DNA from: Ectothiorhodospira sp. BSL-9
GTDB taxonomy: Bacteria > Pseudomonadota > Gammaproteobacteria > Ectothiorhodospirales > Ectothiorhodospiraceae
Direction of reading: 5' to 3'
Assembly (NCBI RefSeq): GCF_001632845.1
Contig: NZ_CP011994.1
Location: 1,302,001 to 1,366,000 of the forward strand
Length of the DNA: 64,000 nt
Shown: positions 1 through 64,000 of the stretch, one piece after another
How positions within the stretch are numbered: position 1 is the first letter of the stretch
How the letters are laid out: every line of letters starts with the position of its first letter
Notes under the pieces: generated by a model
The model's input: the letters and a program-made list of their open reading frames with translations, nothing else
The model's database searches: none
What the model was told of the DNA's origin: nothing
Made by a program: the position numbers and the translations under genes

Positions 1-282
1 CGCCTGGAGCCCGACAACAACCGCGGCGAACGTGCCCTGCGCGGGGTGTGCGTGAGCCGCAAGAACTGGAACTTCACCGGCTCGGAGAATGGTGGCCACG
101 CCCTGGCCATCCTGCTCACCCTCCTGGAGACCTGCAAGCAGAACGGGGTGAACCCCCGTCACTATCTGATCGATGTGCTTGAGCGCATCCAGGATCATCC
201 CGCCAATCGCCTCCACGAACTGCTGCCCTATCACTGGGAACCGCGCACCCAGGCCTGCGGGGAGAATGCCAGCGGGGAGTGA
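1..282 (+). CDS. tnpC: IS66 family transposase TnpC, C-terminal part (cut by window edge)
   Basis: The reading frame is open from base 1 and ends at 282, giving the last 93 residues of an IS66-type DDE transposase. The visible part has the family's closing segment: LEPDNNRGERALR (which carries the catalytic Glu), then NWNFTGSENGGHALAILLTLLETCKQNG, read in two pieces, and a C-terminal tail ending HELLPYHW. The 5' part and any tnpA/tnpB partners lie outside the window. It differs from the IS66-type transposase at 9667-11076, which ends directly after its catalytic domain, so these are two separate IS66 lineages. Confidence 0.85.
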   Translation, partial: RLEPDNNRGERALRGVCVSRKNWNFTGSENGGHALAILLTLLETCKQNGVNPRHYLIDVLERIQDHPANRLHELLPYHWEPRTQACGENASGE

Positions 283-904
283 AGACTGGCTATACGGGGC
301 TACCGGACGTACTCTGCCTACCACCGGCCATCTGGCACACCATGACCGTCGGGGAACACGGGGGCGATTTCCGGGTTCCGGGCGGGGTTGGTCACGGATT
401 CAGGATAGGGGCAAGCGGGTTTTTGTAGGCTGGTCAACACGTTTTTCACGCTCGGAGCGTCTTTGGCTTGCTTGGATTTTCAATTATTTCAACAAATTCA
501 GTTCACTATCGCCTAAATTAACGGCATTGGCTGGAAGCGAGGACCCCCCTCTCTCAACCCCGAAACATTTGCCCTTTGTGACAGGAATTATTTAGACTCG
601 AGGTCGCCGTTGTTTGGTTGTCCTCGTCGCCGGGCCCCCTGTGGAGGCCATGCCCTTCACAACTAGGGGCATGGCCACATCGACGGTGGGTTCTCCCGGT
701 CATAAGGTGCAAGCTGTTGAGAATCTGGCCTAGCCTTAATGGTTTGTCTGAAACGCAACTTCAGTCGGTCGGTCTTTGTCAGGGCTTAAAGCGCTCAGCC
801 TCTCACCACCCTAGCAGAGGCGCTATTGCTTTTAATGATAGTATGCGGCCTCCGCTCGGTTTAACTCGCTAGGATGAAAGCTAGATACAGTTATCGGAAG
901 AACA
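283..904. other. intergenic stretch between IS66 remnant and defence operon
   Basis: No convincing gene in either strand. The first 100-200 bases are probably the downstream flank of the IS66 element, but I could not place its terminal repeat. The interval holds one perfect 10-bp stem (646-676, listed separately). The last 100 bases become AT-richer and should hold the promoter of the ATPase operon. A GGAAG ribosome-binding site lies just upstream of its ATG at 905. Confidence 0.5.
646..676. other. perfect inverted repeat / hairpin
   Basis: GGCCATGCCC (646-655) and GGGCATGGCC (667-676) form a perfect 10-bp stem around an 11-base loop. There is no T-run after either arm, so it is not a standard intrinsic terminator. 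It lies about 230 bases before the SMC-like ATPase gene and could be a protein-binding site or the relic of a mobile element end. Function unknown. Confidence 0.45.
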
Positions 905-2905
905 ATGATAAATTTCCCCATCTTTGAAAATCTAGATGTCTCGGGCTATGGGCTTTATCCGGGCAGACCTGACGGGGAAGATGGCCTTCGGGTTGATTTT
1001 GCTCCTGGCCTAACGCTCATTCTTGGCACAAACGGTCTCGGGAAAACCACTCTTGTCACAATCCTGTATCGCCTACTCACCGGTCCTTGGGAAATCCCAG
1101 GTCTCGCGGATCGGGGCCCGCTTGGGAGTGTGAAACTTAAACCAACGAAGTTGAGCTCGTCTGCAAGGCGCATCTTTGCTAAGCGCGTCGCCGATGGTGC
1201 GGCTGGAGCCACGGCTACCTTAGCTATTCGGCTGGGTGATGATCGCCTAAGAATAGAGCGCCGGCTTAGTGATCTAGCGCTGATATCTTTTTTCGTCAAC
1301 GACGAAGATAAAGGTGCGACCGAAGACGCCTTCCAGAATGAGATTAAAGCCCGCGTTGGCGTTTGGTCTTTCGGCGACTGGATTCTCCTGCTGCGACACC
1401 TGATCTTTTACTTCGAGGATCGTCGTGCACTTGTGTGGGACGCTACCGCACAAAGACAGATTCTTCGGTTCCTTTTTCTTCAACCGAGCGTCGCCCAAGA
1501 ATGGACCGAGAGAGAGCGATCGATCCTCGCCTTGGACAGTCGGGTGCGCAACCTAGGTGCAGCGCTTTCCAAGGAGGAATCGACTCTTTCTGATGCCGAG
1601 TCTGCTGTCGCTGAGAGTGGCGGAGTGAGGGAGGAGTTAAAAACGCTCGGGGATCTACAGCAGATCGACCTGGCTAAGCGCCAAGAAGTTGATGAGGCGT
1701 TAGTTGACGTTGAGTCTCAGCGAGCTGAGGCGCGACTTAGGCTGTTAACATTTGAGCAGGAGCGCGAGTCATGTTTTCGCAACTACGAACGTGCGAAGCT
1801 ATCTGCCATTGAAGCAAAATTCCCAGAAAAATCTGAGACAGCACGCTACATACTTGCCCACCTGCTGACGGAGAGCGACTGTCTGGTTTGCGGTAATGTT
1901 GCCCCAGATGCCATGCAAGCTTATCAAGATCGGATAATCAATGCGCGGTGTGTCGTCTGCAATACTGATCTCTCGGGAACATCTGCGACAACTACACCAT
2001 CAGAGATGGCCTCTGCGCGTATTGAAAAGGCGCAGGCCGCACTACTAGGCGCCGAGAAAGCCCTGTCTGGCGCCCGCGAACACCTTGAGGCTGCCGAGAA
2101 AGATTACAAGACTATTCGCCGCGAGATTGAGTCACTGACTGCAGCCACCTCAAGACGAGCGCAAAAGATAGACCGTCTTGTTCGTAGTCTTCCACCAGAA
2201 GAAGCCGAATTGCACGAGCAACGGTCGGAACTTCGGGCAATGCGGGCGCGGGTATTATCACTGAAGTCGGGTCTGGCTGAGAAGAGGCGTGATTTCCACA
2301 GCTTCGTCGAGGAAGTGAATTTTCAAATCGTCAGGAAGAGTGAGCAAATTAAAACTACCTTCGATCAGTTCGCGTCAGGATTCTTGCTTGAGACATGTCA
2401 TCTCGTCTGGTCTCCGCAACGAGCACGGATAGGTCAGACAGGGGATTTCTTTGAATTTCCGGCATATGAACTTGAGATGACGGGTGCCGACTTTTCAGCA
2501 GCAGTGTCACGCACGGGCCCGGAGCAGGTATCGGAAAGTCAAAGAGAGTTTATAGACTTGGCGTTCCGTATGGCCCTAATAAAAGTATCTGCTTCTAACC
2601 AAGCAGGCAGTCTAGTAATCGATGCTCCAGAATCATCCTTGGATGCGGTTTTTGTGTCAAGAGCTGCAGATGTGCTTGGACGTTTCGCAGATCCAGAGAC
2701 GCAGAATAGACTTGTTATTACGTCCAATCTAGTAGAGGGTCGGCTAATTCCTGACCTCTTGCAAAAAACCACCACTACGGCTAATCGTAGAACCCGAGTA
2801 GTGGATCTTTTCGAACTCGCCCGACCAACCGCCGCAGTCCAGGTTCTTCGTACTGAATATGAGGACGTCCGCAACCGCTTACTAAACTCTGAGTTTAAGG
2901 AGTAG
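905..2905 (+). CDS. SMC/Rad50-like ABC ATPase with zinc hook (Lamassu LmuB / ABC-3C type)
   Basis: A 666-residue protein with the layout of a short SMC/Rad50 ATPase. Walker A is GTNGLGKTT (41-49). Coiled-coil arms rich in Glu, Ala and Arg (about 200-320 and 365-480) flank an apex carrying two CxxC pairs (326-329 and 349-352), a probable zinc hook. The ABC signature region is VSESQREFIDLAF (from 542). Walker B is SLVIDAPESSLD (569-580) with Glu576 as the likely catalytic base. Only 4 bases separate it from the next gene, whose ribosome-binding site AAGGAG lies inside this gene's last codons. Known: Lamassu/DdmC and ABC-three-component ATPases have this architecture and act as DNA sensors gating an effector. 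Inferred: the sensor ATPase of this operon. Start ATG at 905 follows GGAAG. Confidence 0.85.
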   Translation: MINFPIFENLDVSGYGLYPGRPDGEDGLRVDFAPGLTLILGTNGLGKTTLVTILYRLLTGPWEIPGLADRGPLGSVKLKPTKLSSSARRIFAKRVADGAAGATATLAIRLGDDRLRIERRLSDLALISFFVNDEDKGATEDAFQNEIKARVGVWSFGDWILLLRHLIFYFEDRRALVWDATAQRQILRFLFLQPSVAQEWTERERSILALDSRVRNLGAALSKEESTLSDAESAVAESGGVREELKTLGDLQQIDLAKRQEVDEALVDVESQRAEARLRLLTFEQERESCFRNYERAKLSAIEAKFPEKSETARYILAHLLTESDCLVCGNVAPDAMQAYQDRIINARCVVCNTDLSGTSATTTPSEMASARIEKAQAALLGAEKALSGAREHLEAAEKDYKTIRREIESLTAATSRRAQKIDRLVRSLPPEEAELHEQRSELRAMRARVLSLKSGLAEKRRDFHSFVEEVNFQIVRKSEQIKTTFDQFASGFLLETCHLVWSPQRARIGQTGDFFEFPAYELEMTGADFSAAVSRTGPEQVSESQREFIDLAFRMALIKVSASNQAGSLVIDAPESSLDAVFVSRAADVLGRFADPETQNRLVITSNLVEGRLIPDLLQKTTTTANRRTRVVDLFELARPTAAVQVLRTEYEDVRNRLLNSEFKE

Positions 2906-2909
2906 CTGG

Positions 2910-3581
2910 ATGGTGGGCCAAATCCGTATCGGTCCTGATGAGCACTTTGCATCGCTCGCGCGTCGCACGCGTTTACTCATCCTCTTGTCGACAGCGGAGG
3001 TGGCCGGTTTAACACCTATCCCTATCCTTAAGCTACATGCCTTCGCATATCTTTCAAATGTTCTGGCGCCCGTCTGGGAACTCCATCCACTTGACGGAAA
3101 AATCCTTAAACGACGCGGCGGTCCTTTTTATCCGCGGCTTCAGTTGGATTTAGATCGTCTCGTGGGATTTGGGCTCGCTCATATATCAGGCCTTGATCAC
3201 CTCGAAGATGAGGGCCACCGATGGCGACTTGAGGGTTCCTATCAATTGTATGCTCGGCTCGCCAACCCAGTTCTAAGGCAAATTCTGGAATTTCCAGAAG
3301 AAGATAGGACGCATAAGTTTATTCAAGAACTCGCTTATGCGCTGGCGGCGCTTGATGAAGCAGAGTTTTGCGGGGCTTTGGCCGAGGACGCCACATATGC
3401 GGACCCATTAATCGACTCTGGGAAAATCGTGGATTTCGCGGAGTGGCGGGATGTTAACTTTAGTGCGAATGCTGCTTCGAGCTTTGATCGTCTCGTAGCA
3501 AACGGACGAGGAATGACTTCGGGAGAGAAGATCCATCTCTATGTCCGTCACTTGCATCGGAAAATGGATGGCAGACGGTAA
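2910..3581 (+). CDS. winged-helix-like middle component of the SMC/nuclease operon
   Basis: A 223-residue soluble protein with no recognised enzyme motif. Residues about 40-100 (around KLHAFAYLSNVLAPVW and the following LDLDRLVGFGLAHI) read as a helix-rich winged-helix segment. The C-terminal half is mainly helical. Size and position between an SMC-like ATPase and an effector match the small middle components of ABC-three-component and Lamassu (LmuC/DdmB) systems, which bridge ATPase and effector. This role is inferred from context and fold pattern, not from a diagnostic motif. The gene is tightly coupled: 4 bases from the upstream stop and 1 base before the next ATG. Confidence 0.6.
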   Translation: MVGQIRIGPDEHFASLARRTRLLILLSTAEVAGLTPIPILKLHAFAYLSNVLAPVWELHPLDGKILKRRGGPFYPRLQLDLDRLVGFGLAHISGLDHLEDEGHRWRLEGSYQLYARLANPVLRQILEFPEEDRTHKFIQELAYALAALDEAEFCGALAEDATYADPLIDSGKIVDFAEWRDVNFSANAASSFDRLVANGRGMTSGEKIHLYVRHLHRKMDGRR

Positions 3582-3582
3582 C

Positions 3583-4671
3583 ATGATGGAAAAAAGGACT
3601 ACGCGCCTTGGCCCCTGGACCGATGAAGATCTCGCTTTAACTGCGACTGAGTTTGCCGGTGCTGGGGCAGATGAAGGGCTTCCTACCAAGGTTCGCTTCG
3701 TTCACGGTGTGACACGTGTAATTCGGCGCCGGAGGCTACAGCCGGAGGCGCATTCTGATGCTAAACGACCGGCCGTGTTCCTTCTGGAGCCGAATCCCAA
3801 GCTAGACATGGGTTGTTCTGGCATCAAGAGAGCCCCAATGCTCGATAATGGGCTGACTCAGGTTTCGGGGCGGATCTGGTTTGTAAGCGCCGTTCCTAAT
3901 GCAGGTAGATATGTTGATCTGGGATTTAATGATGACGATGATGCGCTATTTTGTTCCATCACTGAGGATTTTAAGCTAGGCCACGTGCCTGCCATAATCT
4001 TTGACCCGCGCACTTCAGCGCCAACCGTTCGATATTATGAATCTGGCTTGGAAGTGCCAGAATCCTGTCGCTCTTTCGAGCTTCAGGTAAACGATCTGTC
4101 GCTGACGCAAATATTCCAAGTTATCGATCATATCTACAGAACTTCCCTTGTTACGCCCGAGGCGCAGATTCATCCCGTCAAACTCTGGCGGGACAGTAGT
4201 CGATGTTTGCCAGATTCCCGCGCCGAATACATCGTTCAAGCGCAGCTGAAAGTTGGTTTAGCGACTGCATTCCCCAGTTGCATAATTCGCCATGAACAGG
4301 TTGGAGTGTCCGGACGACTTGATCTCGAGATAGAAGAGCCAAGCACTGAAGGTAACGGAGAGATTATTCGGCATGCTATATTGGAATTAAAGGTTTTACG
4401 AAGCCAAACTTCGAACGGGGTCGCGCAATCGGATTCAGAGATAAAACGCTGGGTGCAGTCGGGCCTGGACCAAGCGCTAGCGTACAGGGTTGACAGGCAG
4501 TGCCGGGCGGCTGCGTTGTGCTGCTTCGATATGCGTGCCGAAGACATTGGCGATGAACTGTGTTTTGCACATATTAAGCACGCTGCTGCTAAAGCCGATG
4601 TGGCTTTACGGCGTTGGTACATTTATTCAAGTTCAAAGAAGTATCGAAAGCAAATGTCTGATAATCGCTAG
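3583..4671 (+). CDS. PD-(D/E)XK-type nuclease, probable effector of the SMC operon
   Basis: With the ATG at 3583, 362 residues. The C-terminal half carries a PD-(D/E)XK signature: Glu215 in RAEYIVQAQL, Asp247 in GRLDLEI, the ELK core (Glu268, Lys270) in AILELKVLR, and the trailing QALAY (Gln297). The N-terminal 200 residues have no recognised motif and may be a docking or sensing domain. Upstream in-frame starts exist at 3541 and 3568. 3583 was chosen because it follows the previous stop by one base, fitting translational coupling. Its TAG (4669-4671) overlaps the convergent methyltransferase's stop within a shared palindromic CTAG. Known: Lamassu effectors are often nucleases of this fold but carry it N-terminally. 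Here it is C-terminal. Confidence 0.75.
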   Translation: MMEKRTTRLGPWTDEDLALTATEFAGAGADEGLPTKVRFVHGVTRVIRRRRLQPEAHSDAKRPAVFLLEPNPKLDMGCSGIKRAPMLDNGLTQVSGRIWFVSAVPNAGRYVDLGFNDDDDALFCSITEDFKLGHVPAIIFDPRTSAPTVRYYESGLEVPESCRSFELQVNDLSLTQIFQVIDHIYRTSLVTPEAQIHPVKLWRDSSRCLPDSRAEYIVQAQLKVGLATAFPSCIIRHEQVGVSGRLDLEIEEPSTEGNGEIIRHAILELKVLRSQTSNGVAQSDSEIKRWVQSGLDQALAYRVDRQCRAAALCCFDMRAEDIGDELCFAHIKHAAAKADVALRRWYIYSSSKKYRKQMSDNR

Positions 4672-5945
4672 CGCTTCGCTAATACGATTAAGCTTTCTGA
4701 GAGTTCAGCTCCCCCTCCCTGTTGAGCGGAGGCACGCATCGATCTGAAAGGATCGACCTTGACCACCTCATAACCTATATTCTCCGACAGCTCGGCAAGA
4801 ATTTCGCCAGTCTCGATCTTAATGTCCGAGTATCTGCTATCCCCTACGACCATCCAGACACTTCCACCAAGCGTGAGTGATGTATAGATTCCCTCAAGGA
4901 CGCCGACCATATCGCTGAAATATCCGCCGACCATCTCGGGAATCCAGCGGTTCCACAGTTTGGGGCGAGTACATTCAAGGCTTTCCATCGTTCTTAGCAA
5001 CTGCCCGCAGCCAACGGGAGGCGTTGGGTAGTCCCGTGCAATTTGAACGTGAGAGCATAAGGTAGAGGCGCGCAGCTCGCGATTTGCCGGGCTCTCCATA
5101 AGATATCCCAGCATCCACAGTTCTAAATTGTAAACGTCTGTGTAGTCAAAAGAGTTGGGATAGGGTGGCGAGAAGACAGCAATGTCGTAGGTTCCTGCAT
5201 CGGCGACTAGTCGGCGACAGTCCCCTCGGAGTATATCGTAGGTAGCACATGAGCGATTGCCGTAGCGGAATACCTCGCTCACGGCGCGTCTTGCGGCATT
5301 ACAGAATAGTTGATCAACCTCGCCTGGCGAGCGTGGCCTATCTTTCCAGCCGCGTCGATAACGACGCCCTTTCCCGTTGATTATGACATTGCTCGCTTGT
5401 ACCAAAATGCCGCCGAGCAGTACTCGAAAGAGTCTCCGGTGCGCTTCGTTCTCAAGGGAGTTGACGGCTAGTCGGAGAGCAGCGATCCTCTCTGCTATTT
5501 CCCTATCGAAAACCCATCGCTCGCCTAGTCCCGGCTCAATAAGCGTAGCTGGGGCACCGCAATAAATCTCGTCCAAGTCCAAGTCTAGGACGATTTTTTT
5601 TGATGCTCGAACGATTCGACCGAGATCAGTCGCCAAGCTGTCGGGGTCGTAGCTTTGGAGCTTGGCCTCGATGAGATCCGCGAGGAATGGGTTCACCTCA
5701 ACCATAACGGGATGCACGCCGAGGAACTGGCAAGCCAAGCCTGTCGTGCCGGAACCCCCAAAGGGATCCAAGCAACGCAGCACCGGACCGTTGGCACTGC
5801 TCACGGCTGTCTCCACCAACTCCGGCGCAAATGCTTCCTTAAAGTGTCTCCATCCTTGAAAGGGGAGCTCGGGAGCGCCAGAATTCGTACCGATCGCCGG
5901 TACCGTTCTGCCTTGAGTCCAATCTTGAAAAGTTATCTGACGCAT
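4668..5945 (-). CDS. DNA methyltransferase (N4-cytosine/N6-adenine type, SPPY motif)
   Basis: A 425-residue AdoMet-dependent DNA methylase. AdoMet-binding motif I is DPFGGSGTT (60-68), followed by a motif II acidic region (MVEVNPF). The catalytic motif IV SPPY is at 259-262 within SPPYPNSFDYTDVYNLELW. Motif I precedes motif IV, separated by a roughly 170-residue mostly helical segment that may hold target recognition. SPPY favours N4-cytosine, but N6-adenine is not excluded. The gene converges on the nuclease gene with overlapping stops (4668-4671). Inferred: it modifies host DNA so that the SMC/nuclease operon spares it. Alternatively it is an independent orphan methylase. The start ATG at 5945 lacks a strong ribosome-binding site. 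Confidence 0.85.
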   Translation of the reverse strand: MRQITFQDWTQGRTVPAIGTNSGAPELPFQGWRHFKEAFAPELVETAVSSANGPVLRCLDPFGGSGTTGLACQFLGVHPVMVEVNPFLADLIEAKLQSYDPDSLATDLGRIVRASKKIVLDLDLDEIYCGAPATLIEPGLGERWVFDREIAERIAALRLAVNSLENEAHRRLFRVLLGGILVQASNVIINGKGRRYRRGWKDRPRSPGEVDQLFCNAARRAVSEVFRYGNRSCATYDILRGDCRRLVADAGTYDIAVFSPPYPNSFDYTDVYNLELWMLGYLMESPANRELRASTLCSHVQIARDYPTPPVGCGQLLRTMESLECTRPKLWNRWIPEMVGGYFSDMVGVLEGIYTSLTLGGSVWMVVGDSRYSDIKIETGEILAELSENIGYEVVKVDPFRSMRASAQQGGGAELSESLIVLAKR

Positions 5946-5985
5946 TTTTTATTGCAAAGCCGCCCTATCTCGTCGCGAGGGAGTG

Positions 5986-8277
5986 TCAACAGCCGCAGTG
6001 CAGAGCCGTAGCGGTTCGGTTCGTCTTTGAGTTGGCAAATGTAATGCTCCCGGGCGGTGAGCGATAGCACTCAAGGATGACGATTTCGCGCACAGTGTCG
6101 GCAAGGCGGGTGGGGCGTTCCCGGCGTCGGGACTGGGCGTAATCACCCAGGACGCGCAGTTCGATGTCCGAGAACAGCAAGTCGGGCGGTAACTCCGGGG
6201 CCTCTCGCCCGAGCAGGGTCATGAGCATGACGCGCCAGGCGATGACCAGGCGGATGGCGATGGCGCGCTCCAGGCGTTCGGTACTGTGATGGCCGAGTTC
6301 GTCGATCTTGCAGCCCGATTTCAGGACCCGATGCCAATCCTCAATTCTCCAGCGCAAACGATACCACCGCAGCACCTCAGCGGCCTGCTCGGCCGAGGAG
6401 ACCGCGACCGTGGTAAGCACGAACCATTCGATGGGTTCCACCCCGGTGGGTGGGTCCAGTTCCACGGCATGGACCACCGTCAGCTCCACCGTGATGGGCT
6501 GATCGGCGCCGGCGGTTGTGCCACGGAGCGTCACCGGGCAGTAGCGCAGGGCCAGTTCCGCGGTGCGTGCTGTCCGGCCCAGGCGGGCGGGACGCTTGCT
6601 GGTCTTGGTGCGCAGGCTCTGTCCTTCCACCTCAAGCACCACCTGCCCGCAGATCGCGGTGTCGCGAACGGTATCGAACAGGCGCTGCCCATTGGCGAGC
6701 CGGCGATTGTGTTTGGCGCGGACCAGCAGACCCACCTGGGGGTGTTGCTGTTGTTCGGCATAGAGGTCGAACGCATCCGCCTCCCGATCGGCGACACTGA
6801 TCACCTGGGTGTCCGGGAGGGTGGCCGCCAGGGCCGCCGTGTCCCGCAGGCCAGCGATCCAGCGAAAGCTCTTCTTCTCTTCTTGCGTTGGCGCCTCGTC
6901 GCCTCGCGGCTGCGGGGCCTCGAACTGGGCGTGCAGCACCCCCAGGGGCAGCCCGTCCGCATTGACCGCGAGTGTCGAATGCAGGTGCAGACCCAGGCTC
7001 TGGGCCCCGGTCTGGTTGGTGCCAATGACGCCCAGTCCCCGGGTTTGTGGATGCGTGGTGAAGTTCAGATCCGTGCCATCCTGCAGGCACAGCACCGTCG
7101 CCTGCGCCTGCATGCGGCGCTGCGTGCGCTCGCGATGCGGTGCCAGGATATGCTCCGGGGTCACCTCCGACTCCGGTGGCTGGTCGATCAGCCGGTAGTA
7201 ACCCTTCACCGCCGGCCAGTCGTCCCGGGCCACGGCGGTAAAGGCACGCATCGGATCCTCGCCCTGGCGTTGGGCACTGTCCACCAATCGTTTCGTCAAG
7301 CGTTTGTCTCCCAAGGGCGCGCCCCCAAACTCATGCTCGGCCCAATGCGCCGCATCCAGGCCCTCGGCCAGCGCCAGCGGTCCATCGCGCCGCGCCGGGG
7401 CCGGACCCACGCCCAGACGCATGCGCCAATCGGGCTCCAGCTCATAGAGGTAGATCGCCTTACGCGTCTCGGCCGCGGCATGACTACGATCCTGACGACC
7501 CCGTCCGCAGGTGTCGCCCACGTGGCGCCAGTTCGAGGCCCGCAGACTCACACCCGAGTGTGGGGGCTCAATGAATGTCTCCACCAGCCAGGGACGATAC
7601 CCATGCAAGGCCTCGAAGTCATTACCCAGCCGCCGCAGGACCCGGCCCAGCACCCACGACGCCAGGTTCCGGCAAGCCATCCCCGGGCGCAGCAGAAAGC
7701 GGTTCAGCCCCACCACCCGATGGCGCTGCGCTTCGCGCAAGGCACGGTCCCAGCCGATCCATTCATCACGGGCGGCCAACTGCAGTGCCGAGGCCGCAAA
7801 CCCCAGCGCCCCCAGCCAGCCATGCGCCGAGCCGATCAGATAACGCATCTGCGCTCCCACCAGCGGCCCCATCCCGCGTGGGTGCTCGCGGGCCATCAAC
7901 TCGTTCCAGATCGCCCGATGCGCGGCATCATCCACGCGCACCAGGGCCAGATCCACCAGCTCAGTGACTTGGCTGCCCACACCCACGGGCGTCGCCACCG
8001 CCTCACCCAGTCGCCGCTCCACACGCCGCCCCGGCTGGGTGCGCGCCGCCGGCAAGGTCAGCCGTCCCGCGCGCTCCAGCGACCGCAGGGCCTTCAAGCA
8101 ACTCGCCCGCTGAAAACGGCCACGCGCGTCCACAAAGCCGAACGCGGCACACACCTGATCCGCAATCCCGGTGCGATGCGCCTCGGGACACTCCCGCATC
8201 AGGGCTTGCACCCGGGCAACACCCTCGGGTTCACTCAGCGTACGCTTGATCTGATTCTGTTCTCGCATGCCGGGCAA
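5986..8277 (-). CDS. IS4-family (Tn5-like) transposase fused to an N-terminal DruA (DUF4338) domain
   Basis: A 763-residue two-part protein. Residues about 100-300 match the DruA/DUF4338 pattern: YLIGSAHGWLGALGFAASAL, GWDRALREAQR, LGRVLRRLGNDFEALHGYRP, LVETFIEPP, SNWRHVGDTCGRGRQDR and KAIYLYEL. Residues about 310-740 are a Tn5-like transposase: LQDGTDLNF (first Asp), VISVADREAD (second Asp) and the YREK box YRLRWRIEDWHRVLK. DruA is known from Druantia phage defence, and DruA-like domains also occur in fused transposases. The C-terminus (VREIVILECYRSPPG onward) looks shorter and different from other Tn5-like proteins, so the end may be truncated or hybrid. No clear terminal inverted repeats were found. 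Confidence 0.85.
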   Translation of the reverse strand: MPGMREQNQIKRTLSEPEGVARVQALMRECPEAHRTGIADQVCAAFGFVDARGRFQRASCLKALRSLERAGRLTLPAARTQPGRRVERRLGEAVATPVGVGSQVTELVDLALVRVDDAAHRAIWNELMAREHPRGMGPLVGAQMRYLIGSAHGWLGALGFAASALQLAARDEWIGWDRALREAQRHRVVGLNRFLLRPGMACRNLASWVLGRVLRRLGNDFEALHGYRPWLVETFIEPPHSGVSLRASNWRHVGDTCGRGRQDRSHAAAETRKAIYLYELEPDWRMRLGVGPAPARRDGPLALAEGLDAAHWAEHEFGGAPLGDKRLTKRLVDSAQRQGEDPMRAFTAVARDDWPAVKGYYRLIDQPPESEVTPEHILAPHRERTQRRMQAQATVLCLQDGTDLNFTTHPQTRGLGVIGTNQTGAQSLGLHLHSTLAVNADGLPLGVLHAQFEAPQPRGDEAPTQEEKKSFRWIAGLRDTAALAATLPDTQVISVADREADAFDLYAEQQQHPQVGLLVRAKHNRRLANGQRLFDTVRDTAICGQVVLEVEGQSLRTKTSKRPARLGRTARTAELALRYCPVTLRGTTAGADQPITVELTVVHAVELDPPTGVEPIEWFVLTTVAVSSAEQAAEVLRWYRLRWRIEDWHRVLKSGCKIDELGHHSTERLERAIAIRLVIAWRVMLMTLLGREAPELPPDLLFSDIELRVLGDYAQSRRRERPTRLADTVREIVILECYRSPPGSITFANSKTNRTATALHCGC

Positions 8278-8571
8278 TGTAACCGCTCCGACATGGGTTT
8301 GTCCAGCGGGAGATGTGGGTACAGGGCGGTTCTAGGTGGTCCATCAGATTGAGCGTGTTCACGCAAGGGGCGCATACCATGTGTGGGCCGGGCCTCATCG
8401 GCAATGCCTGCCCGCGCTGGGATGCCATAGATTTTCATCAGCACGCAATTGGGCAAACTCATCTGTTCCTCACCGCAGAATCGCGTATGACCCAAAGAGC
8501 TGAGGATGAGGTGTCGCCAGCCAGTGAGGGGAGAAGTTCAGATAAACAAGGCACGGGTAGGTTTTGAGGTA
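8278..8571. other. non-coding stretch between DruA-IS4 gene and IS630 element
   Basis: No supported gene. The part next to 8277 should contain the upstream end of the IS4-like element. 8570-8571 is the TA target of the IS630 insertion. Short open frames on the minus strand here show no recognisable product. Confidence 0.4.
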
Positions 8572-8617
8572 TTAACCAGGCAACCAAATAGATCCACATT
8601 GTGCTATGATTTGATGC

Positions 8618-9601
8618 ATGAAAAAAGATGATGCCAGAACCCTACACCCTGCGGCGCAGGAAGAGAAGCGCAAGACGGCGGTTCGTCTTTCCGAGAACGG
8701 CTTGAGTCAGCGCGAGATTGCAGAACAGCTGGGCGTTCATTATCAGACGGTAGGCCGCTGGTTGGCAAAGTATCGCGAAGGAGGTGTGGAGTCGTTGCTT
8801 CGCCAACAACGAGGTCGCCGTCTGGGTTCTGGTAGACAGCTGGCACCGGATGAAGAAGCCGATCTGCAAGAACTACTAAGGCAGCACACGCCTGATCAAC
8901 TGGAAATGCCCTATGCCTTGTGGTCGCGAGAAGCGGTACAGGAGTTGATCAGGCAGGAGACCGGGTTGCGGATGCCGACTCGTTCGGTGGGTGAATACCT
9001 CAAGCGGTGGGGATTCACAGTGCAAACGCCAAAGAAACAAGCCTATGAGCAGCGCGCGGCAGATGTGCAACAGTGGTTGGCGGTGGACTATCCCCAGATC
9101 CAGAGCCGCGCCAAGGCGGAACGGGCGGAGATCCACTGGGGAGACGAGACGGGGTTGAGGACGGACTGCCAGCACGTGCGTGGCTATGCACCCAAGGGTC
9201 AAACGCCGGTGTTGAGGCAGAACGCCAGGCGTGCATCCATCAATCTAATCTCGACGGTGACCAATCAAGGCAAAGTTCGTTTTCGCATTTATGAAGACAA
9301 CATGAATGCGGATTTGCTGATCGATTTCATGAGACGCCTGATCAGGGGAAGTGAGTGCAAGATATTTCTGATTCTGGACAATCTCAAAGTTCATCATGCG
9401 CGCAAGGTCAAAGTATGGCTAAGCGATCATACGGCTGAGATCGAAGTCTTTTATCTACCACCGTATTCTCCTGAGTTGAATCCTGACGAGTATCTGAACT
9501 GTGACCTGAAAGCAGGCGTTCACAAAGGTCCGCCAGCGCGAAACAAGGATCAATTGAAACAGAAAGCACTGTCTCATCTTCGCAAACTGCAAAAACTGCC
9601 C
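8618..9601 (+). pseudogene. IS630 family transposase, 5' part (disrupted by IS66-type element)
   Basis: An N-terminal helix-turn-helix (LSQREIAEQLGVHYQTVGRW) precedes a DDE domain: IHWGDETGL (first Asp), LILDNLKVHH (second Asp) and YSPELNPDEYLN (Glu). The genuine frame runs to LRKLQKLP at 9601 and then enters IS66 DNA. The open frame continues to 9670 but its last 20-odd residues are foreign. The true last codons (PKRVASYFRAGSIQYAAV) are found beyond the insertion at 11093-11146. Only the final 18 residues are displaced and the DDE triad is intact, so residual activity cannot be excluded. Confidence 0.9.
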
Positions 9602-11084
9602 GTAACTGTTCAGGCTCCCTGCCCGCAGTCTGCCCATTTTCCCCTCGATAGGCTATCCTGCCCTGTATGAAGCTCCAGCGCCCCACGCAAGCAGAACTCG
9701 ACGGCATGACCCATGCGCAGAAGGATGCGCTGATCGTGCAGTTGTTCGATGCGCTGGAGACGCTCAGTGCCCGATTGGCCGAGTTGGAGAAGAAGGTCGA
9801 GAAGAACAGTCGCAACTCCAGCAAGCCGCCATCCTCGGACGGTCCACGCAAAGGTCCGGCCCAACCGCGGCAAAAGGGCCAAAGATCCAGTGGTGGCCAA
9901 AAAGGCCACAAAGGCGCGACCCGGCAGATGGTGGATAACCCGGATGCGGTGGAGGAACTGCTGCCCCAGGGTCGCTGTGCGTGTGGTTGCGATCTGGGCG
10001 TGTTGCCGGCCACGATGAAGGAACGTCGCCAGCAGATTGAAATTCCCGAGCCCCGGGCCATTTATACCGAATTCCGACGGATGCAAGTGGTGTGCGGCTG
10101 TGGCCGTCGCCATCTGGGCGAGTTTCCGGCGGGTGTGACGCCCAACATCAGCTATGGTCCGCGCCTGAAGGCCTATGCGATTGGCCTGAACCAGGGGCAT
10201 TTTGTCGCCTTGCAGCGTACCAGTCAGATTCTGGGAGACCAGTATGGCGTGGCGCCCTCCGCAGGAACGTTGCAGAACTGGATTCTGGGGATGGCCGATG
10301 GCCTGGAGGCGACCTATCAGGCGGCCGGTGACCAGATCCGTCAGGCCGCCGTGGCCCATTTCGATGAGAGCGGGCTGCGGGTGCAGGGTCGACTGCACTG
10401 GCTCCACGTGGCCGCCACGACCGATGCGGTGTACTACACGGCCCACACCAAGCGGGGGCATGAGGCCATGGATGAGGCCGGTATTCTTCCCCACTTCAAA
10501 GGGGTGGCGGTGCATGATCACTGGGCTCCCTACTGGCGCTACAAGGACTGCGAGCATGTCCTGTGCAATGCCCATCATCTTCGAGAATTGAATTACAGCG
10601 ATGAGCTCACCGGCCATCTCTGGCCACGCCTGCTTCGAGAATCGCTGCTCCAGGCCAATGACGCCGTGGCACAGGCCAAGGCAAAGGGCCTGACCACCTT
10701 GCCAAGCGACCAGGTCGACTCCTTTCTCAAGGCCTACGACGAACAGGTGGCCGAGGGATTGGCGGCCAAGCCGGTCAAAGTGCCTGACGATGGCAGCCGA
10801 CGGCGTATCAAGCAGCATCCCGCCACCAACCTGCTCGTGAGGTTGCGTGACTTTCGCGAGTCCATCTGGCGCTTCCTGACCGATTGGCGAATCCCCTTCA
10901 CCAACAACCTCGCCGAGCGGATGGTGCGCCCCATCAAGGTCAAGCTGAAGGTGATTGGCGGCTTCCGGGCCATGGGTGGCACCCGGGCTTTCTGCATCAT
11001 TCGCTCGGTATGGGAAACCAGCAAGCTACGCGGACAGAACCCCTTCGAAGTCCTGCGGCTGGCTGCGACAGCCTGAACAGCTAC
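9602..11084 (+). mobile_element. IS66-type element (single-ORF) inside IS630
   Basis: The ends are GTAACTGTTCAGGC (9602-9615) and, inverted, GTAGCTGTTCAGGC (from 11084), one mismatch in 14. The element is flanked by the perfect 8-bp duplication AACTGCCC (9594-9601 and 11085-11092), the size typical of IS66. At 1483 bp it carries only the transposase gene and no tnpA/tnpB, as in the ISBst12-like branch. The perfect duplication argues for a recent insertion. Confidence 0.93.
9667..11076 (+). CDS. tnpC: IS66 family transposase TnpC
   Basis: 469 residues. A leucine-zipper-like N-terminus (LETLSARLAELEKKVEKNSRNSSKPPSSD) is followed by a zinc-binding cluster (GRCACGCDLG and VVCGCGRRH). The DDE domain has Asp in AHFDESGLRVQG, Asp in AVHDHWAPYW and Glu in NNLAERMVRPIKV. 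The protein ends shortly after IRSVWETSKLRGQNPFEVLR, without the long tail seen in the other IS66 fragment at the window start. The gene lies 65 bases inside the left terminus. It looks intact and probably functional. Confidence 0.93.
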   Translation: MKLQRPTQAELDGMTHAQKDALIVQLFDALETLSARLAELEKKVEKNSRNSSKPPSSDGPRKGPAQPRQKGQRSSGGQKGHKGATRQMVDNPDAVEELLPQGRCACGCDLGVLPATMKERRQQIEIPEPRAIYTEFRRMQVVCGCGRRHLGEFPAGVTPNISYGPRLKAYAIGLNQGHFVALQRTSQILGDQYGVAPSAGTLQNWILGMADGLEATYQAAGDQIRQAAVAHFDESGLRVQGRLHWLHVAATTDAVYYTAHTKRGHEAMDEAGILPHFKGVAVHDHWAPYWRYKDCEHVLCNAHHLRELNYSDELTGHLWPRLLRESLLQANDAVAQAKAKGLTTLPSDQVDSFLKAYDEQVAEGLAAKPVKVPDDGSRRRIKQHPATNLLVRLRDFRESIWRFLTDWRIPFTNNLAERMVRPIKVKLKVIGGFRAMGGTRAFCIIRSVWETSKLRGQNPFEVLRLAATA

Positions 11085-11092
11085 AACTGCCC

Positions 11093-11146
11093 AAGCGGGT
11101 TGCGAGCTATTTCCGAGCTGGATCCATTCAATATGCAGCAGTGTAG
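11093..11146 (+). pseudogene. IS630 transposase, displaced 3' end
   Basis: Joined to 8618-9601, this segment restores the last 18 codons of the IS630 transposase (PKRVASYFRAGSIQYAAV, stop at 11144-11146). The inverted repeat of the element starts directly after the stop. It has no start of its own and is not a separate gene. Confidence 0.88.
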
Positions 11147-11166
11147 CTATTTGGTTGCCGGGTTAA

Positions 11167-11763
11167 TAGCAAATTCATTCGTGTCCATGCGGTGGATCAG
11201 TAGGGCGAAACTCAGTGGGAGGGCAAGTACGCCCGCGGCTAAGTGTCGATGACCATTGGAGAGGCGAGTTTCCCCGAGGACCGCGTTCTGGCAAGGTCAC
11301 CCGTGTTGGGCGCAGGTTGTTGGATGAAATGGCCTTTTGTAATAGGCGGCGGGGGGCTTCCAATGGGCGACTGCCTAATCGTGATGATCATATTCAGGTT
11401 CACTGTCAGAGCCATGCGATAGGGCACGATGGTGAAGATGTGCTAATGTTAGCTGATACAATGTTCCGGCTATTGGTGGTTCTGAAGTTGCAGGCGAAGG
11501 AGAGAATGCAGGAGGCTTCAGAGAGTCGGCCAACCCAACATCTGCGTTGATATCACCGCGGGAGTGCGGACGATAGGTCCAGCACGGGAGTGGGTAGGGC
11601 GTACGGTGGCATGCAAGCTTTATGGGAGCCTCTATTAATTCGATTTGCCGGAATTTTCACCCAATAAAATCAATGGTTTACTGACGGCGGCAAGCAATTA
11701 ATAGAGGTTCCCTTATATTGGTGTCTTGGGTCAGCACAAAAATATCAGTTCTGATGAGGCTTT
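11167..11763. other. AT-richer intergenic region upstream of the helicase
   Basis: No convincing coding frame. Short open frames on both strands lack recognisable products and good ribosome-binding sites. It contains the 89-bp inverted-repeat element at 11624-11712. The final 50 bases hold the likely leader of the helicase gene, with GATGAGG just before its ATG. Confidence 0.45.
11624..11712. mobile_element. MITE-like 89-bp element with 17-bp inverted repeats
   Basis: GGGAGCCTCTATTAATT (11624-11640) and AATTAATAGAGGTTCCC (11696-11712) are inverted repeats with one mismatch, 55 bases apart. The pair is flanked by the direct repeat TTAT (11620-11623 and 11713-11716), which looks like a 4-bp target duplication. 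There is no coding capacity. A transposase-free miniature element is the simplest reading. It sits about 50 bases before the helicase start and may influence its expression. Confidence 0.65.
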
Positions 11764-14358
11764 ATGGCGTTTAAAAAACCTTCCACTCACGTTCCTGCCC
11801 CAGAGGGTCCGGACCGGCTTTTTCGAGACCTGCCGCGTCGCAAGCACGCCAGCTTATACGATCATCAAGGACAGGTGCTACGCACATATGTATCCGAGGC
11901 GCTAAATGCCTCAGATGTGGCTCTCCAGCTGCCTACCGGTAGCGGAAAGACGCTCGTTGGTCTGTTACTCGCCGAGTGGCGGCGGAGAAAGTATGGCGAG
12001 CGGGTGGTCTACCTTTGCCCAACTAGGCAACTTGTGGGTCAAGTATGCGATGAAGCGTCGTCAAAGTACGGTCTGTCTGTGCAGGCATTTACTGGCTCGG
12101 CTAGGAACTATCATCCTGATGCCAGATCGTTATACCTAGACGGAAAAGGTGTGGCTGTCACTACCTATAATAGTCTGTTCAATACCAATCCGTTCTTTGA
12201 TGACCCAGATATCATCCTCATTGATGATGCTCATACGGCTGAAAATTACATTGCTAGCCAGTGGACAGTCCGTATTCGCAATTTTGGGGAGGATGAAGGT
12301 CTATTCCACGCTGTCGCTGCCGTTCTCAGAAGCGTGCTGTCGGAGACCAGTTACAATCGCTTGATGGGTGGACATAATGGCGTCGACGCTATGATGTGGG
12401 TTGATAAGGTACCCAGTAATAAGTTAGCCACAATCGCTCAAGAACTTTGCTCTGTCGTTTCTGGAAGCGTAGGTGAGAGCGAGCAGCGGTATGCGTGGAG
12501 CATGCTGGCCGATCACCTTGTTGCATGCCAAGTGTACGTCGCATGTTCAGAGGTGATGATTCGGCCGCTGATCCCCCCGACGTGGAAGCACCGCCCCTTC
12601 GCTGAGGCAACGCAACGGATCTTCATGTCTGCGACCTTGGGAGCGGGTGGTGACTTAGAACGACTCACTGGCCGTGCCAATATTACCCGTCTGGCCATCC
12701 CTGAGGGGTGGGACCATCAAGGTATTGGTCGTCGCTTTTTCATTTTTCCAGAGAAGTCTCTGACAGAGGAAGAAACAGTGGACCTGCGCCGGTCGCTAAT
12801 GCGTACGGCTGGCCGTAGCCTAGTTCTGACGCCGACTAATGAGGCTGCTGCGGATGTCCGGGAAGATGTTATTTCAACTTTAGGCTTTCCCGTTTCCTTA
12901 GCAGAGGATCTTGAGTCGAGCCGAACACACTTTGTAGAAAAGAAAAATGCAGTTGCTGTGGTAGCAAACCGTTACGATGGCATCGACTTCCCAGATAATG
13001 ACTGCCGTCTACTTTTTGTTGAAGGTCTGCCGCGAGCTACGAATCTTCAAGAGCGCTTCCTCATGACTCGAATGGGTGCAAACCTATTATTTAATGACCG
13101 AGTACAGACCCGTGTTCTCCAGGCGGTGGGGAGATGTACCCGCGGTCTCAATGATTACTCTGCAGTCGTTGTCACTGGTGAGGATCTGCCCGCTTACCTC
13201 ACAGATCGGCGTAGGCGGAAACACTTCCATCCAGAGTTGCAAGCTGAGCTTGAGTTCGGAGTAGATCAATCCAGCGAGGTCGATGTGGACACATTCCGAG
13301 ACAATTTCCGTGTTTTCCTCGAGCATGAATCGGAATGGGAGGCGGCCAACGAGAACATATTGGAGGCTAGGGCCAGTGCGGTCCAAGAGCCCTTTCCCGC
13401 AATGGATCACTTGGCCTTGGTTGTGAAACACGAGATCACTTGGCAGCAAGCGATGTGGGGTCAGGACTACGCGATGGCATACGAAGCCGCCCGCGACGTA
13501 CTGGGTGGATTAAAGTCTCCCGAGCTGCGAGGATATCGCGCGCTGTGGCACTATCTTGCAGGGAGTGCTGCGGAACTTGCATCGGAGCACAACTACGTCG
13601 ATTTGAGCGCTCAGGCACGAACCCAATTCAGGATGGCGAAAGATGCGGCAAGAGGGATTCCCTGGCTCGTTGCGCTAGCGCATGGAAGCAGTGAACGCCC
13701 ATCAGCCGACGAACATCGCCAGACAACCGACCTGCTCCAGGTTGAGCACTTGGAGGGCTATCTAAACAAGCTCGGGACGGTGCACAACCGCGCTTTTGCG
13801 GCACGGGAGAAGAAAATCCGTGACGGACTCCGCAGTGGGGCGCTGTTTGAGCAGGCACAGGTGCTGCTTGGCCAACATCTTGGCTTCATGGCGGGTAAAC
13901 GGGAGGCTGATGCTTCCCCTGATCCATGGTGGCAAATTGGCGATATAGTGATCGTTTTCGAGGATCATGCTAATGCGGACGCAACCACTGCGGTAATTGA
14001 TGCGACGAAGGCGCGCCAAGCGGCATCACATCCAGATTGGATACGGCATCATGTGCCCGGTGCCGCAGACGCTCGAATTATTCAATCTGTACTTGTAACA
14101 CCAGCCAAGAAGGCAAGGCCGGGAGCGATGCCACATCTTGTGCGGGTAGCCTATTGGGAGCTAGGTGAGTTTCGAAGTTGGGCAGAATCAGTCTTGGAGA
14201 CAGTCAGGCGATTGCGCCGGAGCTTTCGCGAGCCCGGAGACCTGGCGTGGAGAGCTGATGCTGCAAGTGCACTTGCAGAGGCGAAGGCAGATGCGACAGG
14301 ACTAAGTGGGTGGCTTGAGACACGGCTCGCGCGCGATCATCTAGAGGAAACGCCTTAG
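11764..14358 (+). CDS. superfamily 2 DEAD/DEAH-type helicase, island cargo
   Basis: 864 residues. Helicase motifs: Walker A LQLPTGSGKT (54-63); Ia-like VVYLCPTRQL; motif II IDDAH (153-157, a DDAH variant of DEAH); motif III FMSATL (about 288-293); an XPD/DinG-like IV/V block VVANRYDGIDFPDNDCRLLF; and motif VI LQAVGRCTRG (about 450). The last 350 residues are helix-rich with no recognised domain. Such helicases occur in many defence modules, for example as partners of small nucleases, but no partner gene is adjacent. It stands alone between a MITE-like element and a transposase fragment. Inferred: a defence-related DNA or RNA translocase, possibly separated from its partner by IS activity. Role unknown. 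Confidence 0.75.
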   Translation: MAFKKPSTHVPAPEGPDRLFRDLPRRKHASLYDHQGQVLRTYVSEALNASDVALQLPTGSGKTLVGLLLAEWRRRKYGERVVYLCPTRQLVGQVCDEASSKYGLSVQAFTGSARNYHPDARSLYLDGKGVAVTTYNSLFNTNPFFDDPDIILIDDAHTAENYIASQWTVRIRNFGEDEGLFHAVAAVLRSVLSETSYNRLMGGHNGVDAMMWVDKVPSNKLATIAQELCSVVSGSVGESEQRYAWSMLADHLVACQVYVACSEVMIRPLIPPTWKHRPFAEATQRIFMSATLGAGGDLERLTGRANITRLAIPEGWDHQGIGRRFFIFPEKSLTEEETVDLRRSLMRTAGRSLVLTPTNEAAADVREDVISTLGFPVSLAEDLESSRTHFVEKKNAVAVVANRYDGIDFPDNDCRLLFVEGLPRATNLQERFLMTRMGANLLFNDRVQTRVLQAVGRCTRGLNDYSAVVVTGEDLPAYLTDRRRRKHFHPELQAELEFGVDQSSEVDVDTFRDNFRVFLEHESEWEAANENILEARASAVQEPFPAMDHLALVVKHEITWQQAMWGQDYAMAYEAARDVLGGLKSPELRGYRALWHYLAGSAAELASEHNYVDLSAQARTQFRMAKDAARGIPWLVALAHGSSERPSADEHRQTTDLLQVEHLEGYLNKLGTVHNRAFAAREKKIRDGLRSGALFEQAQVLLGQHLGFMAGKREADASPDPWWQIGDIVIVFEDHANADATTAVIDATKARQAASHPDWIRHHVPGAADARIIQSVLVTPAKKARPGAMPHLVRVAYWELGEFRSWAESVLETVRRLRRSFREPGDLAWRADAASALAEAKADATGLSGWLETRLARDHLEETP

Positions 14359-14394
14359 GTAACAGACGTCGATGACCTGCCGTGCCCAGGTGCG

Positions 14395-14813
14395 TGTGCT
14401 CTTAGTCTTCCGTTGAACCGCCAATGGATCGCCCAGGTGGCCACCGATCCTGCCTGTCCGTCCAGCAAGTGATTGAATACTATGGCGCCAGGTGGAAAAT
14501 TGAATCTGGATTTCGCGAGATCAAACAGGAAATCGGCAGCGCCCAGACACAGACCCGTACACCTGAGGCGGTCACTAACCACCTAAACTTCTGCATGATG
14601 GCCACGTCACTCACCTGGGTGTATGGCCAACACCTGGAAAAGGCACGACCACGCCGTTACGCTACCCGTAAACGCATCGAATATGCCTTCGCTGACCTGC
14701 GCCGGTCTCTCGCCCGCCGCCTCAAGGATGAGGGTTTTGGTATCCGTTGCCTGGATTCGCCAAAACCCCCACAAAAACCCCTGATTGCGCGGCTACTGGA
14801 TCTCGCAGCGTAA
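14395..14813 (+). pseudogene. IS4-superfamily transposase, C-terminal remnant
   Basis: From about 14460 the frame encodes IEYYGARWKIESGFREIKQE, with Y, R, E and K at the spacing of the IS4-type YREK box, and then the usual helical tail ending LIARLLDLAA at 14813. Upstream (14395-14450) a related stretch continues in another frame (QWIAQVATDP), showing a frameshift. The N-terminal two thirds with the other catalytic residues are absent. It is a decayed fragment, not homologous in detail to the three complete transposases in this island. Confidence 0.8.
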
Positions 14814-14881
14814 GGGATCTCGGAAACTTCAGTTTTCAGACAGAACCTAAGCTATTTCATTAACCGAATAACCGGTGTGCC

Positions 14882-15136
14882 CTACGAAACAGCAACATTT
14901 GCTTCCAGCACGGCAGTATTCTGATTAGGGAACATCACTTTAGCCCAGCCTCTAGCCATCGCCTCTTGTTCGAACCATTTCCTGACCGACTCAGAAACAT
15001 TGGAAGCCTGATTTGAAGGATTCGCCTGATTGTACAAGCCCAGGATGGCATTTCTTTCGACAATAACATGTGGGTTATTTACGCTCCGATCATTTGGGTC
15101 GGGAAACTCGAATGGGCGGCCTTGCGTCATCATCAT
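14882..15136 (-). CDS. small hypothetical protein (84 aa)
   Basis: I do not recognise it. It has a strong ribosome-binding site (GCGAGGAAA directly before ATGATGATG), which favours a real gene. The product is hydrophilic, begins MTQGRPFEFPDPNDRS, and has a helical middle (VSESVRKWFEQEAMARGWAKV) with no signal peptide, membrane segment or cysteine. It reads in the same direction as csrA, 244 bases downstream of it, and may share its transcript. Translation could begin at any of the three tandem Met codons. Confidence 0.5.
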   Translation of the reverse strand: MMMTQGRPFEFPDPNDRSVNNPHVIVERNAILGLYNQANPSNQASNVSESVRKWFEQEAMARGWAKVMFPNQNTAVLEANVAVS

Positions 15137-15380
15137 TTTCCTCGCTGGTGTGAGTAATATAAGGATGCAACCTGCAGAGCTTACTTAGCCGGCCCGGCCG
15201 CATCCCACTTGCGAAACCCCTCGCATACCAGGTTCCTTGCCGGTCTGATAAAATACTCCCCCGCCGTCCAAGGCAGGCGCTGAGTTTCAGGGTTGCGTTT
15301 TTCGATCTCAAACGCATGTGACGAGCCTCTGGCATGCGGGCGTCAGCCAACGTTGATGTGAGATTAACGCAAAGCACCAA

Positions 15381-15575
15381 TCATTGTCCAGGTGCTTGAC
15401 ATTCGGTCCCTTCCAGCATCTGAATGTGCTCATACAACTCTTGGCGAAAGATCTCTACATCAAGTGGTGCGGAAATACCGAGCTTCACCTGTCCTCCACT
15501 CCGCTTCAATGGTTCGATAACCACATCGTCACCGATATGGAGGCGGTCGTTGATGGTTAGATCGATGATCTTCAT
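15381..15575 (-). CDS. csrA: CsrA/RsmA-family post-transcriptional regulator
   Basis: 64 residues. The core MKIIDLTINDRLHIGDDVVI, then GGQVKLGISAPLDVEIFRQELYEHIQ, aligns throughout with E. coli CsrA ([20 protein letters not shown], then [26 protein letters not shown]). The family dimerises through swapped beta strands and binds GGA motifs in mRNA leaders. The usual Arg44 of the RNA-binding face aligns with Phe-Arg (IFRQE), so Arg is retained nearby. Residues 4-8 (IDLTI) differ from the canonical LTRRV. An IS10-like element is inserted so that its 9-bp duplication ends immediately before the ATG, separating the gene from its native leader. Inferred: an island-borne regulator, perhaps silenced or re-promoted by the IS. 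Confidence 0.85.
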   Translation of the reverse strand: MKIIDLTINDRLHIGDDVVIEPLKRSGGQVKLGISAPLDVEIFRQELYEHIQMLEGTECQAPGQ

Positions 15576-15584
15576 GCTCGAAGG

Positions 15585-16936
15585 CTGAGGTATCCCCACG
15601 TTTTCGCAGGCAGAATTCCTTGTGAAACAGTGGGATAAGAGGAGGTAGGGGTGGACATGCACCGGCAAGATCGTGATTCTTTAAGGTTACGAAGCCGAAA
15701 AAGAAGCACGAAACAAGCCGATGCACGCCACGGACCTGATTCACGCAAACTTGGGGGTTGCTTGTCAATCCATTCACCGCACCCGCTTCAACGCGCTGTT
15801 GACCGCGACGGCGGCGGCCCTGGACGGGCAGACCACCTCGGTTACCGGTCTTGGCCGGGCATCGCAGCGGCAGATCACAGAAAAGGCGAGCATCAAGCAG
15901 ATGGATCGGCTGGTGGGTAACCCCAGGATGCATCAAGAGGCGGCGACGGTTTATCAGGCCATGGCTCACTGGCTGGTTGGCCAGGAAGAGCGCCCGGTGA
16001 TTCTGGTGGATTGGTCGCCGGTGGCAGTGGATGAGAGCATTCACGTGTTGCGCGTCTCGGTGCCCGTGGGTGGCCAGGGAAGAACCCTGTACCAGGAGTG
16101 CCACCCTCAGGCCAAGTACGCGAACCGCCAGATTCAGGAGGATTTTTTGAAGCACCTCTCGGAGGTTTTGCCCGCCGGAGTCTGCCCGGTGATCGTCACG
16201 GACGCCGGCTTCAAGAAACCCTGGTTTCGCGCCGTGGAGGCCTTGGGCTGGGACTGGGTGGGCCGAGCGCGAGGCCTGGTCCAGATGACGCGGCCAGGCG
16301 AGGACACCTGGCTCAATACCCGCGAGTTGGGGTGCTTGCTGGATGAGAATCAGCCGACCCACATGGGTGCCTTTGCCATGACTCGTAACGATTCGTTGGT
16401 GTGCCAGGTGTATGGCCTGCGCAAGACTCTCCAAGGGCGTATTCATGCGACCCGGTCTGGTCAGCGTGCCCAGAGCGGCAAGAGTCGCGCGCATGCAGCG
16501 GGCGAACGGGAACCCTGGGTGATTGCTACCTCCCTGCCAGGAGGGTCGAAGATCACCGACCGGGTGATAGCCCTCTATTCGCTGAGGATGCAGATTGAAG
16601 AGGATTTTCGAGCCAGCAAGAACGAGCATTATGGACTTGGCGTGAATCGCTCCAGGTCCCGCTCCGCGCAACGATTTGATGTGCTGTTGCTGATTGCTGC
16701 CCTGGCCAGCTTCGCAGCCTGGTTGGTGGGCTTGGCAGCAGAGCACGAGGGACGCCACCGTCATTACCAGCCGAACACGGCCAAGCGACGGGTGTTATCC
16801 CACTTTTTCCTGGGATTGAGGATATTGCGGCGGGAATCCGCCAACATCCTCGACGACACCTTACACCGCATCAGATCGGCCATACGAACTGTGTTTGCCG
16901 CTGGGATCCCTGCATGATTTCGTGGGGATATCCCAG
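15585..16936 (+). mobile_element. IS10-like element (IS4 family)
   Basis: The ends are CTGAGGTATCCCCACG (15585-15600) and, inverted, CTGGGATATCCCCACG (from 16936), 14 of 16 identical and starting CTG like IS10. It is flanked by the perfect 9-bp duplication GCTCGAAGG (15576-15584 and 16937-16945), the length IS10 makes. The 1352-bp element carries one transposase gene. It is inserted between csrA and its upstream region. Confidence 0.94.
15721..16917 (+). CDS. IS4 family transposase (IS10 group)
   Basis: 398 residues with clear similarity to Tn10/IS10 transposase along its length. DDE residues: VILVDWSPV (first Asp), VIVTDAGFKKPW (second Asp) and the YREK box YSLRMQIEEDFRASK. The N-terminal helical DNA-binding part begins MHATDLIHANLG, corresponding to the IS10 start. 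The frame is intact and ends 19 bases before the right terminus. Probably active, in line with the perfect target duplication. Confidence 0.94.
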   Translation: MHATDLIHANLGVACQSIHRTRFNALLTATAAALDGQTTSVTGLGRASQRQITEKASIKQMDRLVGNPRMHQEAATVYQAMAHWLVGQEERPVILVDWSPVAVDESIHVLRVSVPVGGQGRTLYQECHPQAKYANRQIQEDFLKHLSEVLPAGVCPVIVTDAGFKKPWFRAVEALGWDWVGRARGLVQMTRPGEDTWLNTRELGCLLDENQPTHMGAFAMTRNDSLVCQVYGLRKTLQGRIHATRSGQRAQSGKSRAHAAGEREPWVIATSLPGGSKITDRVIALYSLRMQIEEDFRASKNEHYGLGVNRSRSRSAQRFDVLLLIAALASFAAWLVGLAAEHEGRHRHYQPNTAKRRVLSHFFLGLRILRRESANILDDTLHRIRSAIRTVFAAGIPA

Positions 16937-17068
16937 GCTCGAAGGTTTCCTATATTTTTGTCATTTTAACAGCCGGACCGAACGGCGGCAAAGCTCCTCC
17001 ATTTCCCAAGTTCTCGAGGGTATCGTGAAATTGGCCAGCCCTTTCTGTAAATACATATAAATACTCGG

Positions 17069-18874
17069 TTAGCTATGCCCGTGACAGACACTTGGGAGAC
17101 ATACTCGGATAATAGTATCTAGTGCTCTGCTCTCATTCAACCGCCCTCCACCTCCTTGCTTGGACCTTCCAATATAGGAGTGCTTCCATGGCTCGGCCAT
17201 CGATACTCCCGCGAACTCAATCAGTTCGTCGCAGGGCAGCCATTTGCCGCGATTGAGAGCCGCAAGTTCGAGAAGCTTAAGCGTGGCAGTTTCGAAGAAC
17301 TCCTTAGAGACGGTATATACAAGTGCCTTGCGTCCGGCCTCGTTATACCTAACTTCGATCTCAAGCCAATAGATGGTTTCATCCCCAAGCTGTAATTCAC
17401 AAACTAAGGCGCCACGTGGCCTTCTTTCCTGTCTTTCGATGTAGCCAAAGGGAATGAATCGTTTGCTGTCTTTGGTCCTTAGCGGAAAGTGCCAGAGCGG
17501 GAGGGAATCGATATGAAGTTGTGGTCTAGGATGCGGGATGGCAGACCAGGATTGTATTGCTCCAGTTCGCTGGAGCATTTCAAACATATCGATGACTTCA
17601 GAGAAGCGCTGACTTACATCGCGGTTCCGCATTGATGATGCGGAGTAGGCGGATGCGCCTGAGTCAGTATCGCCCGACCAACTGATACCCGGCGATACAC
17701 CTCCTACCTCAGGACCCGTGTCGCCGTTTGAGCGTGTTTCATAAATAAAACTCTCATCTTTGGGCTTCCGGGTCCACGCAGGAAGATTACCCCAAAGGAC
17801 TGATGGCGGGGTAAACTTGGTGAGCGGGGCAGTCTCAATTGGGTCTTCTTGAGAGTTGGTGTCAATGAGGCCGTTGTTATCAGGAGGCGGGGGAGTGCCA
17901 GGTTTGCTGTAGGGCTTATCCTTGGCAATAGGCGTCTGAGTTTCGCCTTTCATGCCGCTATTGTCTCGGTGGATTACCAATGCCGGCGCGTCGGGCCAGT
18001 CCATGGCAACAATATTTAGGGCCAAGAACTTTGGTGGCTCCCCTTTTAACCATAAGCCCCTGGCGCTGAGTCGGAGTCTATAGAGATTGAAGGGAATAGG
18101 GGCATTCAAGTACCCGGCGCCTTCGTCTTTCAGTAGGTGCGTGTAGATGCCATTTGCGGCGGTGATGCCGGTTTCCGAGATACAGAGGTTGGCCAGATTA
18201 TTGGCAAAAATATCACCTATCGTGCGACGTAACGTGATACCCCAGCGACCGTCCGCAAGTTTGCCGGTCCCTTCCGGGGCGATCACCTGGGTTTTAGTTA
18301 AATCCCAGGGGCCGGAAGTTAGGGCTAGTGCGATATGGGAGTGTGGGGCATACATCGTTCGGAACACTTCGTGACAAGGAATGACTATCACGAAATCAGC
18401 TGATTCAACAACAACTACTTGGCTTTTCCCCGCTACGGCGAGGTCTCCGAGGTGGTAATCACGCCGATTAATGGCTCGGTATGGGTATTGCCACCAGCTG
18501 GGTTTGCTGGGCAATTCGTCGGAGATGCTTCGTACGGACAGAGTAAATTCGTGAAGATCGAATCGAGCTTGGCGCCAGGGTATGTTTGCGACTTCGATGC
18601 CATTCTGGAAAACGAGCCCAAGTGGGAGGCGAGGTATAAACCCGGTGAATACAGGGATGGGTGGGTGCATTACAGGGTTTTTCGGAGCGGCGATCTCATG
18701 TGGATTGGCGTTCCGCAGGTCGCCAAGGGATATATCCAGTGGGCTTAAGAATACCTCCACCCCGGGAGTGGCGGTGCCACCCTTTGGTGCGTGGTAGCGA
18801 TCCACCCACCGCACCCACCATAGTCGCCCATCCATGGGAAATTCCCGAATCCTATCAATCGTCTGGCCTGCCAC
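17069..18874 (-). CDS. tnsE: TnsE-family Tn7-like transposition protein (probable)
   Basis: 601 residues starting at GTG 18874 with AAGGGA upstream. An N-terminal beta-rich part (GRLWWVRWVDRYHAPKGG) is followed by a low-complexity Pro/Asp/Ser linker (about 330-415). A C-terminal domain (about 418-590) shares its pattern with Tn7 TnsE: QRFSEVIDMFEML like NRFAAFDELLSIL, then FGYIERQ ending in YWLEIEV like VGVQRN ending in VLLEVD. TnsE directs Tn7 to replicating, conjugating DNA via the sliding clamp. Supporting context: the gene is the first inside a 5'-TGT terminus in comM, reading inward. tnsABCD-like genes are not in the window. If not TnsE, it is an unknown island-end protein. Confidence 0.58.
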   Translation of the reverse strand: MAGQTIDRIREFPMDGRLWWVRWVDRYHAPKGGTATPGVEVFLSPLDISLGDLRNANPHEIAAPKNPVMHPPIPVFTGFIPRLPLGLVFQNGIEVANIPWRQARFDLHEFTLSVRSISDELPSKPSWWQYPYRAINRRDYHLGDLAVAGKSQVVVVESADFVIVIPCHEVFRTMYAPHSHIALALTSGPWDLTKTQVIAPEGTGKLADGRWGITLRRTIGDIFANNLANLCISETGITAANGIYTHLLKDEGAGYLNAPIPFNLYRLRLSARGLWLKGEPPKFLALNIVAMDWPDAPALVIHRDNSGMKGETQTPIAKDKPYSKPGTPPPPDNNGLIDTNSQEDPIETAPLTKFTPPSVLWGNLPAWTRKPKDESFIYETRSNGDTGPEVGGVSPGISWSGDTDSGASAYSASSMRNRDVSQRFSEVIDMFEMLQRTGAIQSWSAIPHPRPQLHIDSLPLWHFPLRTKDSKRFIPFGYIERQERRPRGALVCELQLGDETIYWLEIEVRYNEAGRKALVYTVSKEFFETATLKLLELAALNRGKWLPCDELIEFAGVSMAEPWKHSYIGRSKQGGGGRLNESRALDTIIRVCLPSVCHGHS

Positions 18875-18957
18875 TGGTTATCCCTTACGGTTGGCGAGGG
18901 ATAACTGTGCCAGAAACCCATAAATTTGAGTAGTAGGCTTAATTCGTGGAATTCACA
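18875..18957 (-). repeat. terminus of the comM-inserted Tn7-like element
   Basis: Read on the minus strand, the element begins TGTGAATTCCACGAATTAAG at 18957, immediately after comM codon 286. A 5'-TGT start is the Tn7-family hallmark. The 83 bases to the GTG of the first gene must contain transposase-binding sites and a promoter. I cannot delimit individual binding sites. The expected 5-bp target copy on the comM side would be GCCAC (18958-18962), but its partner lies outside the window. Confidence 0.7.
18877..18905 (-). promoter_or_regulatory. 9-bp inverted repeat overlapping the ribosome-binding site of the island-end gene
   Basis: GTTATCCCT (18877-18885) and AGGGATAAC (18897-18905) are perfect complements 11 bases apart. 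On the coding (minus) strand the proximal arm contains the AAGGGA ribosome-binding site for the GTG at 18874. It could be an operator for autoregulation by a transposition protein, or an RNA hairpin that hides the ribosome-binding site. Confidence 0.5.
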
Positions 18958-19815
18958 GCCACCTCCCACCAGGGCCACCCCCGAGGCCGTGTGATGGGGG
19001 GCTCTGAATGGCCGCGTGCGCCACTGACGGGTGTTGATCCCCTGCTGGCTGATGGCGTGCAGGGCGGCGGTTTCCAGGGCCTCGGTCTCGCTCATGGGGG
19101 GCAGCAACCCCGGCAGGCGACTGGCCAGCATGGTCTTGCCGGTGCCCGGCGGGCCGATCATCAGCAGGTGATGGGCGCCGGAGGCGGCCGCCTCCAGGGC
19201 GCGTCGGGCCTGGGGCTGGCCGCGCACGTCCGCCAGGTCGGGCAGGGCGGACCCATGATCATCATCGGTGCCCTCGGGTTGGCGCGGATGACTCTCCAGG
19301 GGCGCATCGCCACACAGATGCCCGCACACCTCCAGCAGGTGACCGGCAGCGATCACGTCCACGTCCTCCACCAGCACCGCCTCGTCCGCATCCCCCCGGG
19401 GCAGGACCAGCGTGCGCCCCGCCTGGTGGGCGGCCATGGCCGCCGGCAGCACGCCGCGCACCGGGCGCAGCTCGCCGGTGAGGCCCAGCTCGCCCAGGAA
19501 TTCGCTGTTTCGGATGGAGGCCATGGGGATCTGACCCGAGGCGGCCAGGATGCCCAGGGCAATGCCCAGATCAAAGCGGCCGCCGTCCTTGGGCAGGTCG
19601 GCGGGGGCCAGGTTCACGGTGATGCGCCGGGCGGGAAAGTCGAAGCCGCTGGTCTGCAGTGCCGCCCGCACCCGGTCACGGCTCTCCTTGACCGCCGCTT
19701 CGGGCAGACCCACCATGGCAAAACTGGGCAGGCCGTTGGCCAGGTGCACCTCGATATGCACCGGAGGCGCCTGGATACCCAGCTGCGCCCGGCTGGCGAT
19801 GACAGCAAGATTCAT
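18958..19815 (-). pseudogene. comM: comM (Mg-chelatase-like AAA+ helicase), N-terminal part interrupted by the island
   Basis: The start at 19815 gives MNLAVIASRAQLG, the normal ComM N-terminus. Residues 1-165 form the ChlI-like domain. The AAA+ domain begins near 195 with Walker A GPPGTGKTM (221-229). Coding stops matching at Gly286 (FRAPHHTASGVALVGGG), where the transposon begins. Intact ComM is about 500 residues, so the Walker B and sensor parts are separated. ComM is a hexameric branch-migration helicase used in natural transformation. Its disruption should lower integration of transforming DNA. Confidence 0.93.
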
Positions 19816-19906
19816 GGATCCTTCCATCGGGTCTCGTCCTTGGAGACAGCAGACTATATGCGGTGGCCCGGCGGTGGCAAGTGCCGCCGCCGGACTTGTG
19901 CCGCCC

Positions 19907-21478
19907 TCACCAGGCCAGCACCCTCACCAGCACCACCCCGCGTTGTGAGAACAGGATCTCGTAGTCCTCCAGCCGCTCCAGGGAGTCCTGCTTGGTGACG
20001 GCCACTTCCCCCACCTCGGGTTCTCGGCGCTCCACGCTGCGCTGTGCGTAGATGTTGAAGCTGGGGTTGTGCAGGCGCCACATGACCACCGTATCGGGCA
20101 GGTCGCGGGCCGCCAGGCCTGCCTCCTTGATGGGAGCCTGTTGCAGGCCGGCGGCTGCCGGGAGCAGCAGGCCGGCCACGCCCACGTTCATCACCAGCCC
20201 CAGCAGGAAGATCCGCCAGGCCCGGGCCATGCGCCGGTCGAACATGAAGAACACTGCGGCCACCGTGGCAATGGCAAAGAAGGCATGCCACAGGGGGCCG
20301 AAATGCTGCTGGTAATCACTGAGCAGGGCCAGGATGAAGTCATCGTCCACATGGGGCTTGATCAGCCCCACCAGCTCCGGCAGGGCCAGTAGCGCGCCAA
20401 ACAGCAGGGCAGGGGGCAGGAACAGCAGGAAGCGGCTGCGCACCGCATCCAGGTGCATGGCCATGAGGATGAACAGGGGCGTGATGCCGTAGAAGATGTA
20501 GTGGGGCAGCTTGGTGCTGGCCAGGGAGAACAGGGCCAGCACGAACAGGAACCACAGCAGCAGATAGCCCTGCAGATCATCCCGGAACCGGTCCTTGAGT
20601 TCCACAAAGCTGCGCAGCATCACCGTGGTGTAGGGGAGCATCACCACCAGCAGCACCGGCAGGTAGTAATAGAGGGGCCCGCTATGGCTCTCCATGGGCT
20701 CCAGGAAGCGTTGCAGGTTGTGCTCCAGGAAGAATCCCAACAGGAAACCTGGCCCCTCCCGCCAGGTGATGGCCAGATACCAGGGCAGCACCAGCAGCAG
20801 GAACAGGACGATGCCCAGGGGGTTGAAGGCGGCTCTGAGCCAGTCGCGCCAGCGCCCCTTGAGCACATAGAAGATCAGGCTGACCGCCAGCGGGATGACC
20901 ACCGCCACCGGCCCCTTGGTGAGAAAGCCCAGGCCCATGCAGACGAAGGCCAGGTATACCCAGCGGTTGCCCCCCTCCCGGAAGTGCAGAAAGATGGCGA
21001 ACATGGCACCGGCGATGAACAGGTTCAGGGCGGCGTCGGCGATGGCACCGCGACCCACAATGACGATACCGATGGTGGTGGCACCGATGATGCCGGCAGC
21101 CAGCGCCGTAGGGTGGTCCAGTACGCGACGGGTGAAGGCCCAGATGAGCAGCATCCAGCCAGCCGAGGCCAGGGCCGAGGGTAGTCGCAGGGCGAATTCA
21201 TTCAGCCCCAGGGCGCTCACGCTCAGGGCCTGTAGCCAGTAGATCAGTATCGGCTTATCATAGCGCGGCTCGCCGAACAGGTAGGTGGCCAGGAAATCCC
21301 CGCGCTCCAGCATGTTCCGGGTGGCCTCGCTGAAGGCGCCTTCGTCCAGATCGAACAGGGCGAAGCCATGCAGGTTGTAGAAAAAGCCCGTGAACAGGGC
21401 GGCCAGGAACAGCACCCACAGCCAGCGCAGTGAGAGTTGATCCAGATCGGGACTCAGGGGGTCGGCAAAGCGGGACAT
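19907..21478 (-). CDS. glycosyltransferase family 39 (ArnT/PMT-like) membrane protein
   Basis: 523 residues from the ATG at 21478, with about a dozen hydrophobic segments. The first periplasmic loop carries FALFDLDEGAFSEATRNM, the acidic catalytic loop of GT-C enzymes, and GEPRYDKPILIYWLQA. Such enzymes move a sugar from a polyprenyl-phosphate carrier to lipid A or protein on the periplasmic side. The two genes on the other side of a 132-bp divergent gap encode a flippase-like protein and a polyprenyl-phosphate glycosyltransferase, consistent with one pathway. The acceptor is not known. The upstream extension to 21619 lacks hydrophobic character and is not counted. Confidence 0.85.
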   Translation of the reverse strand: MSRFADPLSPDLDQLSLRWLWVLFLAALFTGFFYNLHGFALFDLDEGAFSEATRNMLERGDFLATYLFGEPRYDKPILIYWLQALSVSALGLNEFALRLPSALASAGWMLLIWAFTRRVLDHPTALAAGIIGATTIGIVIVGRGAIADAALNLFIAGAMFAIFLHFREGGNRWVYLAFVCMGLGFLTKGPVAVVIPLAVSLIFYVLKGRWRDWLRAAFNPLGIVLFLLLVLPWYLAITWREGPGFLLGFFLEHNLQRFLEPMESHSGPLYYYLPVLLVVMLPYTTVMLRSFVELKDRFRDDLQGYLLLWFLFVLALFSLASTKLPHYIFYGITPLFILMAMHLDAVRSRFLLFLPPALLFGALLALPELVGLIKPHVDDDFILALLSDYQQHFGPLWHAFFAIATVAAVFFMFDRRMARAWRIFLLGLVMNVGVAGLLLPAAAGLQQAPIKEAGLAARDLPDTVVMWRLHNPSFNIYAQRSVERREPEVGEVAVTKQDSLERLEDYEILFSQRGVVLVRVLAW

Positions 21479-21610
21479 GCCATCGGACCTGTCGGGGCAA
21501 CTGAACGGGTCGGCAGTGTACCAAAGAGCGCCGCAGTGCTCTGCCCTCAGTCGGCGCCATCGCGCCGGAGATCCTGCAGCCCTCGTGCGGATGAAACGCT
21601 CCACAAGCCC

Positions 21611-22522
21611 ATGCCTCACCTCAAACTTCTCATCTCCATCGCCATTTTCGGCGCCTTTGTTGTCTTCGTGGAACTGGCCTACGGCTGGTCACGGGTGCTG
21701 GCTCCCTGGGTGGAACTCTCCTGGGGCCTGGTCATCGTGGCTGCCCTGCTGACCGGAGTGACCTACGCCCTGCGCACCCTGCGCCTGTACGACTATTATC
21801 GGCCGGTGATGACGGGCCGCTTCGGTGCCTGCCTGCGCCTCACCCTCACCCACAATCTGCTGAATAACCTGCTGCCCATGCGCACCGGGGAGTTGAGCTT
21901 CCCGCTGCTCATGGCGCGTTATTTCCAGGTGCCACCGCTGAACTCGGTGCCGGTGCTGCTGTGGTTCCGTTTGATGGACCTTCACACCCTGGGGTTTTTT
22001 GCCCTGCTGGCCCTGGGCAGTCATGCCCTGGGGGTGGGGCCGGCGCTGGCGCTGTCGCTCATGTGGCTGGCCACCCTGCCGCTCATCCGCCGCATGGCAC
22101 CTTTCCTGATGGCCCGGATCGAACCCTGGGAGGACCATCGTCTGGCATCCCTGATGCTCCGGGCCTTGCAGGCCCTGCCCGAGTCGCCCCGGGCCTTCTG
22201 GCGGGCCTGGGGCTGGACCATGGGCAACTGGGTCGTCAAACTTGCCGTCTTTGTCTGGGTGCTGGCCCTGTTCCTGGAGGCCCCCGCCGCTGCCCTGTGG
22301 CTGGCGGTGATCGCCGGCGACCTCACCAGTGTGCTGCCGGTGCACGGTGTGGCCGGGGCCGGTACCTATGAGGCCGGTGTCATGGCGGCCCTGCTGCCCT
22401 TCGGTGTACCCGCCCAGGATGCCCTGGCGGCTGCCATCAACCTGCATTTGTTCCTGCTGGGATCAACCCTTGTCGCCGGTGCCCTGGTGCCCTGGCTCCC
22501 GGCGACCCGAGGAGAAACCTGA
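21611..22522 (+). CDS. lysylphosphatidylglycerol synthase TM-region family (UPF0104) flippase-like protein
   Basis: 303 residues with about eight hydrophobic segments. Features of the LPG synthase TM/YbhN family are visible: LTHNLLNNLLPMRTGELSFPLLMARYF, the conserved cytoplasmic loop, and the C-terminal PVHGVAGAGTYEAG motif. There is no synthase domain. The stop overlaps the start of the GT2 gene by one base, so the two are translationally coupled. Inferred: transporter or assistant for a lipid-linked sugar. ATG 21611 is chosen as the first Met before the opening membrane segment (LKLLISIAIFGAFVVF). Confidence 0.8.
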   Translation: MPHLKLLISIAIFGAFVVFVELAYGWSRVLAPWVELSWGLVIVAALLTGVTYALRTLRLYDYYRPVMTGRFGACLRLTLTHNLLNNLLPMRTGELSFPLLMARYFQVPPLNSVPVLLWFRLMDLHTLGFFALLALGSHALGVGPALALSLMWLATLPLIRRMAPFLMARIEPWEDHRLASLMLRALQALPESPRAFWRAWGWTMGNWVVKLAVFVWVLALFLEAPAAALWLAVIAGDLTSVLPVHGVAGAGTYEAGVMAALLPFGVPAQDALAAAINLHLFLLGSTLVAGALVPWLPATRGET

Positions 22523-23598
22523 TGTCCAATCCGCTTCCCACCGAACCTTCGGCCAACGAAGCCAGCCCCGGCGATGGCCTGGGCTACGCCATGTATGTGA
22601 CCGAGGAGGGGTTGTCCCTGTCCCTGGTGGTGCCCATGTACAACGAGGAGGACAATGTGGTCCCCCTGGTGGAGCGCATCCACGAGGCCCTGGCGGGGCA
22701 GCCCATCCCCTGGGAGGTGGTGCTGGTGGATGACGGCAGCGCGGATGCCACGCCCGACCGCATGCTGGAGCAACGCAAGCGCCATGGCCGGCATGTGCGG
22801 GTGGTGTGCCTGCAGCGCAATTTTGGTCAGACCGCCGCCATGCAGGCGGGTATCGACCATGCCCGGGGCAGTATCATCGCCACTCTGGACGGGGATCTGC
22901 AAAATGACCCCAGCGACATTCCCGCCATGGTGCGACGCCTGCTGGAGGAGGACCTGGACATGGTGGCCGGGTGGCGCAAGGATCGTCATGATGACCTGTG
23001 GAAACGCAAGATCCCCTCGCGCATCGCCAACAAGCTCATACGCTGGACCACCAAGGTGAACCTGCACGACTACGGTTGCAGCCTCAAGGTGTTCCGGGCC
23101 GATGTCCTCAAGGGAGTGCGGCTCTATGGGGAGATGCACCGTTTCATCCCCGCCTGGTTCGCCACCCAGACGTCGCCCCGGCGCATCCGCGAGCATGTGG
23201 TCACCCACCATGCCCGGGCTCATGGGGACTCCAAGTACGGTATTTCCCGCACCTTCCGGGTGATCCTGGATCTGCTGTCGGTGTATTTCTTCATGCGCTA
23301 CAAGGCGCGGCCCGGGCATTTCTTCGGCTCCATCGGCCTGGTCTTCGGGGGGCTGGGCTCGGTGATCCTGGGCTATCTGTTCCTGGTGAAGGTGTTGCTG
23401 AACGAGAGCATCGGCACGCGCCCGCTGTTGTTCGTGGGGGTGATGTGCGTGCTGGTGTCGGTGCAGCTGCTGACCACCGGCGTGCTCAGCGAACTCATGG
23501 CCCGCACCTATTTCGAATCCGGTCGCATCCGCTCCTATGTGGTTCGCGCTGGCGGCTATGAGCGTGCCGAGCAGGCCGACTGGCATCGTGCCGGTTGA
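22522..23598 (+). CDS. family 2 glycosyltransferase (DPM1/ArnC-like polyprenyl-phosphate sugar synthase)
   Basis: 358 residues. GT-A fold motifs: SLVVPMYNEEDNVVPLVERI, VLVDDGSADATPDRM, ATLDGDLQNDPSDIP (the DxD region) and DYGCSLKVFRADVLKGV with the GEMHRFIP acceptor loop. Two C-terminal hydrophobic segments (about 265-290 and 300-325) anchor it in the inner membrane. Enzymes of this type load a sugar from a nucleotide donor onto undecaprenyl phosphate. It is coupled to the upstream flippase-like gene (ATGA overlap) and faces a GT39 transferase, completing a load-flip-transfer set. Confidence 0.88.
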   Translation: MSNPLPTEPSANEASPGDGLGYAMYVTEEGLSLSLVVPMYNEEDNVVPLVERIHEALAGQPIPWEVVLVDDGSADATPDRMLEQRKRHGRHVRVVCLQRNFGQTAAMQAGIDHARGSIIATLDGDLQNDPSDIPAMVRRLLEEDLDMVAGWRKDRHDDLWKRKIPSRIANKLIRWTTKVNLHDYGCSLKVFRADVLKGVRLYGEMHRFIPAWFATQTSPRRIREHVVTHHARAHGDSKYGISRTFRVILDLLSVYFFMRYKARPGHFFGSIGLVFGGLGSVILGYLFLVKVLLNESIGTRPLLFVGVMCVLVSVQLLTTGVLSELMARTYFESGRIRSYVVRAGGYERAEQADWHRAG

Positions 23599-23781
23599 CG
23601 TGGGCCGCCTTTGATGTGGGTCATGGACTTCGCCTTTTGCCATGGCGCGAGGGGTCGGAGTGGTTTATTAGTGAATGCTAATTAATCGACCCATCAGCGG
23701 TCTCGATAGGTTCCGTTACGCAGCGCGGCATTCTGCGGCCCGCCGGGACCTTCCTCCGCGACACCTCCCGAGGAGTCATTC

Positions 23782-25422
23782 GTGTCAAGACCCCTTGTCT
23801 GCTCTTTCCTGCTCGGAATCATGCTGACCCTGTTGATGGCACCTGTCGTGGCACAGGAGCCGGACCGGTCGCCGGCGGTAGCCACCCTGGATGCTCCCAC
23901 CCTGCTGCTGGAGAGCACTGCGGATCACCGCAAGTTCGAACAGCTCAGTGGCCCGTTCGAGTCGGGTCCCGATGTCACCCGGGCCTGCCTGGAGTGCCAT
24001 ACCGAGGCGGCCCTTCAGGTCCATCGCAGCATCCACTGGACCTGGGAGTATGATCAGCCGGAAACCGGCCAGAAGCTGGGCAAGCGCTTTGCCCTCAATA
24101 ACCTGTGCCTGGGGATTGCGGGCAGCGAGGAGCGTTGCAGCTCCTGTCATACGGGTTACGACTTCGACGGTCCTGATTTTGATTTCACCGCCGAGGAAAA
24201 GGTCGACTGCCTGGTATGCCACGACACCACTGGCACCTATGTGAAGTTCCCCACCGGCGGCGGCCATCCGCCCGCCGAGGACACCGTGTTCCGTGGCACC
24301 CTGTTCAAGGCCCCCGACCTGGCCGAGGTGGCCCAGAACGTGGGCAAGACCAGCCGCGAGACCTGCGGTTCCTGTCACTTCGAGGGGGGCGGCGGCGATG
24401 CGGTCAAGCATGGCGATCTGGACAGCACGCTGTTGTCTCCCGCCCATTCCGTTGACGTGCACATGTCACCGGACGGGCTGGATTTCAGTTGCTCCACCTG
24501 CCATGAATTCAGCGGACATATCCAGGAAGGCAGTCGCTACCATGTGACCGCCAAGGCCGAGGGCGGCATCAGCGTGCCCGGGCGCGAGAGCGAACGGCCA
24601 TCCTGCGAGTCCTGCCATGGCAGCGAACCCCATGACACCCGCATCCACGACAAGCTCAACCAGCACGTGGAGCGCATCGCCTGCCAGACCTGTCATGTGC
24701 CGGAACTGGCCCGGGGCGGCATGCCCACGAAGACCTTCTGGGACTGGTCCACCGCCGGCGAGCGTGACGAGGATGGGCGCCCCGTCGTGCGCAAGGATGA
24801 GGAAGGCAATGTGGTCTATGACGGCATGAAGGGAGACTTTCGCTGGGACGAGGACTACCCCCCCATCTATCGCTGGTTCGACGGCAACATGCGCTACACC
24901 CTGCTGGGTGATCGCATCGACCCCAGTCAGCCGGTGGAAGTGAACTTCCCTGAAGGCGGTCCCGATGACCCGCGCGCCCGCATCTGGCCCTTCAAGGTCA
25001 TGGAGGGGCGCCAGCCCTATGACACGCAGTTCGAGACCCTGCTACTGGCCCACCTGTTTGGCCGGGACGAGAATGCCTTCTGGCGGGGTTACGACTGGGA
25101 CAAGGCCATCATCTCGGGCATGGCCGAGGCCCGGCGCGCCGGTCAGACTGATGCCACCTTCAGTGGCAGCTTCGATTTCGTGGACACCCGCATGTACTGG
25201 CCGGTGAATCACATGGTGGCGCCCAAGGAGCAGGCCCTGAGCTGTGAGTCCTGTCATAGCACGGACGGGCGCCTGGCGGATCTGCCCGGGCCTTACATTC
25301 CAGGGCGGGATCGTCATCCCTGGATCGAACCCATCGGCTGGGCGGCCGTGACCCTCACCCTGCTGGGTGTGCTGGGCCATGGGGGAGTCCGTTACTGGCT
25401 CTATCGCCGCCGCTACCACTGA
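23782..25422 (+). CDS. octaheme c-type cytochrome, tetrathionate reductase (OTR) family
   Basis: 546 residues starting at GTG 23782 after CGAGGAG. An N-terminal signal peptide ends near PVVAQ. Eight CxxCH haem sites are visible: C69, C119, C143, C195, C237, C275, C301 and one near 483. There is a single C-terminal membrane helix (IGWAAVTLTLLGVLGHGGV). This is the layout of octaheme tetrathionate reductase, a periplasmic enzyme that in vitro also reduces nitrite and hydroxylamine. The next gene, 12 bases on, encodes a membrane cytochrome b likely to pass electrons from the quinone pool. The physiological substrate is not decided by sequence. An AT-rich palindromic segment (23664-23690) upstream may be a regulatory site. 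Confidence 0.9.
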   Translation: MSRPLVCSFLLGIMLTLLMAPVVAQEPDRSPAVATLDAPTLLLESTADHRKFEQLSGPFESGPDVTRACLECHTEAALQVHRSIHWTWEYDQPETGQKLGKRFALNNLCLGIAGSEERCSSCHTGYDFDGPDFDFTAEEKVDCLVCHDTTGTYVKFPTGGGHPPAEDTVFRGTLFKAPDLAEVAQNVGKTSRETCGSCHFEGGGGDAVKHGDLDSTLLSPAHSVDVHMSPDGLDFSCSTCHEFSGHIQEGSRYHVTAKAEGGISVPGRESERPSCESCHGSEPHDTRIHDKLNQHVERIACQTCHVPELARGGMPTKTFWDWSTAGERDEDGRPVVRKDEEGNVVYDGMKGDFRWDEDYPPIYRWFDGNMRYTLLGDRIDPSQPVEVNFPEGGPDDPRARIWPFKVMEGRQPYDTQFETLLLAHLFGRDENAFWRGYDWDKAIISGMAEARRAGQTDATFSGSFDFVDTRMYWPVNHMVAPKEQALSCESCHSTDGRLADLPGPYIPGRDRHPWIEPIGWAAVTLTLLGVLGHGGVRYWLYRRRYH

Positions 25423-25434
25423 CGAGTGCACACC

Positions 25435-26046
25435 ATGAGTTCAGTTCGTATCTTCACCCTGTATGAGCGCTTCTGGCACTGGAGCCAGGCGGTGCTGATC
25501 TTCGGCCTGCTGCTGACCGGTCTGGAGCTTCATGGCAGCCATGGGCTGCTGGGATACAACACGGCCTTCTCCACCCATATCATCCTGGCCTGGGGGCTGA
25601 TCGTGCTGTGGGCCTTCACCATCTTCTGGCATGTGGTCACCGGCGAGTGGCGTCAGTACGTGCCCACGCATCGGGGCATGCTGGCGGTGATGATGTACTA
25701 CGCCTACGGCATCTTTTCGGGGGAGGCCAAGCCCTATACCCAGACGCCCTCGTCCAAGCATAACCCCTTGCAGCGCATGGCCTATTTCAGCTTCAAGGTG
25801 GCCATCGCCCCAGCGCTGTGGATTTCCGGGCTGCTGCTGCTGTTCTACGCTGCCTGGCGGGGTACGGCCCTGGAGGGCCTGGTCAGCTTTGCCACCGTGG
25901 CCTATGTGCACGTGGCGGCCACCTTCGCGCTGCTGGTCTTCATTCTCGGTCACGTGTACATGGCCGGCACCACGGGTGATCCCTGGTACGCTTATCTGAA
26001 ATCCATGTTCACCGGGAAGAAGGAAGGGCGGTCGGACAGCCACTGA
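25435..26046 (+). CDS. cytochrome b/b6-type membrane subunit partnering the octaheme cytochrome
   Basis: 203 residues with four or more membrane helices and histidines placed for two b haems: FWHWSQAVLIFG (helix 1), FSTHIILAWGLIV and ITIFWHV-like FTIFWHVVTG (helix 2 region), and VHVAATFALLVFILGHVYM (last helix). This resembles thiosulfate-reductase/Ni-hydrogenase cytochrome b proteins. ATG 25435 is preferred over the GTG three codons earlier. It follows the octaheme gene by 12 bases, so they form a transcription unit. Inferred: quinol oxidase module for the OTR-family cytochrome. Confidence 0.87.
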   Translation: MSSVRIFTLYERFWHWSQAVLIFGLLLTGLELHGSHGLLGYNTAFSTHIILAWGLIVLWAFTIFWHVVTGEWRQYVPTHRGMLAVMMYYAYGIFSGEAKPYTQTPSSKHNPLQRMAYFSFKVAIAPALWISGLLLLFYAAWRGTALEGLVSFATVAYVHVAATFALLVFILGHVYMAGTTGDPWYAYLKSMFTGKKEGRSDSH

Positions 26047-26077
26047 AGCTGGGGGAAGGGAGGCCCTGAAACAAAAG

Positions 26078-26097
26078 AACCCCGCCAAGGCGGGGTT
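26078..26097. terminator. bidirectional intrinsic terminator
   Basis: AACCCCGCC (26078-26086) pairs with GGCGGGGTT (26089-26097) over a 2-base turn. The A-rich run before it gives a T-run for transcripts from the right, so it fits termination of the cold-shock gene and, less strongly, of the cytochrome operon. Confidence 0.75.
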
Positions 26098-26166
26098 CGC
26101 ATCACTCAATTCTATGGTCAGGTCTGCTGGGTTCGGCAGGCTTGCGCCCCCGGCCCTTGAACCTGA

Positions 26167-26370
26167 TCAGGCGGGCTGGACGTTCGCTGCAGCCATGCCC
26201 TTGGGCGTGGTCTGGGTCTCGAAGGAGACCTTCTGACCTTCGGCCAGCGTACGGAAACCACCGCCTTCGATGGACGAGAAATGTACAAAGACATCCTTGC
26301 CGCCATCATCGGGGGTGATGAACCCAAAACCCTTGCTTTCGTTAAACCACTTCACGGTACCAGTCAGCAC
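26167..26370 (-). CDS. cold-shock domain protein (CspA family)
   Basis: 67 residues of a single cold-shock OB fold. RNP1 is KGFGFITP and RNP2 is DVFVHFSSI, followed by [11 protein letters not shown]. It binds single-stranded RNA/DNA. No ATG gives the family's usual N-terminus. GTG 26370 does ([10 protein letters not shown]), with GAGGT nine bases upstream, so a GTG start is called. A much longer open frame continues upstream to 27135 but overlaps tmcA and is not real. A second, distinct cold-shock gene lies at 38090. Confidence 0.92.
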
Positions 26371-26587
26371 TTCAGTATTACCTCGATCAAAAGAACAAAA
26401 GAGCAGAGCGAGTGAAGTCCATACCATCAAGCGATTCAGGCCCGTCCAGTCAGGGCTTTCACAATGTCTGCTCGCCCGATCATACGCCTGACCCTGGTTG
26501 GATGCTATAACTGTTTCACATTTTTCCGTTCCAGTGATCCAGTCCTTCTCACGGGCAGCACGCCACTTTGGCCCCCACGGCAAGACC

Positions 26588-28771
26588 ATGTCCTCACCCC
26601 AGGTTTCCCGGCACGACCCGGCCCATCGGTCACCGCGTTCCAGCGCTGAAGTCCGGACCACACCGGCTGATTCCCCGGAGCACCGTCGCCTTGTCTGGCT
26701 GGCCGGCCCGGTCGAGCCCATGCAGGCGCTGGCACGGGACTGGTGTGGCGCTTTGTCCGAAACCACGCGGATGGCCTGGGTGGGACCCGCATCGGCCTCT
26801 CCGGCCCCGTGCCCACACCTGCCCCCGGCCCAGGCCGATACCTTGCTGGGCCGGACGCTGGATGCCCTGATTCTGGACGCTACCGCCGGCTTGCATCCCG
26901 ACGCCCTGGGGGCTGCCACGGGGGCAGTGCGCGGGGGGGGGGTGGTCCTGTTGATCCTGCCCCGACTCCAGGCAAGGGCCTCCCGTTTCGGGCAGTGGTG
27001 TCTGCGTGTTCTGGGGGAGGCGGGGCTGGTGCCGCTGAATCCGTCAGGGGAGAGCCTGACGGCCCGGGATCTGCCTGTGCCTTTGTCCCTGTCGGTGGGC
27101 ATGCCCCGGGCGCCCGATGCGGATGACTGCCTCACAAGGGATCAGCGTCAGGCTGTTCAGGCCCTGGAGCGCCTGGCCCATGGACGGGCCGGACGCCCGC
27201 TGGTGCTCACCGCCGACCGGGGGCGGGGCAAATCCGCGGCCCTGGGCATCGCTGCCGCCCGTCTCCTGACGGCCCGCCGAGACCTGGCGGTGGCTGATGC
27301 CCCTTACCGCATCCTGGTCACCGCGCCTCGTCTCGCTTCGGTGACGCCGGTGTTCACTCATGCTCGGGATGTTCTGGAGGGCAAAAGCCCCGGCGCGGGG
27401 CATGATCGGGGCTCCAGGCTGGAGGTCCCTGGTGCCGTTCTGGAATATGGTTCCCCTGGCGAGGCCTGTGACATCCCGGCGGACCTGTTGCTGGTGGATG
27501 AGGCCGCCGGGATCCCCGTCCACTGGCTGGTCCGCCTGCTGGAGGGGCATCAGCGGGTCGCCTTTGCCACCACCATTCATGGCTATGAGGGGGCCGGGCA
27601 GGGGTTTGCGACCCGGTTCCAGGAGATTCTCCGACGCCGTGCCCCGCAGACCCGTTTTCTGCACCTGACCCAGCCCATCCGCTGGGCGGCGGATGATCCG
27701 GTGGAGGCCCTCATGGATCGTTTGTTGATGCTCAGCGCTCGGCCGGCCGAGGTGGGGCATGAGGCCCGGCCAAACCCCGGGGAGGTCGTGGCCCAGGTGC
27801 TGTCACCTTCTCTGTGGCTGGAGGACGAACCCCTGCTGGAACAGGTCTTTGGTCTGCTGGTGCTGGCCCATTACCGCACCCGCCCCTCGGATCTCCAGCG
27901 CCTGCTGGATGACTCCGGCCTCCAGGTGCTGGCCTGGCGCCATCAGGGGCAGGTGGTGGCCGTGGCGCTGCTGGCGCGTGAAGGGGGGCTGGATGACGAG
28001 CTGACCCAGGCTGTGGCCCGGGGCCAGCGCCGGCCCCAGGGGCATTTTCTGCCGGTGGGGATGATTCTCCATGGTGGAGCCCCGCCGGCCTCGGGCCGTC
28101 TTGATTATGAGCGGGTGGTGCGGATTGCCGTGCATCCCCGGTTGCAACGACAGGGCCTGGGCACGGCCCTGTTGAGGCAGGTGGTGGATCATGCGCGCCA
28201 GGGTGGCGCCGATCTGGTGGGGGCGGGCTTTGGGGCCACGCCGGAACTCCTGGATTTCTGGCGTGGCGAGGGGTTCGAAGTCACCCGCATCGGCGTCAAG
28301 CCGGAGGTGAGCAGTGGTGGCTGGGGCGCCACGGTGCTGCGCCCACTCACCCAGGCCGGGCAAGAGGTCATGAAACCGGCGCGCAGCCATTTCGTTCGCG
28401 GTCTGCCGCAACTGCTGGCCGGCCCCCTGCGTTTCATGGATGCGGACCTGGCGCTGGCACTGGGCGCCGGTTCGGGTGCTCCGCCGCCCGGTCCGACGGA
28501 CATTCCGGCCCTGGAGGCCTTTGCCCTCTGGCAGCGCCCCTTCGAAGCCTGCCTTCCCGAACTGGGTGCCCTGATCCGCTGGGGCCTGGCCGATCCGACG
28601 CGCCTGGCCGGGTTGCCCAGGGCCCAGCGTCACGCACTGGTGATGTGCCTGCTGCAACAGCGCTCCTGGGAGGCGACGGCCCGCGCGCTGGGGGTGTCGG
28701 GGCGCAAATCGGTGATCCGATGTCTGCGCGAGGCGGTGGAAGGGGTTGCCAAGCGGTTTTGGGCCGCTTAA
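26588..28771 (+). CDS. tmcA: tRNA(Met) cytidine acetyltransferase TmcA
   Basis: 727 residues. Order: N-terminal domain; helicase-like module with Walker [14 protein letters not shown] and [15 protein letters not shown] (Walker B region); GNAT acetyltransferase region ([41 protein letters not shown]); C-terminal tRNA-binding tail. TmcA makes N4-acetylcytidine at the wobble position of elongator tRNA-Met using acetyl-CoA and ATP. It is slightly longer than E. coli TmcA (671). The N-terminal 40 residues are poorly conserved, so the true start could be downstream of 26588. Confidence 0.93.
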
Positions 28772-28815
28772 GATCAAGACCAAGTGAACAACACAACTAT
28801 TCGGATCGCCATCTA

Positions 28816-28890
28816 ATGTTCGGTCACATGGTCAGCGTACGGGTACTGGTAGTCGTGGCACCCCCACGGCCCGGGAGCCTGTTGCGCTGA
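28816..28890 (+). CDS. ilvL: ilv operon leader peptide
   Basis: A 24-codon ORF, MFGHMVSVRVLVVVAPPRPG then SLLR, with six Val and three Leu codons, four of the Val/Leu codons consecutive (LVVV). It lies directly upstream of an intrinsic terminator and of ilvGM. Known: enterobacterial ilvGMEDA is attenuated through a leader peptide rich in Ile, Val and Leu codons. Inferred: ribosome stalling at Val/Leu codons when charged tRNA is scarce favours the antiterminator. No Ile codons are present, so control is by Val and Leu only. The gene is too short for standard gene calls. Confidence 0.8.
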   Translation: MFGHMVSVRVLVVVAPPRPGSLLR

Positions 28891-28950
28891 CGATCTGACC
28901 ACACCGATCCGATTCCTGCAAAAACCCCCGGGCAACCCCCGGGGGTTTTT
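28869..28950 (+). promoter_or_regulatory. transcription attenuator of ilvGM
   Basis: Terminator: a 12-bp stem (left arm 28921-28932, right arm 28938-28949, core ACCCCCGGG/CCCGGGGGT) followed by a T-run. Antiterminator option: GCCCGGG (28869-28875), inside the last codons of the leader peptide, is perfectly complementary to CCCGGGC (28927-28933) in the terminator's left arm. The two structures exclude each other, the essential property of an amino-acid attenuator. Confidence 0.78.
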
Positions 28951-28998
28951 GCGTTATGGCCGCCCAAAAAAGACAGGACCCAGCAGGAGAGTGACACC

Positions 28999-30726
28999 AT
29001 GCCGCCCAGCCAAGCCGCCACCGCCGACGGGGCTCAAGCCCCGGATCAAGACCCTTGCAACGGTGCCGATGCCGTTATCCAGATCCTGCGGCGTCATGGT
29101 GTCGACACCGCATTCGGTTATCCGGGTGGGGCCATCATGCCCCTTTACGATGCACTGGCCCGACAACCCGGCGCCTTGAAGCACATCCTCACCCGCCACG
29201 AACAGGCCGCTGGCTTCGCCGCCAATGGCTTTGCCCGATCCTCCGGGCGCCTGGGGGTGTGCATCGCCACGTCGGGCCCTGGCGCCACCAACCTCATCAC
29301 CGCCATTGCCGACGCCCACATGGACTCGGTGCCCCTGCTGGTGATCACCGGCCAGGTCCCCACCGGACTCATGGGCACCGATGCCTTCCAGGAGACCGAT
29401 GTCCTGGGTCTGACACTCCCCATCACCAAGCACAGCTACCTGGTCCGCCGAGTGGAGGATCTGCCCGGCATCCTGGAAGAGGCCATCTGGCTGGCCCAGG
29501 AGGGGCGTCCCGGCCCCGTCTGGGTGGACATTCCCAAGGATGTGCAACTGGCCCCCTTGCCTGGGGCGTTGTGGGCAACCGCGGAGGCGGCCGTTACCCA
29601 TGACGCTCCAGCCCTTGATGAGCAGGGATTGGCCCGGGCCCGCGCGCTGCTGGCCGAAGCGGATCAGCCCGTCATCTATGCCGGCGGCGGCGTGGTGCTG
29701 GCCGAGGCAGTGGAGGCCTTTCGCGGCTTTGTCGAGGCCACCGGGGCTCCGGTGGTCACCACCCTCAAGGGGCTGGGCCTGCTGACGGCGGATCATCCCC
29801 TGAACATGGGCATGCTGGGCATGCACGGGGCGCCCTGTGCCAACCGGGCGGTGCAGGCCTGTGATCTGCTGGTGGTGGTGGGGGCGCGCTTCGATGACCG
29901 GGCCACCGGGCGGCTGGCGGATTTTGCCCCCCATGCCCGGGTGATCCATCTGGACGTGGATGCCGCCGAGGTCTCCAAGCTGCGCCCACCCCAGGTGTCG
30001 CTGCTGGGGGATCTGAATCGCCTGCTGCCAGCCCTGGCCACGCCTTCGTCCACCGAGGCCTGGCGGGACCATTGCGCCGAGCTGCGCCGGGTGGGGGATT
30101 TTCGCCTGCCGCCGGAAAAGGGCGATACCTTCCCGGCACTGCGCTTTCTCAGGCGCCTCTCCGAGCAGGCCGATGCCCAGACCCATATCGCCTGTGACGT
30201 GGGCCAGCACCAGATGTGGGTGGCCCAGTTCTATGGTTTTTCGCACCCGCGTCGACACCTCACCAGTGGCGGCCTGGGGGCCATGGGGTTTGGCCTGCCA
30301 GCGGCCATTGGCGCCCAGATGGCGCACCCCAGCGCCCAGGTGATCAATATCAGTGGCGATGGCTCCTTCATGATGAACGTGCAGGAGCTGGCCACCCTGC
30401 GCCGTTACAACCTGCCGGTGAAGATGGTGATCTTTGATAACCAGTACCTGGGCATGGTGCGCCAGCAGCAGGAGCTCTTCTATGAGGGGCGCCTGGCGGA
30501 GGTGGATCTGTCGGATAACCCGGACTTTGTCCAGGTGGCCCAGGCCTTCGGTATCCCGGCGCTGCGCATCGAGGGCGTGGATTCGGTGGATGCCGCCATC
30601 GAGGCCTGCCTGGAGACCCAGGGGCCGCTGCTCCTGCATATCCCGGTGGCCCGTGAACAGAATGTCTGGCCCATTGTCGGGCCGGGCATGTCCAATGACC
30701 AGATGATCGAGGAGGAAGTCGCATGA
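28999..30726 (+). CDS. ilvG: acetolactate synthase large subunit (IlvG type)
   Basis: 575 residues. ThDP-enzyme organisation: N-terminal Pyr domain with the catalytic Glu in RHEQAAGFAANGFARSSG and the SGPGATNLIT motif; central FAD-binding domain (GLGLLTADHPLNMGMLGMHG, GARFDDRATGRL); C-terminal PP domain with the ThDP motif GDGSFMMNVQELATL ending in FDN. It makes acetolactate or acetohydroxybutyrate for valine, leucine and isoleucine. The stop overlaps the ilvM start by 4 bases. The attenuator upstream and the short ACT-type small subunit indicate the ilvGM isozyme rather than ilvIH. Confidence 0.95.
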   Translation: MPPSQAATADGAQAPDQDPCNGADAVIQILRRHGVDTAFGYPGGAIMPLYDALARQPGALKHILTRHEQAAGFAANGFARSSGRLGVCIATSGPGATNLITAIADAHMDSVPLLVITGQVPTGLMGTDAFQETDVLGLTLPITKHSYLVRRVEDLPGILEEAIWLAQEGRPGPVWVDIPKDVQLAPLPGALWATAEAAVTHDAPALDEQGLARARALLAEADQPVIYAGGGVVLAEAVEAFRGFVEATGAPVVTTLKGLGLLTADHPLNMGMLGMHGAPCANRAVQACDLLVVVGARFDDRATGRLADFAPHARVIHLDVDAAEVSKLRPPQVSLLGDLNRLLPALATPSSTEAWRDHCAELRRVGDFRLPPEKGDTFPALRFLRRLSEQADAQTHIACDVGQHQMWVAQFYGFSHPRRHLTSGGLGAMGFGLPAAIGAQMAHPSAQVINISGDGSFMMNVQELATLRRYNLPVKMVIFDNQYLGMVRQQQELFYEGRLAEVDLSDNPDFVQVAQAFGIPALRIEGVDSVDAAIEACLETQGPLLLHIPVAREQNVWPIVGPGMSNDQMIEEEVA

Positions 30727-31004
30727 ACCCGCAATTCCAGTTACTGGCCCGCCCGGCCGATGGCAGTCTTGAGCGTATCCTGCGCACGGTGCGCTCCCGG
30801 GGTTTCGAGGTGCGGGACATGCACGTGCGTCTGGATGACGATGGCCACCGCTATCATGTGCGGCTCAAGGTGTCCGGCAGCCGCGACCCGGCCATGCTGG
30901 CCCGGCAGCTGGAGAAGCTGTGTGATGTGGAGCACCTGGCGGCGCTGCATGCGGCCGGGGCCGCGGATGAACCCGCCAACGCCCCCCGAATGGCCGCCGG
31001 CTAG
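30723..31004 (+). CDS. ilvM: acetolactate synthase small subunit, IlvM-like ACT protein
   Basis: 93 residues, a single ACT domain: FQLLARPADGSLERILRTVR, RGFEVRDMHVRLDD, then a strand-rich second half and VEHLAALHA. IlvM is the short regulatory subunit that activates IlvG. It is much shorter than IlvH (about 160), in line with the large-subunit type. The start overlaps the ilvG stop (ATGA), so the pair is translationally coupled. The last 20 residues are Ala/Pro-rich and probably unstructured. Confidence 0.9.
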   Translation: MNPQFQLLARPADGSLERILRTVRSRGFEVRDMHVRLDDDGHRYHVRLKVSGSRDPAMLARQLEKLCDVEHLAALHAAGAADEPANAPRMAAG

Positions 31005-31040
31005 CCCAACGCCCCCCTGACTCTGTGTCGGGAGGGTTTT

Positions 31041-31064
31041 TGTGGGAGCGGGCCTGCCCGCGAA
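31041..31064. repeat. REP-like palindromic repeat
   Basis: TGTGGGAGCGGGCCTGCCCG followed by CGAA contains the GCGGGC/GCCCGC palindrome of the REP elements common in Pseudomonas and other gammaproteobacteria. It sits between the ends of convergent ilvM and the MFS gene, a normal REP location, and could act in 3'-end protection or termination. Confidence 0.55.
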
Positions 31065-31080
31065 TGGTGGGCCGCCGATC

Positions 31081-32412
31081 CTATTGCACTTCCTCCAGCC
31101 GCCAGGCGCTGGCGACGCCGGCCAGGGTGAACAGGGACAGCACCAGGATGGCGGCGGCGGTGCCGGCCAGTTGGGCCACCATGCCGAACAGGCCGCCCAC
31201 CAGCAGCAGGGCGCCGATGAGGGTATTGCTCACGGCGGTGTAGGCGGCGCGGGTCTCGGTGGTGGCCATGTCCACCAGATAGGTCTTGCGGCCCAGGCGG
31301 ATGCCAGCGTGGGCGATGCCCATGATGAACAGGTAGCCGGCGAAGGCCCAGTGGGTGGCGGCCCAGTCCATGCCCAGGGTCACCAGGGCGAAGACCAGTA
31401 CCCCCAGCAGTCCGGCCATGGCGCCGGACAGCATCAGCACCTGGCGACTGGAACGGTCCGAGAATCGCCCCCAGAAAGGGGCGCTGAGGGCACCGGCCAG
31501 CCCCATGGCCACAATCAGGATGCCCAGGCCGGAGATATCACCGGAGCCTTCCTGCTGGGCCAGGATCACGTAAAAGGGCAGGGCCAGGGCGGTGGTCATG
31601 AGCAGGGCCCGGGTGATCACGAAGTGCCGGAAGGGCCGATCCGTGCGCATCAGGCTCAGGGAACGCAGGCCCTCGGTGACGGCATTGCCACCCCCCTCGG
31701 TGGCTCCCGGCGCCTCCTGGAGGGCGGCAAACACCAGGGCGGCCAGCAGCCAGAGTCCGCCGGCGATCATGAGCAGGGCCACGAAGAAGCCGATGCCTGC
31801 ATCCTCGCTGGCCTGAAAGGTGAGCCACACCCCCACTCCCAGGGTGACGACACCGGCCGCAGCAGCGGCATAGCCCATGAGGGTGCCGCGGCGCTGTTTG
31901 GCGATGGTCTTGCCCAGGACATCCTTGGAGGCCACGGAGTTGACCCCCCGGGACAGGGCAAACAGCGCCAGAAGACCGATGATGGCCCAGCCGGCGGCGG
32001 CCCCGGTAAGGGTGAGGGCCACCACGGCCATGAGCATGACGGCCACCCCCTGACCCACGCTGCCCCATACCCAGAACCACTTGCGCACCGCCGCGCGGCG
32101 GATGTAGGCGGCCACGAACAACTGCGGCAGCAGGGAACCGGATTCACGGATGGGGACCAGGAATCCGGCCAGCGCCGCCGGGGCGCCCAGGGCGGCCATG
32201 AGCCAGGCCAGCACCAGGCGGGCACTGGCCAGTTCATCACCGATCTTGGAGGCGGTGTTGGAGATCAGATGGACGAAGAAATTCGCCGGCTGCACCCGGC
32301 AGGCGGCGTCGGGGATGTCCTTGCAGACCCGGGCGTCCTCGTCTCCCGTGAGGGTCTCGTAGAGTTCCACCACGGGGCGCGAGGGCTGCTGGAAGGGCGG
32401 TTGTGCTGACAT
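31081..32412 (-). CDS. MFS transporter
   Basis: 443 residues with about 12 membrane segments in two six-helix halves. The inter-helix 2/3 loop after FVAAYIRRAAVRKWFW and the repeated GRFSDRSSRQVLML in the second half match major facilitator cytoplasmic loops (GxxxDRxGRR type). A soluble, hydrophilic N-terminus of about 40 residues precedes the first helix (VQPANFFVHLISNTASKIGD). The substrate cannot be told. The gene is convergent with ilvGM and 81 bases upstream of it on the minus strand is metA, so metA-MFS could be co-transcribed. Confidence 0.85.
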   Translation of the reverse strand: MSAQPPFQQPSRPVVELYETLTGDEDARVCKDIPDAACRVQPANFFVHLISNTASKIGDELASARLVLAWLMAALGAPAALAGFLVPIRESGSLLPQLFVAAYIRRAAVRKWFWVWGSVGQGVAVMLMAVVALTLTGAAAGWAIIGLLALFALSRGVNSVASKDVLGKTIAKQRRGTLMGYAAAAAGVVTLGVGVWLTFQASEDAGIGFFVALLMIAGGLWLLAALVFAALQEAPGATEGGGNAVTEGLRSLSLMRTDRPFRHFVITRALLMTTALALPFYVILAQQEGSGDISGLGILIVAMGLAGALSAPFWGRFSDRSSRQVLMLSGAMAGLLGVLVFALVTLGMDWAATHWAFAGYLFIMGIAHAGIRLGRKTYLVDMATTETRAAYTAVSNTLIGALLLVGGLFGMVAQLAGTAAAILVLSLFTLAGVASAWRLEEVQ

Positions 32413-32493
32413 GGGCAGGATCCTTCAGTGGGCGCGTCACCTCTTGGGAAGGCTGGCGCCCTGGATTCGATGGTCCATGGATGGCGCGCGGGG

Positions 32494-33567
32494 TCAGCCG
32501 CGGCTGCGGTTCAGGGGGTTTGCTGGGTCCACCTCGTCACGGAAGGGGCGCTTGCGATCAATGTGGGTATATTGATAGACGTTGCCTATCCAGTTATTGA
32601 TCACCGCCTCGGCCGTGTCGTGCCAGGTGTTGTCCAGTTGCTCGGTGATGAGCTGCTCGGGAAACTCCGGGGGTTCCTCGTTGCGGGCCAGGGCCAGGTT
32701 CAACTGTTCCCGGTGTTCTTCCAGGATTGCCTGGCTCTTGAGGCTGAAATAGTTCTGCACCACGGGCGGATAATCGGGACGCTCCCCCGCCGCATAGCGC
32801 TTGACCTCCCGCTTGTACTCCTTGAGCAGGCTGATGAGGTCGTACTCCGGGTGCCCCTGGAAGAAGACGATACGGAACTCGTCCTCGCTCACCGCCAGAT
32901 GCACACCGGCTTCCTCGCTCTCTGCCAGCACCTTGAGCCCGGCGGCCTCGAACTGCTCGCGGGAAACGTGGTTGAAGCGGGAGTGGGGCACATCGAAGCG
33001 GGTATTCACGCCCGCCACCAGGGGGTGGGTGCGATCCACCACCCGATGGGAATACACCCCCCAGCGCTTGAACCCCAGCGGGCTGCGGGTCTGGCCGTAG
33101 CGGAACTGCATCACCGCATGGGTGGCCAGGCAGGAGCACAGGGTGGAGGTCACGTTCTCGTGGGCCCAGTCAATCACCTGGATCAAGGGCTTCCAGAAGG
33201 GCTCCAGCGACAGATCCGGCTGGGTGACATTGGCGCCGGTGATGATCAGGGCGTCCAGGCCCTGCTCCTGAATCTGCTCCCAGGGCTCGTAATAGCGCTC
33301 CACGTGTTGGCGCCCCTTGGGACCGCGCTTGAGGGCATCCAGGGTGAAGGGGTGCAGATAGAACTGGGCGATCTGGTTGCTCTCGCCCACGAGCCGGAAG
33401 AACTGGCGCTCGGTGGCCGCCAGGGCGGCGTCCGGCATCATGTTCAGCAGCCCGATGTGCATGGCGCGGATGTCCTGGCGCAGGGCATAGGCCCCGGCCA
33501 GCACCGTCTGGCCTTCTTGCTGGAGACGGGAAAACGTGGGCAGTTCGGAGTTGGCGACAAGCGGCAT
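32494..33567 (-). CDS. metA: homoserine O-acyltransferase (MetA/HTS family)
   Basis: 357 residues. The family signature AMHIGLLNMMPDAALAATERQF is recognisable in two parts. The catalytic Cys is the second Cys in TSTLCSCLATHA (aligning with E. coli Cys142). The GHPEYD Glu and a His before it complete the triad. The enzyme activates homoserine for methionine synthesis. At the acyl-CoA selecting position (E. coli Gly, acetyl-using enzymes Glu, after TGAP) this protein reads TGANVT, neither residue, so succinyl or acetyl preference is unsettled. The sulfhydrylase that would use its product is at 62500-63774. Length exceeds E. coli MetA (309) through a C-terminal extension. Confidence 0.92.
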   Translation of the reverse strand: MPLVANSELPTFSRLQQEGQTVLAGAYALRQDIRAMHIGLLNMMPDAALAATERQFFRLVGESNQIAQFYLHPFTLDALKRGPKGRQHVERYYEPWEQIQEQGLDALIITGANVTQPDLSLEPFWKPLIQVIDWAHENVTSTLCSCLATHAVMQFRYGQTRSPLGFKRWGVYSHRVVDRTHPLVAGVNTRFDVPHSRFNHVSREQFEAAGLKVLAESEEAGVHLAVSEDEFRIVFFQGHPEYDLISLLKEYKREVKRYAAGERPDYPPVVQNYFSLKSQAILEEHREQLNLALARNEEPPEFPEQLITEQLDNTWHDTAEAVINNWIGNVYQYTHIDRKRPFRDEVDPANPLNRSRG

Positions 33568-33588
33568 GGTGGGGTCCGGGTCCGGGGT

Positions 33589-34437
33589 TCAGAAAGTCTG
33601 TCTTTCCAGTGCCTTCTCGATCAACGCGTTGAACTGGTCTTCGCTGTGTACCTGCGCCAGTTCATCGGTGGTGATGGTATAGCCGTACTGGTCCGCCAGG
33701 GCCTCGTAGCGGGGCAGGCGGTCGCGGAACAGGCGCGGGAACATCCAGCGCACGAACTGATCCGGGTCGATCTGGGCCACGTAACGCAGGTCGTTCTCCC
33801 TGAGATACACGTCCAGTTCACGGTCCAGGAAGTCCTCTCGGTAATACAGTGGCTTGGGGCTTTCCTCGGCCCGCTGGATCAGTTCCCGCTCGTCCCGGTC
33901 GGTGGCCTTGATGTAAATGATGAGGGAGTGCTCGGCCAGCAGTTCCATCACACCCGGGTCGTCCAGTTCGCACACGCTGCCACCGGCGTCGTTGACCACG
34001 TGGTCGAATCCATAGATCTCATGCGCCTTGCGGATGAAGTCCGGCACATCCCGCATGGCGTTCACTTCGCCGTCGTGGTGCAGGCGCTGGCGGCGCTTGA
34101 ACTCCTTCAGCGACAGGCCGCCCTTCTCCGGGTCGCCCAGCTTCCCCAGAAAACTGGACACCGGCTGGAGGTTGTCCACCGACAGGTTGTTGACGATGCT
34201 GATGGAATCCGAGCGCAGCAGGTCCCGCAGGAACTCGATGTGCATCACCTGGCGCTTGATGTTGTCCAGGATGGGTTCATCCAGATAGCGGGTACCGATG
34301 CGGTAATCGCCGGAATAGTGGAACCAGTGGGCGCGTCGCAGCAGGTGAGACAGGCGCGTCTTGCCCACGCCGGACATCCCCAGCAGGGTGATGGATTTGT
34401 TGCGCCAGTGCCGGTACTCGGAGGCCAGGAGTTTCAA
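33589..34437 (-). CDS. P-loop ATPase/kinase-like protein of unknown function
   Basis: 282 residues if translation starts at TTG 34437. Walker A LLGMSGVGKTRLSHLLRR lies at the N-terminus as in small kinases. Further along are GFDHVVNDAGGSVCELDD and a probable second-strand acidic site, LIIYIKATDRDE. There is no membrane segment. No ATG or GTG lies before the P-loop in frame; TTG 34437 or an upstream non-canonical start is needed, so the N-terminus is uncertain. The frame remains open far upstream but overlaps uup on the other strand, which is not real. It is 21 bases upstream of metA on the same strand, so a shared transcript is likely. Confidence 0.7.
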   Translation of the reverse strand: MKLLASEYRHWRNKSITLLGMSGVGKTRLSHLLRRAHWFHYSGDYRIGTRYLDEPILDNIKRQVMHIEFLRDLLRSDSISIVNNLSVDNLQPVSSFLGKLGDPEKGGLSLKEFKRRQRLHHDGEVNAMRDVPDFIRKAHEIYGFDHVVNDAGGSVCELDDPGVMELLAEHSLIIYIKATDRDERELIQRAEESPKPLYYREDFLDRELDVYLRENDLRYVAQIDPDQFVRWMFPRLFRDRLPRYEALADQYGYTITTDELAQVHSEDQFNALIEKALERQTF

Positions 34438-34581
34438 GGCGTGCTCATCGTGTGATGGGTGGATGATTCCCCATTTTACTGATGTTTGGGCCGCGGGTGT
34501 CACCCGGCTCCTCGGTTGGACGTTTGAGACCCGCGGCTTCCGGTTACAATGCGGGTACGCCCAAACCCTGCCGGAACCTTC

Positions 34582-36483
34582 ATGCCTTTGCTGGTCATGC
34601 GCAATATCCAACTCAGTTATGGTCATCACCCGTTGCTGGACGGCGTGGATCTGACCATCGAGCCCGGGGAGCGCCTTTGCCTGGTTGGCCGCAACGGTGC
34701 GGGCAAATCCACCCTGATGCGCATGCTCAAGGGAGAGATACAGGCCGACGATGGCGACATCGTGCGCAGTGATGGCCTCAAGGTGGCCATGCTGGAGCAG
34801 GCGGTCCCGAAGGGCGTTGAGGGCAGCGTTTACGATGTGGTTGCCGATGGCCTCGGCGCCCTGGGTGACACGGTGCGCCGCTATCATGGCCTGATTCGCG
34901 CCATGGAGACCGGTGCTGACGAGGCCCAGCTCAAGGCCCTGGAGCAGTGCCAGCACGAACTGGAGGCGGCCGATGGCTGGATGCTGGAACAGCGGGTGGA
35001 CATGGTGCTGTCGCGCCTGGGGCTTGAGGCAGACGCCCCGTTCCATGGTCTGTCGGGTGGCCTGAAACGTCGTGTGCTGCTGGCCCGGGCCCTGGTCACG
35101 GGACCGGACCTGCTGTTGCTGGACGAGCCTACCAACCACCTGGACGTGGCTGCCATCGAATGGCTGGAAGAGTTTCTGCTGGGGTTCGAGGGCACCCTGC
35201 TGTTCATCACCCACGATCGGGCCTTCCTGCGGCGACTGGCCACCCGCATCATCGAGCTGGATCGTGGCCGTCTCACCAGCTGGCCCGGCGACTACGACAC
35301 CTACCTCACCCGCAAGGCCGAGGCCCTGGAGGCGGAAGAGCGCCAGAATGCCCTGTTCGACAAGAAGCTCGCCCAGGAAGAAGTCTGGATCCGCCAGGGC
35401 ATCAAGGCCCGGCGCACCCGTAACGAGGGGCGGGTGCGGGCCCTCAAGGCCCTGCGGGCGGAGCGCAGCGAGCGGCGCGAGCGTCAGGGTACGGCGCGCT
35501 TGCAGACCCGCTCGGCGGCACCCTCCGGGCGCATCGTGGCGGAGGCCGAGAACGTCAGCTTCAGCTTTGACGGCAAGCCGGTGATCCGGGACTTTTCCGC
35601 GCTGGTCATGCGCGGCGACAAGGTGGGCATCCTCGGCCCCAACGGCGCGGGCAAGACCACCTTGCTCAAGCTCCTGTTGGGACAGCTGGAGCCCCAGTCC
35701 GGTCACATCCGCCTGGGAACCAATCTGGAGGTGGCCTACTTCGATCAGCACCGGGCCGCGCTGGACGAAGAGGCCAGCGTGATGGACAACGTGGGTGAGG
35801 GTCGCGACCGACTCACCCTGGGGGATGAAAGCCGCCATGTGCTGTCCTATCTGCAGGATTTTCTCTTCGAGCCGGCCCGCGCCCGTCAGCCGGTGAAGGC
35901 CCTCTCGGGGGGGGAGCGCAACCGCCTGCTGCTGGCCAAGCTGTTCACCCGCCCGGCCAACGTGCTGGTGCTGGACGAACCCACCAACGATCTGGATGCG
36001 GACACCCTGGAGATGCTGGAGGCGCGGGTGGTGGAATTCCCCGGTACCGTGCTGGTGGTGAGCCACGACCGTGACTTCCTGGATAACGTGGCCACCAGTG
36101 TCATCGCCTTCGAGGGGGAGGGGTGTTTCCAGGAATACGTGGGGGGCTACTCCGACTGGTTGCGGCAGCGGCCCAAATCCCGATCCGGCGCGTCAAGCGC
36201 TGCATCGGCCAAGGCCCAGCGGGCCACGGAGGCCGCCAAGGCCAAGCCGGCACCACGCCCCGCCAAACTCGGTTACAAGGATCAACGGGAACTGGACGCC
36301 CTGCCCAAGCGCATCGAGAGCCTGGAAGCGGAACTGGCAGACATTCAGCAGGCCATGGCAGACCCGGCTTTCTATCAGCAGTCCAAGGATGAGATCGCCG
36401 CGGTACAAACCCGGATGGAATCCCTGGAAGCCGAGCTGGCCCAGGCCTATGAGCGCTGGGAGACGCTGGAATCGGGTGGCTGA
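34582..36483 (+). CDS. uup: ABC-F family ATPase Uup
   Basis: 633 residues, two ABC domains on one chain without membrane parts. Walker A motifs: VGRNGAGKSTLMRM and LGPNGAGKTTLLKL. Signatures: LSGGLKRRVLLARAL and LSGGERNRLLLAKLF. Walker B: LLLLDEPTNHLD and VLVLDEPTNDLD. A basic linker lies between domains, and a C-terminal coiled coil (about 560-630, KRIESLEAELADIQQAM) of the Uup type binds branched DNA. ABC-F proteins act on the ribosome. Uup is also linked to precise excision of transposons, relevant beside an IS-rich island. ATG 34582 gives the normal N-terminus MPLLVMRNIQLSYG. Confidence 0.93.
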   Translation: MPLLVMRNIQLSYGHHPLLDGVDLTIEPGERLCLVGRNGAGKSTLMRMLKGEIQADDGDIVRSDGLKVAMLEQAVPKGVEGSVYDVVADGLGALGDTVRRYHGLIRAMETGADEAQLKALEQCQHELEAADGWMLEQRVDMVLSRLGLEADAPFHGLSGGLKRRVLLARALVTGPDLLLLDEPTNHLDVAAIEWLEEFLLGFEGTLLFITHDRAFLRRLATRIIELDRGRLTSWPGDYDTYLTRKAEALEAEERQNALFDKKLAQEEVWIRQGIKARRTRNEGRVRALKALRAERSERRERQGTARLQTRSAAPSGRIVAEAENVSFSFDGKPVIRDFSALVMRGDKVGILGPNGAGKTTLLKLLLGQLEPQSGHIRLGTNLEVAYFDQHRAALDEEASVMDNVGEGRDRLTLGDESRHVLSYLQDFLFEPARARQPVKALSGGERNRLLLAKLFTRPANVLVLDEPTNDLDADTLEMLEARVVEFPGTVLVVSHDRDFLDNVATSVIAFEGEGCFQEYVGGYSDWLRQRPKSRSGASSAASAKAQRATEAAKAKPAPRPAKLGYKDQRELDALPKRIESLEAELADIQQAMADPAFYQQSKDEIAAVQTRMESLEAELAQAYERWETLESGG

Positions 36484-36513
36484 GGCTCCCCGATGATGAA
36501 AGCGACGTTTCGA

Positions 36514-36552
36514 GCCCCTCTCCCCGGGGGGAGAGGGGTTGGGGTGAGGGGG
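36514..36552. repeat. intergenic CCCCTCTCC/GGAGAGGGG repeat with hairpin
   Basis: CCCCTCTCCCC is followed at once by GGGGAGAGGGG and then TTGGGGTGAGGGGG. This is a widespread proteobacterial intergenic repeat type. It lies between the ends of convergent uup and sprT-like genes and probably works as a bidirectional terminator. A shorter relative is at 58115-58140. Confidence 0.65.
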
Positions 36553-36599
36553 AAGGATCGGCACAGTGCCTGCTTCACCCCCTCGGGGGAGCAGGGAGT

Positions 36600-37148
36600 C
36601 TATGTGGCTTTTACGTGAGGGGCCAGGGGTTCTTCCGGGGCAAAGCGCAGGGTTTCGCCGCAGTTGCGGCAATAGTAGATGCGCTCCCCGGCCTGGGCCG
36701 TTCGATGCCGCCGGGTACCCAGGGCGTAGACGTTGCAACTGCAGCGATAAGGGAACTTGCGGGTGCGCCGTATGGGCACCCCGGACAGATCCGATGAATG
36801 GGTCACCCGGGGTTCGAAGCCGAGCCTCAACATGACCTCCCGCCACTCCGGCCCGTGGGGCCGTCGCCGGTCCGCGCCCAGACCAAAGCGTCGGTAAACG
36901 ATGCTGTGTGCCACCTCGTGGGCCACGGTCCCGGGAAAGTGATTGTCCCAGTCCTGGGCAAAGATGTACGGGTTGAACCGCAGCGATTCCTCCCCGCAGA
37001 TCACACGCCATTGACCCGCCGCGCGCCCACGCAGGTTCAGATTCACTGGCGGCGGTGGGGTGGTGATGTCGTACCAGGCGGCGGCCCTTACAAACAGGTC
37101 ATGGGCCGTTTGTCGGATGGCCTGTTGGCGGGAATCATCAAGGGGCAT
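36600..37148 (-). CDS. SprT-family zinc metalloprotease domain protein
   Basis: 182 residues. The zinc-protease motif HEVAH lies in FPGTVAHEVAHSIVYRRFG with a distal region GPEWREVMLRLG, as in SprT/Spartan. A C-terminal zinc ribbon has two cysteine pairs (YRCSCN and YYCRNCGETL). SprT-like proteases in eukaryotes repair DNA-protein crosslinks; the bacterial role is unclear. The start at 37148 (MPLDDSRQQAIRQ) is the first Met of the conserved part. The gene is convergent with uup. Confidence 0.88.
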   Translation of the reverse strand: MPLDDSRQQAIRQTAHDLFVRAAAWYDITTPPPPVNLNLRGRAAGQWRVICGEESLRFNPYIFAQDWDNHFPGTVAHEVAHSIVYRRFGLGADRRRPHGPEWREVMLRLGFEPRVTHSSDLSGVPIRRTRKFPYRCSCNVYALGTRRHRTAQAGERIYYCRNCGETLRFAPEEPLAPHVKAT

Positions 37149-37420
37149 CGCAGGTGTGGGAATCCGGGAAAGGGGGGATGGGATGAGAGCAAGGATAGCC
37201 GGTTTGCACGCGTTGCACCAAGCCAGCAAGGGCATTCTACTTTCCCTGTGCAAAACGCTAAAATGTCTGCGTTATCGATAAAGAAACCAAAACCCCGAAG
37301 GGTCGGATCCATGGATCCCGGTGTTGGTCAAGCAGCAATGCTTCACGACTTTACCTGCCCTTGGAACCGGCGCTTGTTAAGGGTATCCAACTATAAAATG
37401 ATCATTGGCGTGTGAGAAAA

Positions 37421-37837
37421 ATGACCCAGTCGCTTGAAACCATGACTTCTGAAGAATTGTACGAACTGGCCCGCCAGCGCCAGGAAGACGAGCGTCGTCA
37501 AATGGAGGAAGAGCAGCGGGAGCGTCTCAGCCAATTGCAGGCACAGCGCAGTGAGGTGGTGGCCCGTCACAAAGCTGAACTGGCAGCCCTGGATAAACAG
37601 ATCAAGCAATTGGGGGCGGGTAAAGCCAAGGGCCGCGGTCGTGGCTCGAGTGCCTCCAATCTCAGCCAGCACGTGGTGGACATCATCAACGAGCGTGGCC
37701 AGATGAGCACCAGGGAACTCAAGGGCGAACTGGAATCCCGGGGCTTCGAAGCGCGCAATATCAGCCAGACCCTGGCCTACCTCAAACGCAATGGTCGGGT
37801 GGTGAATACGGCTCGAGGCATCTATGCGGCTGCCTGA
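37421..37837 (+). CDS. coiled-coil plus winged-helix protein, unknown function
   Basis: 138 residues from ATG 37421 (GTG 37412 is possible). Residues 1-65 form a long charged helix (LARQRQEDERRQMEEEQRER) likely to dimerise. A Gly/Lys/Arg linker (GAGKAKGRGRGSS) follows, then a winged-helix domain of about 55 residues (LSQHVVDIINERGQMSTREL, and later LAYLKRNGRVVNTARGIYAA). The layout recalls nucleoid-associated or small transcription factors, with oligomerisation, basic linker and DNA-binding parts in that order, but I recognise no named family. It stands alone between sprT and a cold-shock gene. Confidence 0.7.
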   Translation: MTQSLETMTSEELYELARQRQEDERRQMEEEQRERLSQLQAQRSEVVARHKAELAALDKQIKQLGAGKAKGRGRGSSASNLSQHVVDIINERGQMSTRELKGELESRGFEARNISQTLAYLKRNGRVVNTARGIYAAA

Positions 37838-38089
37838 TGCGGGCTTCAACCGCAAATATTATGGTACAAGGCAAACGCGCCCAATATCCTGATCTTGAAA
37901 GGGAAAATTCCCTGGGCGCGCGTCCGGGCGGCCTCGAATACAGTGCTTTGGGTTATACCGGTATGGCGTGTGGGGCGGGAAGCGGATAGACTGGGCCCAT
38001 GTAGCGGTTTGAGTTGTCCGTTCGACGTCGGCACCGGCCCGCTGCATGGAGTTGTACTCACCTGAAAGAAAAGATTGAGGTTAGGATCA

Positions 38090-38296
38090 ATGTCTACCGG
38101 TACTGTAAAGTGGTTTAATGAAACGAAGGGCTTTGGGTTTATCGCCCCCGCAGATGGCGGTGCCGACGTGTTCGTGCATTACTCAGCGATCTCCGCTGAT
38201 GGCTTCAAGACCCTGGCCGAAGGTCAGAAGGTCAACTACCAGGTTCAGCAGGGTCCCAAGGGTCTGCAGGCCGTTAACGTGACCGTTGAAGGCTAA
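38090..38296 (+). CDS. cold-shock domain protein (CspA family), second copy
   Basis: 68 residues, [20 protein letters not shown], with RNP1 KGFGFIAP and RNP2 [12 protein letters not shown] 38090 follows TTAGGATC. The 250-base region upstream has no other gene and probably includes a long 5' untranslated leader, as is usual for cold-shock mRNAs. Not allelic with the GTG-started gene at 26167: about two thirds of positions match. A strong terminator follows. Confidence 0.94.
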
Positions 38297-38317
38297 ACAA
38301 GCCGGAATTCGATCATG

Positions 38318-38359
38318 AAAAAACCCCGCCGGTGAGTCATCACCGGCGGGGTTTTTTTT
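38318..38359 (+). terminator. intrinsic terminator after cold-shock gene
   Basis: An 18-bp stem (core CCCCGCCGGTGA/TCACCGGCGGGG) with a 4-base loop, preceded by an A-run and followed by eight Ts. The symmetry suits both the cold-shock gene and the convergent slyD gene. Confidence 0.92.
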
Positions 38360-38400
38360 GGGCCTTATCTGGTTTCGGGCCCCTTCAAACGGACTGACGA

Positions 38401-38889
38401 TCAGTGATCGTTGGCCCCTTCGTCGGTGTGTGCGTGACCGTGTTCCAGCTCTTCGGGAGAGGCCTCGCGCACTTCACGTACCGTGACATCAAAGTTCAAG
38501 GTGGTGCCAGCCAGGGGATGGTTGGCGTCGATGGTGACATCATCACCCTCGATGGACACGACCGTGACCACCTGCACGCCACCGTTCTGGTTACCGGCGT
38601 GGAACTGCATGCCCACTTCCAGTTCGTCAACGCCCTGAAACTGACTGCGATTCAGGGTCTGGATCATCTGTTCATCCCGTTCTCCGTAGGCCTGTGCCGG
38701 CTCTACGCGAACATTGAGTTCGTCACCCTGCTTCTTGCCCTCAAGAGCTGTTTCCAGCCCAGGAATGATATTGCCCGCCCCGTGAAGGTAGGCCAGAGGC
38801 CCACGATCGGAGGAGTGATCGATCACCCGGCCTTCGTCGTCGGTAAGCTTGTAATCAATGCTTACCACCTTGTTGCTGCCGATCTGCAT
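38401..38889 (-). CDS. slyD: SlyD-type FKBP peptidyl-prolyl isomerase
   Basis: 162 residues. An FKBP core (SIDYKLTDDEGRVIDHS, PLAYLHGAGNIIPGLETALEG) is interrupted by the insert-in-flap chaperone domain (about 70-125, ERDEQMIQTLNRSQF, VGMQFHAGNQNG). The core closes with DANHPLAGTTLNFDVTVREV, and a His/Glu/Asp-rich tail (HGHAHTDEGANDH) resembles the metal-binding tail of SlyD. It is a cytoplasmic folding helper and, in E. coli, a nickel donor for hydrogenase. The tail is short compared with E. coli SlyD. Confidence 0.92.
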   Translation of the reverse strand: MQIGSNKVVSIDYKLTDDEGRVIDHSSDRGPLAYLHGAGNIIPGLETALEGKKQGDELNVRVEPAQAYGERDEQMIQTLNRSQFQGVDELEVGMQFHAGNQNGGVQVVTVVSIEGDDVTIDANHPLAGTTLNFDVTVREVREASPEELEHGHAHTDEGANDH

Positions 38890-38953
38890 GCGGCCGTTCC
38901 TCCAACTTCTTTCATGAATGAGGCCCCAGTCTAACGCGCATGCGGGGGCGACT

Positions 38954-40129
38954 TCATCTTTCCAGGTTCCCGCCGTGGGTTAGCGTGAGCTGGTGACCTC
39001 GCACGGAAAGGCCCGTCTCCCCTCGCAGCCAGGCCGACAGTTCACGTCCAGCGAGGCGAGCACGCCAGCCCTGCAGGAGCGAGCAGTCCGGGTCACCCGA
39101 CACCAGGGCCTCCAGATCACGGCGGGTGGCGATGGCGGCCGGGCTGATGTCGTTTTTCAGTGCCAGATGACGCAGCAGGCCCATGGCCACATCCACCAGG
39201 GCCTCCTGATCGGCCTCCAGGCGTATCCGTGGGGGCAGGGTGGGGCAGTCGGCCGAAGGGCATTGGGCACCCGCGCGAATCAACTCCAGCAGGGTTTCGC
39301 CGTGGCGGCGCACGGTCTGTTCGGCCAGACCCCGCACCCGTTCGAGGGTCTTGAGGTCCCGGGGCTTGCGGCGGGCCAGGTCCAGGATCACCTCGTCCTG
39401 GAGCAGCCAGCGGCGCGGGCGGTCCAGGCGCATGGCCTCCTGTTCGCGCCAGCGGGCCAGGTCGCGGGCCACGGCCAGGGCCTGTTCGCCGCGCAGGGTG
39501 TTGATGCCCTTCAGGCGCCGCCAGATGGTCTCCGGGTCGGGCTGGTAGGTGCGCGGATCCTGCATGCGCTGAAAATCATCCTCCAGCCAGGCCAGCCGCC
39601 CATTGTCTTCCAGGGCCTGACGCATCACCGGGTAGGCCTGGGCCAGGTAATGCACATCATCGGCGGCATAGCTCAGCTGAACCGGCTCCAGTGGGCGCTG
39701 GGCCCAGTCGGTGCGCGACTGCCCCTTCTCCAGCTCCACCCCCAGCACCAGCTGGATAAGCTTGCCATAACCGATCTGATCGCCATGGCCCAGCAGGGCA
39801 GCGGCCACCTGGGTATCGAAGATGGGGCCGGGCACGCGCCCCTGCTGGTGGAAGAAGATCTCCAGATCCTGGCTGGCCGCATGCAACACCTTGGTGATGT
39901 TCGGGTCGAACAGCAGGTGGGTGAGGGGCGAGAGATCATCCAGGTTGAGCGGATCGATGCAGGCGACCTCCTCGGGGGTGGCCACCTGAATCAGGCACAG
40001 CTGGGGGTAATAGGTCTTCTCGCGGATGAATTCCGTATCCAGGGCGAACCATTCCACGCCCTTGAGGCGCTCGCAGAAGGCCTTGAGGGCCTCGGGCCGG
40101 TCGATGAACGGGACTGTTTCCATGTTCAA
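38954..40129 (-). CDS. rnd: ribonuclease D
   Basis: 391 residues. DEDD exonuclease motifs: WFALDTEFIREKTYYPQLCL (ExoI Asp and Glu), KVLHAASQDLEIF (ExoII Asp) and YAADDVHYLAQAY (ExoIII Tyr/Asp). An HRDC domain (about 215-290) and a second helical domain follow. It trims 3' ends of tRNA precursors and other stable RNAs. Length and order match E. coli RNase D (375). ATG 40129 and an ATG two codons later are both possible. Confidence 0.94.
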   Translation of the reverse strand: MNMETVPFIDRPEALKAFCERLKGVEWFALDTEFIREKTYYPQLCLIQVATPEEVACIDPLNLDDLSPLTHLLFDPNITKVLHAASQDLEIFFHQQGRVPGPIFDTQVAAALLGHGDQIGYGKLIQLVLGVELEKGQSRTDWAQRPLEPVQLSYAADDVHYLAQAYPVMRQALEDNGRLAWLEDDFQRMQDPRTYQPDPETIWRRLKGINTLRGEQALAVARDLARWREQEAMRLDRPRRWLLQDEVILDLARRKPRDLKTLERVRGLAEQTVRRHGETLLELIRAGAQCPSADCPTLPPRIRLEADQEALVDVAMGLLRHLALKNDISPAAIATRRDLEALVSGDPDCSLLQGWRARLAGRELSAWLRGETGLSVRGHQLTLTHGGNLER

Positions 40130-40306
40130 CGCCCCCTGCCGCGTGCGTGTGTGGCGATGGTGACAAGGTCACCGAAGGCGGGGAATACAGGGTCCATCAG
40201 GGGCTCCATGGTGTTTTTTGCGGTAAGGGTTTTGGGCGATACTGGCCACGGGTCAGTATAACCCTCCACCCGGGTTCACCGATCAATCCAGTGCAGGAAA
40301 GCCTCC

Positions 40307-41287
40307 ATGCGATTTCGTTTGCATCATCTTCTGTCTACCGTGGGCCTGGGCCTGCTCATGTGTCTTCCCGCACACGCCCAGGGCCATGAGTGGCTGGCGC
40401 CGCATCTGCAGGATCATCCCCTGGTGGGGCAGATCTGGTCTCCCGACGAGCAGCGCCAGCTTTCCCGGGAGGGCCTGGACGAACGGCTGATGGAGGCAGG
40501 CATCCTGTTGCTGGGGGAAGTGCATGGCAATCCGGATCATCATGCCTGGCAACTGGCGTTGATCCAGACCCTGGCGGCGGCGGACAGGCCCCCGGCGCTG
40601 GCCATGGAGATCTTTGATCTTGAGCATCAGTCCCGTTTGGACAGCCTGCGCGCCCAGGGCGAGACGGACGCCGATGTGCTGGCTGACGCCGCCGGGGTGG
40701 AGGACCGCCACTGGCCCTGGGATGCCTATCGCCCGCTGGTGCAGTGGGCGCTGGATCAGGACCAGCCGCTGGTGGCCGCCAATCTCTCCAGCGAGGAGGC
40801 CATGCAGGTGGCCCGGGATGGACTGCGCGAGCACATGGACGAGGCTGAACGCCGGCGCCTGGGCCTGAACGAGCCCCTGCCGGGCCCGGTGGGGCGCCGC
40901 TTGATCGAACATATCGTCGATGCCCATTGCGGCTTCCTGCCGGCGGAGCGCACCGGTGGCATGGTGGATGCCCAGCGGGCCCGGGATGCCCACATGGCCG
41001 ACCGGCTGCTGGACACGGCCGATCGCCCGATCGTGCTCATCGCCGGCAGCGGTCATGTGCGTCGTGATTACGGGGTGCCCCGGTATCTGCAGGCCCGGGA
41101 GGCGCAAAGCCCGGTGCTGAGCCTGGCCTTTGTGGAGGTGCGCGAGGGGGATGAGTCCATCGAGGATTACACCACCGCCACGGAGGGCGTGTATGACGTG
41201 ATCCTGTTCACCCCGCGCCAGCGGATCACCGACCCCTGTGACGACTTCCGGGAGCAACTGGAGGGGATGCGCAAGCAATCCTCATAA
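40307..41287 (+). CDS. ChaN family haem-regulated periplasmic protein
   Basis: 326 residues with an N-terminal signal peptide (hydrophobic stretch LLSTVGLGLLMCLPAHAQ, cleavage probably after AHA). The mature part has the ChaN/Tiki signatures: GILLLGEVHGNPDHHAWQ near the start, ALAMEIFDLEHQ, and IVLIAGSGHVRRDYGVPRYL later. ChaN proteins bind haem between dimers and are related to TraB/Tiki enzymes. There is no lipobox cysteine in the expected place, so it is likely soluble in the periplasm. The 177-base gap before it holds its promoter. Function in the cell is poorly known. Confidence 0.82.
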   Translation: MRFRLHHLLSTVGLGLLMCLPAHAQGHEWLAPHLQDHPLVGQIWSPDEQRQLSREGLDERLMEAGILLLGEVHGNPDHHAWQLALIQTLAAADRPPALAMEIFDLEHQSRLDSLRAQGETDADVLADAAGVEDRHWPWDAYRPLVQWALDQDQPLVAANLSSEEAMQVARDGLREHMDEAERRRLGLNEPLPGPVGRRLIEHIVDAHCGFLPAERTGGMVDAQRARDAHMADRLLDTADRPIVLIAGSGHVRRDYGVPRYLQAREAQSPVLSLAFVEVREGDESIEDYTTATEGVYDVILFTPRQRITDPCDDFREQLEGMRKQSS

Positions 41288-41325
41288 CCCGCGCGGCCAA
41301 CGTCATGAAGAGGAGGCGCTCGGCC

Positions 41326-42927
41326 TCACCCGGAACCAAAGTCCGCATGCAGCCAATGCCGGAAGGTGTCCATGCCGGCCGGCTGTCCAGGCTCTGGGGG
41401 GATGAGGCCGGGCACAAAGCCCCGCTCCTGAAACGGCTTGAGCAGCGCGGGGTCGCGGCTGATCAGATGCACGGGCACGGCGGGGGAGGGATCCTCGCCG
41501 ATGATCAACGGCGCCGCCTGATGGTCCCCCAGCAGGATCAGCAGGGTGTCGTCTTCAAGGAACTGCAGCGCCCAGTCCAGGGAGACATGCAGCGAATAGT
41601 CCACCGAACGGGCAAAGTAGTCGCGGACCCGTTCCATGTCCTGCCAGAGCGTCTCCGGACTTGGGCCGGCCTCACCCCAGGGCGCGAAGATGCGCCCATC
41701 CCCCACCTGTTCCCAGTCTTCGATCAGGGACAGGATCGGGGTCCAGGGGGCGTGACTGCTCACCAGGGCCACCTTGGCGAACAGTGGTGCGCTCACTTGC
41801 GCCCGCAGGGCATTGAAGCGATGCAGGGTGAACTGGTCGGGCATGGTCACCCAATTGAGCGGCGGGCCGGCATAGTCCAGGTCGGCGGCGGCGAAGATGT
41901 GATCGAAGCCATAGGCGCGACCCTCGGGCCATGGCATGGTAATGGCTGGCATCACCGTCATGGTTTCGTGGCCGGTGGCCTTGAAATCATTCACCAGCGT
42001 TGGCTGCCCCAGTTCCAGCATGAGGCGATACCACAATGTGTTGTCGATCCACACGCCGCTCAGCATCGAGGCATGCGCCAGCCACGACTGCCCACCCAGG
42101 ATGGGCGCATCCAGGCGCCCGGTGACGGCATGCAGTCCCGCCGCTTCCAGACGAGGGGCCATGGCCTCAAGCCGCGGCAGAACAGGGCCGGAGAACCGTG
42201 GGTCGTCGGTCAACGAGACCCCGTAGGACTCCACGAAGACCAGATACACATCCCGCCCGGCCAGACCGGGCAGGGCCTGCGCGGGCCGCTCCCTGTCGGC
42301 CACGGCGGTCTCGAACTGGTGGCGGGCGTGATGGGTCTCCCGGATCTGTCGGGACTGGAACATCAGGGTATCCAGCACCGGGGTGCGGGCGATGGGCACG
42401 ATACGCTCACCGGCCACCTCCAGCGCCGTGAGCACGGCGGCCATGGCGCCGATGCCCAGGGCGAGCACGGCCGCGCCACCCCGCAGCGGCATGGGCCGCA
42501 ACCCCCGGAAGGCTGCGATCACCACCCCCAGGAGCAATGCGGTGGCCAGGGCCAGGATGGCGACCGCCACGGCGTGCCCCAGTGTGCCGACCAGCAGGTG
42601 ATGCACCGAGATCAGCGCCGGCAGGTCCAGGTACAGGTTGAGCGATCGGCCCAGGATCTGCTGCGTGGCGGCATCTCCCAGCCCCGCCGCCACGGCGAAT
42701 ACCAGCAGCACGGCCACGGCGGCGCGCGCCGTCTGGGTCGCCCAATGGGCGGCCAGCCAGGCGAACAGCACCGGCAGCCACCAGGCCTCCAGGGCGATCC
42801 AGCGTTCACCGGGTTCACCAAAGCGCAGCCACAGCGGCAGCACCAGCACAATATTCAGCAAGACGGCGGACAGCAAAAGGGGCCAGGCGGCGAGGGGGCC
42901 TTGGCGGGATGTGATGGGCATTGGCAT
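41326..42927 (-). CDS. MdoB-like sulfatase/phosphoglycerol transferase membrane protein
   Basis: 533 residues. About five N-terminal hydrophobic segments (from AAWPLLLSAVLLNIVLVLPL) are followed by a periplasmic alkaline-phosphatase-fold domain: DVYLVFVESYGVSLTDDPRF (metal/nucleophile region), GGQSWLAHASMLSG, and the C-terminal metal site LLILLGDHQAAP. The usual catalytic Thr region is replaced by the SWLAHAS segment, with Ser candidates. Beside opgGH this suggests transfer of phosphoglycerol or another charged group onto periplasmic glucans, like OpgB. The start codon is only 9 bases from the divergent opgG start. Confidence 0.8.
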   Translation of the reverse strand: MPMPITSRQGPLAAWPLLLSAVLLNIVLVLPLWLRFGEPGERWIALEAWWLPVLFAWLAAHWATQTARAAVAVLLVFAVAAGLGDAATQQILGRSLNLYLDLPALISVHHLLVGTLGHAVAVAILALATALLLGVVIAAFRGLRPMPLRGGAAVLALGIGAMAAVLTALEVAGERIVPIARTPVLDTLMFQSRQIRETHHARHQFETAVADRERPAQALPGLAGRDVYLVFVESYGVSLTDDPRFSGPVLPRLEAMAPRLEAAGLHAVTGRLDAPILGGQSWLAHASMLSGVWIDNTLWYRLMLELGQPTLVNDFKATGHETMTVMPAITMPWPEGRAYGFDHIFAAADLDYAGPPLNWVTMPDQFTLHRFNALRAQVSAPLFAKVALVSSHAPWTPILSLIEDWEQVGDGRIFAPWGEAGPSPETLWQDMERVRDYFARSVDYSLHVSLDWALQFLEDDTLLILLGDHQAAPLIIGEDPSPAVPVHLISRDPALLKPFQERGFVPGLIPPEPGQPAGMDTFRHWLHADFGSG

Positions 42928-42936
42928 GGGGGCGCC

Positions 42937-44466
42937 ATGATGGGTCGGGGGCTCGGGCTCATTATGCTGACCCTGTGCCTGGCCTGGCCAGCCGCCCAGG
43001 CGGATCTGCTGGATACCCTCGGCGAACGGGCCCAGGAGTTGGCGCAAGCACCCTGGCAGGCGCCCGCCACCCTGGAGGCACCGGCCCTGGAGGCGCTGGA
43101 CTACGATGCCCATCGACAGATCCGCTTCAACCCCGAGCGCGCCCTGTGGCAGGGAGAGTCGGACTTCCAGGTGCAGTTCCTGCACGCCGGCTTCCTCTTT
43201 GGTCAGCCGGTGCAGGTCTTTGAATGGGTGGACGGGCAACGCGAGCCCATTGCCTTCGATCCGGGGCTGTTCCGTTATGATGACGACGCGGCACGACTCA
43301 CCCCCGAGCAGCGGGCAGCGGGCGGATTCTCCGGGCTGCGTGTGCACTATCCCCTGAACCGGGCAGATGTCCGGGACGAATTCCTGGTGTTCCAGGGCGC
43401 TTCCTACTTTCGCCTGGTGGGACGGGGCCAGCGTTACGGCCTGTCGGCCCGTGGACTGGCGGTGGACACCACCCGCCTGGGGTCGGAGGAGTTTCCGGCG
43501 TTCACGGAATTTCATCTGCAAAGGCCCGGGCCCGAAGACAGGCACGTGAACCTGTACGCCCTGTTGGAGGGGCCCTCGGTGACCGGTGCCTACGCCTTCC
43601 AGGTGCGGACCACCGAGCCGGTCACGGTGGACGTGGAGGCCCGCCTGTTTGCCCGCCGAGACCTGACGGGGCTGGGTATCGCCCCGCTCACCAGCATGTA
43701 CACCCACGGGGATCTGACTGGCCCCATCGAGACGGACTTCCGGCCCCGGGTGCATGACTCGGAGGGCCTGCTGGTGCGCACCCGGGCCGGGGAATGGATC
43801 TGGCGCCCCTTGACCCGCCCCGAGGCACCCCGGGTGTCCGCCTTTCTGGATGCCGCTCCGTCCGCATTCGGCCTGATGCAGCGCACCCGGGGCTTCGCCG
43901 CCTACCTGGACCAGGAGGCCCGCTACGAACTTCGGCCCAGCCTCTGGGTGGAACCCGGGGCAGGCGATTGGGACGCCGGCCGGGTGGTGCTGCTGGAGCT
44001 GCCCACCCCCGACGAGACCCACGACAACATCGTTGCCTTCTGGGCGCCGGACTCACCCATGGCGGCCGGTGAATCCCGTCGCTTCAGCTACCGTCTCACA
44101 CCGCGCTGGGAAAGACCGCCGGAGCACGCTCTGGCCCATGTGGTGCGCACCCGCACCGGCCCCGCCGGGGTGCCGGGCCAGGGCGACCCAGCCCCCCGGG
44201 ATCAGCGGCGTTTCGTGGTGGACTTCGCCGGTGGGCCCCTGGATCAACTGGATGGATCGCTACCGGTCAGCGCCCACCTGGAATTGCACCAGGGTGAATT
44301 GGCGGAACCACCCCAGGTCGGCGCATTGCCCCAAGGGGGCTGGCGGGCCACCTTCGTGGTGGCGGCCAGCGCCGCATCGCCCGCCGACATGCGCCTGCAA
44401 CTGCGCCTGTCTGATCAGGTGCTCACCGAGACCTGGCAGTACCTATGGAAAGGGCCGGATGCCTGA
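42937..44466 (+). CDS. opgG: periplasmic glucan biosynthesis protein OpgG (MdoG)
   Basis: 509 residues. The signal peptide LGLIMLTLCLAWPAAQA is followed by the MdoG domain: YDAHRQIRFNPERALWQGES, FQVQFLHAGFLFGQPVQVFE, the ASYFRLVGRGQRYGLSARGL block, and LTSMYTHGDLTG. The protein is periplasmic and shapes the beta-glucan backbone made by OpgH. The GGGGG before the ATG serves as ribosome-binding site. Its stop overlaps the opgH start by 8 bases, so the pair is co-translated. Confidence 0.94.
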   Translation: MMGRGLGLIMLTLCLAWPAAQADLLDTLGERAQELAQAPWQAPATLEAPALEALDYDAHRQIRFNPERALWQGESDFQVQFLHAGFLFGQPVQVFEWVDGQREPIAFDPGLFRYDDDAARLTPEQRAAGGFSGLRVHYPLNRADVRDEFLVFQGASYFRLVGRGQRYGLSARGLAVDTTRLGSEEFPAFTEFHLQRPGPEDRHVNLYALLEGPSVTGAYAFQVRTTEPVTVDVEARLFARRDLTGLGIAPLTSMYTHGDLTGPIETDFRPRVHDSEGLLVRTRAGEWIWRPLTRPEAPRVSAFLDAAPSAFGLMQRTRGFAAYLDQEARYELRPSLWVEPGAGDWDAGRVVLLELPTPDETHDNIVAFWAPDSPMAAGESRRFSYRLTPRWERPPEHALAHVVRTRTGPAGVPGQGDPAPRDQRRFVVDFAGGPLDQLDGSLPVSAHLELHQGELAEPPQVGALPQGGWRATFVVAASAASPADMRLQLRLSDQVLTETWQYLWKGPDA

Positions 44467-46306
44467 TTCGCTCGCCCTGCGCCGTCGCCTGTTTGGCCTG
44501 CTGGTGCTGGGGACCGGAGCGCTGGGCACCCTGGCGATGCACGACGTGCTCACGACCACCGGAGCGGGGCTGCTGCATGTGCCGCTGCTGGTGCTGTTCG
44601 CCATCCTGTTCACCTGGATTGCCCTGGCCTTCTGGAATGCGTTCGTCGGGGCCGTGCTGCTCAGGCTTGGCCGCGATCCCTTCACCCTTGCGCCGCTGGC
44701 GCCCCCGCCCGCTGTGAGCGTTCCGCACCATACCGCGCTGGTCATGCCTATCCGTCACGAGGATGCCGGGTTCGTGGGGGCCGGGCTGGCCGCCACGCTG
44801 GAGGATCTTGTGCGCAGTGGCGACACCGAGGGCTTCGAGGCCTTCGTCCTGAGTGACTCCACCGACCCCCGCGTGCTGCGCCAGGAGGCAGACATGGTGG
44901 CGGGTCTGCAGCATTGTTTTGAAGGCAGAATACCCGTGCATTACCGTTGCGGCCGGGAGCCGGGGGGGCGCAAGGCGGGCAATATCGCGGAGTTTTGTCG
45001 CCGCTGGGGTGGTCGCTACGAGGCCCTGGTGGTGCTGGATGCGGACAGCCGCATGAGTGGCCGCACCCTGCGGCGTCTGGTGGCGAGCCTGCAGGCCAAT
45101 CCTGACACGGGGCTGATCCAGACCGTGCCCCGGCCCATGGGAGCCCAGACCCTGCTGGCCCGGCTACAGGCCTTCGCGGCGGTGGTGCATGGGCCGCTGC
45201 TGGCCACCGGTCAGGCCTTCTGGCAGGGGGATGCTGCCAACTACTGGGGCCATAATGCCATCCTGCGCACCCGGGCCTTCATGGACTGCTGTGGTCTGCC
45301 CCGTCTGCCCGGTGCTGCGCCCTGGGGTGGCGATATCCTCAGTCATGATTTCGTCGAGGCGGCCTTGCTGCGCCGAGGGGGCTGGCAGGTGCGTCTGGAT
45401 ACGACTGCCCAGGGCAGTTTTGAACACGTGCCCGCCCACCTGTCGGACTACCTGCGCCGGGAACGGCGCTGGGCCCAGGGTAATCTGCAGCACCTGCGCC
45501 TGCTCGCCGCGCCCGGGCTGCATCCCCTCAGCCGGCTGCATTTCCTGCTGGGTGCCCTGGGCTTTGCCTATGCGCCCCTGTGGGCGGCCATGCTGATCCT
45601 GGGGTTTTTCAGCCTGGCCGGCGACACGCCGCCGTTGGCCAGTGGCCACCCGCCCGGGGCGATGCCGGAGACGGCCCTGTGGCTGCTGGGGGCCACGCTG
45701 TTCCTGTTGTTCGGGCCCAAACTGATGGGCATGGTGTTGACCCGTGCTCAGCGTCGGGCCTTCGGTGGCACCTGGCGTTGGCTGGGGAACGGTATCCTGG
45801 AGATCGTTTCGGCCGTGTTGCTGGCGCCGGTGCTGATGGTGTTTCATACCCTGTTCATCCTGCAGATCCTCGCCGGCAAGCCCGTCTCCTGGGAGGCGCC
45901 CTGCCGCGCCGACCGGCCCCTGGGCTGGCGTCGTTGCCTGCGCCTGGGCCTGCCCCCGGCGTTGCTGGGCCTTGTCTGGCTCGGGCTGTGCCTGCTCATC
46001 CTGCCGGGCCTGGTCTTGTGGACCGGGCCGGTGTGGCTGGGGCTGATGCTGGCCCCGGTGCTGTTCCGGCTCAGCGGCCGACGCGTGGCGCCCGGGCTGT
46101 TGCTCACGCCCCTGACAGAAACGGTGAGCCGAGCCAGCACCGGCGCGGCAGAGCACGGCCTGCTGGTATCGGGTCGCCCGTGGTCGCCGCCGCCCGAGTC
46201 GCCGGGACCCATGCCTGAACAATTCCTGATCGGTCCACCGGGGCGCCTGCGCCGATGGGCGATCGCGTGCGTGCCCGGAATGCGACACCATGACGACGCG
46301 GGTTAG
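44459..46306 (+). CDS. opgH: glucan biosynthesis glucosyltransferase OpgH (MdoH)
   Basis: 615 residues. Two N-terminal membrane helices precede a family 2 glycosyltransferase domain (VLSDSTDPRVLRQEADMV, LVVLDADSRMSG with the DxD, HDFVEAALLRRGGW, and RRERRWAQGN as the Q/RxxRW motif). Several C-terminal helices follow. OpgH polymerises UDP-glucose into osmoregulated periplasmic glucans at the inner membrane. It is shorter than E. coli OpgH (847), lacking the long cytoplasmic N-terminus that contacts FtsZ, so the cell-size role is unlikely to be conserved. Confidence 0.93.
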   Translation: MPDSLALRRRLFGLLVLGTGALGTLAMHDVLTTTGAGLLHVPLLVLFAILFTWIALAFWNAFVGAVLLRLGRDPFTLAPLAPPPAVSVPHHTALVMPIRHEDAGFVGAGLAATLEDLVRSGDTEGFEAFVLSDSTDPRVLRQEADMVAGLQHCFEGRIPVHYRCGREPGGRKAGNIAEFCRRWGGRYEALVVLDADSRMSGRTLRRLVASLQANPDTGLIQTVPRPMGAQTLLARLQAFAAVVHGPLLATGQAFWQGDAANYWGHNAILRTRAFMDCCGLPRLPGAAPWGGDILSHDFVEAALLRRGGWQVRLDTTAQGSFEHVPAHLSDYLRRERRWAQGNLQHLRLLAAPGLHPLSRLHFLLGALGFAYAPLWAAMLILGFFSLAGDTPPLASGHPPGAMPETALWLLGATLFLLFGPKLMGMVLTRAQRRAFGGTWRWLGNGILEIVSAVLLAPVLMVFHTLFILQILAGKPVSWEAPCRADRPLGWRRCLRLGLPPALLGLVWLGLCLLILPGLVLWTGPVWLGLMLAPVLFRLSGRRVAPGLLLTPLTETVSRASTGAAEHGLLVSGRPWSPPPESPGPMPEQFLIGPPGRLRRWAIACVPGMRHHDDAG

Positions 46307-47117
46307 GCGATGGCTGGGTCAGGGCGCCGCGGGTCTGGGGCTGTCCCGGTCCCTGGTGATCTACTGGCGCCCCGGTCGGCAGCGGGGTCTGCGTCGGATG
46401 TATGAGCCGTTCGTCCAGCCCGGGGATCTGGTCTTTGATGTGGGGGCCCATGTGGGCGACCGCACCCTGGCCTTCGCCGCCCTGGGGGCCCGGGTGGTGG
46501 CGGTGGAGCCCCAGCCCCTGCCGCTGGCCTGGCTGAAGCGACTCACCCGACACCGGCCGGCCATCCAGCTGGAAGCGGTGGCCCTGGATGCCCGCCCCGG
46601 ATCGGCCTGGCTGGCCATCAGCCGGCTGCATCCCACGGTGTCCACCCTGGCGGAGGCATGGCGTCAGGCGCTGCCTGAGCGACATCCGGGTTTTCAACGG
46701 GTACGCTGGGAGGATGGCATCATGGTGCCGGTCACCACGCTGGATGAACTGATTGCCCGCCACGGCGTACCGGCCTTCTGCAAGATCGATGTGGAGGGTC
46801 ACGAGGCACAGGTCCTGGCCGGTTTGTCACAACCGCTGCCCGCCCTGTCCGTGGAGTTCATCCAGGGGGCGCTGGCGCAGGCGGTGGAGTGCATCGATCG
46901 TCTGGAAGGCCTGGCCACCTATGAATACAACGTGGTGACCGGTGAGCAACGGCGCTTTCTCTGGCCCCAGTGGCGGTCGGCGACGGCACTGCATCAATGG
47001 CTGCACGCTGGCGCTGCCGGCATCGCCTCAGGAGACCTTTATGCACGCAGGACACATCCACCAGCAGGACCTGAAGCAGGCATCGCCTGTGCCTCCGGAG
47101 GTCTGAACCATGGGTGA
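46290..47117 (+). CDS. FkbM family AdoMet methyltransferase
   Basis: 275 residues. Motif I is LVFDVGAHVGDRTLAFAALG, the next strand VVAVEPQPLPLAWL, and a post-motif region VTTLDELIARHGVPAFCKIDVEGHEAQVLAG is the hallmark of FkbM enzymes (O-methyltransfer, often to sugars). It overlaps the end of opgH by 17 bases and the next gene by 8, so it is translationally coupled to both. It may modify periplasmic glucans or belong to the following cluster. Substrate unknown. Confidence 0.87.
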   Translation: MTTRVRRWLGQGAAGLGLSRSLVIYWRPGRQRGLRRMYEPFVQPGDLVFDVGAHVGDRTLAFAALGARVVAVEPQPLPLAWLKRLTRHRPAIQLEAVALDARPGSAWLAISRLHPTVSTLAEAWRQALPERHPGFQRVRWEDGIMVPVTTLDELIARHGVPAFCKIDVEGHEAQVLAGLSQPLPALSVEFIQGALAQAVECIDRLEGLATYEYNVVTGEQRRFLWPQWRSATALHQWLHAGAAGIASGDLYARRTHPPAGPEAGIACASGGLNHG

Positions 47118-47985
47118 GCATGCAGAGGGTCTGAACAATCCTGAAGCGGCCTGGTCCCTGATCCTGCGGGTGCGTGATCACGATTGGGTCCGCGAATCCC
47201 GGGGCTGCTGGGCCTATCCGGGGGGCGAGCTGGAGGTGATGCGGGGGGGTGCCTGGCATGCCCACGGCCCCATGGAGCGGGACGCGGGGCGGTTGCTGGA
47301 CTGCCTGCTCCCCCTGGTGGCCGATGACCGGCCATGGGTCGTCGGGCAGTTGGGTCAGAGTCTGGATGGTCGCATCGCCACCCACACCGGGGCCTCCTAC
47401 TACATCAGCGGCTGGGAGGCGCGGGTGCATCTGCACCGCCTGCGGGCCCTGGCCGACGCCGTGCTCGTGGGCGCCGGCACGGCCGCCACCGATCGACCGC
47501 AACTGACGGTACGCCATGCGTCCGGGCCCAGCCCGGCCCGGGTGGTACTTGACCCCCGGGGACGCGTGCCCCACGAGGGCCCCCTGTTCGAGGCCGCCCC
47601 GGCAGGCTCGGTCACGCCCCCCACCCTGTTACTGGTGGGCTGGGATGTGGGTCCCGTTGGCGGGCTGCCCGAGCATGTGAGCGCCCTGCCCGTGGATACC
47701 GACCAGGACAGTGGCCGGATCCGTCCCCAGCAGGTGGTTACACAGCTGGCCGAGGTGGGATACCGCCGGGTACTGGTGGAAGGCGGGGGGGTGACCGTGT
47801 CGCGGTTTCTGGAGGCGGGCCTGCTGGATCGGCTGCACCTGCTGGTGGCGCCCATGGTGATCGGTTCCGGACGCCCGGGGTTGTCCCTGCCCCCCATCGA
47901 CACCCTGGATCAGGCCCTGCGGCCCCGGGTACGCCGCTTTGCCTGCGGCGAGGATACCCTGTTCGATGTGGATCTCAGGGCCTGA
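47110..47985 (+). CDS. RibD C-terminal domain (DHFR-like) reductase
   Basis: 291 residues. A 75-residue N-terminus of unknown nature precedes a RibD_C/DHFR-like domain: VVGQLGQSLDGRIATHTG, ADAVLVGAGTAATDRPQLTV, ARVVLDPRGRVP, RVLVEGGGVTVSRFLEAGLLD and LLVAPMVIGSG. Known members reduce pyrimidine or pterin-like carbonyls with NADPH. The deaminase half of RibD is absent, so it is not a complete riboflavin enzyme. It is convergent with the GT4-methyltransferase gene, sharing 11 bases at the stops, and lies in a cluster with a pterin-synthase homologue, suggesting pterin or flavin-like chemistry. Confidence 0.83.
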   Translation: MGEHAEGLNNPEAAWSLILRVRDHDWVRESRGCWAYPGGELEVMRGGAWHAHGPMERDAGRLLDCLLPLVADDRPWVVGQLGQSLDGRIATHTGASYYISGWEARVHLHRLRALADAVLVGAGTAATDRPQLTVRHASGPSPARVVLDPRGRVPHEGPLFEAAPAGSVTPPTLLLVGWDVGPVGGLPEHVSALPVDTDQDSGRIRPQQVVTQLAEVGYRRVLVEGGGVTVSRFLEAGLLDRLHLLVAPMVIGSGRPGLSLPPIDTLDQALRPRVRRFACGEDTLFDVDLRA

Positions 47986-49909
47986 GCAGGGGCCGGGCGA
48001 AGACATCCCGATGCCCCACCCACAGTCCCAGGTGCCCATCCCGCAGGGCGGTGCTTCGGGATGCATGCCAGGCAAGGATGCGGTCGGTCTCCCCGGGCGC
48101 CTGTTCCAGCAGGGCCTGCTTCCATCCGTGCAGGGTTTCCAGCCCCAGGGTGCGGGCCTCCTCGCTCCCCGCCCGCAGACACCAGGGGCTGGGACGCTGG
48201 AACACCCGGTAGCCGTGGGAACGCAGGATCCGAAGCAGGCAGGCCGGGGCCTCGGGTCCCAGGGCCGACCCCAGGCCCTTGTCCCGACGCTGATGGCTGT
48301 GAAACAGGGACGCCGCCCACGCATCTTCGGGATCGGACCGGCGCCGGCCCTCGGCATCCAGACAGCCGCGCTGGCCGTCCACCGATAAGGTCAGCAGCAG
48401 CGCAGCGCCCGCGTGGGCACAGGCATCCACAAGGCCTTCGAGCCAATCCGCCGACACCAGGTCCAGCAGGGCGGAGGCGGTGACCAGGTGCGTGTTCCCC
48501 ATATCCGCCGTGGACAAGTGGGCCAGGTCCGCTGTATGTACCTGCCGTGCCACCGGGTCACCGTGGGCATCCCGGGGTGTGGGGGGCGCCATGGCGGCGT
48601 CCAGCAGGACGGGATCCCGATCCCGGAGCATCCAGTGCTGCGGACCGGGCAGCAAGGGTGCCAGATGGCGCAGGTTGTTGCCGGAGCCGGCCCCCAGATC
48701 CAGGATGCGGTGGGGGCCAGGGCCGCGGCGCCGCAACCAGGCTCCGGCGGCCTGGGGCAGGCGCCTGTCTCGGGCCTGGGCATCGGCACCCGCGCGCAGG
48801 GTCAGCCAGTCGTGGGCAAACCATCCCTCATCCCGGCTTTTGGGCGGGGTGTCCAGTGCCTTGGCAACCTGCCGTGCCGTCTCCGCCCAGTCTGTCAGGT
48901 GGTCCCGGGCTGCCCGCGCCCCTGCGATCAGTGTGGCGCGCAGCGGGGCGTCGGTGAGCCAGCGCCGCAGGGCGTCGGTCAGGGCCTGGGGATCCTCGGG
49001 CGGCACCGAAAGGCCGGCCCCGGCGGGCAGGGTGTCGCACAGGGCCCCGCCGGTGGTGGTGATCACCGGCAGTCCCCGGGCCAGGGCCTCGGTCACCACC
49101 ATGCCAAAGCCCTCATACCGGGAGGGCAGCACGAATACCGAGGCCGCATCAAAGGCAGCCGCCACCCGGTCTGCGGGGAGTTCCCCCTGCAGGGTGACCC
49201 GTTCGGTCAGGCCCAGGGCCTGGCACTGCCCGCGCAGCCCGGCGACCCATTCGGGTTCCCGGTCGGTTGACCCCACCCAGTGGCAGTGCCAGGACAGATC
49301 CAGCAGGCGGGCCAGGGCTTCCAGCAGTACATCATGCCCCTTGCGGGGCGCCAGGTGGGCCACGCAGAGCAGATGCGGGATGGCCTTGTCCCCGTGAACC
49401 GGTTCGCCCCGGGCGATGGCGCACAACGGCGCCGGCGTCACCCCCGGCGAGGCCACATGGATCGATGCCGGCGGCAGGCCCAGGGCCCCCAATCGCCGGG
49501 CCGTGAAGTGGCTGGTGACAACGATCCGGGCCACCCGGCGCAGCGCCCGGATCTCCAGATCCAGCAGTCGATCCCGCTGTTGGGGGGTGAGACCGCTTTC
49601 ATCCCCCAGTGGATGATGCACCAGGGCGGTCAGGTCCAGGCGATCCGCATGGGTGTCGATCACCTCGGGCAGGCACCCCATGGCCAGACCGTCCAGCAGA
49701 ACCCGGGATCCCGCCGGCAAGCCGGACAGGGCAGCGTCCAGGGCCTGGCGGGCCGTTTCATCCGGACCAGGGAAGGCCCCGTCGAGACCTAACAGCGTGA
49801 CGGCCCAGCCTGCCGCTTCCAGTTCCCGGGCCAGGTGCCGGTCGTACAGGTAGCCGCCGGTGGTCTGTCCCGGATCGCCCGGCACCAGCAGGGTGAGCCG
49901 ATGATTCAA
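47975..49909 (-). CDS. fusion of family 4 glycosyltransferase and AdoMet methyltransferase
   Basis: 644 residues. Residues 1-350 form a GT4 enzyme: an N-terminal domain with [20 protein letters not shown], the linker [20 protein letters not shown], then [20 protein letters not shown] and the donor-binding [21 protein letters not shown] with the E(x7)E pair. Residues about 395-600 form a class I methyltransferase: [20 protein letters not shown] (motif I), [18 protein letters not shown]. The two activities joined on one chain suggest glycosylation and methylation of one product. The start (ATG 49909) overlaps the stop of the pterin-synthase homologue by 4 bases. Confidence 0.85.
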
Positions 49910-50304
49910 AGCGGGCCCTCAAAGCCGGCCTGAGCCACATGGGACTCATGCAGGGTCACGGCCAGGGCAGACAGGTTCCGGGCCGAGGCCCCCAGGCGCC
50001 CCTCGTGGATGGCCCCTGCGAGTCGGTCGAAGATCACCCGGGCCATGAACTCGGTGGTGGTGTTCTGCCCCTGGAAGGCTTCCATCTCGTCCAGGTTGCG
50101 ATAGTTGAACTCGCCCAGGATCTCATGGAGCACCTCGCTCGCCCGCCCGATGTCCACCACCAGGTTTTCCTCATCCAGCGCCTCGCGCTTGAAGCAGGCG
50201 TCCACCACATAGGTGGCGCCGTGCAGGCGCTGGGCCGGCCCGAAGGTTTCGCCGCTGAAGCTGTGGGCGATCATCATGTGGTCTCTTACGTTCACCGTGT
50301 ACAT
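49906..50304 (-). CDS. 6-pyruvoyl-tetrahydropterin synthase/QueD homologue with altered active site
   Basis: 132 residues, the length of QueD/PTPS. The fold pattern is clear: [49 protein letters not shown] and [11 protein letters not shown] (the substrate-anchoring Glu). Several catalytic positions differ: the HGH zinc pair reads HGA, the loop before it has no cysteine, and the Asp-His dyad region (usually LDHxxLND) reads FNYRNLDEM. So one zinc ligand and the usual catalytic residues appear missing. It may act on another pterin or bind one. It lies in a minus-strand operon between a dehydrogenase and a GT4-methyltransferase fusion. Confidence 0.82.
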
Positions 50305-50325
50305 GGGGCTTCTCCTGGGAAGTCG

Positions 50326-51327
50326 TCAGGGGTTGGACATCGCGGCGGGATAACGAATCCGATGACAGAGCACCTGGCCGGCCCCCTCCGCCAGCGACGG
50401 CATCACCCGGGGCAGGGCAGTAAAATCCGATTCGCCGCTGATCAACTGCTCCAGCACCGGATCCTGCAGCAGTTCCAGGGCCAGCGCCAGGCGCCGACGG
50501 TGATCCCAGCGGGGGGCGTGAGAGGGTGGCAGGCGGCCCACCTGGCTGGAGCGCAGGGTCAGCCGCCGGGCATGGAAGGCCTCGCCCAGGGGCAGGGCGA
50601 CGGTGCGATCCCCGTACCAGCTCATCTCCAGCACCAGGCCTTCATCGCCGGCCAGTGCCAGGGCCCGCTCCAGGCCGGCCGGCTGGCCGCTGACGTGGAT
50701 CACCCGGTCCTGATCGCCGGGTGCCGCCTCCGCCCTGGCGAAGGCCGCGCCCAGGGCCTGCGCCAGGGCGGCACGATCCTGCTGGATGTCCGCCAGGGTG
50801 ACCCGTGTGCCCGGGATGCGTGCTGCCAGATAGGCCACCAGCGCACCCACCACCCCGGCGCCGATGACACACACCCGGTCACCGGGCCCAATGTGCGCAT
50901 CCCAGATCCCGTTGATGGCGGTCTCCATGTTGGCTGCCAGCACGGCCCGCCCCGGGGGCAGGTCCTCGGGCAGCGGGGTCACCGCCGTGGCAGGCACCTG
51001 GTAACGGTCTTGGTGGGGGTGCAGGCAGAACACCGGTCGGCCCACCAGTTCATCCGGGCCACTATCCACCCGGGCCACACTGGCGTAGCCATATTTCACC
51101 GGGCCGGGGAAGTCGCCCACCTGAAACGGCGCGCGCATGCGCTGATACTCTGTGGCAGGTACGTGCCCGTGAAACACCAGCGATTCGGTGCCCCGGCTGA
51201 CGCCGCTGTAGAGCGAGGTGACCTGCACATGGCCTTCAGGCAGCGGCGGCAGGGGCTCCTGGCGCAGTTCACCCCGGCCCGGGCGGGCGATCCAGAAGGC
51301 GGTGGCAGTCTCGCTTTCAGTGGACAT
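50326..51327 (-). CDS. zinc-type alcohol dehydrogenase-like oxidoreductase (MDR superfamily)
   Basis: 333 residues. An N-terminal GroES-like domain (LYSGVSRGTESLVFHGHV, FPGPVKYGYASVARVDSG) is followed by a Rossmann domain with VCVIGAGVVGALVAYLAAR. The usual structural-zinc cysteine cluster is absent, and the catalytic Cys/His set is incomplete (PVFCLHPHQ), so it may be zinc-independent. It opens the minus-strand operon: 21 bases to the pterin-synthase homologue, then the GT4-methyltransferase fusion. Substrate unknown, likely an alcohol/ketone intermediate of that cluster. Confidence 0.82.
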   Translation of the reverse strand: MSTESETATAFWIARPGRGELRQEPLPPLPEGHVQVTSLYSGVSRGTESLVFHGHVPATEYQRMRAPFQVGDFPGPVKYGYASVARVDSGPDELVGRPVFCLHPHQDRYQVPATAVTPLPEDLPPGRAVLAANMETAINGIWDAHIGPGDRVCVIGAGVVGALVAYLAARIPGTRVTLADIQQDRAALAQALGAAFARAEAAPGDQDRVIHVSGQPAGLERALALAGDEGLVLEMSWYGDRTVALPLGEAFHARRLTLRSSQVGRLPPSHAPRWDHRRRLALALELLQDPVLEQLISGESDFTALPRVMPSLAEGAGQVLCHRIRYPAAMSNP

Positions 51328-51432
51328 GGCGGAATCTTTCGGCGGTGAGGCCTGTCAGTGGGTTCAGGGGCAGCATAGGCCCGATCGGGGGGATGTGTCT
51401 TCCCGGCGACAGCATTCAGGAGAACGTGCAGC

Positions 51433-52179
51433 GTGGGCAAGGCGGCAGAGGCACTCAAGGGCAGGAGGGGGATCTCAAGGGCAGCGCCCCTGCGCCTGCT
51501 GCCGGATCTACTGGCGGGGTTGTGCCTGTTGCTGCTCGGTCTGGCATGGCTGCAGATCGCAGGCTTGATGAGCAGGGCTGTGGCGGTCGGATCGATGATG
51601 GCCTATGGCGCGCTGGCCCTGCTCTTGCTGATGCGCTGGTCGGCCCCGACGGGTGGTTTTGGCTGGCCCAATCGGGTGACCTTGCTGCGCGCCCTCCCGG
51701 TCTGCGTGCTGGGGGGGGGGCTGGCACAACCGGAGTTGTATCGTGAGCAAGGCACGCTGCTGGCGGCCCTGGCCGGGGCAGCCCTGCTGCTGGATGGCCT
51801 GGATGGCTGGCTGGCCCGACGGCTGGATGCCGCCACGGCCTTCGGGGCTCGCTTCGACATGGAACTGGACGCGGCCCTGATCCTGGTGCTTTGCCTGGGG
51901 CTGGCCCTGTCCGGCAAGGTGGGGGCATGGATCCTGGCCATCGGCCTGATGCGCTATGCCTTCGTGGCCGCCGGCTATTGGGCGCCCCGTCTGCGGCAGG
52001 CCCTGCCCGACAGCCAGCGGCGCAAGGCCGTGTGTGTCTGGCAGGTGCTGGCCCTGCTGGCCTGTCTGCCCGGCTTTGTCAGCGGGTCGTTGGCCACCGG
52101 GCTGGCGGCCTCGGCGCTGTTGGCATTGACGGTCTCGTTTGGTCTGGATGTGCGCTGGCTGCTGCGACGGGCGAGGTGA
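51433..52179 (+). CDS. CDP-alcohol phosphatidyltransferase family protein
   Basis: 248 residues starting at GTG 51433. Six or so membrane segments. The family motif DG(x2)AR(x8)G(x3)D(x3)D is fully present as DGLDGWLARRLDAATAFGAR followed by FDMELDA. Such enzymes attach a CDP-activated lipid or alcohol to an acceptor alcohol. It is divergent from the dehydrogenase operon (106 bases apart), so it is probably part of the same cluster and could make a lipid-linked product. Not an ordinary pgsA or pssA by neighbourhood. Confidence 0.85.
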   Translation: MGKAAEALKGRRGISRAAPLRLLPDLLAGLCLLLLGLAWLQIAGLMSRAVAVGSMMAYGALALLLLMRWSAPTGGFGWPNRVTLLRALPVCVLGGGLAQPELYREQGTLLAALAGAALLLDGLDGWLARRLDAATAFGARFDMELDAALILVLCLGLALSGKVGAWILAIGLMRYAFVAAGYWAPRLRQALPDSQRRKAVCVWQVLALLACLPGFVSGSLATGLAASALLALTVSFGLDVRWLLRRAR

Positions 52180-52185
52180 GGGCGA

Positions 52186-52677
52186 CTAACCCACCGCCAG
52201 ACACCAACGCCGACGGATGCCGCGCAGGGTAACGAACACCAGGGGCCAGAGCAGCACGCTGCTGGCCAGGGGAGCCCAGTACAGCCAGGTGCCGGGGGCC
52301 AGGCCGGTGATGCCGTACACCCAGAGCACCAGCATGAGATGCAGGGCCAGCAGGGCGCCCACGGTGACCGCCTGCTGCCAGATGGGGAAGAAGCGCACCC
52401 GCTGATGCAGGCGCAGACTGATCCAGGCGATCACGGCCAGGCCCAGGGCGTGTTGCCCCAGCAGGGCGCCCTGGGTGACATCCAGCAGCAGGCCCAGGAA
52501 CCAGGCCGTGCCCACCCCCACCTGCCGGGGCAGGGCCAGGGTCCAGTAGAGCACGGTCATGGCCAGCCACTCCGGGCGCCAGGGGGCCAGTTCCTCGGGT
52601 AGTGGCATCACCGTGAGGATCAGCGCCCCCACGAAGGTCAGCGGGATCACCAGCAGGCGCGCGCGCCACTCAGCCAT
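52186..52677 (-). CDS. mreD: rod-shape determining protein MreD
   Basis: 163 residues with five or so membrane helices and few charged residues, beginning MAEWRARLLVIPLTFVGALI. LEEL-type MreD features are visible in LPRQVGVGTAWFLGLLLDVTQGALLGQHALG. It is the inner-membrane partner of MreC/MreB in the elongasome. The start overlaps the mreC stop by 8 bases. It is last in the mreBCD order on the minus strand, convergent with the CDP-alcohol transferase gene 6 bases away. Confidence 0.9.
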   Translation of the reverse strand: MAEWRARLLVIPLTFVGALILTVMPLPEELAPWRPEWLAMTVLYWTLALPRQVGVGTAWFLGLLLDVTQGALLGQHALGLAVIAWISLRLHQRVRFFPIWQQAVTVGALLALHLMLVLWVYGITGLAPGTWLYWAPLASSVLLWPLVFVTLRGIRRRWCLAVG

Positions 52678-53602
52678 GGATCACCTCGTCGGCGTCCGGG
52701 TCTTCGGTGTCATCCGGAGGTGGAGGTTCGGTGGGTTCGGGGGGCGCGAGCTCCAAGGGGGTGTCCGGCTCCTGGTCGGGTTGCGCGGGCCACAGCAGCA
52801 GGACTTCACGGGAGCGGTCCAGGCGTGCCAGCGGCCGGGCCTCCACCCGGGCGAAGGACTCACCGGGGGGGCGTTCCACCCGGGTGACCTGGGCCACCGG
52901 GTAATCGGCCGGGAAGCGCCCCCCCAGCCCCGAGGTACTGATGATGTCACCGCGGCGGATGTCTTCGCTGGGGGGAATGAAACGCAGGTCCAGGCGCTCC
53001 GGGTTCCCGGTGCCCACGGCCAGGGTGCGCAGCCCGGTGCGGTTCACCTGCACGGGCAGGGCGTGGCTGGGGTCGGAGATCAGCAGGGCCACGCTATTGA
53101 AGGCATGGACCTCCAGCACCTGGCCCACCACCCCGGCGGCATTGATCAGGGGTTGCCCGGGATAGACCTGATGGCGGCTGCCCTTGTCCAGCACCACCTG
53201 CTGGCGGAAGGGGTCCAGATCCACCGAGAGCAGTTGTGCGATGACCACCTGTTCCTGCAGGCGTTCGGCGGTGTCCAGCAACTCCCGCAGACGGACGTTT
53301 TCCGCCTCCAGGGCCTCGAAGCGCAGCATGCGTGAGCGCAGCAGCAGGTTTTCCTCCTGCAGGGCGCGATTGTGTGCCACCAGGGACTGGTGCGTGGAGA
53401 ATTGCTCACTGACCCAGGCGCTCAGGCGCACGGGCAGGTCAGCGGCATACTGGATGGGATACACAGCCGAGGACAGCCAGGAACGCACTTCCTGGAGATG
53501 ATGGTGCCGGTGATCCACAGTCATCAGCACCAGGGAAAGGATCGCCACCAGGGCCAGCCGGAATGCCGGCGAGGGCCCCAGGATGAAGAGCGGCTGTTTG
53601 AT
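52670..53602 (-). CDS. mreC: rod-shape determining protein MreC (putative ATC start)
   Basis: 310 residues if started at ATC 53602. The N-terminal membrane helix is FRLALVAILSLVLMTVDHR, followed by a coiled coil (LVAHNRALQEENLLLRSRML, LEAENVRLRELL), the beta-rich MreC core (VVLDKGSRHQVYPGQPLINA, GVVGQVLEVHAFNSVALLIS, ISTSGLGGRFPADYPVAQVT) and an acidic Pro-rich tail. No ATG, GTG or TTG precedes the conserved IKQPLFILGPSPAF N-terminus. ATC 53602 has GGAGG seven bases before it. Starting at GTG 53548 would remove part of the anchor. The protein scaffolds wall synthesis in the periplasm. Confidence 0.85.
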   Translation of the reverse strand: MKQPLFILGPSPAFRLALVAILSLVLMTVDHRHHHLQEVRSWLSSAVYPIQYAADLPVRLSAWVSEQFSTHQSLVAHNRALQEENLLLRSRMLRFEALEAENVRLRELLDTAERLQEQVVIAQLLSVDLDPFRQQVVLDKGSRHQVYPGQPLINAAGVVGQVLEVHAFNSVALLISDPSHALPVQVNRTGLRTLAVGTGNPERLDLRFIPPSEDIRRGDIISTSGLGGRFPADYPVAQVTRVERPPGESFARVEARPLARLDRSREVLLLWPAQPDQEPDTPLELAPPEPTEPPPPDDTEDPDADEVIHG

Positions 53603-53625
53603 GGTGGGCCCTCCCGTGCGGTGTG

Positions 53626-54744
<1,119 letters not shown>

Positions 54745-54796
54745 CTATGCTACTTTACGCCGCTTACCCCAAGTATTCGTGATCCCGGAGCATGTC

Positions 54797-55084
54797 ATGT
54801 CGCTGTCACTCGATGAGGTGCGCAAGATCGCCCATCTGGCCCGGCTCAGTGTCCAGGAAGAGGATCTGCAGGGTTACGCCCGCAATCTCTCCGACATTCT
54901 GGACCTGGTGCAACAGATGGAGGGGGTCGATACCCAGGGCGTGACGCCCATGGCCCATCCACTGGATGCCTCCCAGCGTCTGCGTGCCGACGAGCCCACC
55001 GAGACCGATCAGCGGGATCACTTTCAGGGCAACGCCCCGGCCGTGGAATCCGGCCTCTATCTGGTGCCCAAGGTGATCGAGTAG
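54797..55084 (+). CDS. gatC: aspartyl/glutamyl-tRNA amidotransferase subunit C
   Basis: 95 residues: SLDEVRKIAHLARLSVQEED, ILDLVQQMEGVDTQGVTPMA, and the conserved end VESGLYLVPKVIE. GatC wraps around GatA and stabilises the GatCAB complex, which converts Glu-tRNA(Gln) or Asp-tRNA(Asn) to the amidated forms. It leads a gatC-gatA-gatB operon. CCCGGAG before the ATG serves as ribosome-binding site. Confidence 0.95.
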   Translation: MSLSLDEVRKIAHLARLSVQEEDLQGYARNLSDILDLVQQMEGVDTQGVTPMAHPLDASQRLRADEPTETDQRDHFQGNAPAVESGLYLVPKVIE

Positions 55085-55161
55085 GCCCCTCCGTGGCGGT
55101 GGCCACGCCTTCCCAGCCGTCCCCGCGAGCCCCTTGACCGTCTTCAACCACGGAACGATCC

Positions 55162-56616
55162 ATGCACGAGAAGTCCATTGCCGAACTCGCCACCGCCCTC
55201 AAGGAAGGTGAGGTCTCCAGTGTCGAGCTGACGGCTCACTACCTGCGCCGCATCGAGACCCTGGACGACGCCCTCAACGCCTATGTCACCGTGACCGGGG
55301 AGCAGGCCATGGAGGCGGCGAAGGCCGCCGACGAGGCCCGTGCCCAGGGGGATGCCGGCCCCCTCACCGGGGTGCCCATTGCCCACAAGGACATCTTCTG
55401 TACCGAGGGCACACGCACCTCCTGTGGATCGAAGATGCTGGATAACTTCATCGCTCCCTATGACGCCACGGTGGTGGCACGCTTCAAGGCGGCGGGCTGC
55501 CCCATCCTGGGCAAGACCAACATGGACGAGTTCGCCATGGGGTCGTCCAACGAGACCAGCTACTACGGCCCGGTGAAGAACCCCTGGGATACCGAGCGCG
55601 TGCCTGGCGGCTCGTCCGGCGGCTCCGCCGCGGTGGTGGCCGGGCGTCTGGCGCCGGGTGCCACGGGCACCGATACCGGCGGATCCATTCGCCAGCCGGC
55701 AGCTTTGAACGGTGTCACCGGCATCAAGCCCACCTACGGTCGCGTGTCCCGCTGGGGCATGATCGCCTTCGCTTCCAGCCTGGACCAGGGCGGCCCCATG
55801 GCCCGCACCGCCGAGGATTGCGCGCTGATGCTCAATGTGATGGCCGGCTTCGACCAGCGGGATTCCACCAGCATCCAGCGCCCCGATGAGGATTTCACCA
55901 AGCGCCTGAACAGCCCGGTGAAGGGTCTGCGCATCGGCCTGCCCAAACAGTTCTTCGGGGAAGGCATGGATGCGGGTGTGGCCCGGGTGGTGGATGAAGC
56001 CATCGCCCACTACAAGGGCCTGGGAGCGGAGTTCGTGGAGGTGGACCTGCCCCACTCGGACCTGTCGGTGGCCGCCTATTATGTGGTGGCCCCGGCCGAA
56101 TGTTCCTCCAACCTGGCCCGCTTCGACGGCGTGCGCTACGGCTATCGCTGCGAGGACCCGAAGGATCTCCTGGATCTTTACATGCGCTCCCGTGGCGAGG
56201 GCTTCGGCCCCGAGGTGAAGCGACGCATCATGGTGGGCACCTACGCCCTCTCGGCAGGGTATTTCGATGCCTACTACCTCAAGGCGCAGAAGATCCGCCG
56301 GCTGATCGCCGAGGATTTCGCCACTGCCTTCAAGGACGTGGACGTGATCCTGGGGCCCACCGCCCCGAGCACGGCCTTCCGACTGGGCGAGAAGACGGAC
56401 GATCCGGTCACCATGTATCTGTCGGACATCTACACCATCGCCGTGAACCTGGCCGGCCTGCCGGCCATGTCGTTGCCCGCCGGTTTCAGCGATGGACTGC
56501 CCGTGGGCCTGCAGCTCATCGGCAATTACTTCGAGGAAGCCCGTCTGCTCGGGGTTGCTCACCAGTACCAGTTGGGCACGGAATGGTGTCGGATGGCCCC
56601 GGGCGGCTTCGAGTAA
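55162..56616 (+). CDS. gatA: aspartyl/glutamyl-tRNA amidotransferase subunit A
   Basis: 484 residues of an amidase-signature enzyme. The Ser-cisSer-Lys triad is present: Lys in [20 protein letters not shown], cis-Ser in [14 protein letters not shown] and nucleophile Ser in [15 protein letters not shown]. It releases ammonia from glutamine for the GatB site. It lies 77 bases after gatC and 54 before gatB. Full length and undamaged. Confidence 0.97.
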
Positions 56617-56670
56617 GCCGCGGTCGCCGCCAATCATTCCCCGTCTTACGTCAAACATCAGGATCACTGT

Positions 56671-58104
<1,434 letters not shown>

Positions 58105-58114
58105 GGATATGGAG

Positions 58115-58140
58115 CCCCTCTCCCGCTGGCTGGAGAGGGG
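58115..58140. terminator. hairpin between convergent gatB and moeB
   Basis: CCCCTCTCC (58115-58123) and GGAGAGGGG (58132-58140) form a perfect 9-bp stem with an 8-base loop. It lies directly after gatB and abuts the moeB stop. It is the same repeat type as at 36514-36552. A long T-run is lacking, so termination efficiency is uncertain. Confidence 0.6.
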
Positions 58141-58881
58141 TCAAGCTCCACACACCGGGCACCCCGGGTCCTTCCGCACCCGGATGCTGCGCCACTCCAT
58201 GCCCATGGCATCCAGCAGCAACAAGCGCCCCGTCAGCGTCGGCAACCCCACCAGCCACTTCAGGGCCTCGGTGGCCTGCAGCGTACCCATGACGCCGGGC
58301 AGGCTGGCCAGTACCCCATTCTCGGAACAGGTCTCTCCCGTCTCCTCGCCCTCACCGTACAGGCACTGATAACAGGGGCTGTCGGGATTGCCAGGCTCGA
58401 ACACCGTGATCTGGCCCTCCATGCGAATCACCGCTGCCGAGATCAGCGGCGTGCCCGTGGCCACGCTGGCCCGGTTGACGGTGAAGCGCGTGGCGAAGTT
58501 GTCCGTGCAGTCCATGACCAGGTCGGCCCTGCCCATGGCATCCTCCAGCGCCGGGCCCTCCAGGGCCTGCTCGATACAGTCGATCCGCACCGTGGGATTG
58601 ATGCCCTTCAGGGTCTGGCGGGCCGAGTGCACCTTGGGTTGGCCGATGCGGTCGGTGGTGTGGATGATCTGGCGCTGCAGGTTGGACAGGTCCACCGTAT
58701 CGAAATCCACCAGGGTGAGATGACCCACACCGGCGGCAGCCAGATACATGGCTACCGGACTGCCCAGCCCCCCCACACCAATGACCAGAACGTGAGCGGC
58801 AGCCAGGCGCTCCTGTCCCTCGATGCTCACCTGAGGCAGGAGGATCTGGCGGCTGTAGCGCAACAGGGCCTGGTCATCCAT
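58141..58881 (-). CDS. moeB: MoeB/ThiF-type adenylyltransferase
   Basis: 246 residues. ATP-binding VLVIGVGGLGSPVAMYLAAAGVG, then LVDFDTVDLSNLQRQIIHTT. Zinc cysteines pair SPCYQCLYG with GCPVCGA at the C-terminus. The catalytic Cys is in GETCSENGVLASLPGVMG. MoeB adenylates the C-terminal glycine of MoaD for molybdopterin synthesis; ThiF does the same for ThiS and is hard to separate by sequence. It lacks the rhodanese domain of MoeZ-type proteins. It lies 5 bases downstream of lipA, so probably an operon. Confidence 0.88.
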   Translation of the reverse strand: MDDQALLRYSRQILLPQVSIEGQERLAAAHVLVIGVGGLGSPVAMYLAAAGVGHLTLVDFDTVDLSNLQRQIIHTTDRIGQPKVHSARQTLKGINPTVRIDCIEQALEGPALEDAMGRADLVMDCTDNFATRFTVNRASVATGTPLISAAVIRMEGQITVFEPGNPDSPCYQCLYGEGEETGETCSENGVLASLPGVMGTLQATEALKWLVGLPTLTGRLLLLDAMGMEWRSIRVRKDPGCPVCGA

Positions 58882-58886
58882 GGCGC

Positions 58887-59852
58887 TCAGTCCTGCTTCT
58901 GGGCATAGGCGGCCGCCTGCTGGTCGGCGTGGTAGGAGGAGCGCACCATGGGGCCGCTGGCCACCTGGCGAAAGCCCAGGTCATAGGCCACCTGGGCCAG
59001 GTGATCGAATTCCTCGGGGGTGACGAACCGGCTCACCGGCAGATGATGCCGTGAGGGCTGCAGGTACTGCCCCAGGGTGAGCATCTCGCAATCGTGGTCC
59101 CGAAGGTCCTTGAGGGTGGCCTCCACCTCATCCATCTCCTCCCCCAGCCCCAGCATCAGGCCCGACTTGGTGGGGATGTGGGGATGGCGTGCCTTGAAGG
59201 CCCGCAGCAGTTCCAGCGACCAGGCGTAGTCAGCCCCGGGACGGGCCTGGCGATACAGCCGGGGCACCGTTTCCATATTATGATTGAATACGTCCGGCAG
59301 GCCCTTCTCCAGGGTGTCCAGGGCCAGGTCCATGCGGCCACGAAAATCCGGAACCAGTACCTCGATGCGGATATCCGGGCTCAATGCGCGGGTGCGCACC
59401 GTGCACTCCACGAAGTGGCCGGCACCGCCATCGCGCAGGTCGTCCCGATCCACCGAAGTGATCACCACATAGCGCAGGCCCATGGCCTGAACCGTGCGCG
59501 CCAGGTTTTCCGGCTCCTCGGGATCCAGCGGGTTGGGCCGGCCGTGGGCCACATCGCAGAAGGGGCAGCGGCGGGTGCAGATGTCGCCCATGATGATGAA
59601 AGTGGCCGTGCCATGCCCGAAGCATTCACCCAGGTTGGGGCAGGCGGCCTCCTCGCATACGGTGTGCAGATGGCTGTCGCGCAGCACCCGCTTGAGGCGC
59701 TGCACCTCCGGGCTGCCCTGGGCCCGGGCACGGATCCACGCGGGTTTGCGCGGCGGACGCTCGGTGGGGGTGATCTTCACGGGGATGCGGGCCACCTTGT
59801 CAGCGGCGCGCAGTTTCTCGCCCCGAACGGGGCGCTTGGTGGTGTCGTTCAT
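58887..59852 (-). CDS. lipA: lipoyl synthase
   Basis: 321 residues from ATG 59852. The auxiliary cluster motif is [12 protein letters not shown] and the radical-SAM motif is CTRRCPFC. Further LipA features: [57 protein letters not shown] and a C-terminal [14 protein letters not shown] with the RSSYHA Ser ligand. It inserts two sulfur atoms into octanoyl groups bound to lipoyl domains. An upstream in-frame ATG at 59906 would add 18 unconserved residues and has a poorly spaced ribosome-binding site. Confidence 0.96.
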
Positions 59853-59966
59853 GGGGGAATCCTGTGCAGTGCCCGGGCCTTGTGGGGCTTGCGGCCGGGG
59901 TTTCATGCCTCATTCTAACAGCCCGGGCGCAAGGCGCGGACATGCCCCCGGATCAGGTGGGGGGAT

Positions 59967-61211
59967 TCAGGCCGGGGACGGGCCCTTGAGCATGTCCATC
60001 ACCTGACGGATCTCCTGTTCTGCCTCCTCGAACAGATCCAGCTTCATTTCGTCGTTGGGGGGCTCCAGGCCCAGCTTCCCGTAGGCAGGCACCTGGTCAT
60101 AACGGGGAACATTGGCCACGGGCTGCCCCTTGCGGGTGTGGGTGAGCGCATAGAGATGCGCCACGAGCACCACATCGCAATAATCCGGTGGCGCACTGCC
60201 ATTGCGCTCGAATTGATTCACCTCCCTCACCACGGTGCTCATATCCGGGCCCAGGCCCCAGTCGTTGATCACCAGTTCCCCCACCAGCGGGTGCAGGCGT
60301 TTGAGAATCGCGTCGATCTCATGATCCTCCATGGTGGGGTGATTCTGGCCCAGGTAGTCCAGTAGCGGCACCATGCCCACCTGGTGCAGCAGGCCGGCCA
60401 GCAGGGCATGCTCCGGGTCAAAGCGGGTGCCGTGGCGTGCCAGTACAAAGCTCAGGGCCGACACCCTCACGCTGCGATCCCATAGTTCCAGCATGCGTCG
60501 CTGAAATCCCCGAACCGAGGTCTTGAAGACCTGCTTCATGGCGATACTGATGACCAGTTGACGGGTTGCGGCGTGCCCCAGGCGGGTGATGGCGTCGCGG
60601 ACGTTGGGCACCGGGGCCGCGCCCCCATACAGCGCGCTATTGGCCGCCTTGATAAGCCCCCCGGTCACGGCCATATCCATTTGCACGATGCGGGACAGGC
60701 GGGTGGAATCTATCCTGGGATCGTTGATGGCCGACTGGATCTTGGTGGCCACCTCCGGTAGCGCCGGCAGGGTCAGCTGGCCTGTGACAATGCGCTGATA
60801 GAGGCTGGAGAAAACCTCGCTCTCCACATCGGTGAGGGTGGTTTCCTCGATCTCGTAGCCGGCCTCGCTCTGCTGCTGGCTCAGGGTGTCGAACAGGTTG
60901 CGATCCACCCGCAGTACCTGGCATTGAGAGAGGGCGACGGCATATTCCTGGAGGCGGCTGGCGCCAAAGATGGGTTGCTGGGCCCGGCGACTGAAGGCCT
61001 CCATGACCAGCGGCTGCCCATCGGAGAAGAGGCTCATCTTGCCTTCCAGCAGGTAGAGCATCCAGCGGGCCTGGTCCCCGGCCTGTATCTTGGTGCCGGC
61101 CTTCATGGGCAGTTTCTGGGTCTTTCTGGCCAGTTGTTCCAGGGCGGCTGGCTCCAGCTCGTTCAGATAGGCCAGCTTTTCGAGTGTGGCGGTATCGACC
61201 GGATCAACCAT
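59967..61211 (-). CDS. HDOD-domain regulator with cyclic-nucleotide-binding-like N-terminus (copy 2)
   Basis: 414 residues. Residues about 25-110 resemble a degenerate cyclic-nucleotide-binding sensor domain (GTKIQAGDQARWMLYLLEGK). About 135-345 form an HDOD domain (LPALPEVATKIQSAINDPRI, IVQMDMAVTGGLIKAANSAL, DAITRLGHAATRQLVISIAM). The HD dyad itself is lacking, as in HDOD proteins. It overlaps the preceding paralogue by 8 bases and shares its length and layout, so the pair arose by tandem duplication. Such proteins act in signalling and motility control. The exact role is unknown. Confidence 0.85.
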   Translation of the reverse strand: MVDPVDTATLEKLAYLNELEPAALEQLARKTQKLPMKAGTKIQAGDQARWMLYLLEGKMSLFSDGQPLVMEAFSRRAQQPIFGASRLQEYAVALSQCQVLRVDRNLFDTLSQQQSEAGYEIEETTLTDVESEVFSSLYQRIVTGQLTLPALPEVATKIQSAINDPRIDSTRLSRIVQMDMAVTGGLIKAANSALYGGAAPVPNVRDAITRLGHAATRQLVISIAMKQVFKTSVRGFQRRMLELWDRSVRVSALSFVLARHGTRFDPEHALLAGLLHQVGMVPLLDYLGQNHPTMEDHEIDAILKRLHPLVGELVINDWGLGPDMSTVVREVNQFERNGSAPPDYCDVVLVAHLYALTHTRKGQPVANVPRYDQVPAYGKLGLEPPNDEMKLDLFEEAEQEIRQVMDMLKGPSPA

Positions 61212-62427
61212 GGAGCACCTGCCGGATCATCTGCAACTCTCCCTCGGCCTCCTTGAGCACCTCCAGGTTCAGGTCCTCGTCCAGGGGGCCGAGTTCCAGT
61301 TTGGCGAAGGCGGGCACCTCATCGGTGCGTGGCAGGGCCTGGCCCTTGGGGGTATCACGCAGCGCGAGCAGCTGGGAGACGATCACCAGGTCGCAATAGT
61401 CGGCCTTGGGCCCTTCATCCCGCATCCACTGATCGGCCTGCTCCACCACGGCAATGAGTTCGTCATCCATGCCCCAGTAATTCATCACCAGCACGCCCGC
61501 CAGGGCATTGAGCTTGTTGACGGCCTCTTCCATGGCCTCGGGGCTCAGTTCCAGGCGATTCTTGCCGATGAAGTTCAGGATGGGAACGGCGCCAATGCGA
61601 TGCATCAGCCCGGCCAGCAGGGCCCGGTCCGGATCGAAGCCCCGCAGGTGCCTGGCCAGTACATAGGCAATGGCCGAGACGTTCACACTGTGTTCCCACA
61701 CCTGGTGAATGCGCTCCCGGACCAGACTGGAGTCGCTCTGGAAGGTCTGGCGCATGGCCAGGTTGAAGGCCAGGGTCTTGGTGGTATTGAAGCCCAGCCG
61801 GACCACGGCGTCCCGGATATTGCTGATCTGCTTGGCTGTGCGATACAGGGGGCTGTTGGTGGCATGGAGCAGGGCGCCTGCCACGGCCGGATCCATCTGC
61901 ACCACCTGAGTGATCTCGTTCACGCCCACACTGGGGTCGTCGGCCATCTTCTGGATGCGCATGGCCACTTCAGGCATGGGGGGCAATTCCAGCTTCTTCT
62001 GGGCGGTGGCCAGATAGAGCTGTTGCAGGATGGCCCCTTCCTCCGCCGTGGCCTCGGTATCCACCACCTCGAAGCCGGAGGTGCGTTCCTGGTTGAGCAG
62101 GTCGGAGAACGCCTGCTTGTTCACCTTGAGCAGGGTGGAGGGCGTCTCGGCCAGGGCAAACTCCCCCTGCACGCGGTCGCTGAACAGGGGCAGACGTGCG
62201 CGATCCGCCCCCCCTTCCACCCGGGTGGGGTTGCCCCGGCAGACCAGGGAGATCAGGCCATCCAGCAGGTAGATGGCATTCTCCCGCTCATCGCTGGCAT
62301 GCAGCTTGCGGCCCGCCGGTAGCCTGGCGGTCTCCACCTGCCCCAGCAGGCGCCTGAGCCCCTCTTCGGATAACTCCTTGATGGGCGTCAGTGCGCTCAG
62401 GTCCTTGACGTCAACGGCGGCGGGCAT
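61204..62427 (-). CDS. HDOD-domain regulator with cyclic-nucleotide-binding-like N-terminus (copy 1)
   Basis: 407 residues, the first gene of a tandem pair. The N-terminal sensor-like region is GRKLHASDERENAIYLLDGL. The HDOD domain (about 140-350) has LPPMPEVAMRIQKMADDPSV, VVQMDPAVAGALLHATNSPL and DAVVRLGFNTTKTLAFNLAM. A Leu/Glu-rich C-terminal helix follows. Overall similarity to the downstream copy is visible along the whole length, though many positions differ. The sensor parts differ most, which suggests different inputs or a heteromeric pair. No DNA-binding or cyclase domain is present. Confidence 0.85.
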   Translation of the reverse strand: MPAAVDVKDLSALTPIKELSEEGLRRLLGQVETARLPAGRKLHASDERENAIYLLDGLISLVCRGNPTRVEGGADRARLPLFSDRVQGEFALAETPSTLLKVNKQAFSDLLNQERTSGFEVVDTEATAEEGAILQQLYLATAQKKLELPPMPEVAMRIQKMADDPSVGVNEITQVVQMDPAVAGALLHATNSPLYRTAKQISNIRDAVVRLGFNTTKTLAFNLAMRQTFQSDSSLVRERIHQVWEHSVNVSAIAYVLARHLRGFDPDRALLAGLMHRIGAVPILNFIGKNRLELSPEAMEEAVNKLNALAGVLVMNYWGMDDELIAVVEQADQWMRDEGPKADYCDLVIVSQLLALRDTPKGQALPRTDEVPAFAKLELGPLDEDLNLEVLKEAEGELQMIRQVLHG

Positions 62428-62499
62428 GGTGGGAGATCCTGGTCTTCTTCATGGGCATGGGTCTGTCATGCGAGGCGCCCCAAGGGGCGGGCAGAGCAT

Positions 62500-63774
62500 T
62501 CAGCCAGCCGCCGCCAGGGCCTGATCCAGATCCTCAAGGATATCATCCACGTGCTCCAGTCCAATGGACAGGCGCACCATGTCCTCGGCCACACCGGCCC
62601 GTTCCAGCTCCTCCGGGGACAACTGCCGATGCGTGGTGCTGGCCGGGTGGCAGGCGAGGGTCTTGGCATCGCCGATGTTCACCAGACGCACCGCCAGTTG
62701 CAGGGCATCGATGAACCGGGCACCGGCCTCGATGCCCCCCTTGATGCCGAACGACAGGATGCTGGCGGCGCGACCCTTCATGTATTTCTGGGCCAGGTGG
62801 TGATCCGGGTGATCCTCCAGGCCGGCGAAGCGCACCCAGTTCACCTTGGGGTGATCCTTGAGGAACTGGGCCACCTTCAGGGCGTTGTCGCAGTGACGGT
62901 CCATGCGCACCGGCAGGGTCTCGATGCCCTGCATGATCAGGAAGCTATTGAAGGGCGACAGGGCGGCGCCCATGTTGCGCAGCGGCACCACACGGGCACG
63001 ACCGATATAGGCGGCGGCGCCCAGGGCCTCGGTGTACACCACCCCATGATAGGACGGGTCGGGCTCGCACAGCCCCGGGAACTTCTCCTTGTGCTCTGCC
63101 CAGGGGAATTCACCCGAGTCGACGATGGCGCCGGCAATGGTGGTGCCATGGCCGCCCATGTATTTGGTCAGTGCATGCACCACGATATCGGCACCGAACT
63201 CGAAGGGACGGCACAGATAAGGGGTGGGCACGGTGTTGTCGGCGATCAGCGGCACACCATGCTCGTGGGCCAGGTTGGCCAGGGCCTCGATGTCCGCCAC
63301 ATTACCGGCGGGGTTGCCGATGGTCTCGCAGAATACCGCCCGGGTGTTGTCATCCATCAGGGCGCGCATGCCGTCGATGTCGCCAGGGGCAGCAAAGCGC
63401 ACCTCTATGCCATAACGGGGCAGGGTGTGGGCGAACAGGTTGTAGGTGCCGCCGTAGAGGGTGCTGGTGGTGACGATGTTGTGGCCCGCCTGGGCCAGGG
63501 TCATGATGGAATACGTCACCGCCGCCATGCCCGAGGCCAGACCCAGGGCACCCACGCCGCCTTCCAGCGCCGTGACGCGCTTTTCCAGCACATCCGTGGT
63601 GGGGTTCATGATGCGCGTGTAGATGTTGCCCTGCACCTTCAGGTCGAACAGGTCGGCGCCGTGCTGGGTGTCGTCAAAGGCGTAGGACGTGGTCTGGTAA
63701 ATCGGGGTTGCCACGGCCTTGGTGGTGGGGTCGGGGCTGAAGCCGGCGTGAACGGCGAGGGTCTCGAATTTCAT
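62500..63774 (-). CDS. metY: O-acylhomoserine sulfhydrylase (MetY-type, PLP-dependent)
   Basis: 424 residues of the Cys/Met metabolism PLP family. The N-terminus is MKFETLAVHAGFSPDPTTKA. The active-site lysine is in VVHALTKYMGGHGTT, with the substrate/PLP loop SYAFDDTQHGADLFDL and NIYTRIMNPTTDVLEKRVTALEGG. The long form with about 60 extra residues relative to MetB is typical of MetY/OAH sulfhydrylase. It makes homocysteine directly from an acylhomoserine and sulfide, so it complements the MetA-type gene at 32494. O-acetylserine use is also possible. Confidence 0.92.
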   Translation of the reverse strand: MKFETLAVHAGFSPDPTTKAVATPIYQTTSYAFDDTQHGADLFDLKVQGNIYTRIMNPTTDVLEKRVTALEGGVGALGLASGMAAVTYSIMTLAQAGHNIVTTSTLYGGTYNLFAHTLPRYGIEVRFAAPGDIDGMRALMDDNTRAVFCETIGNPAGNVADIEALANLAHEHGVPLIADNTVPTPYLCRPFEFGADIVVHALTKYMGGHGTTIAGAIVDSGEFPWAEHKEKFPGLCEPDPSYHGVVYTEALGAAAYIGRARVVPLRNMGAALSPFNSFLIMQGIETLPVRMDRHCDNALKVAQFLKDHPKVNWVRFAGLEDHPDHHLAQKYMKGRAASILSFGIKGGIEAGARFIDALQLAVRLVNIGDAKTLACHPASTTHRQLSPEELERAGVAEDMVRLSIGLEHVDDILEDLDQALAAAG

Positions 63775-63815
63775 CGTGTGATTCCGTGAAGGCTAGGAAG
63801 GCGGCACCGGCATGA

Positions 63816-64000
63816 TCAGGAGGCGTTCTTGTCGGCTTCTTCCGGCGTGAAGGTGCGTATGGACAGGGCGTGCAGCGTGCCACTGGTGATCTCGTTCATC
63901 ACGGTGGCGTTGACCATCTGGTGGCGCTTGATGCGCGACTGGCCCGCAAAGGCCTCGCTGATCACCCGGGCCTCGAAATGGCCTTCGCCGCCGGTGACGG
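63816..64000 (-). CDS. bolA: BolA family protein, C-terminal part (cut by window edge)
   Basis: The last 60 or so codons before the stop at 63816 read GEGHFEARVISEAFAGQSRI, KRHQMVNATVMNEITSGTLH and ALSIRTFTPEEADKNAS. This is the BolA class-II KH-like fold with the conserved RHQ/VN region containing the His that binds a Fe-S cluster shared with glutaredoxins. The N-terminus lies to the right of the window. It lies 41 bases upstream of metY on the same strand. Confidence 0.88.
   Translation of the reverse strand, partial: VTGGEGHFEARVISEAFAGQSRIKRHQMVNATVMNEITSGTLHALSIRTFTPEEADKNAS

Follow-up and report, generated by a model that had tools for sequence, protein, structure and literature searches.

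An IS50-like insertion sequence joining a DruA-type (DUF4338) domain of predicted GNAT fold to a Tn5-type transposase

A DUF4338 (DruA-type) domain and a Tn5-like transposase are encoded as one chain in the window, i.e., in the whole 64,000-nucleotide stretch of Ectothiorhodospira sp. BSL-9 DNA analysed here. We consider it likely that the gene belongs to a decaying IS50-like copy in which a Tn5-type transposase is combined with a GNAT-fold DUF4338 module acting in transposition. That the element is an IS4-family (IS50-like) insertion sequence is in our view very likely. The activity of DruA has been an open question ever since Druantia was described, and small mobile elements that carry DUF4338 and a well-understood transposase in one chain offer a clean genetic and biochemical handle on it.

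The fused gene and its product

The fused ORF lies on the minus strand (8277-5986; window positions 5986-8277) and is open for 763 codons. Its first listed start is TTG at 8277. Relatives begin at a methionine equal to residue 4, encoded here by ATG at 8268, and the natural protein is probably 760 aa long, starting at this ATG.

The earlier note had made its proposal depend on DUF4338 similarity within residues 100-300. Such similarity was found: DruA (PF14236) matches residues 85-267 with 82.1 bits (Pfam cut-off 27). Further Pfam matches are Tnp_DNA_bind (PF14706, 38 bits, residues 312-366) and DDE_Tnp_1 (32.9 bits, residues 486-679). NCBIfam assigns the ORF to the IS4 family transposases (NF033590, 293.9 bits, cut-off 160), and in the PDB residues 309-686 match the Tn5 transposase (E 6e-37). 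The single chain joining DruA and a Tn5-like transposase, as claimed in the same note, is real according to Pfam, NCBIfam and full-length homologues. A chance run-on of two ORFs was considered and ruled out by the full-length fused homologues and the co-inheritance of the halves.

All parts of the protein are encoded on the minus strand. The N-terminal segment (residues 1-84, 8026-8277) forms four helices in the model and may be winged-helix-like. It is followed by the DUF4338/DruA domain (residues 85-288, 7414-8025), the Tn5-type transposon-end-binding domain PF14706 (residues 309-366, 7180-7353) and the RNase H-like DDE domain (residues 367-686, 6220-7179). The DDE domain has its DDE and YREK residues complete: the triad consists of D400, D497 and E646, and the Y-(2)-R-(3)-E-(6)-K signature of Y639, R642, E646 and K653. 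Residues 687-735 (6073-6219) correspond to the start of the Tn5 dimerisation region. In the model of the full-length protein, residues 304-745 superimpose on Tn5 with Z 41, and residues 105-294 on phage Mu Mom with Z 13.8.

The window copy and its decay

The earlier note had called the transposase intact, and in this it was mistaken. Aligned with intact copies of its own element, the window copy shows homology up to about position 6074, beyond which the residues are unrelated. The last ~28 codons (5986-6072, minus strand) are decayed and the C-terminal dimerisation end is gone: Dimer_Tnp_Tn5 scores 12.7 bits in the window protein (Pfam cut-off 26.7) versus 30.2 bits in an intact relative.

At the left end, the terminal inverted repeat CCGCCCTGTACCCACA (8314-8329, read on the minus strand from 8329) matches CTGCCCTATACCCACA of intact copies. 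The adjacent 8-bp target flank (8330-8337), ACCTAGAA on the minus strand, agrees with the preference for TAG-centred targets seen in intact copies, and no duplicate of this flank is present at the right end of the copy. A weak match, CCGCCCTATC (5960-5969, plus strand, direct reading), is a possible remnant of the right terminal repeat. The left end is thus intact and most of the right terminal repeat is gone. As both the Tn5-like dimerisation end and most of that repeat have been lost, the window copy is probably dead.

The window copy is the sole full-length one in the host genome, where otherwise only a 53-residue fragment (90% identity) was found, and no second copy of the lost right end was detected elsewhere in that genome. 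Other genomes of the host genus hold at most small remnants of the fused element. Definition of the element ends by comparison with empty sites, as the earlier note had proposed, succeeded for a related copy in a closed genome (see below) but not for the window copy, whose flank is absent from all further genomes of its genus that were searched.

Intact relatives are mobile

Relatives were collected by searching bacterial and archaeal genomes with a query alignment built from two fused proteins; the search also used a transposase pattern and is therefore biased towards fusions. It yielded about 30 full-length fusions (35-68% identity). The MAGs that carry them are labelled as Proteobacteria, Acidobacteria, Chloroflexi and others; on short contigs such taxonomy labels need caution. 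The fused IS family comprises about 35 loci across several phyla, and terminal repeats are present in many relatives. One homologue of the window protein is 68% identical to it through both halves.

The closed genome G756, from the same bacterial family as the window, contains five copies with open frames of 784 codons (82-83% identity), and a protein search has also revealed split and broken copies in it. Nine copies were aligned: eight measure 2,422-2,424 bp, and the ninth, L177, is shortened to 1,826 bp. The full-length copies have matching terminal repeats. Perfect 8-bp flanking duplications border six of the nine copies (GCGTAGGG, GGGTAGCA, GGCAAGCC, GGCAAGCG, GTATAGCC and ACCTAGGT); one more flank pair matches at 7 of 8 positions, and there is none for L174 and the reduced L177. 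The target sites share a central (T/A)AG. When the two flanks of one copy are joined, the resulting sequence matches three relatives without a break (93, 93 and 88% identity); these relatives thus show the empty site. The relatives of the window element are multi-copy insertion sequences at scattered sites, and the intact ones are precise mobile elements with the cut-and-paste behaviour of an IS50-like element (PMC2266710).

A 4-bp target duplication (CTAG), first suggested by the MAG copies, was superseded by the 8 bp seen in the closed genome. Where the two flanks of a MAG copy are unequal, repeats may have been joined incorrectly.

Two identical G756 copies, L175 and L176, carry the same frameshift at residue ~288, which splits them into DUF4338 and transposase ORFs. 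This suggests that the two-gene form may have moved.

No phage record with this DUF4338 domain was found at E 1e-5. Only two plasmid records contain it, both from Candidatus Thiodictyon: one has an IS91-type insertion between the DUF4338 gene and an IS4 transposase, and the other carries a DUF4338-ISAs1 fusion annotated as an ISAs1 transposase.

Comparison with IS50 and a possible frame switch

The family resembles the IS50 subgroup (Tn5) in its end-binding and DDE domains, DDE/YREK residues, 5'-CT ends, modelled transposase structure and 8-bp duplication, the IS50 subgroup of IS4 being known for target duplications of 8-9 bp (PMC2266710). It differs by the addition of a 300-residue DUF4338 module and by its length (~2.42 kb versus 1.35-1.55 kb for IS50).

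A further difference concerns the reading frame. Absence of a frameshift is a hallmark of IS4 (PMC2266710), whereas a frame switch at an A8-A10 run is seen in many of the fused elements. In at least 12 fused relatives (L041, L042, L044-L046, L048-L052, L054, and L062) the zero frame stops just past this run, the only one of its kind in the gene and located at its 3' end, and the conserved C-terminal dimerisation segment goes on in another frame. Judging by this arrangement, programmed slippage at the run is probable in this IS family. The arrangement fits transcriptional slippage or frameshifting, by which two proteins would be made, only one of them bearing the dimerisation end. Such switching is not used by the window copy or its closest relatives, which are in frame.

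The two halves evolve together

Between pairs of relatives, dN/dS of the DruA half is 0.05-0.23, much as in the transposase half, and purifying selection on the two is thus similar. The window copy and its nearest MAG relative give 0.12 in the DruA half and 0.18 in the transposase half. Where dS is high, as in this last pair, the values are rough. Distances in the two halves are tightly correlated (Mantel r 0.935, 0 of 5000 permutations). Sequence comparison thus points to halves that are inherited and constrained together and are not shuffled.

The same DUF4338 type accompanies other transposases

The transposon-type DUF4338 is also found fused to ISAs1 transposases (NF033564, 228 bits) and to another IS4 type (NF033592, 169 bits). 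It is encoded just upstream of ISKra4 transposase genes, 4 bp apart or overlapping (NF033572, 209-359 bits), and adjoins an IS66 transposase at one locus. In nearly all mappable loci DUF4338 sits upstream of the transposase. The ISAs1 and ISKra4 elements differ from the window element in the family of their transposases; the N-terminal helical segment is present in the IS4- and ISKra4-associated relatives and missing from most ISAs1 fusions. As this DUF4338 type recurs with at least four transposase types, the connection with transposition suggested by the earlier note is well supported. A repeated association of DUF4338 with transposases is not described in the literature searched, which did not extend to ISfinder or to most subscription papers; novelty is unproven.

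In an unbiased survey PF14236 was present in 17 of 369 genomes of the class and in 17 of 398 of the phylum (the genome of the window counted in each). Among the loci concerned are canonical DruA, transposon-type domains accompanied by a partner transposase and cases in which the profiles used detected no partner; by these profiles, about a quarter of DUF4338 loci have no partner transposase. A 392-aa transposase-like ORF without Pfam or NCBIfam matches is located upstream of the DUF4338 gene at L020 (2310-3485, minus strand); near relatives of this DUF4338 gene occur at L086 and L112. Four other loci (L138, L139, L145, and L017) encode proteins of ~700-1,300 aa in which DUF4338 is interrupted by an insertion, one of them with matches to AAA/STAND-type ATPases. 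Possibly, these proteins resemble the DndF fusions described in PMC10853773.

Predicted GNAT fold of the DUF4338 domain

The model of residues 1-301 is of good quality (mean pLDDT 91.4; 91 for the domain). Phage Mu Mom is its first PDB match by Foldseek (E 2e-6) and its top match by VIA-align (Z 13.7, rmsd 3.6, 170 residues), which makes it the nearest solved structure. Many GNAT acetyltransferases follow with Z up to 12.6, Mom being ahead by only ~1. No weight is given to families that are missing from these fold lists. Among the substrates acylated by GNAT proteins, DNA is less frequent than proteins and small molecules. With Mom and other GNATs at Z 11-14, structure prediction identifies the DUF4338 domain as a GNAT domain. 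DUF4338 was also labelled a GNAT domain in a published analysis (PMC10853773), and the earlier description of DruA as a domain of unknown activity no longer applies to its fold. The DndF fusion of that analysis likewise carries the same Pfam domain as an N-terminal add-on, considered GNAT by its authors, but its partner is a defence NTPase, whereas the partner in the window is a transposase.

According to work on jumbo phages, members of the Mom family transfer an acyl group from CoA onto N6 of adenine (PMC7824862). Mom itself is the product of a separate phage gene, unjoined to a transposase, and a PDB sequence search with the profile of the DUF4338 domain returned nothing significant, Mom included. 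Pfam Mom matches in three relatives reach 17.5-18.8 bits, below the cut-off of 27.1. A weak profile-to-Mom alignment (hhalign, E 0.025) places the conserved S207, D237, Y245 and N249 of a short motif on Ser, Asp, Tyr and Asn of Mom; we take these Mom residues to be catalytic and treat the correspondence as a lead only.

H132, R193, S207, E233 and N249 are nearly invariant across all transposase types; K273 is also nearly invariant. In the subclade of the window copy, which includes its nearest MAG relative and the closed-genome copies, Leu replaces Tyr245 and Glu replaces Asp237, whereas most other relatives have Tyr245. Because of these replacements catalysis appears doubtful in this subclade and may have been lost; constraint nonetheless persists, and the domain may serve for binding instead of catalysis.

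Relation to Druantia

Canonical DruA, about 400 aa long and part of a multi-gene defence system, shares the Pfam family (PF14236) and the GNAT-type core with the domain described here. The distance between them is considerable. PADLOC gave no match for the window protein, whereas control canonical DruA proteins scored 250-540 bits with DruA1. Conversely, the transposon-type profile scored 28-49 bits for canonical Druantia DruA and 200-388 bits for the transposon types. Since the domain of the window is so far from true Druantia DruA in these profile comparisons, a role in transposition is favoured over one in defence.

In a quick tree, DUF4338 clades largely track the transposase family, and a branch of ~2.7 changes per site, drawn over a poor alignment across the gap, separates the transposon-type from Druantia DruA. 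Because of this poor alignment the tree cannot show which type descends from the other, nor whether recruitment took place. The phylogeny that the earlier note had called for thus gives no direction between the two types, and the suggestion that the fusion may show how DruA was recruited into defence finds no support, given the very long Druantia branch and the low cross-profile scores.

Proposed role and alternatives

The following scheme appears to us the most plausible. The window would hold one decaying ~2.4 kb copy of an IS4-family (IS50-like) element encoding a single protein, in which a Tn5-type cut-and-paste transposase is preceded by a module made of a putative winged-helix-like segment and a GNAT-fold DUF4338 domain. 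What the partner transposases have in common is hardly more than their action on DNA ends and a target. The module therefore most likely acts either on the DNA or on a factor present in the transposition complex. Through it, the element ends or the target could receive a Mom-like modification that depends on acyl-CoA, and in subclades such as that of the window it would provide recognition only; as a result, transposition would be raised or an intermediate protected. That DNA is the direct substrate is a tentative part of the scheme, to which we give somewhat less than an even chance. If the module does acylate DNA, a modification step would be built into transposition. We also speculate, while considering it rather unlikely, that bacterial DDE transposons in general make use of a Mom-like GNAT accessory, added separately to IS4, ISAs1 and ISKra4 transposases, which writes or reads an acyl mark on DNA to direct or protect transposition, Druantia DruA being its distant cousin reused for defence.

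Instead of DNA, the GNAT domain might acetylate protein (the transposase, a nucleoid protein or another host factor) and tune transposition with no DNA modification. Behind Mom, the list of structural neighbours consists mostly of enzymes that acetylate proteins or polyamines (RimI, NatF, SpeG), with Z only 1-2 lower, and fusion in cis would suit self-modification. However, the partners of the domain include no fewer than four unrelated types of transposase, and at ISKra4 it is encoded as a protein of its own, which makes a conserved target on the transposase unlikely; a shared host factor is possible, and we rate protein acetylation as a whole as unlikely, if conceivable. Catalysis might also be dispensed with altogether, the GNAT scaffold and the helical segment serving as a recognition or assembly domain that finds the long ends or the TAG-centred target. 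The subclade of the window, lacking Tyr245 and Asp237 and still constrained (dN/dS 0.12), speaks for such a module, as does the common (T/A)AG of the target sites. Near-invariance of H132, S207, R193, E233 and N249 across transposase types goes beyond the needs of a scaffold, and most ISAs1 fusions lack the N-terminal segment, so purely non-catalytic recognition seems to us a possibility of low probability.

The DUF4338 gene could also be cargo fused by chance, with no part in transposition: the link to transposition is drawn here from sequence and models, and the frameshift in two identical G756 copies shows the DruA and transposase ORFs split. Recurrent joining to several transposase types, the upstream position in nearly all mappable loci and the tight co-inheritance and equal constraint of the halves make a passenger quite improbable. 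Still less credible, to the point of being very hard to maintain, is the view that a transposon has taken up a Druantia DruA which continues to act against phages in a defence island. The shared Pfam family name and the neighbouring methyltransferase, LmuB-like ATPase and PDC-S28 helicase would agree with it. It is contradicted by the missing PADLOC match, the long branch that parts the two DruA types, the scattered multi-copy nature of the relatives and the lack of DruB-E beside the ORF (PADLOC on six neighbouring ORFs, Pfam only on the adjacent IS630 and IS66 genes).

Genes around the element

The earlier note had placed the ORF in an island that already holds another defence cassette. A methyltransferase, a weakly LmuB-like ATPase and a candidate defence helicase are indeed present, but no complete known system emerges from them. 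The stretch 908-5945 contains an SMC-like ATPase (LmuB-like, 62 bits), two ORFs of no recognised family and an N6/N4 DNA methyltransferase, and is possibly an unnamed defence operon beside the element. A DEAD-type helicase of the PADLOC candidate defence family PDC-S28 (347 bits) is encoded at 11764-14358 on the plus strand.

A ComM/YifB-like gene (18745-19827, minus strand) is apparently cut after its Walker-containing half and adjoins an ORF of 601 aa (17069-18874). The island may have been inserted in comM, a known integration site of Tn7-like elements.
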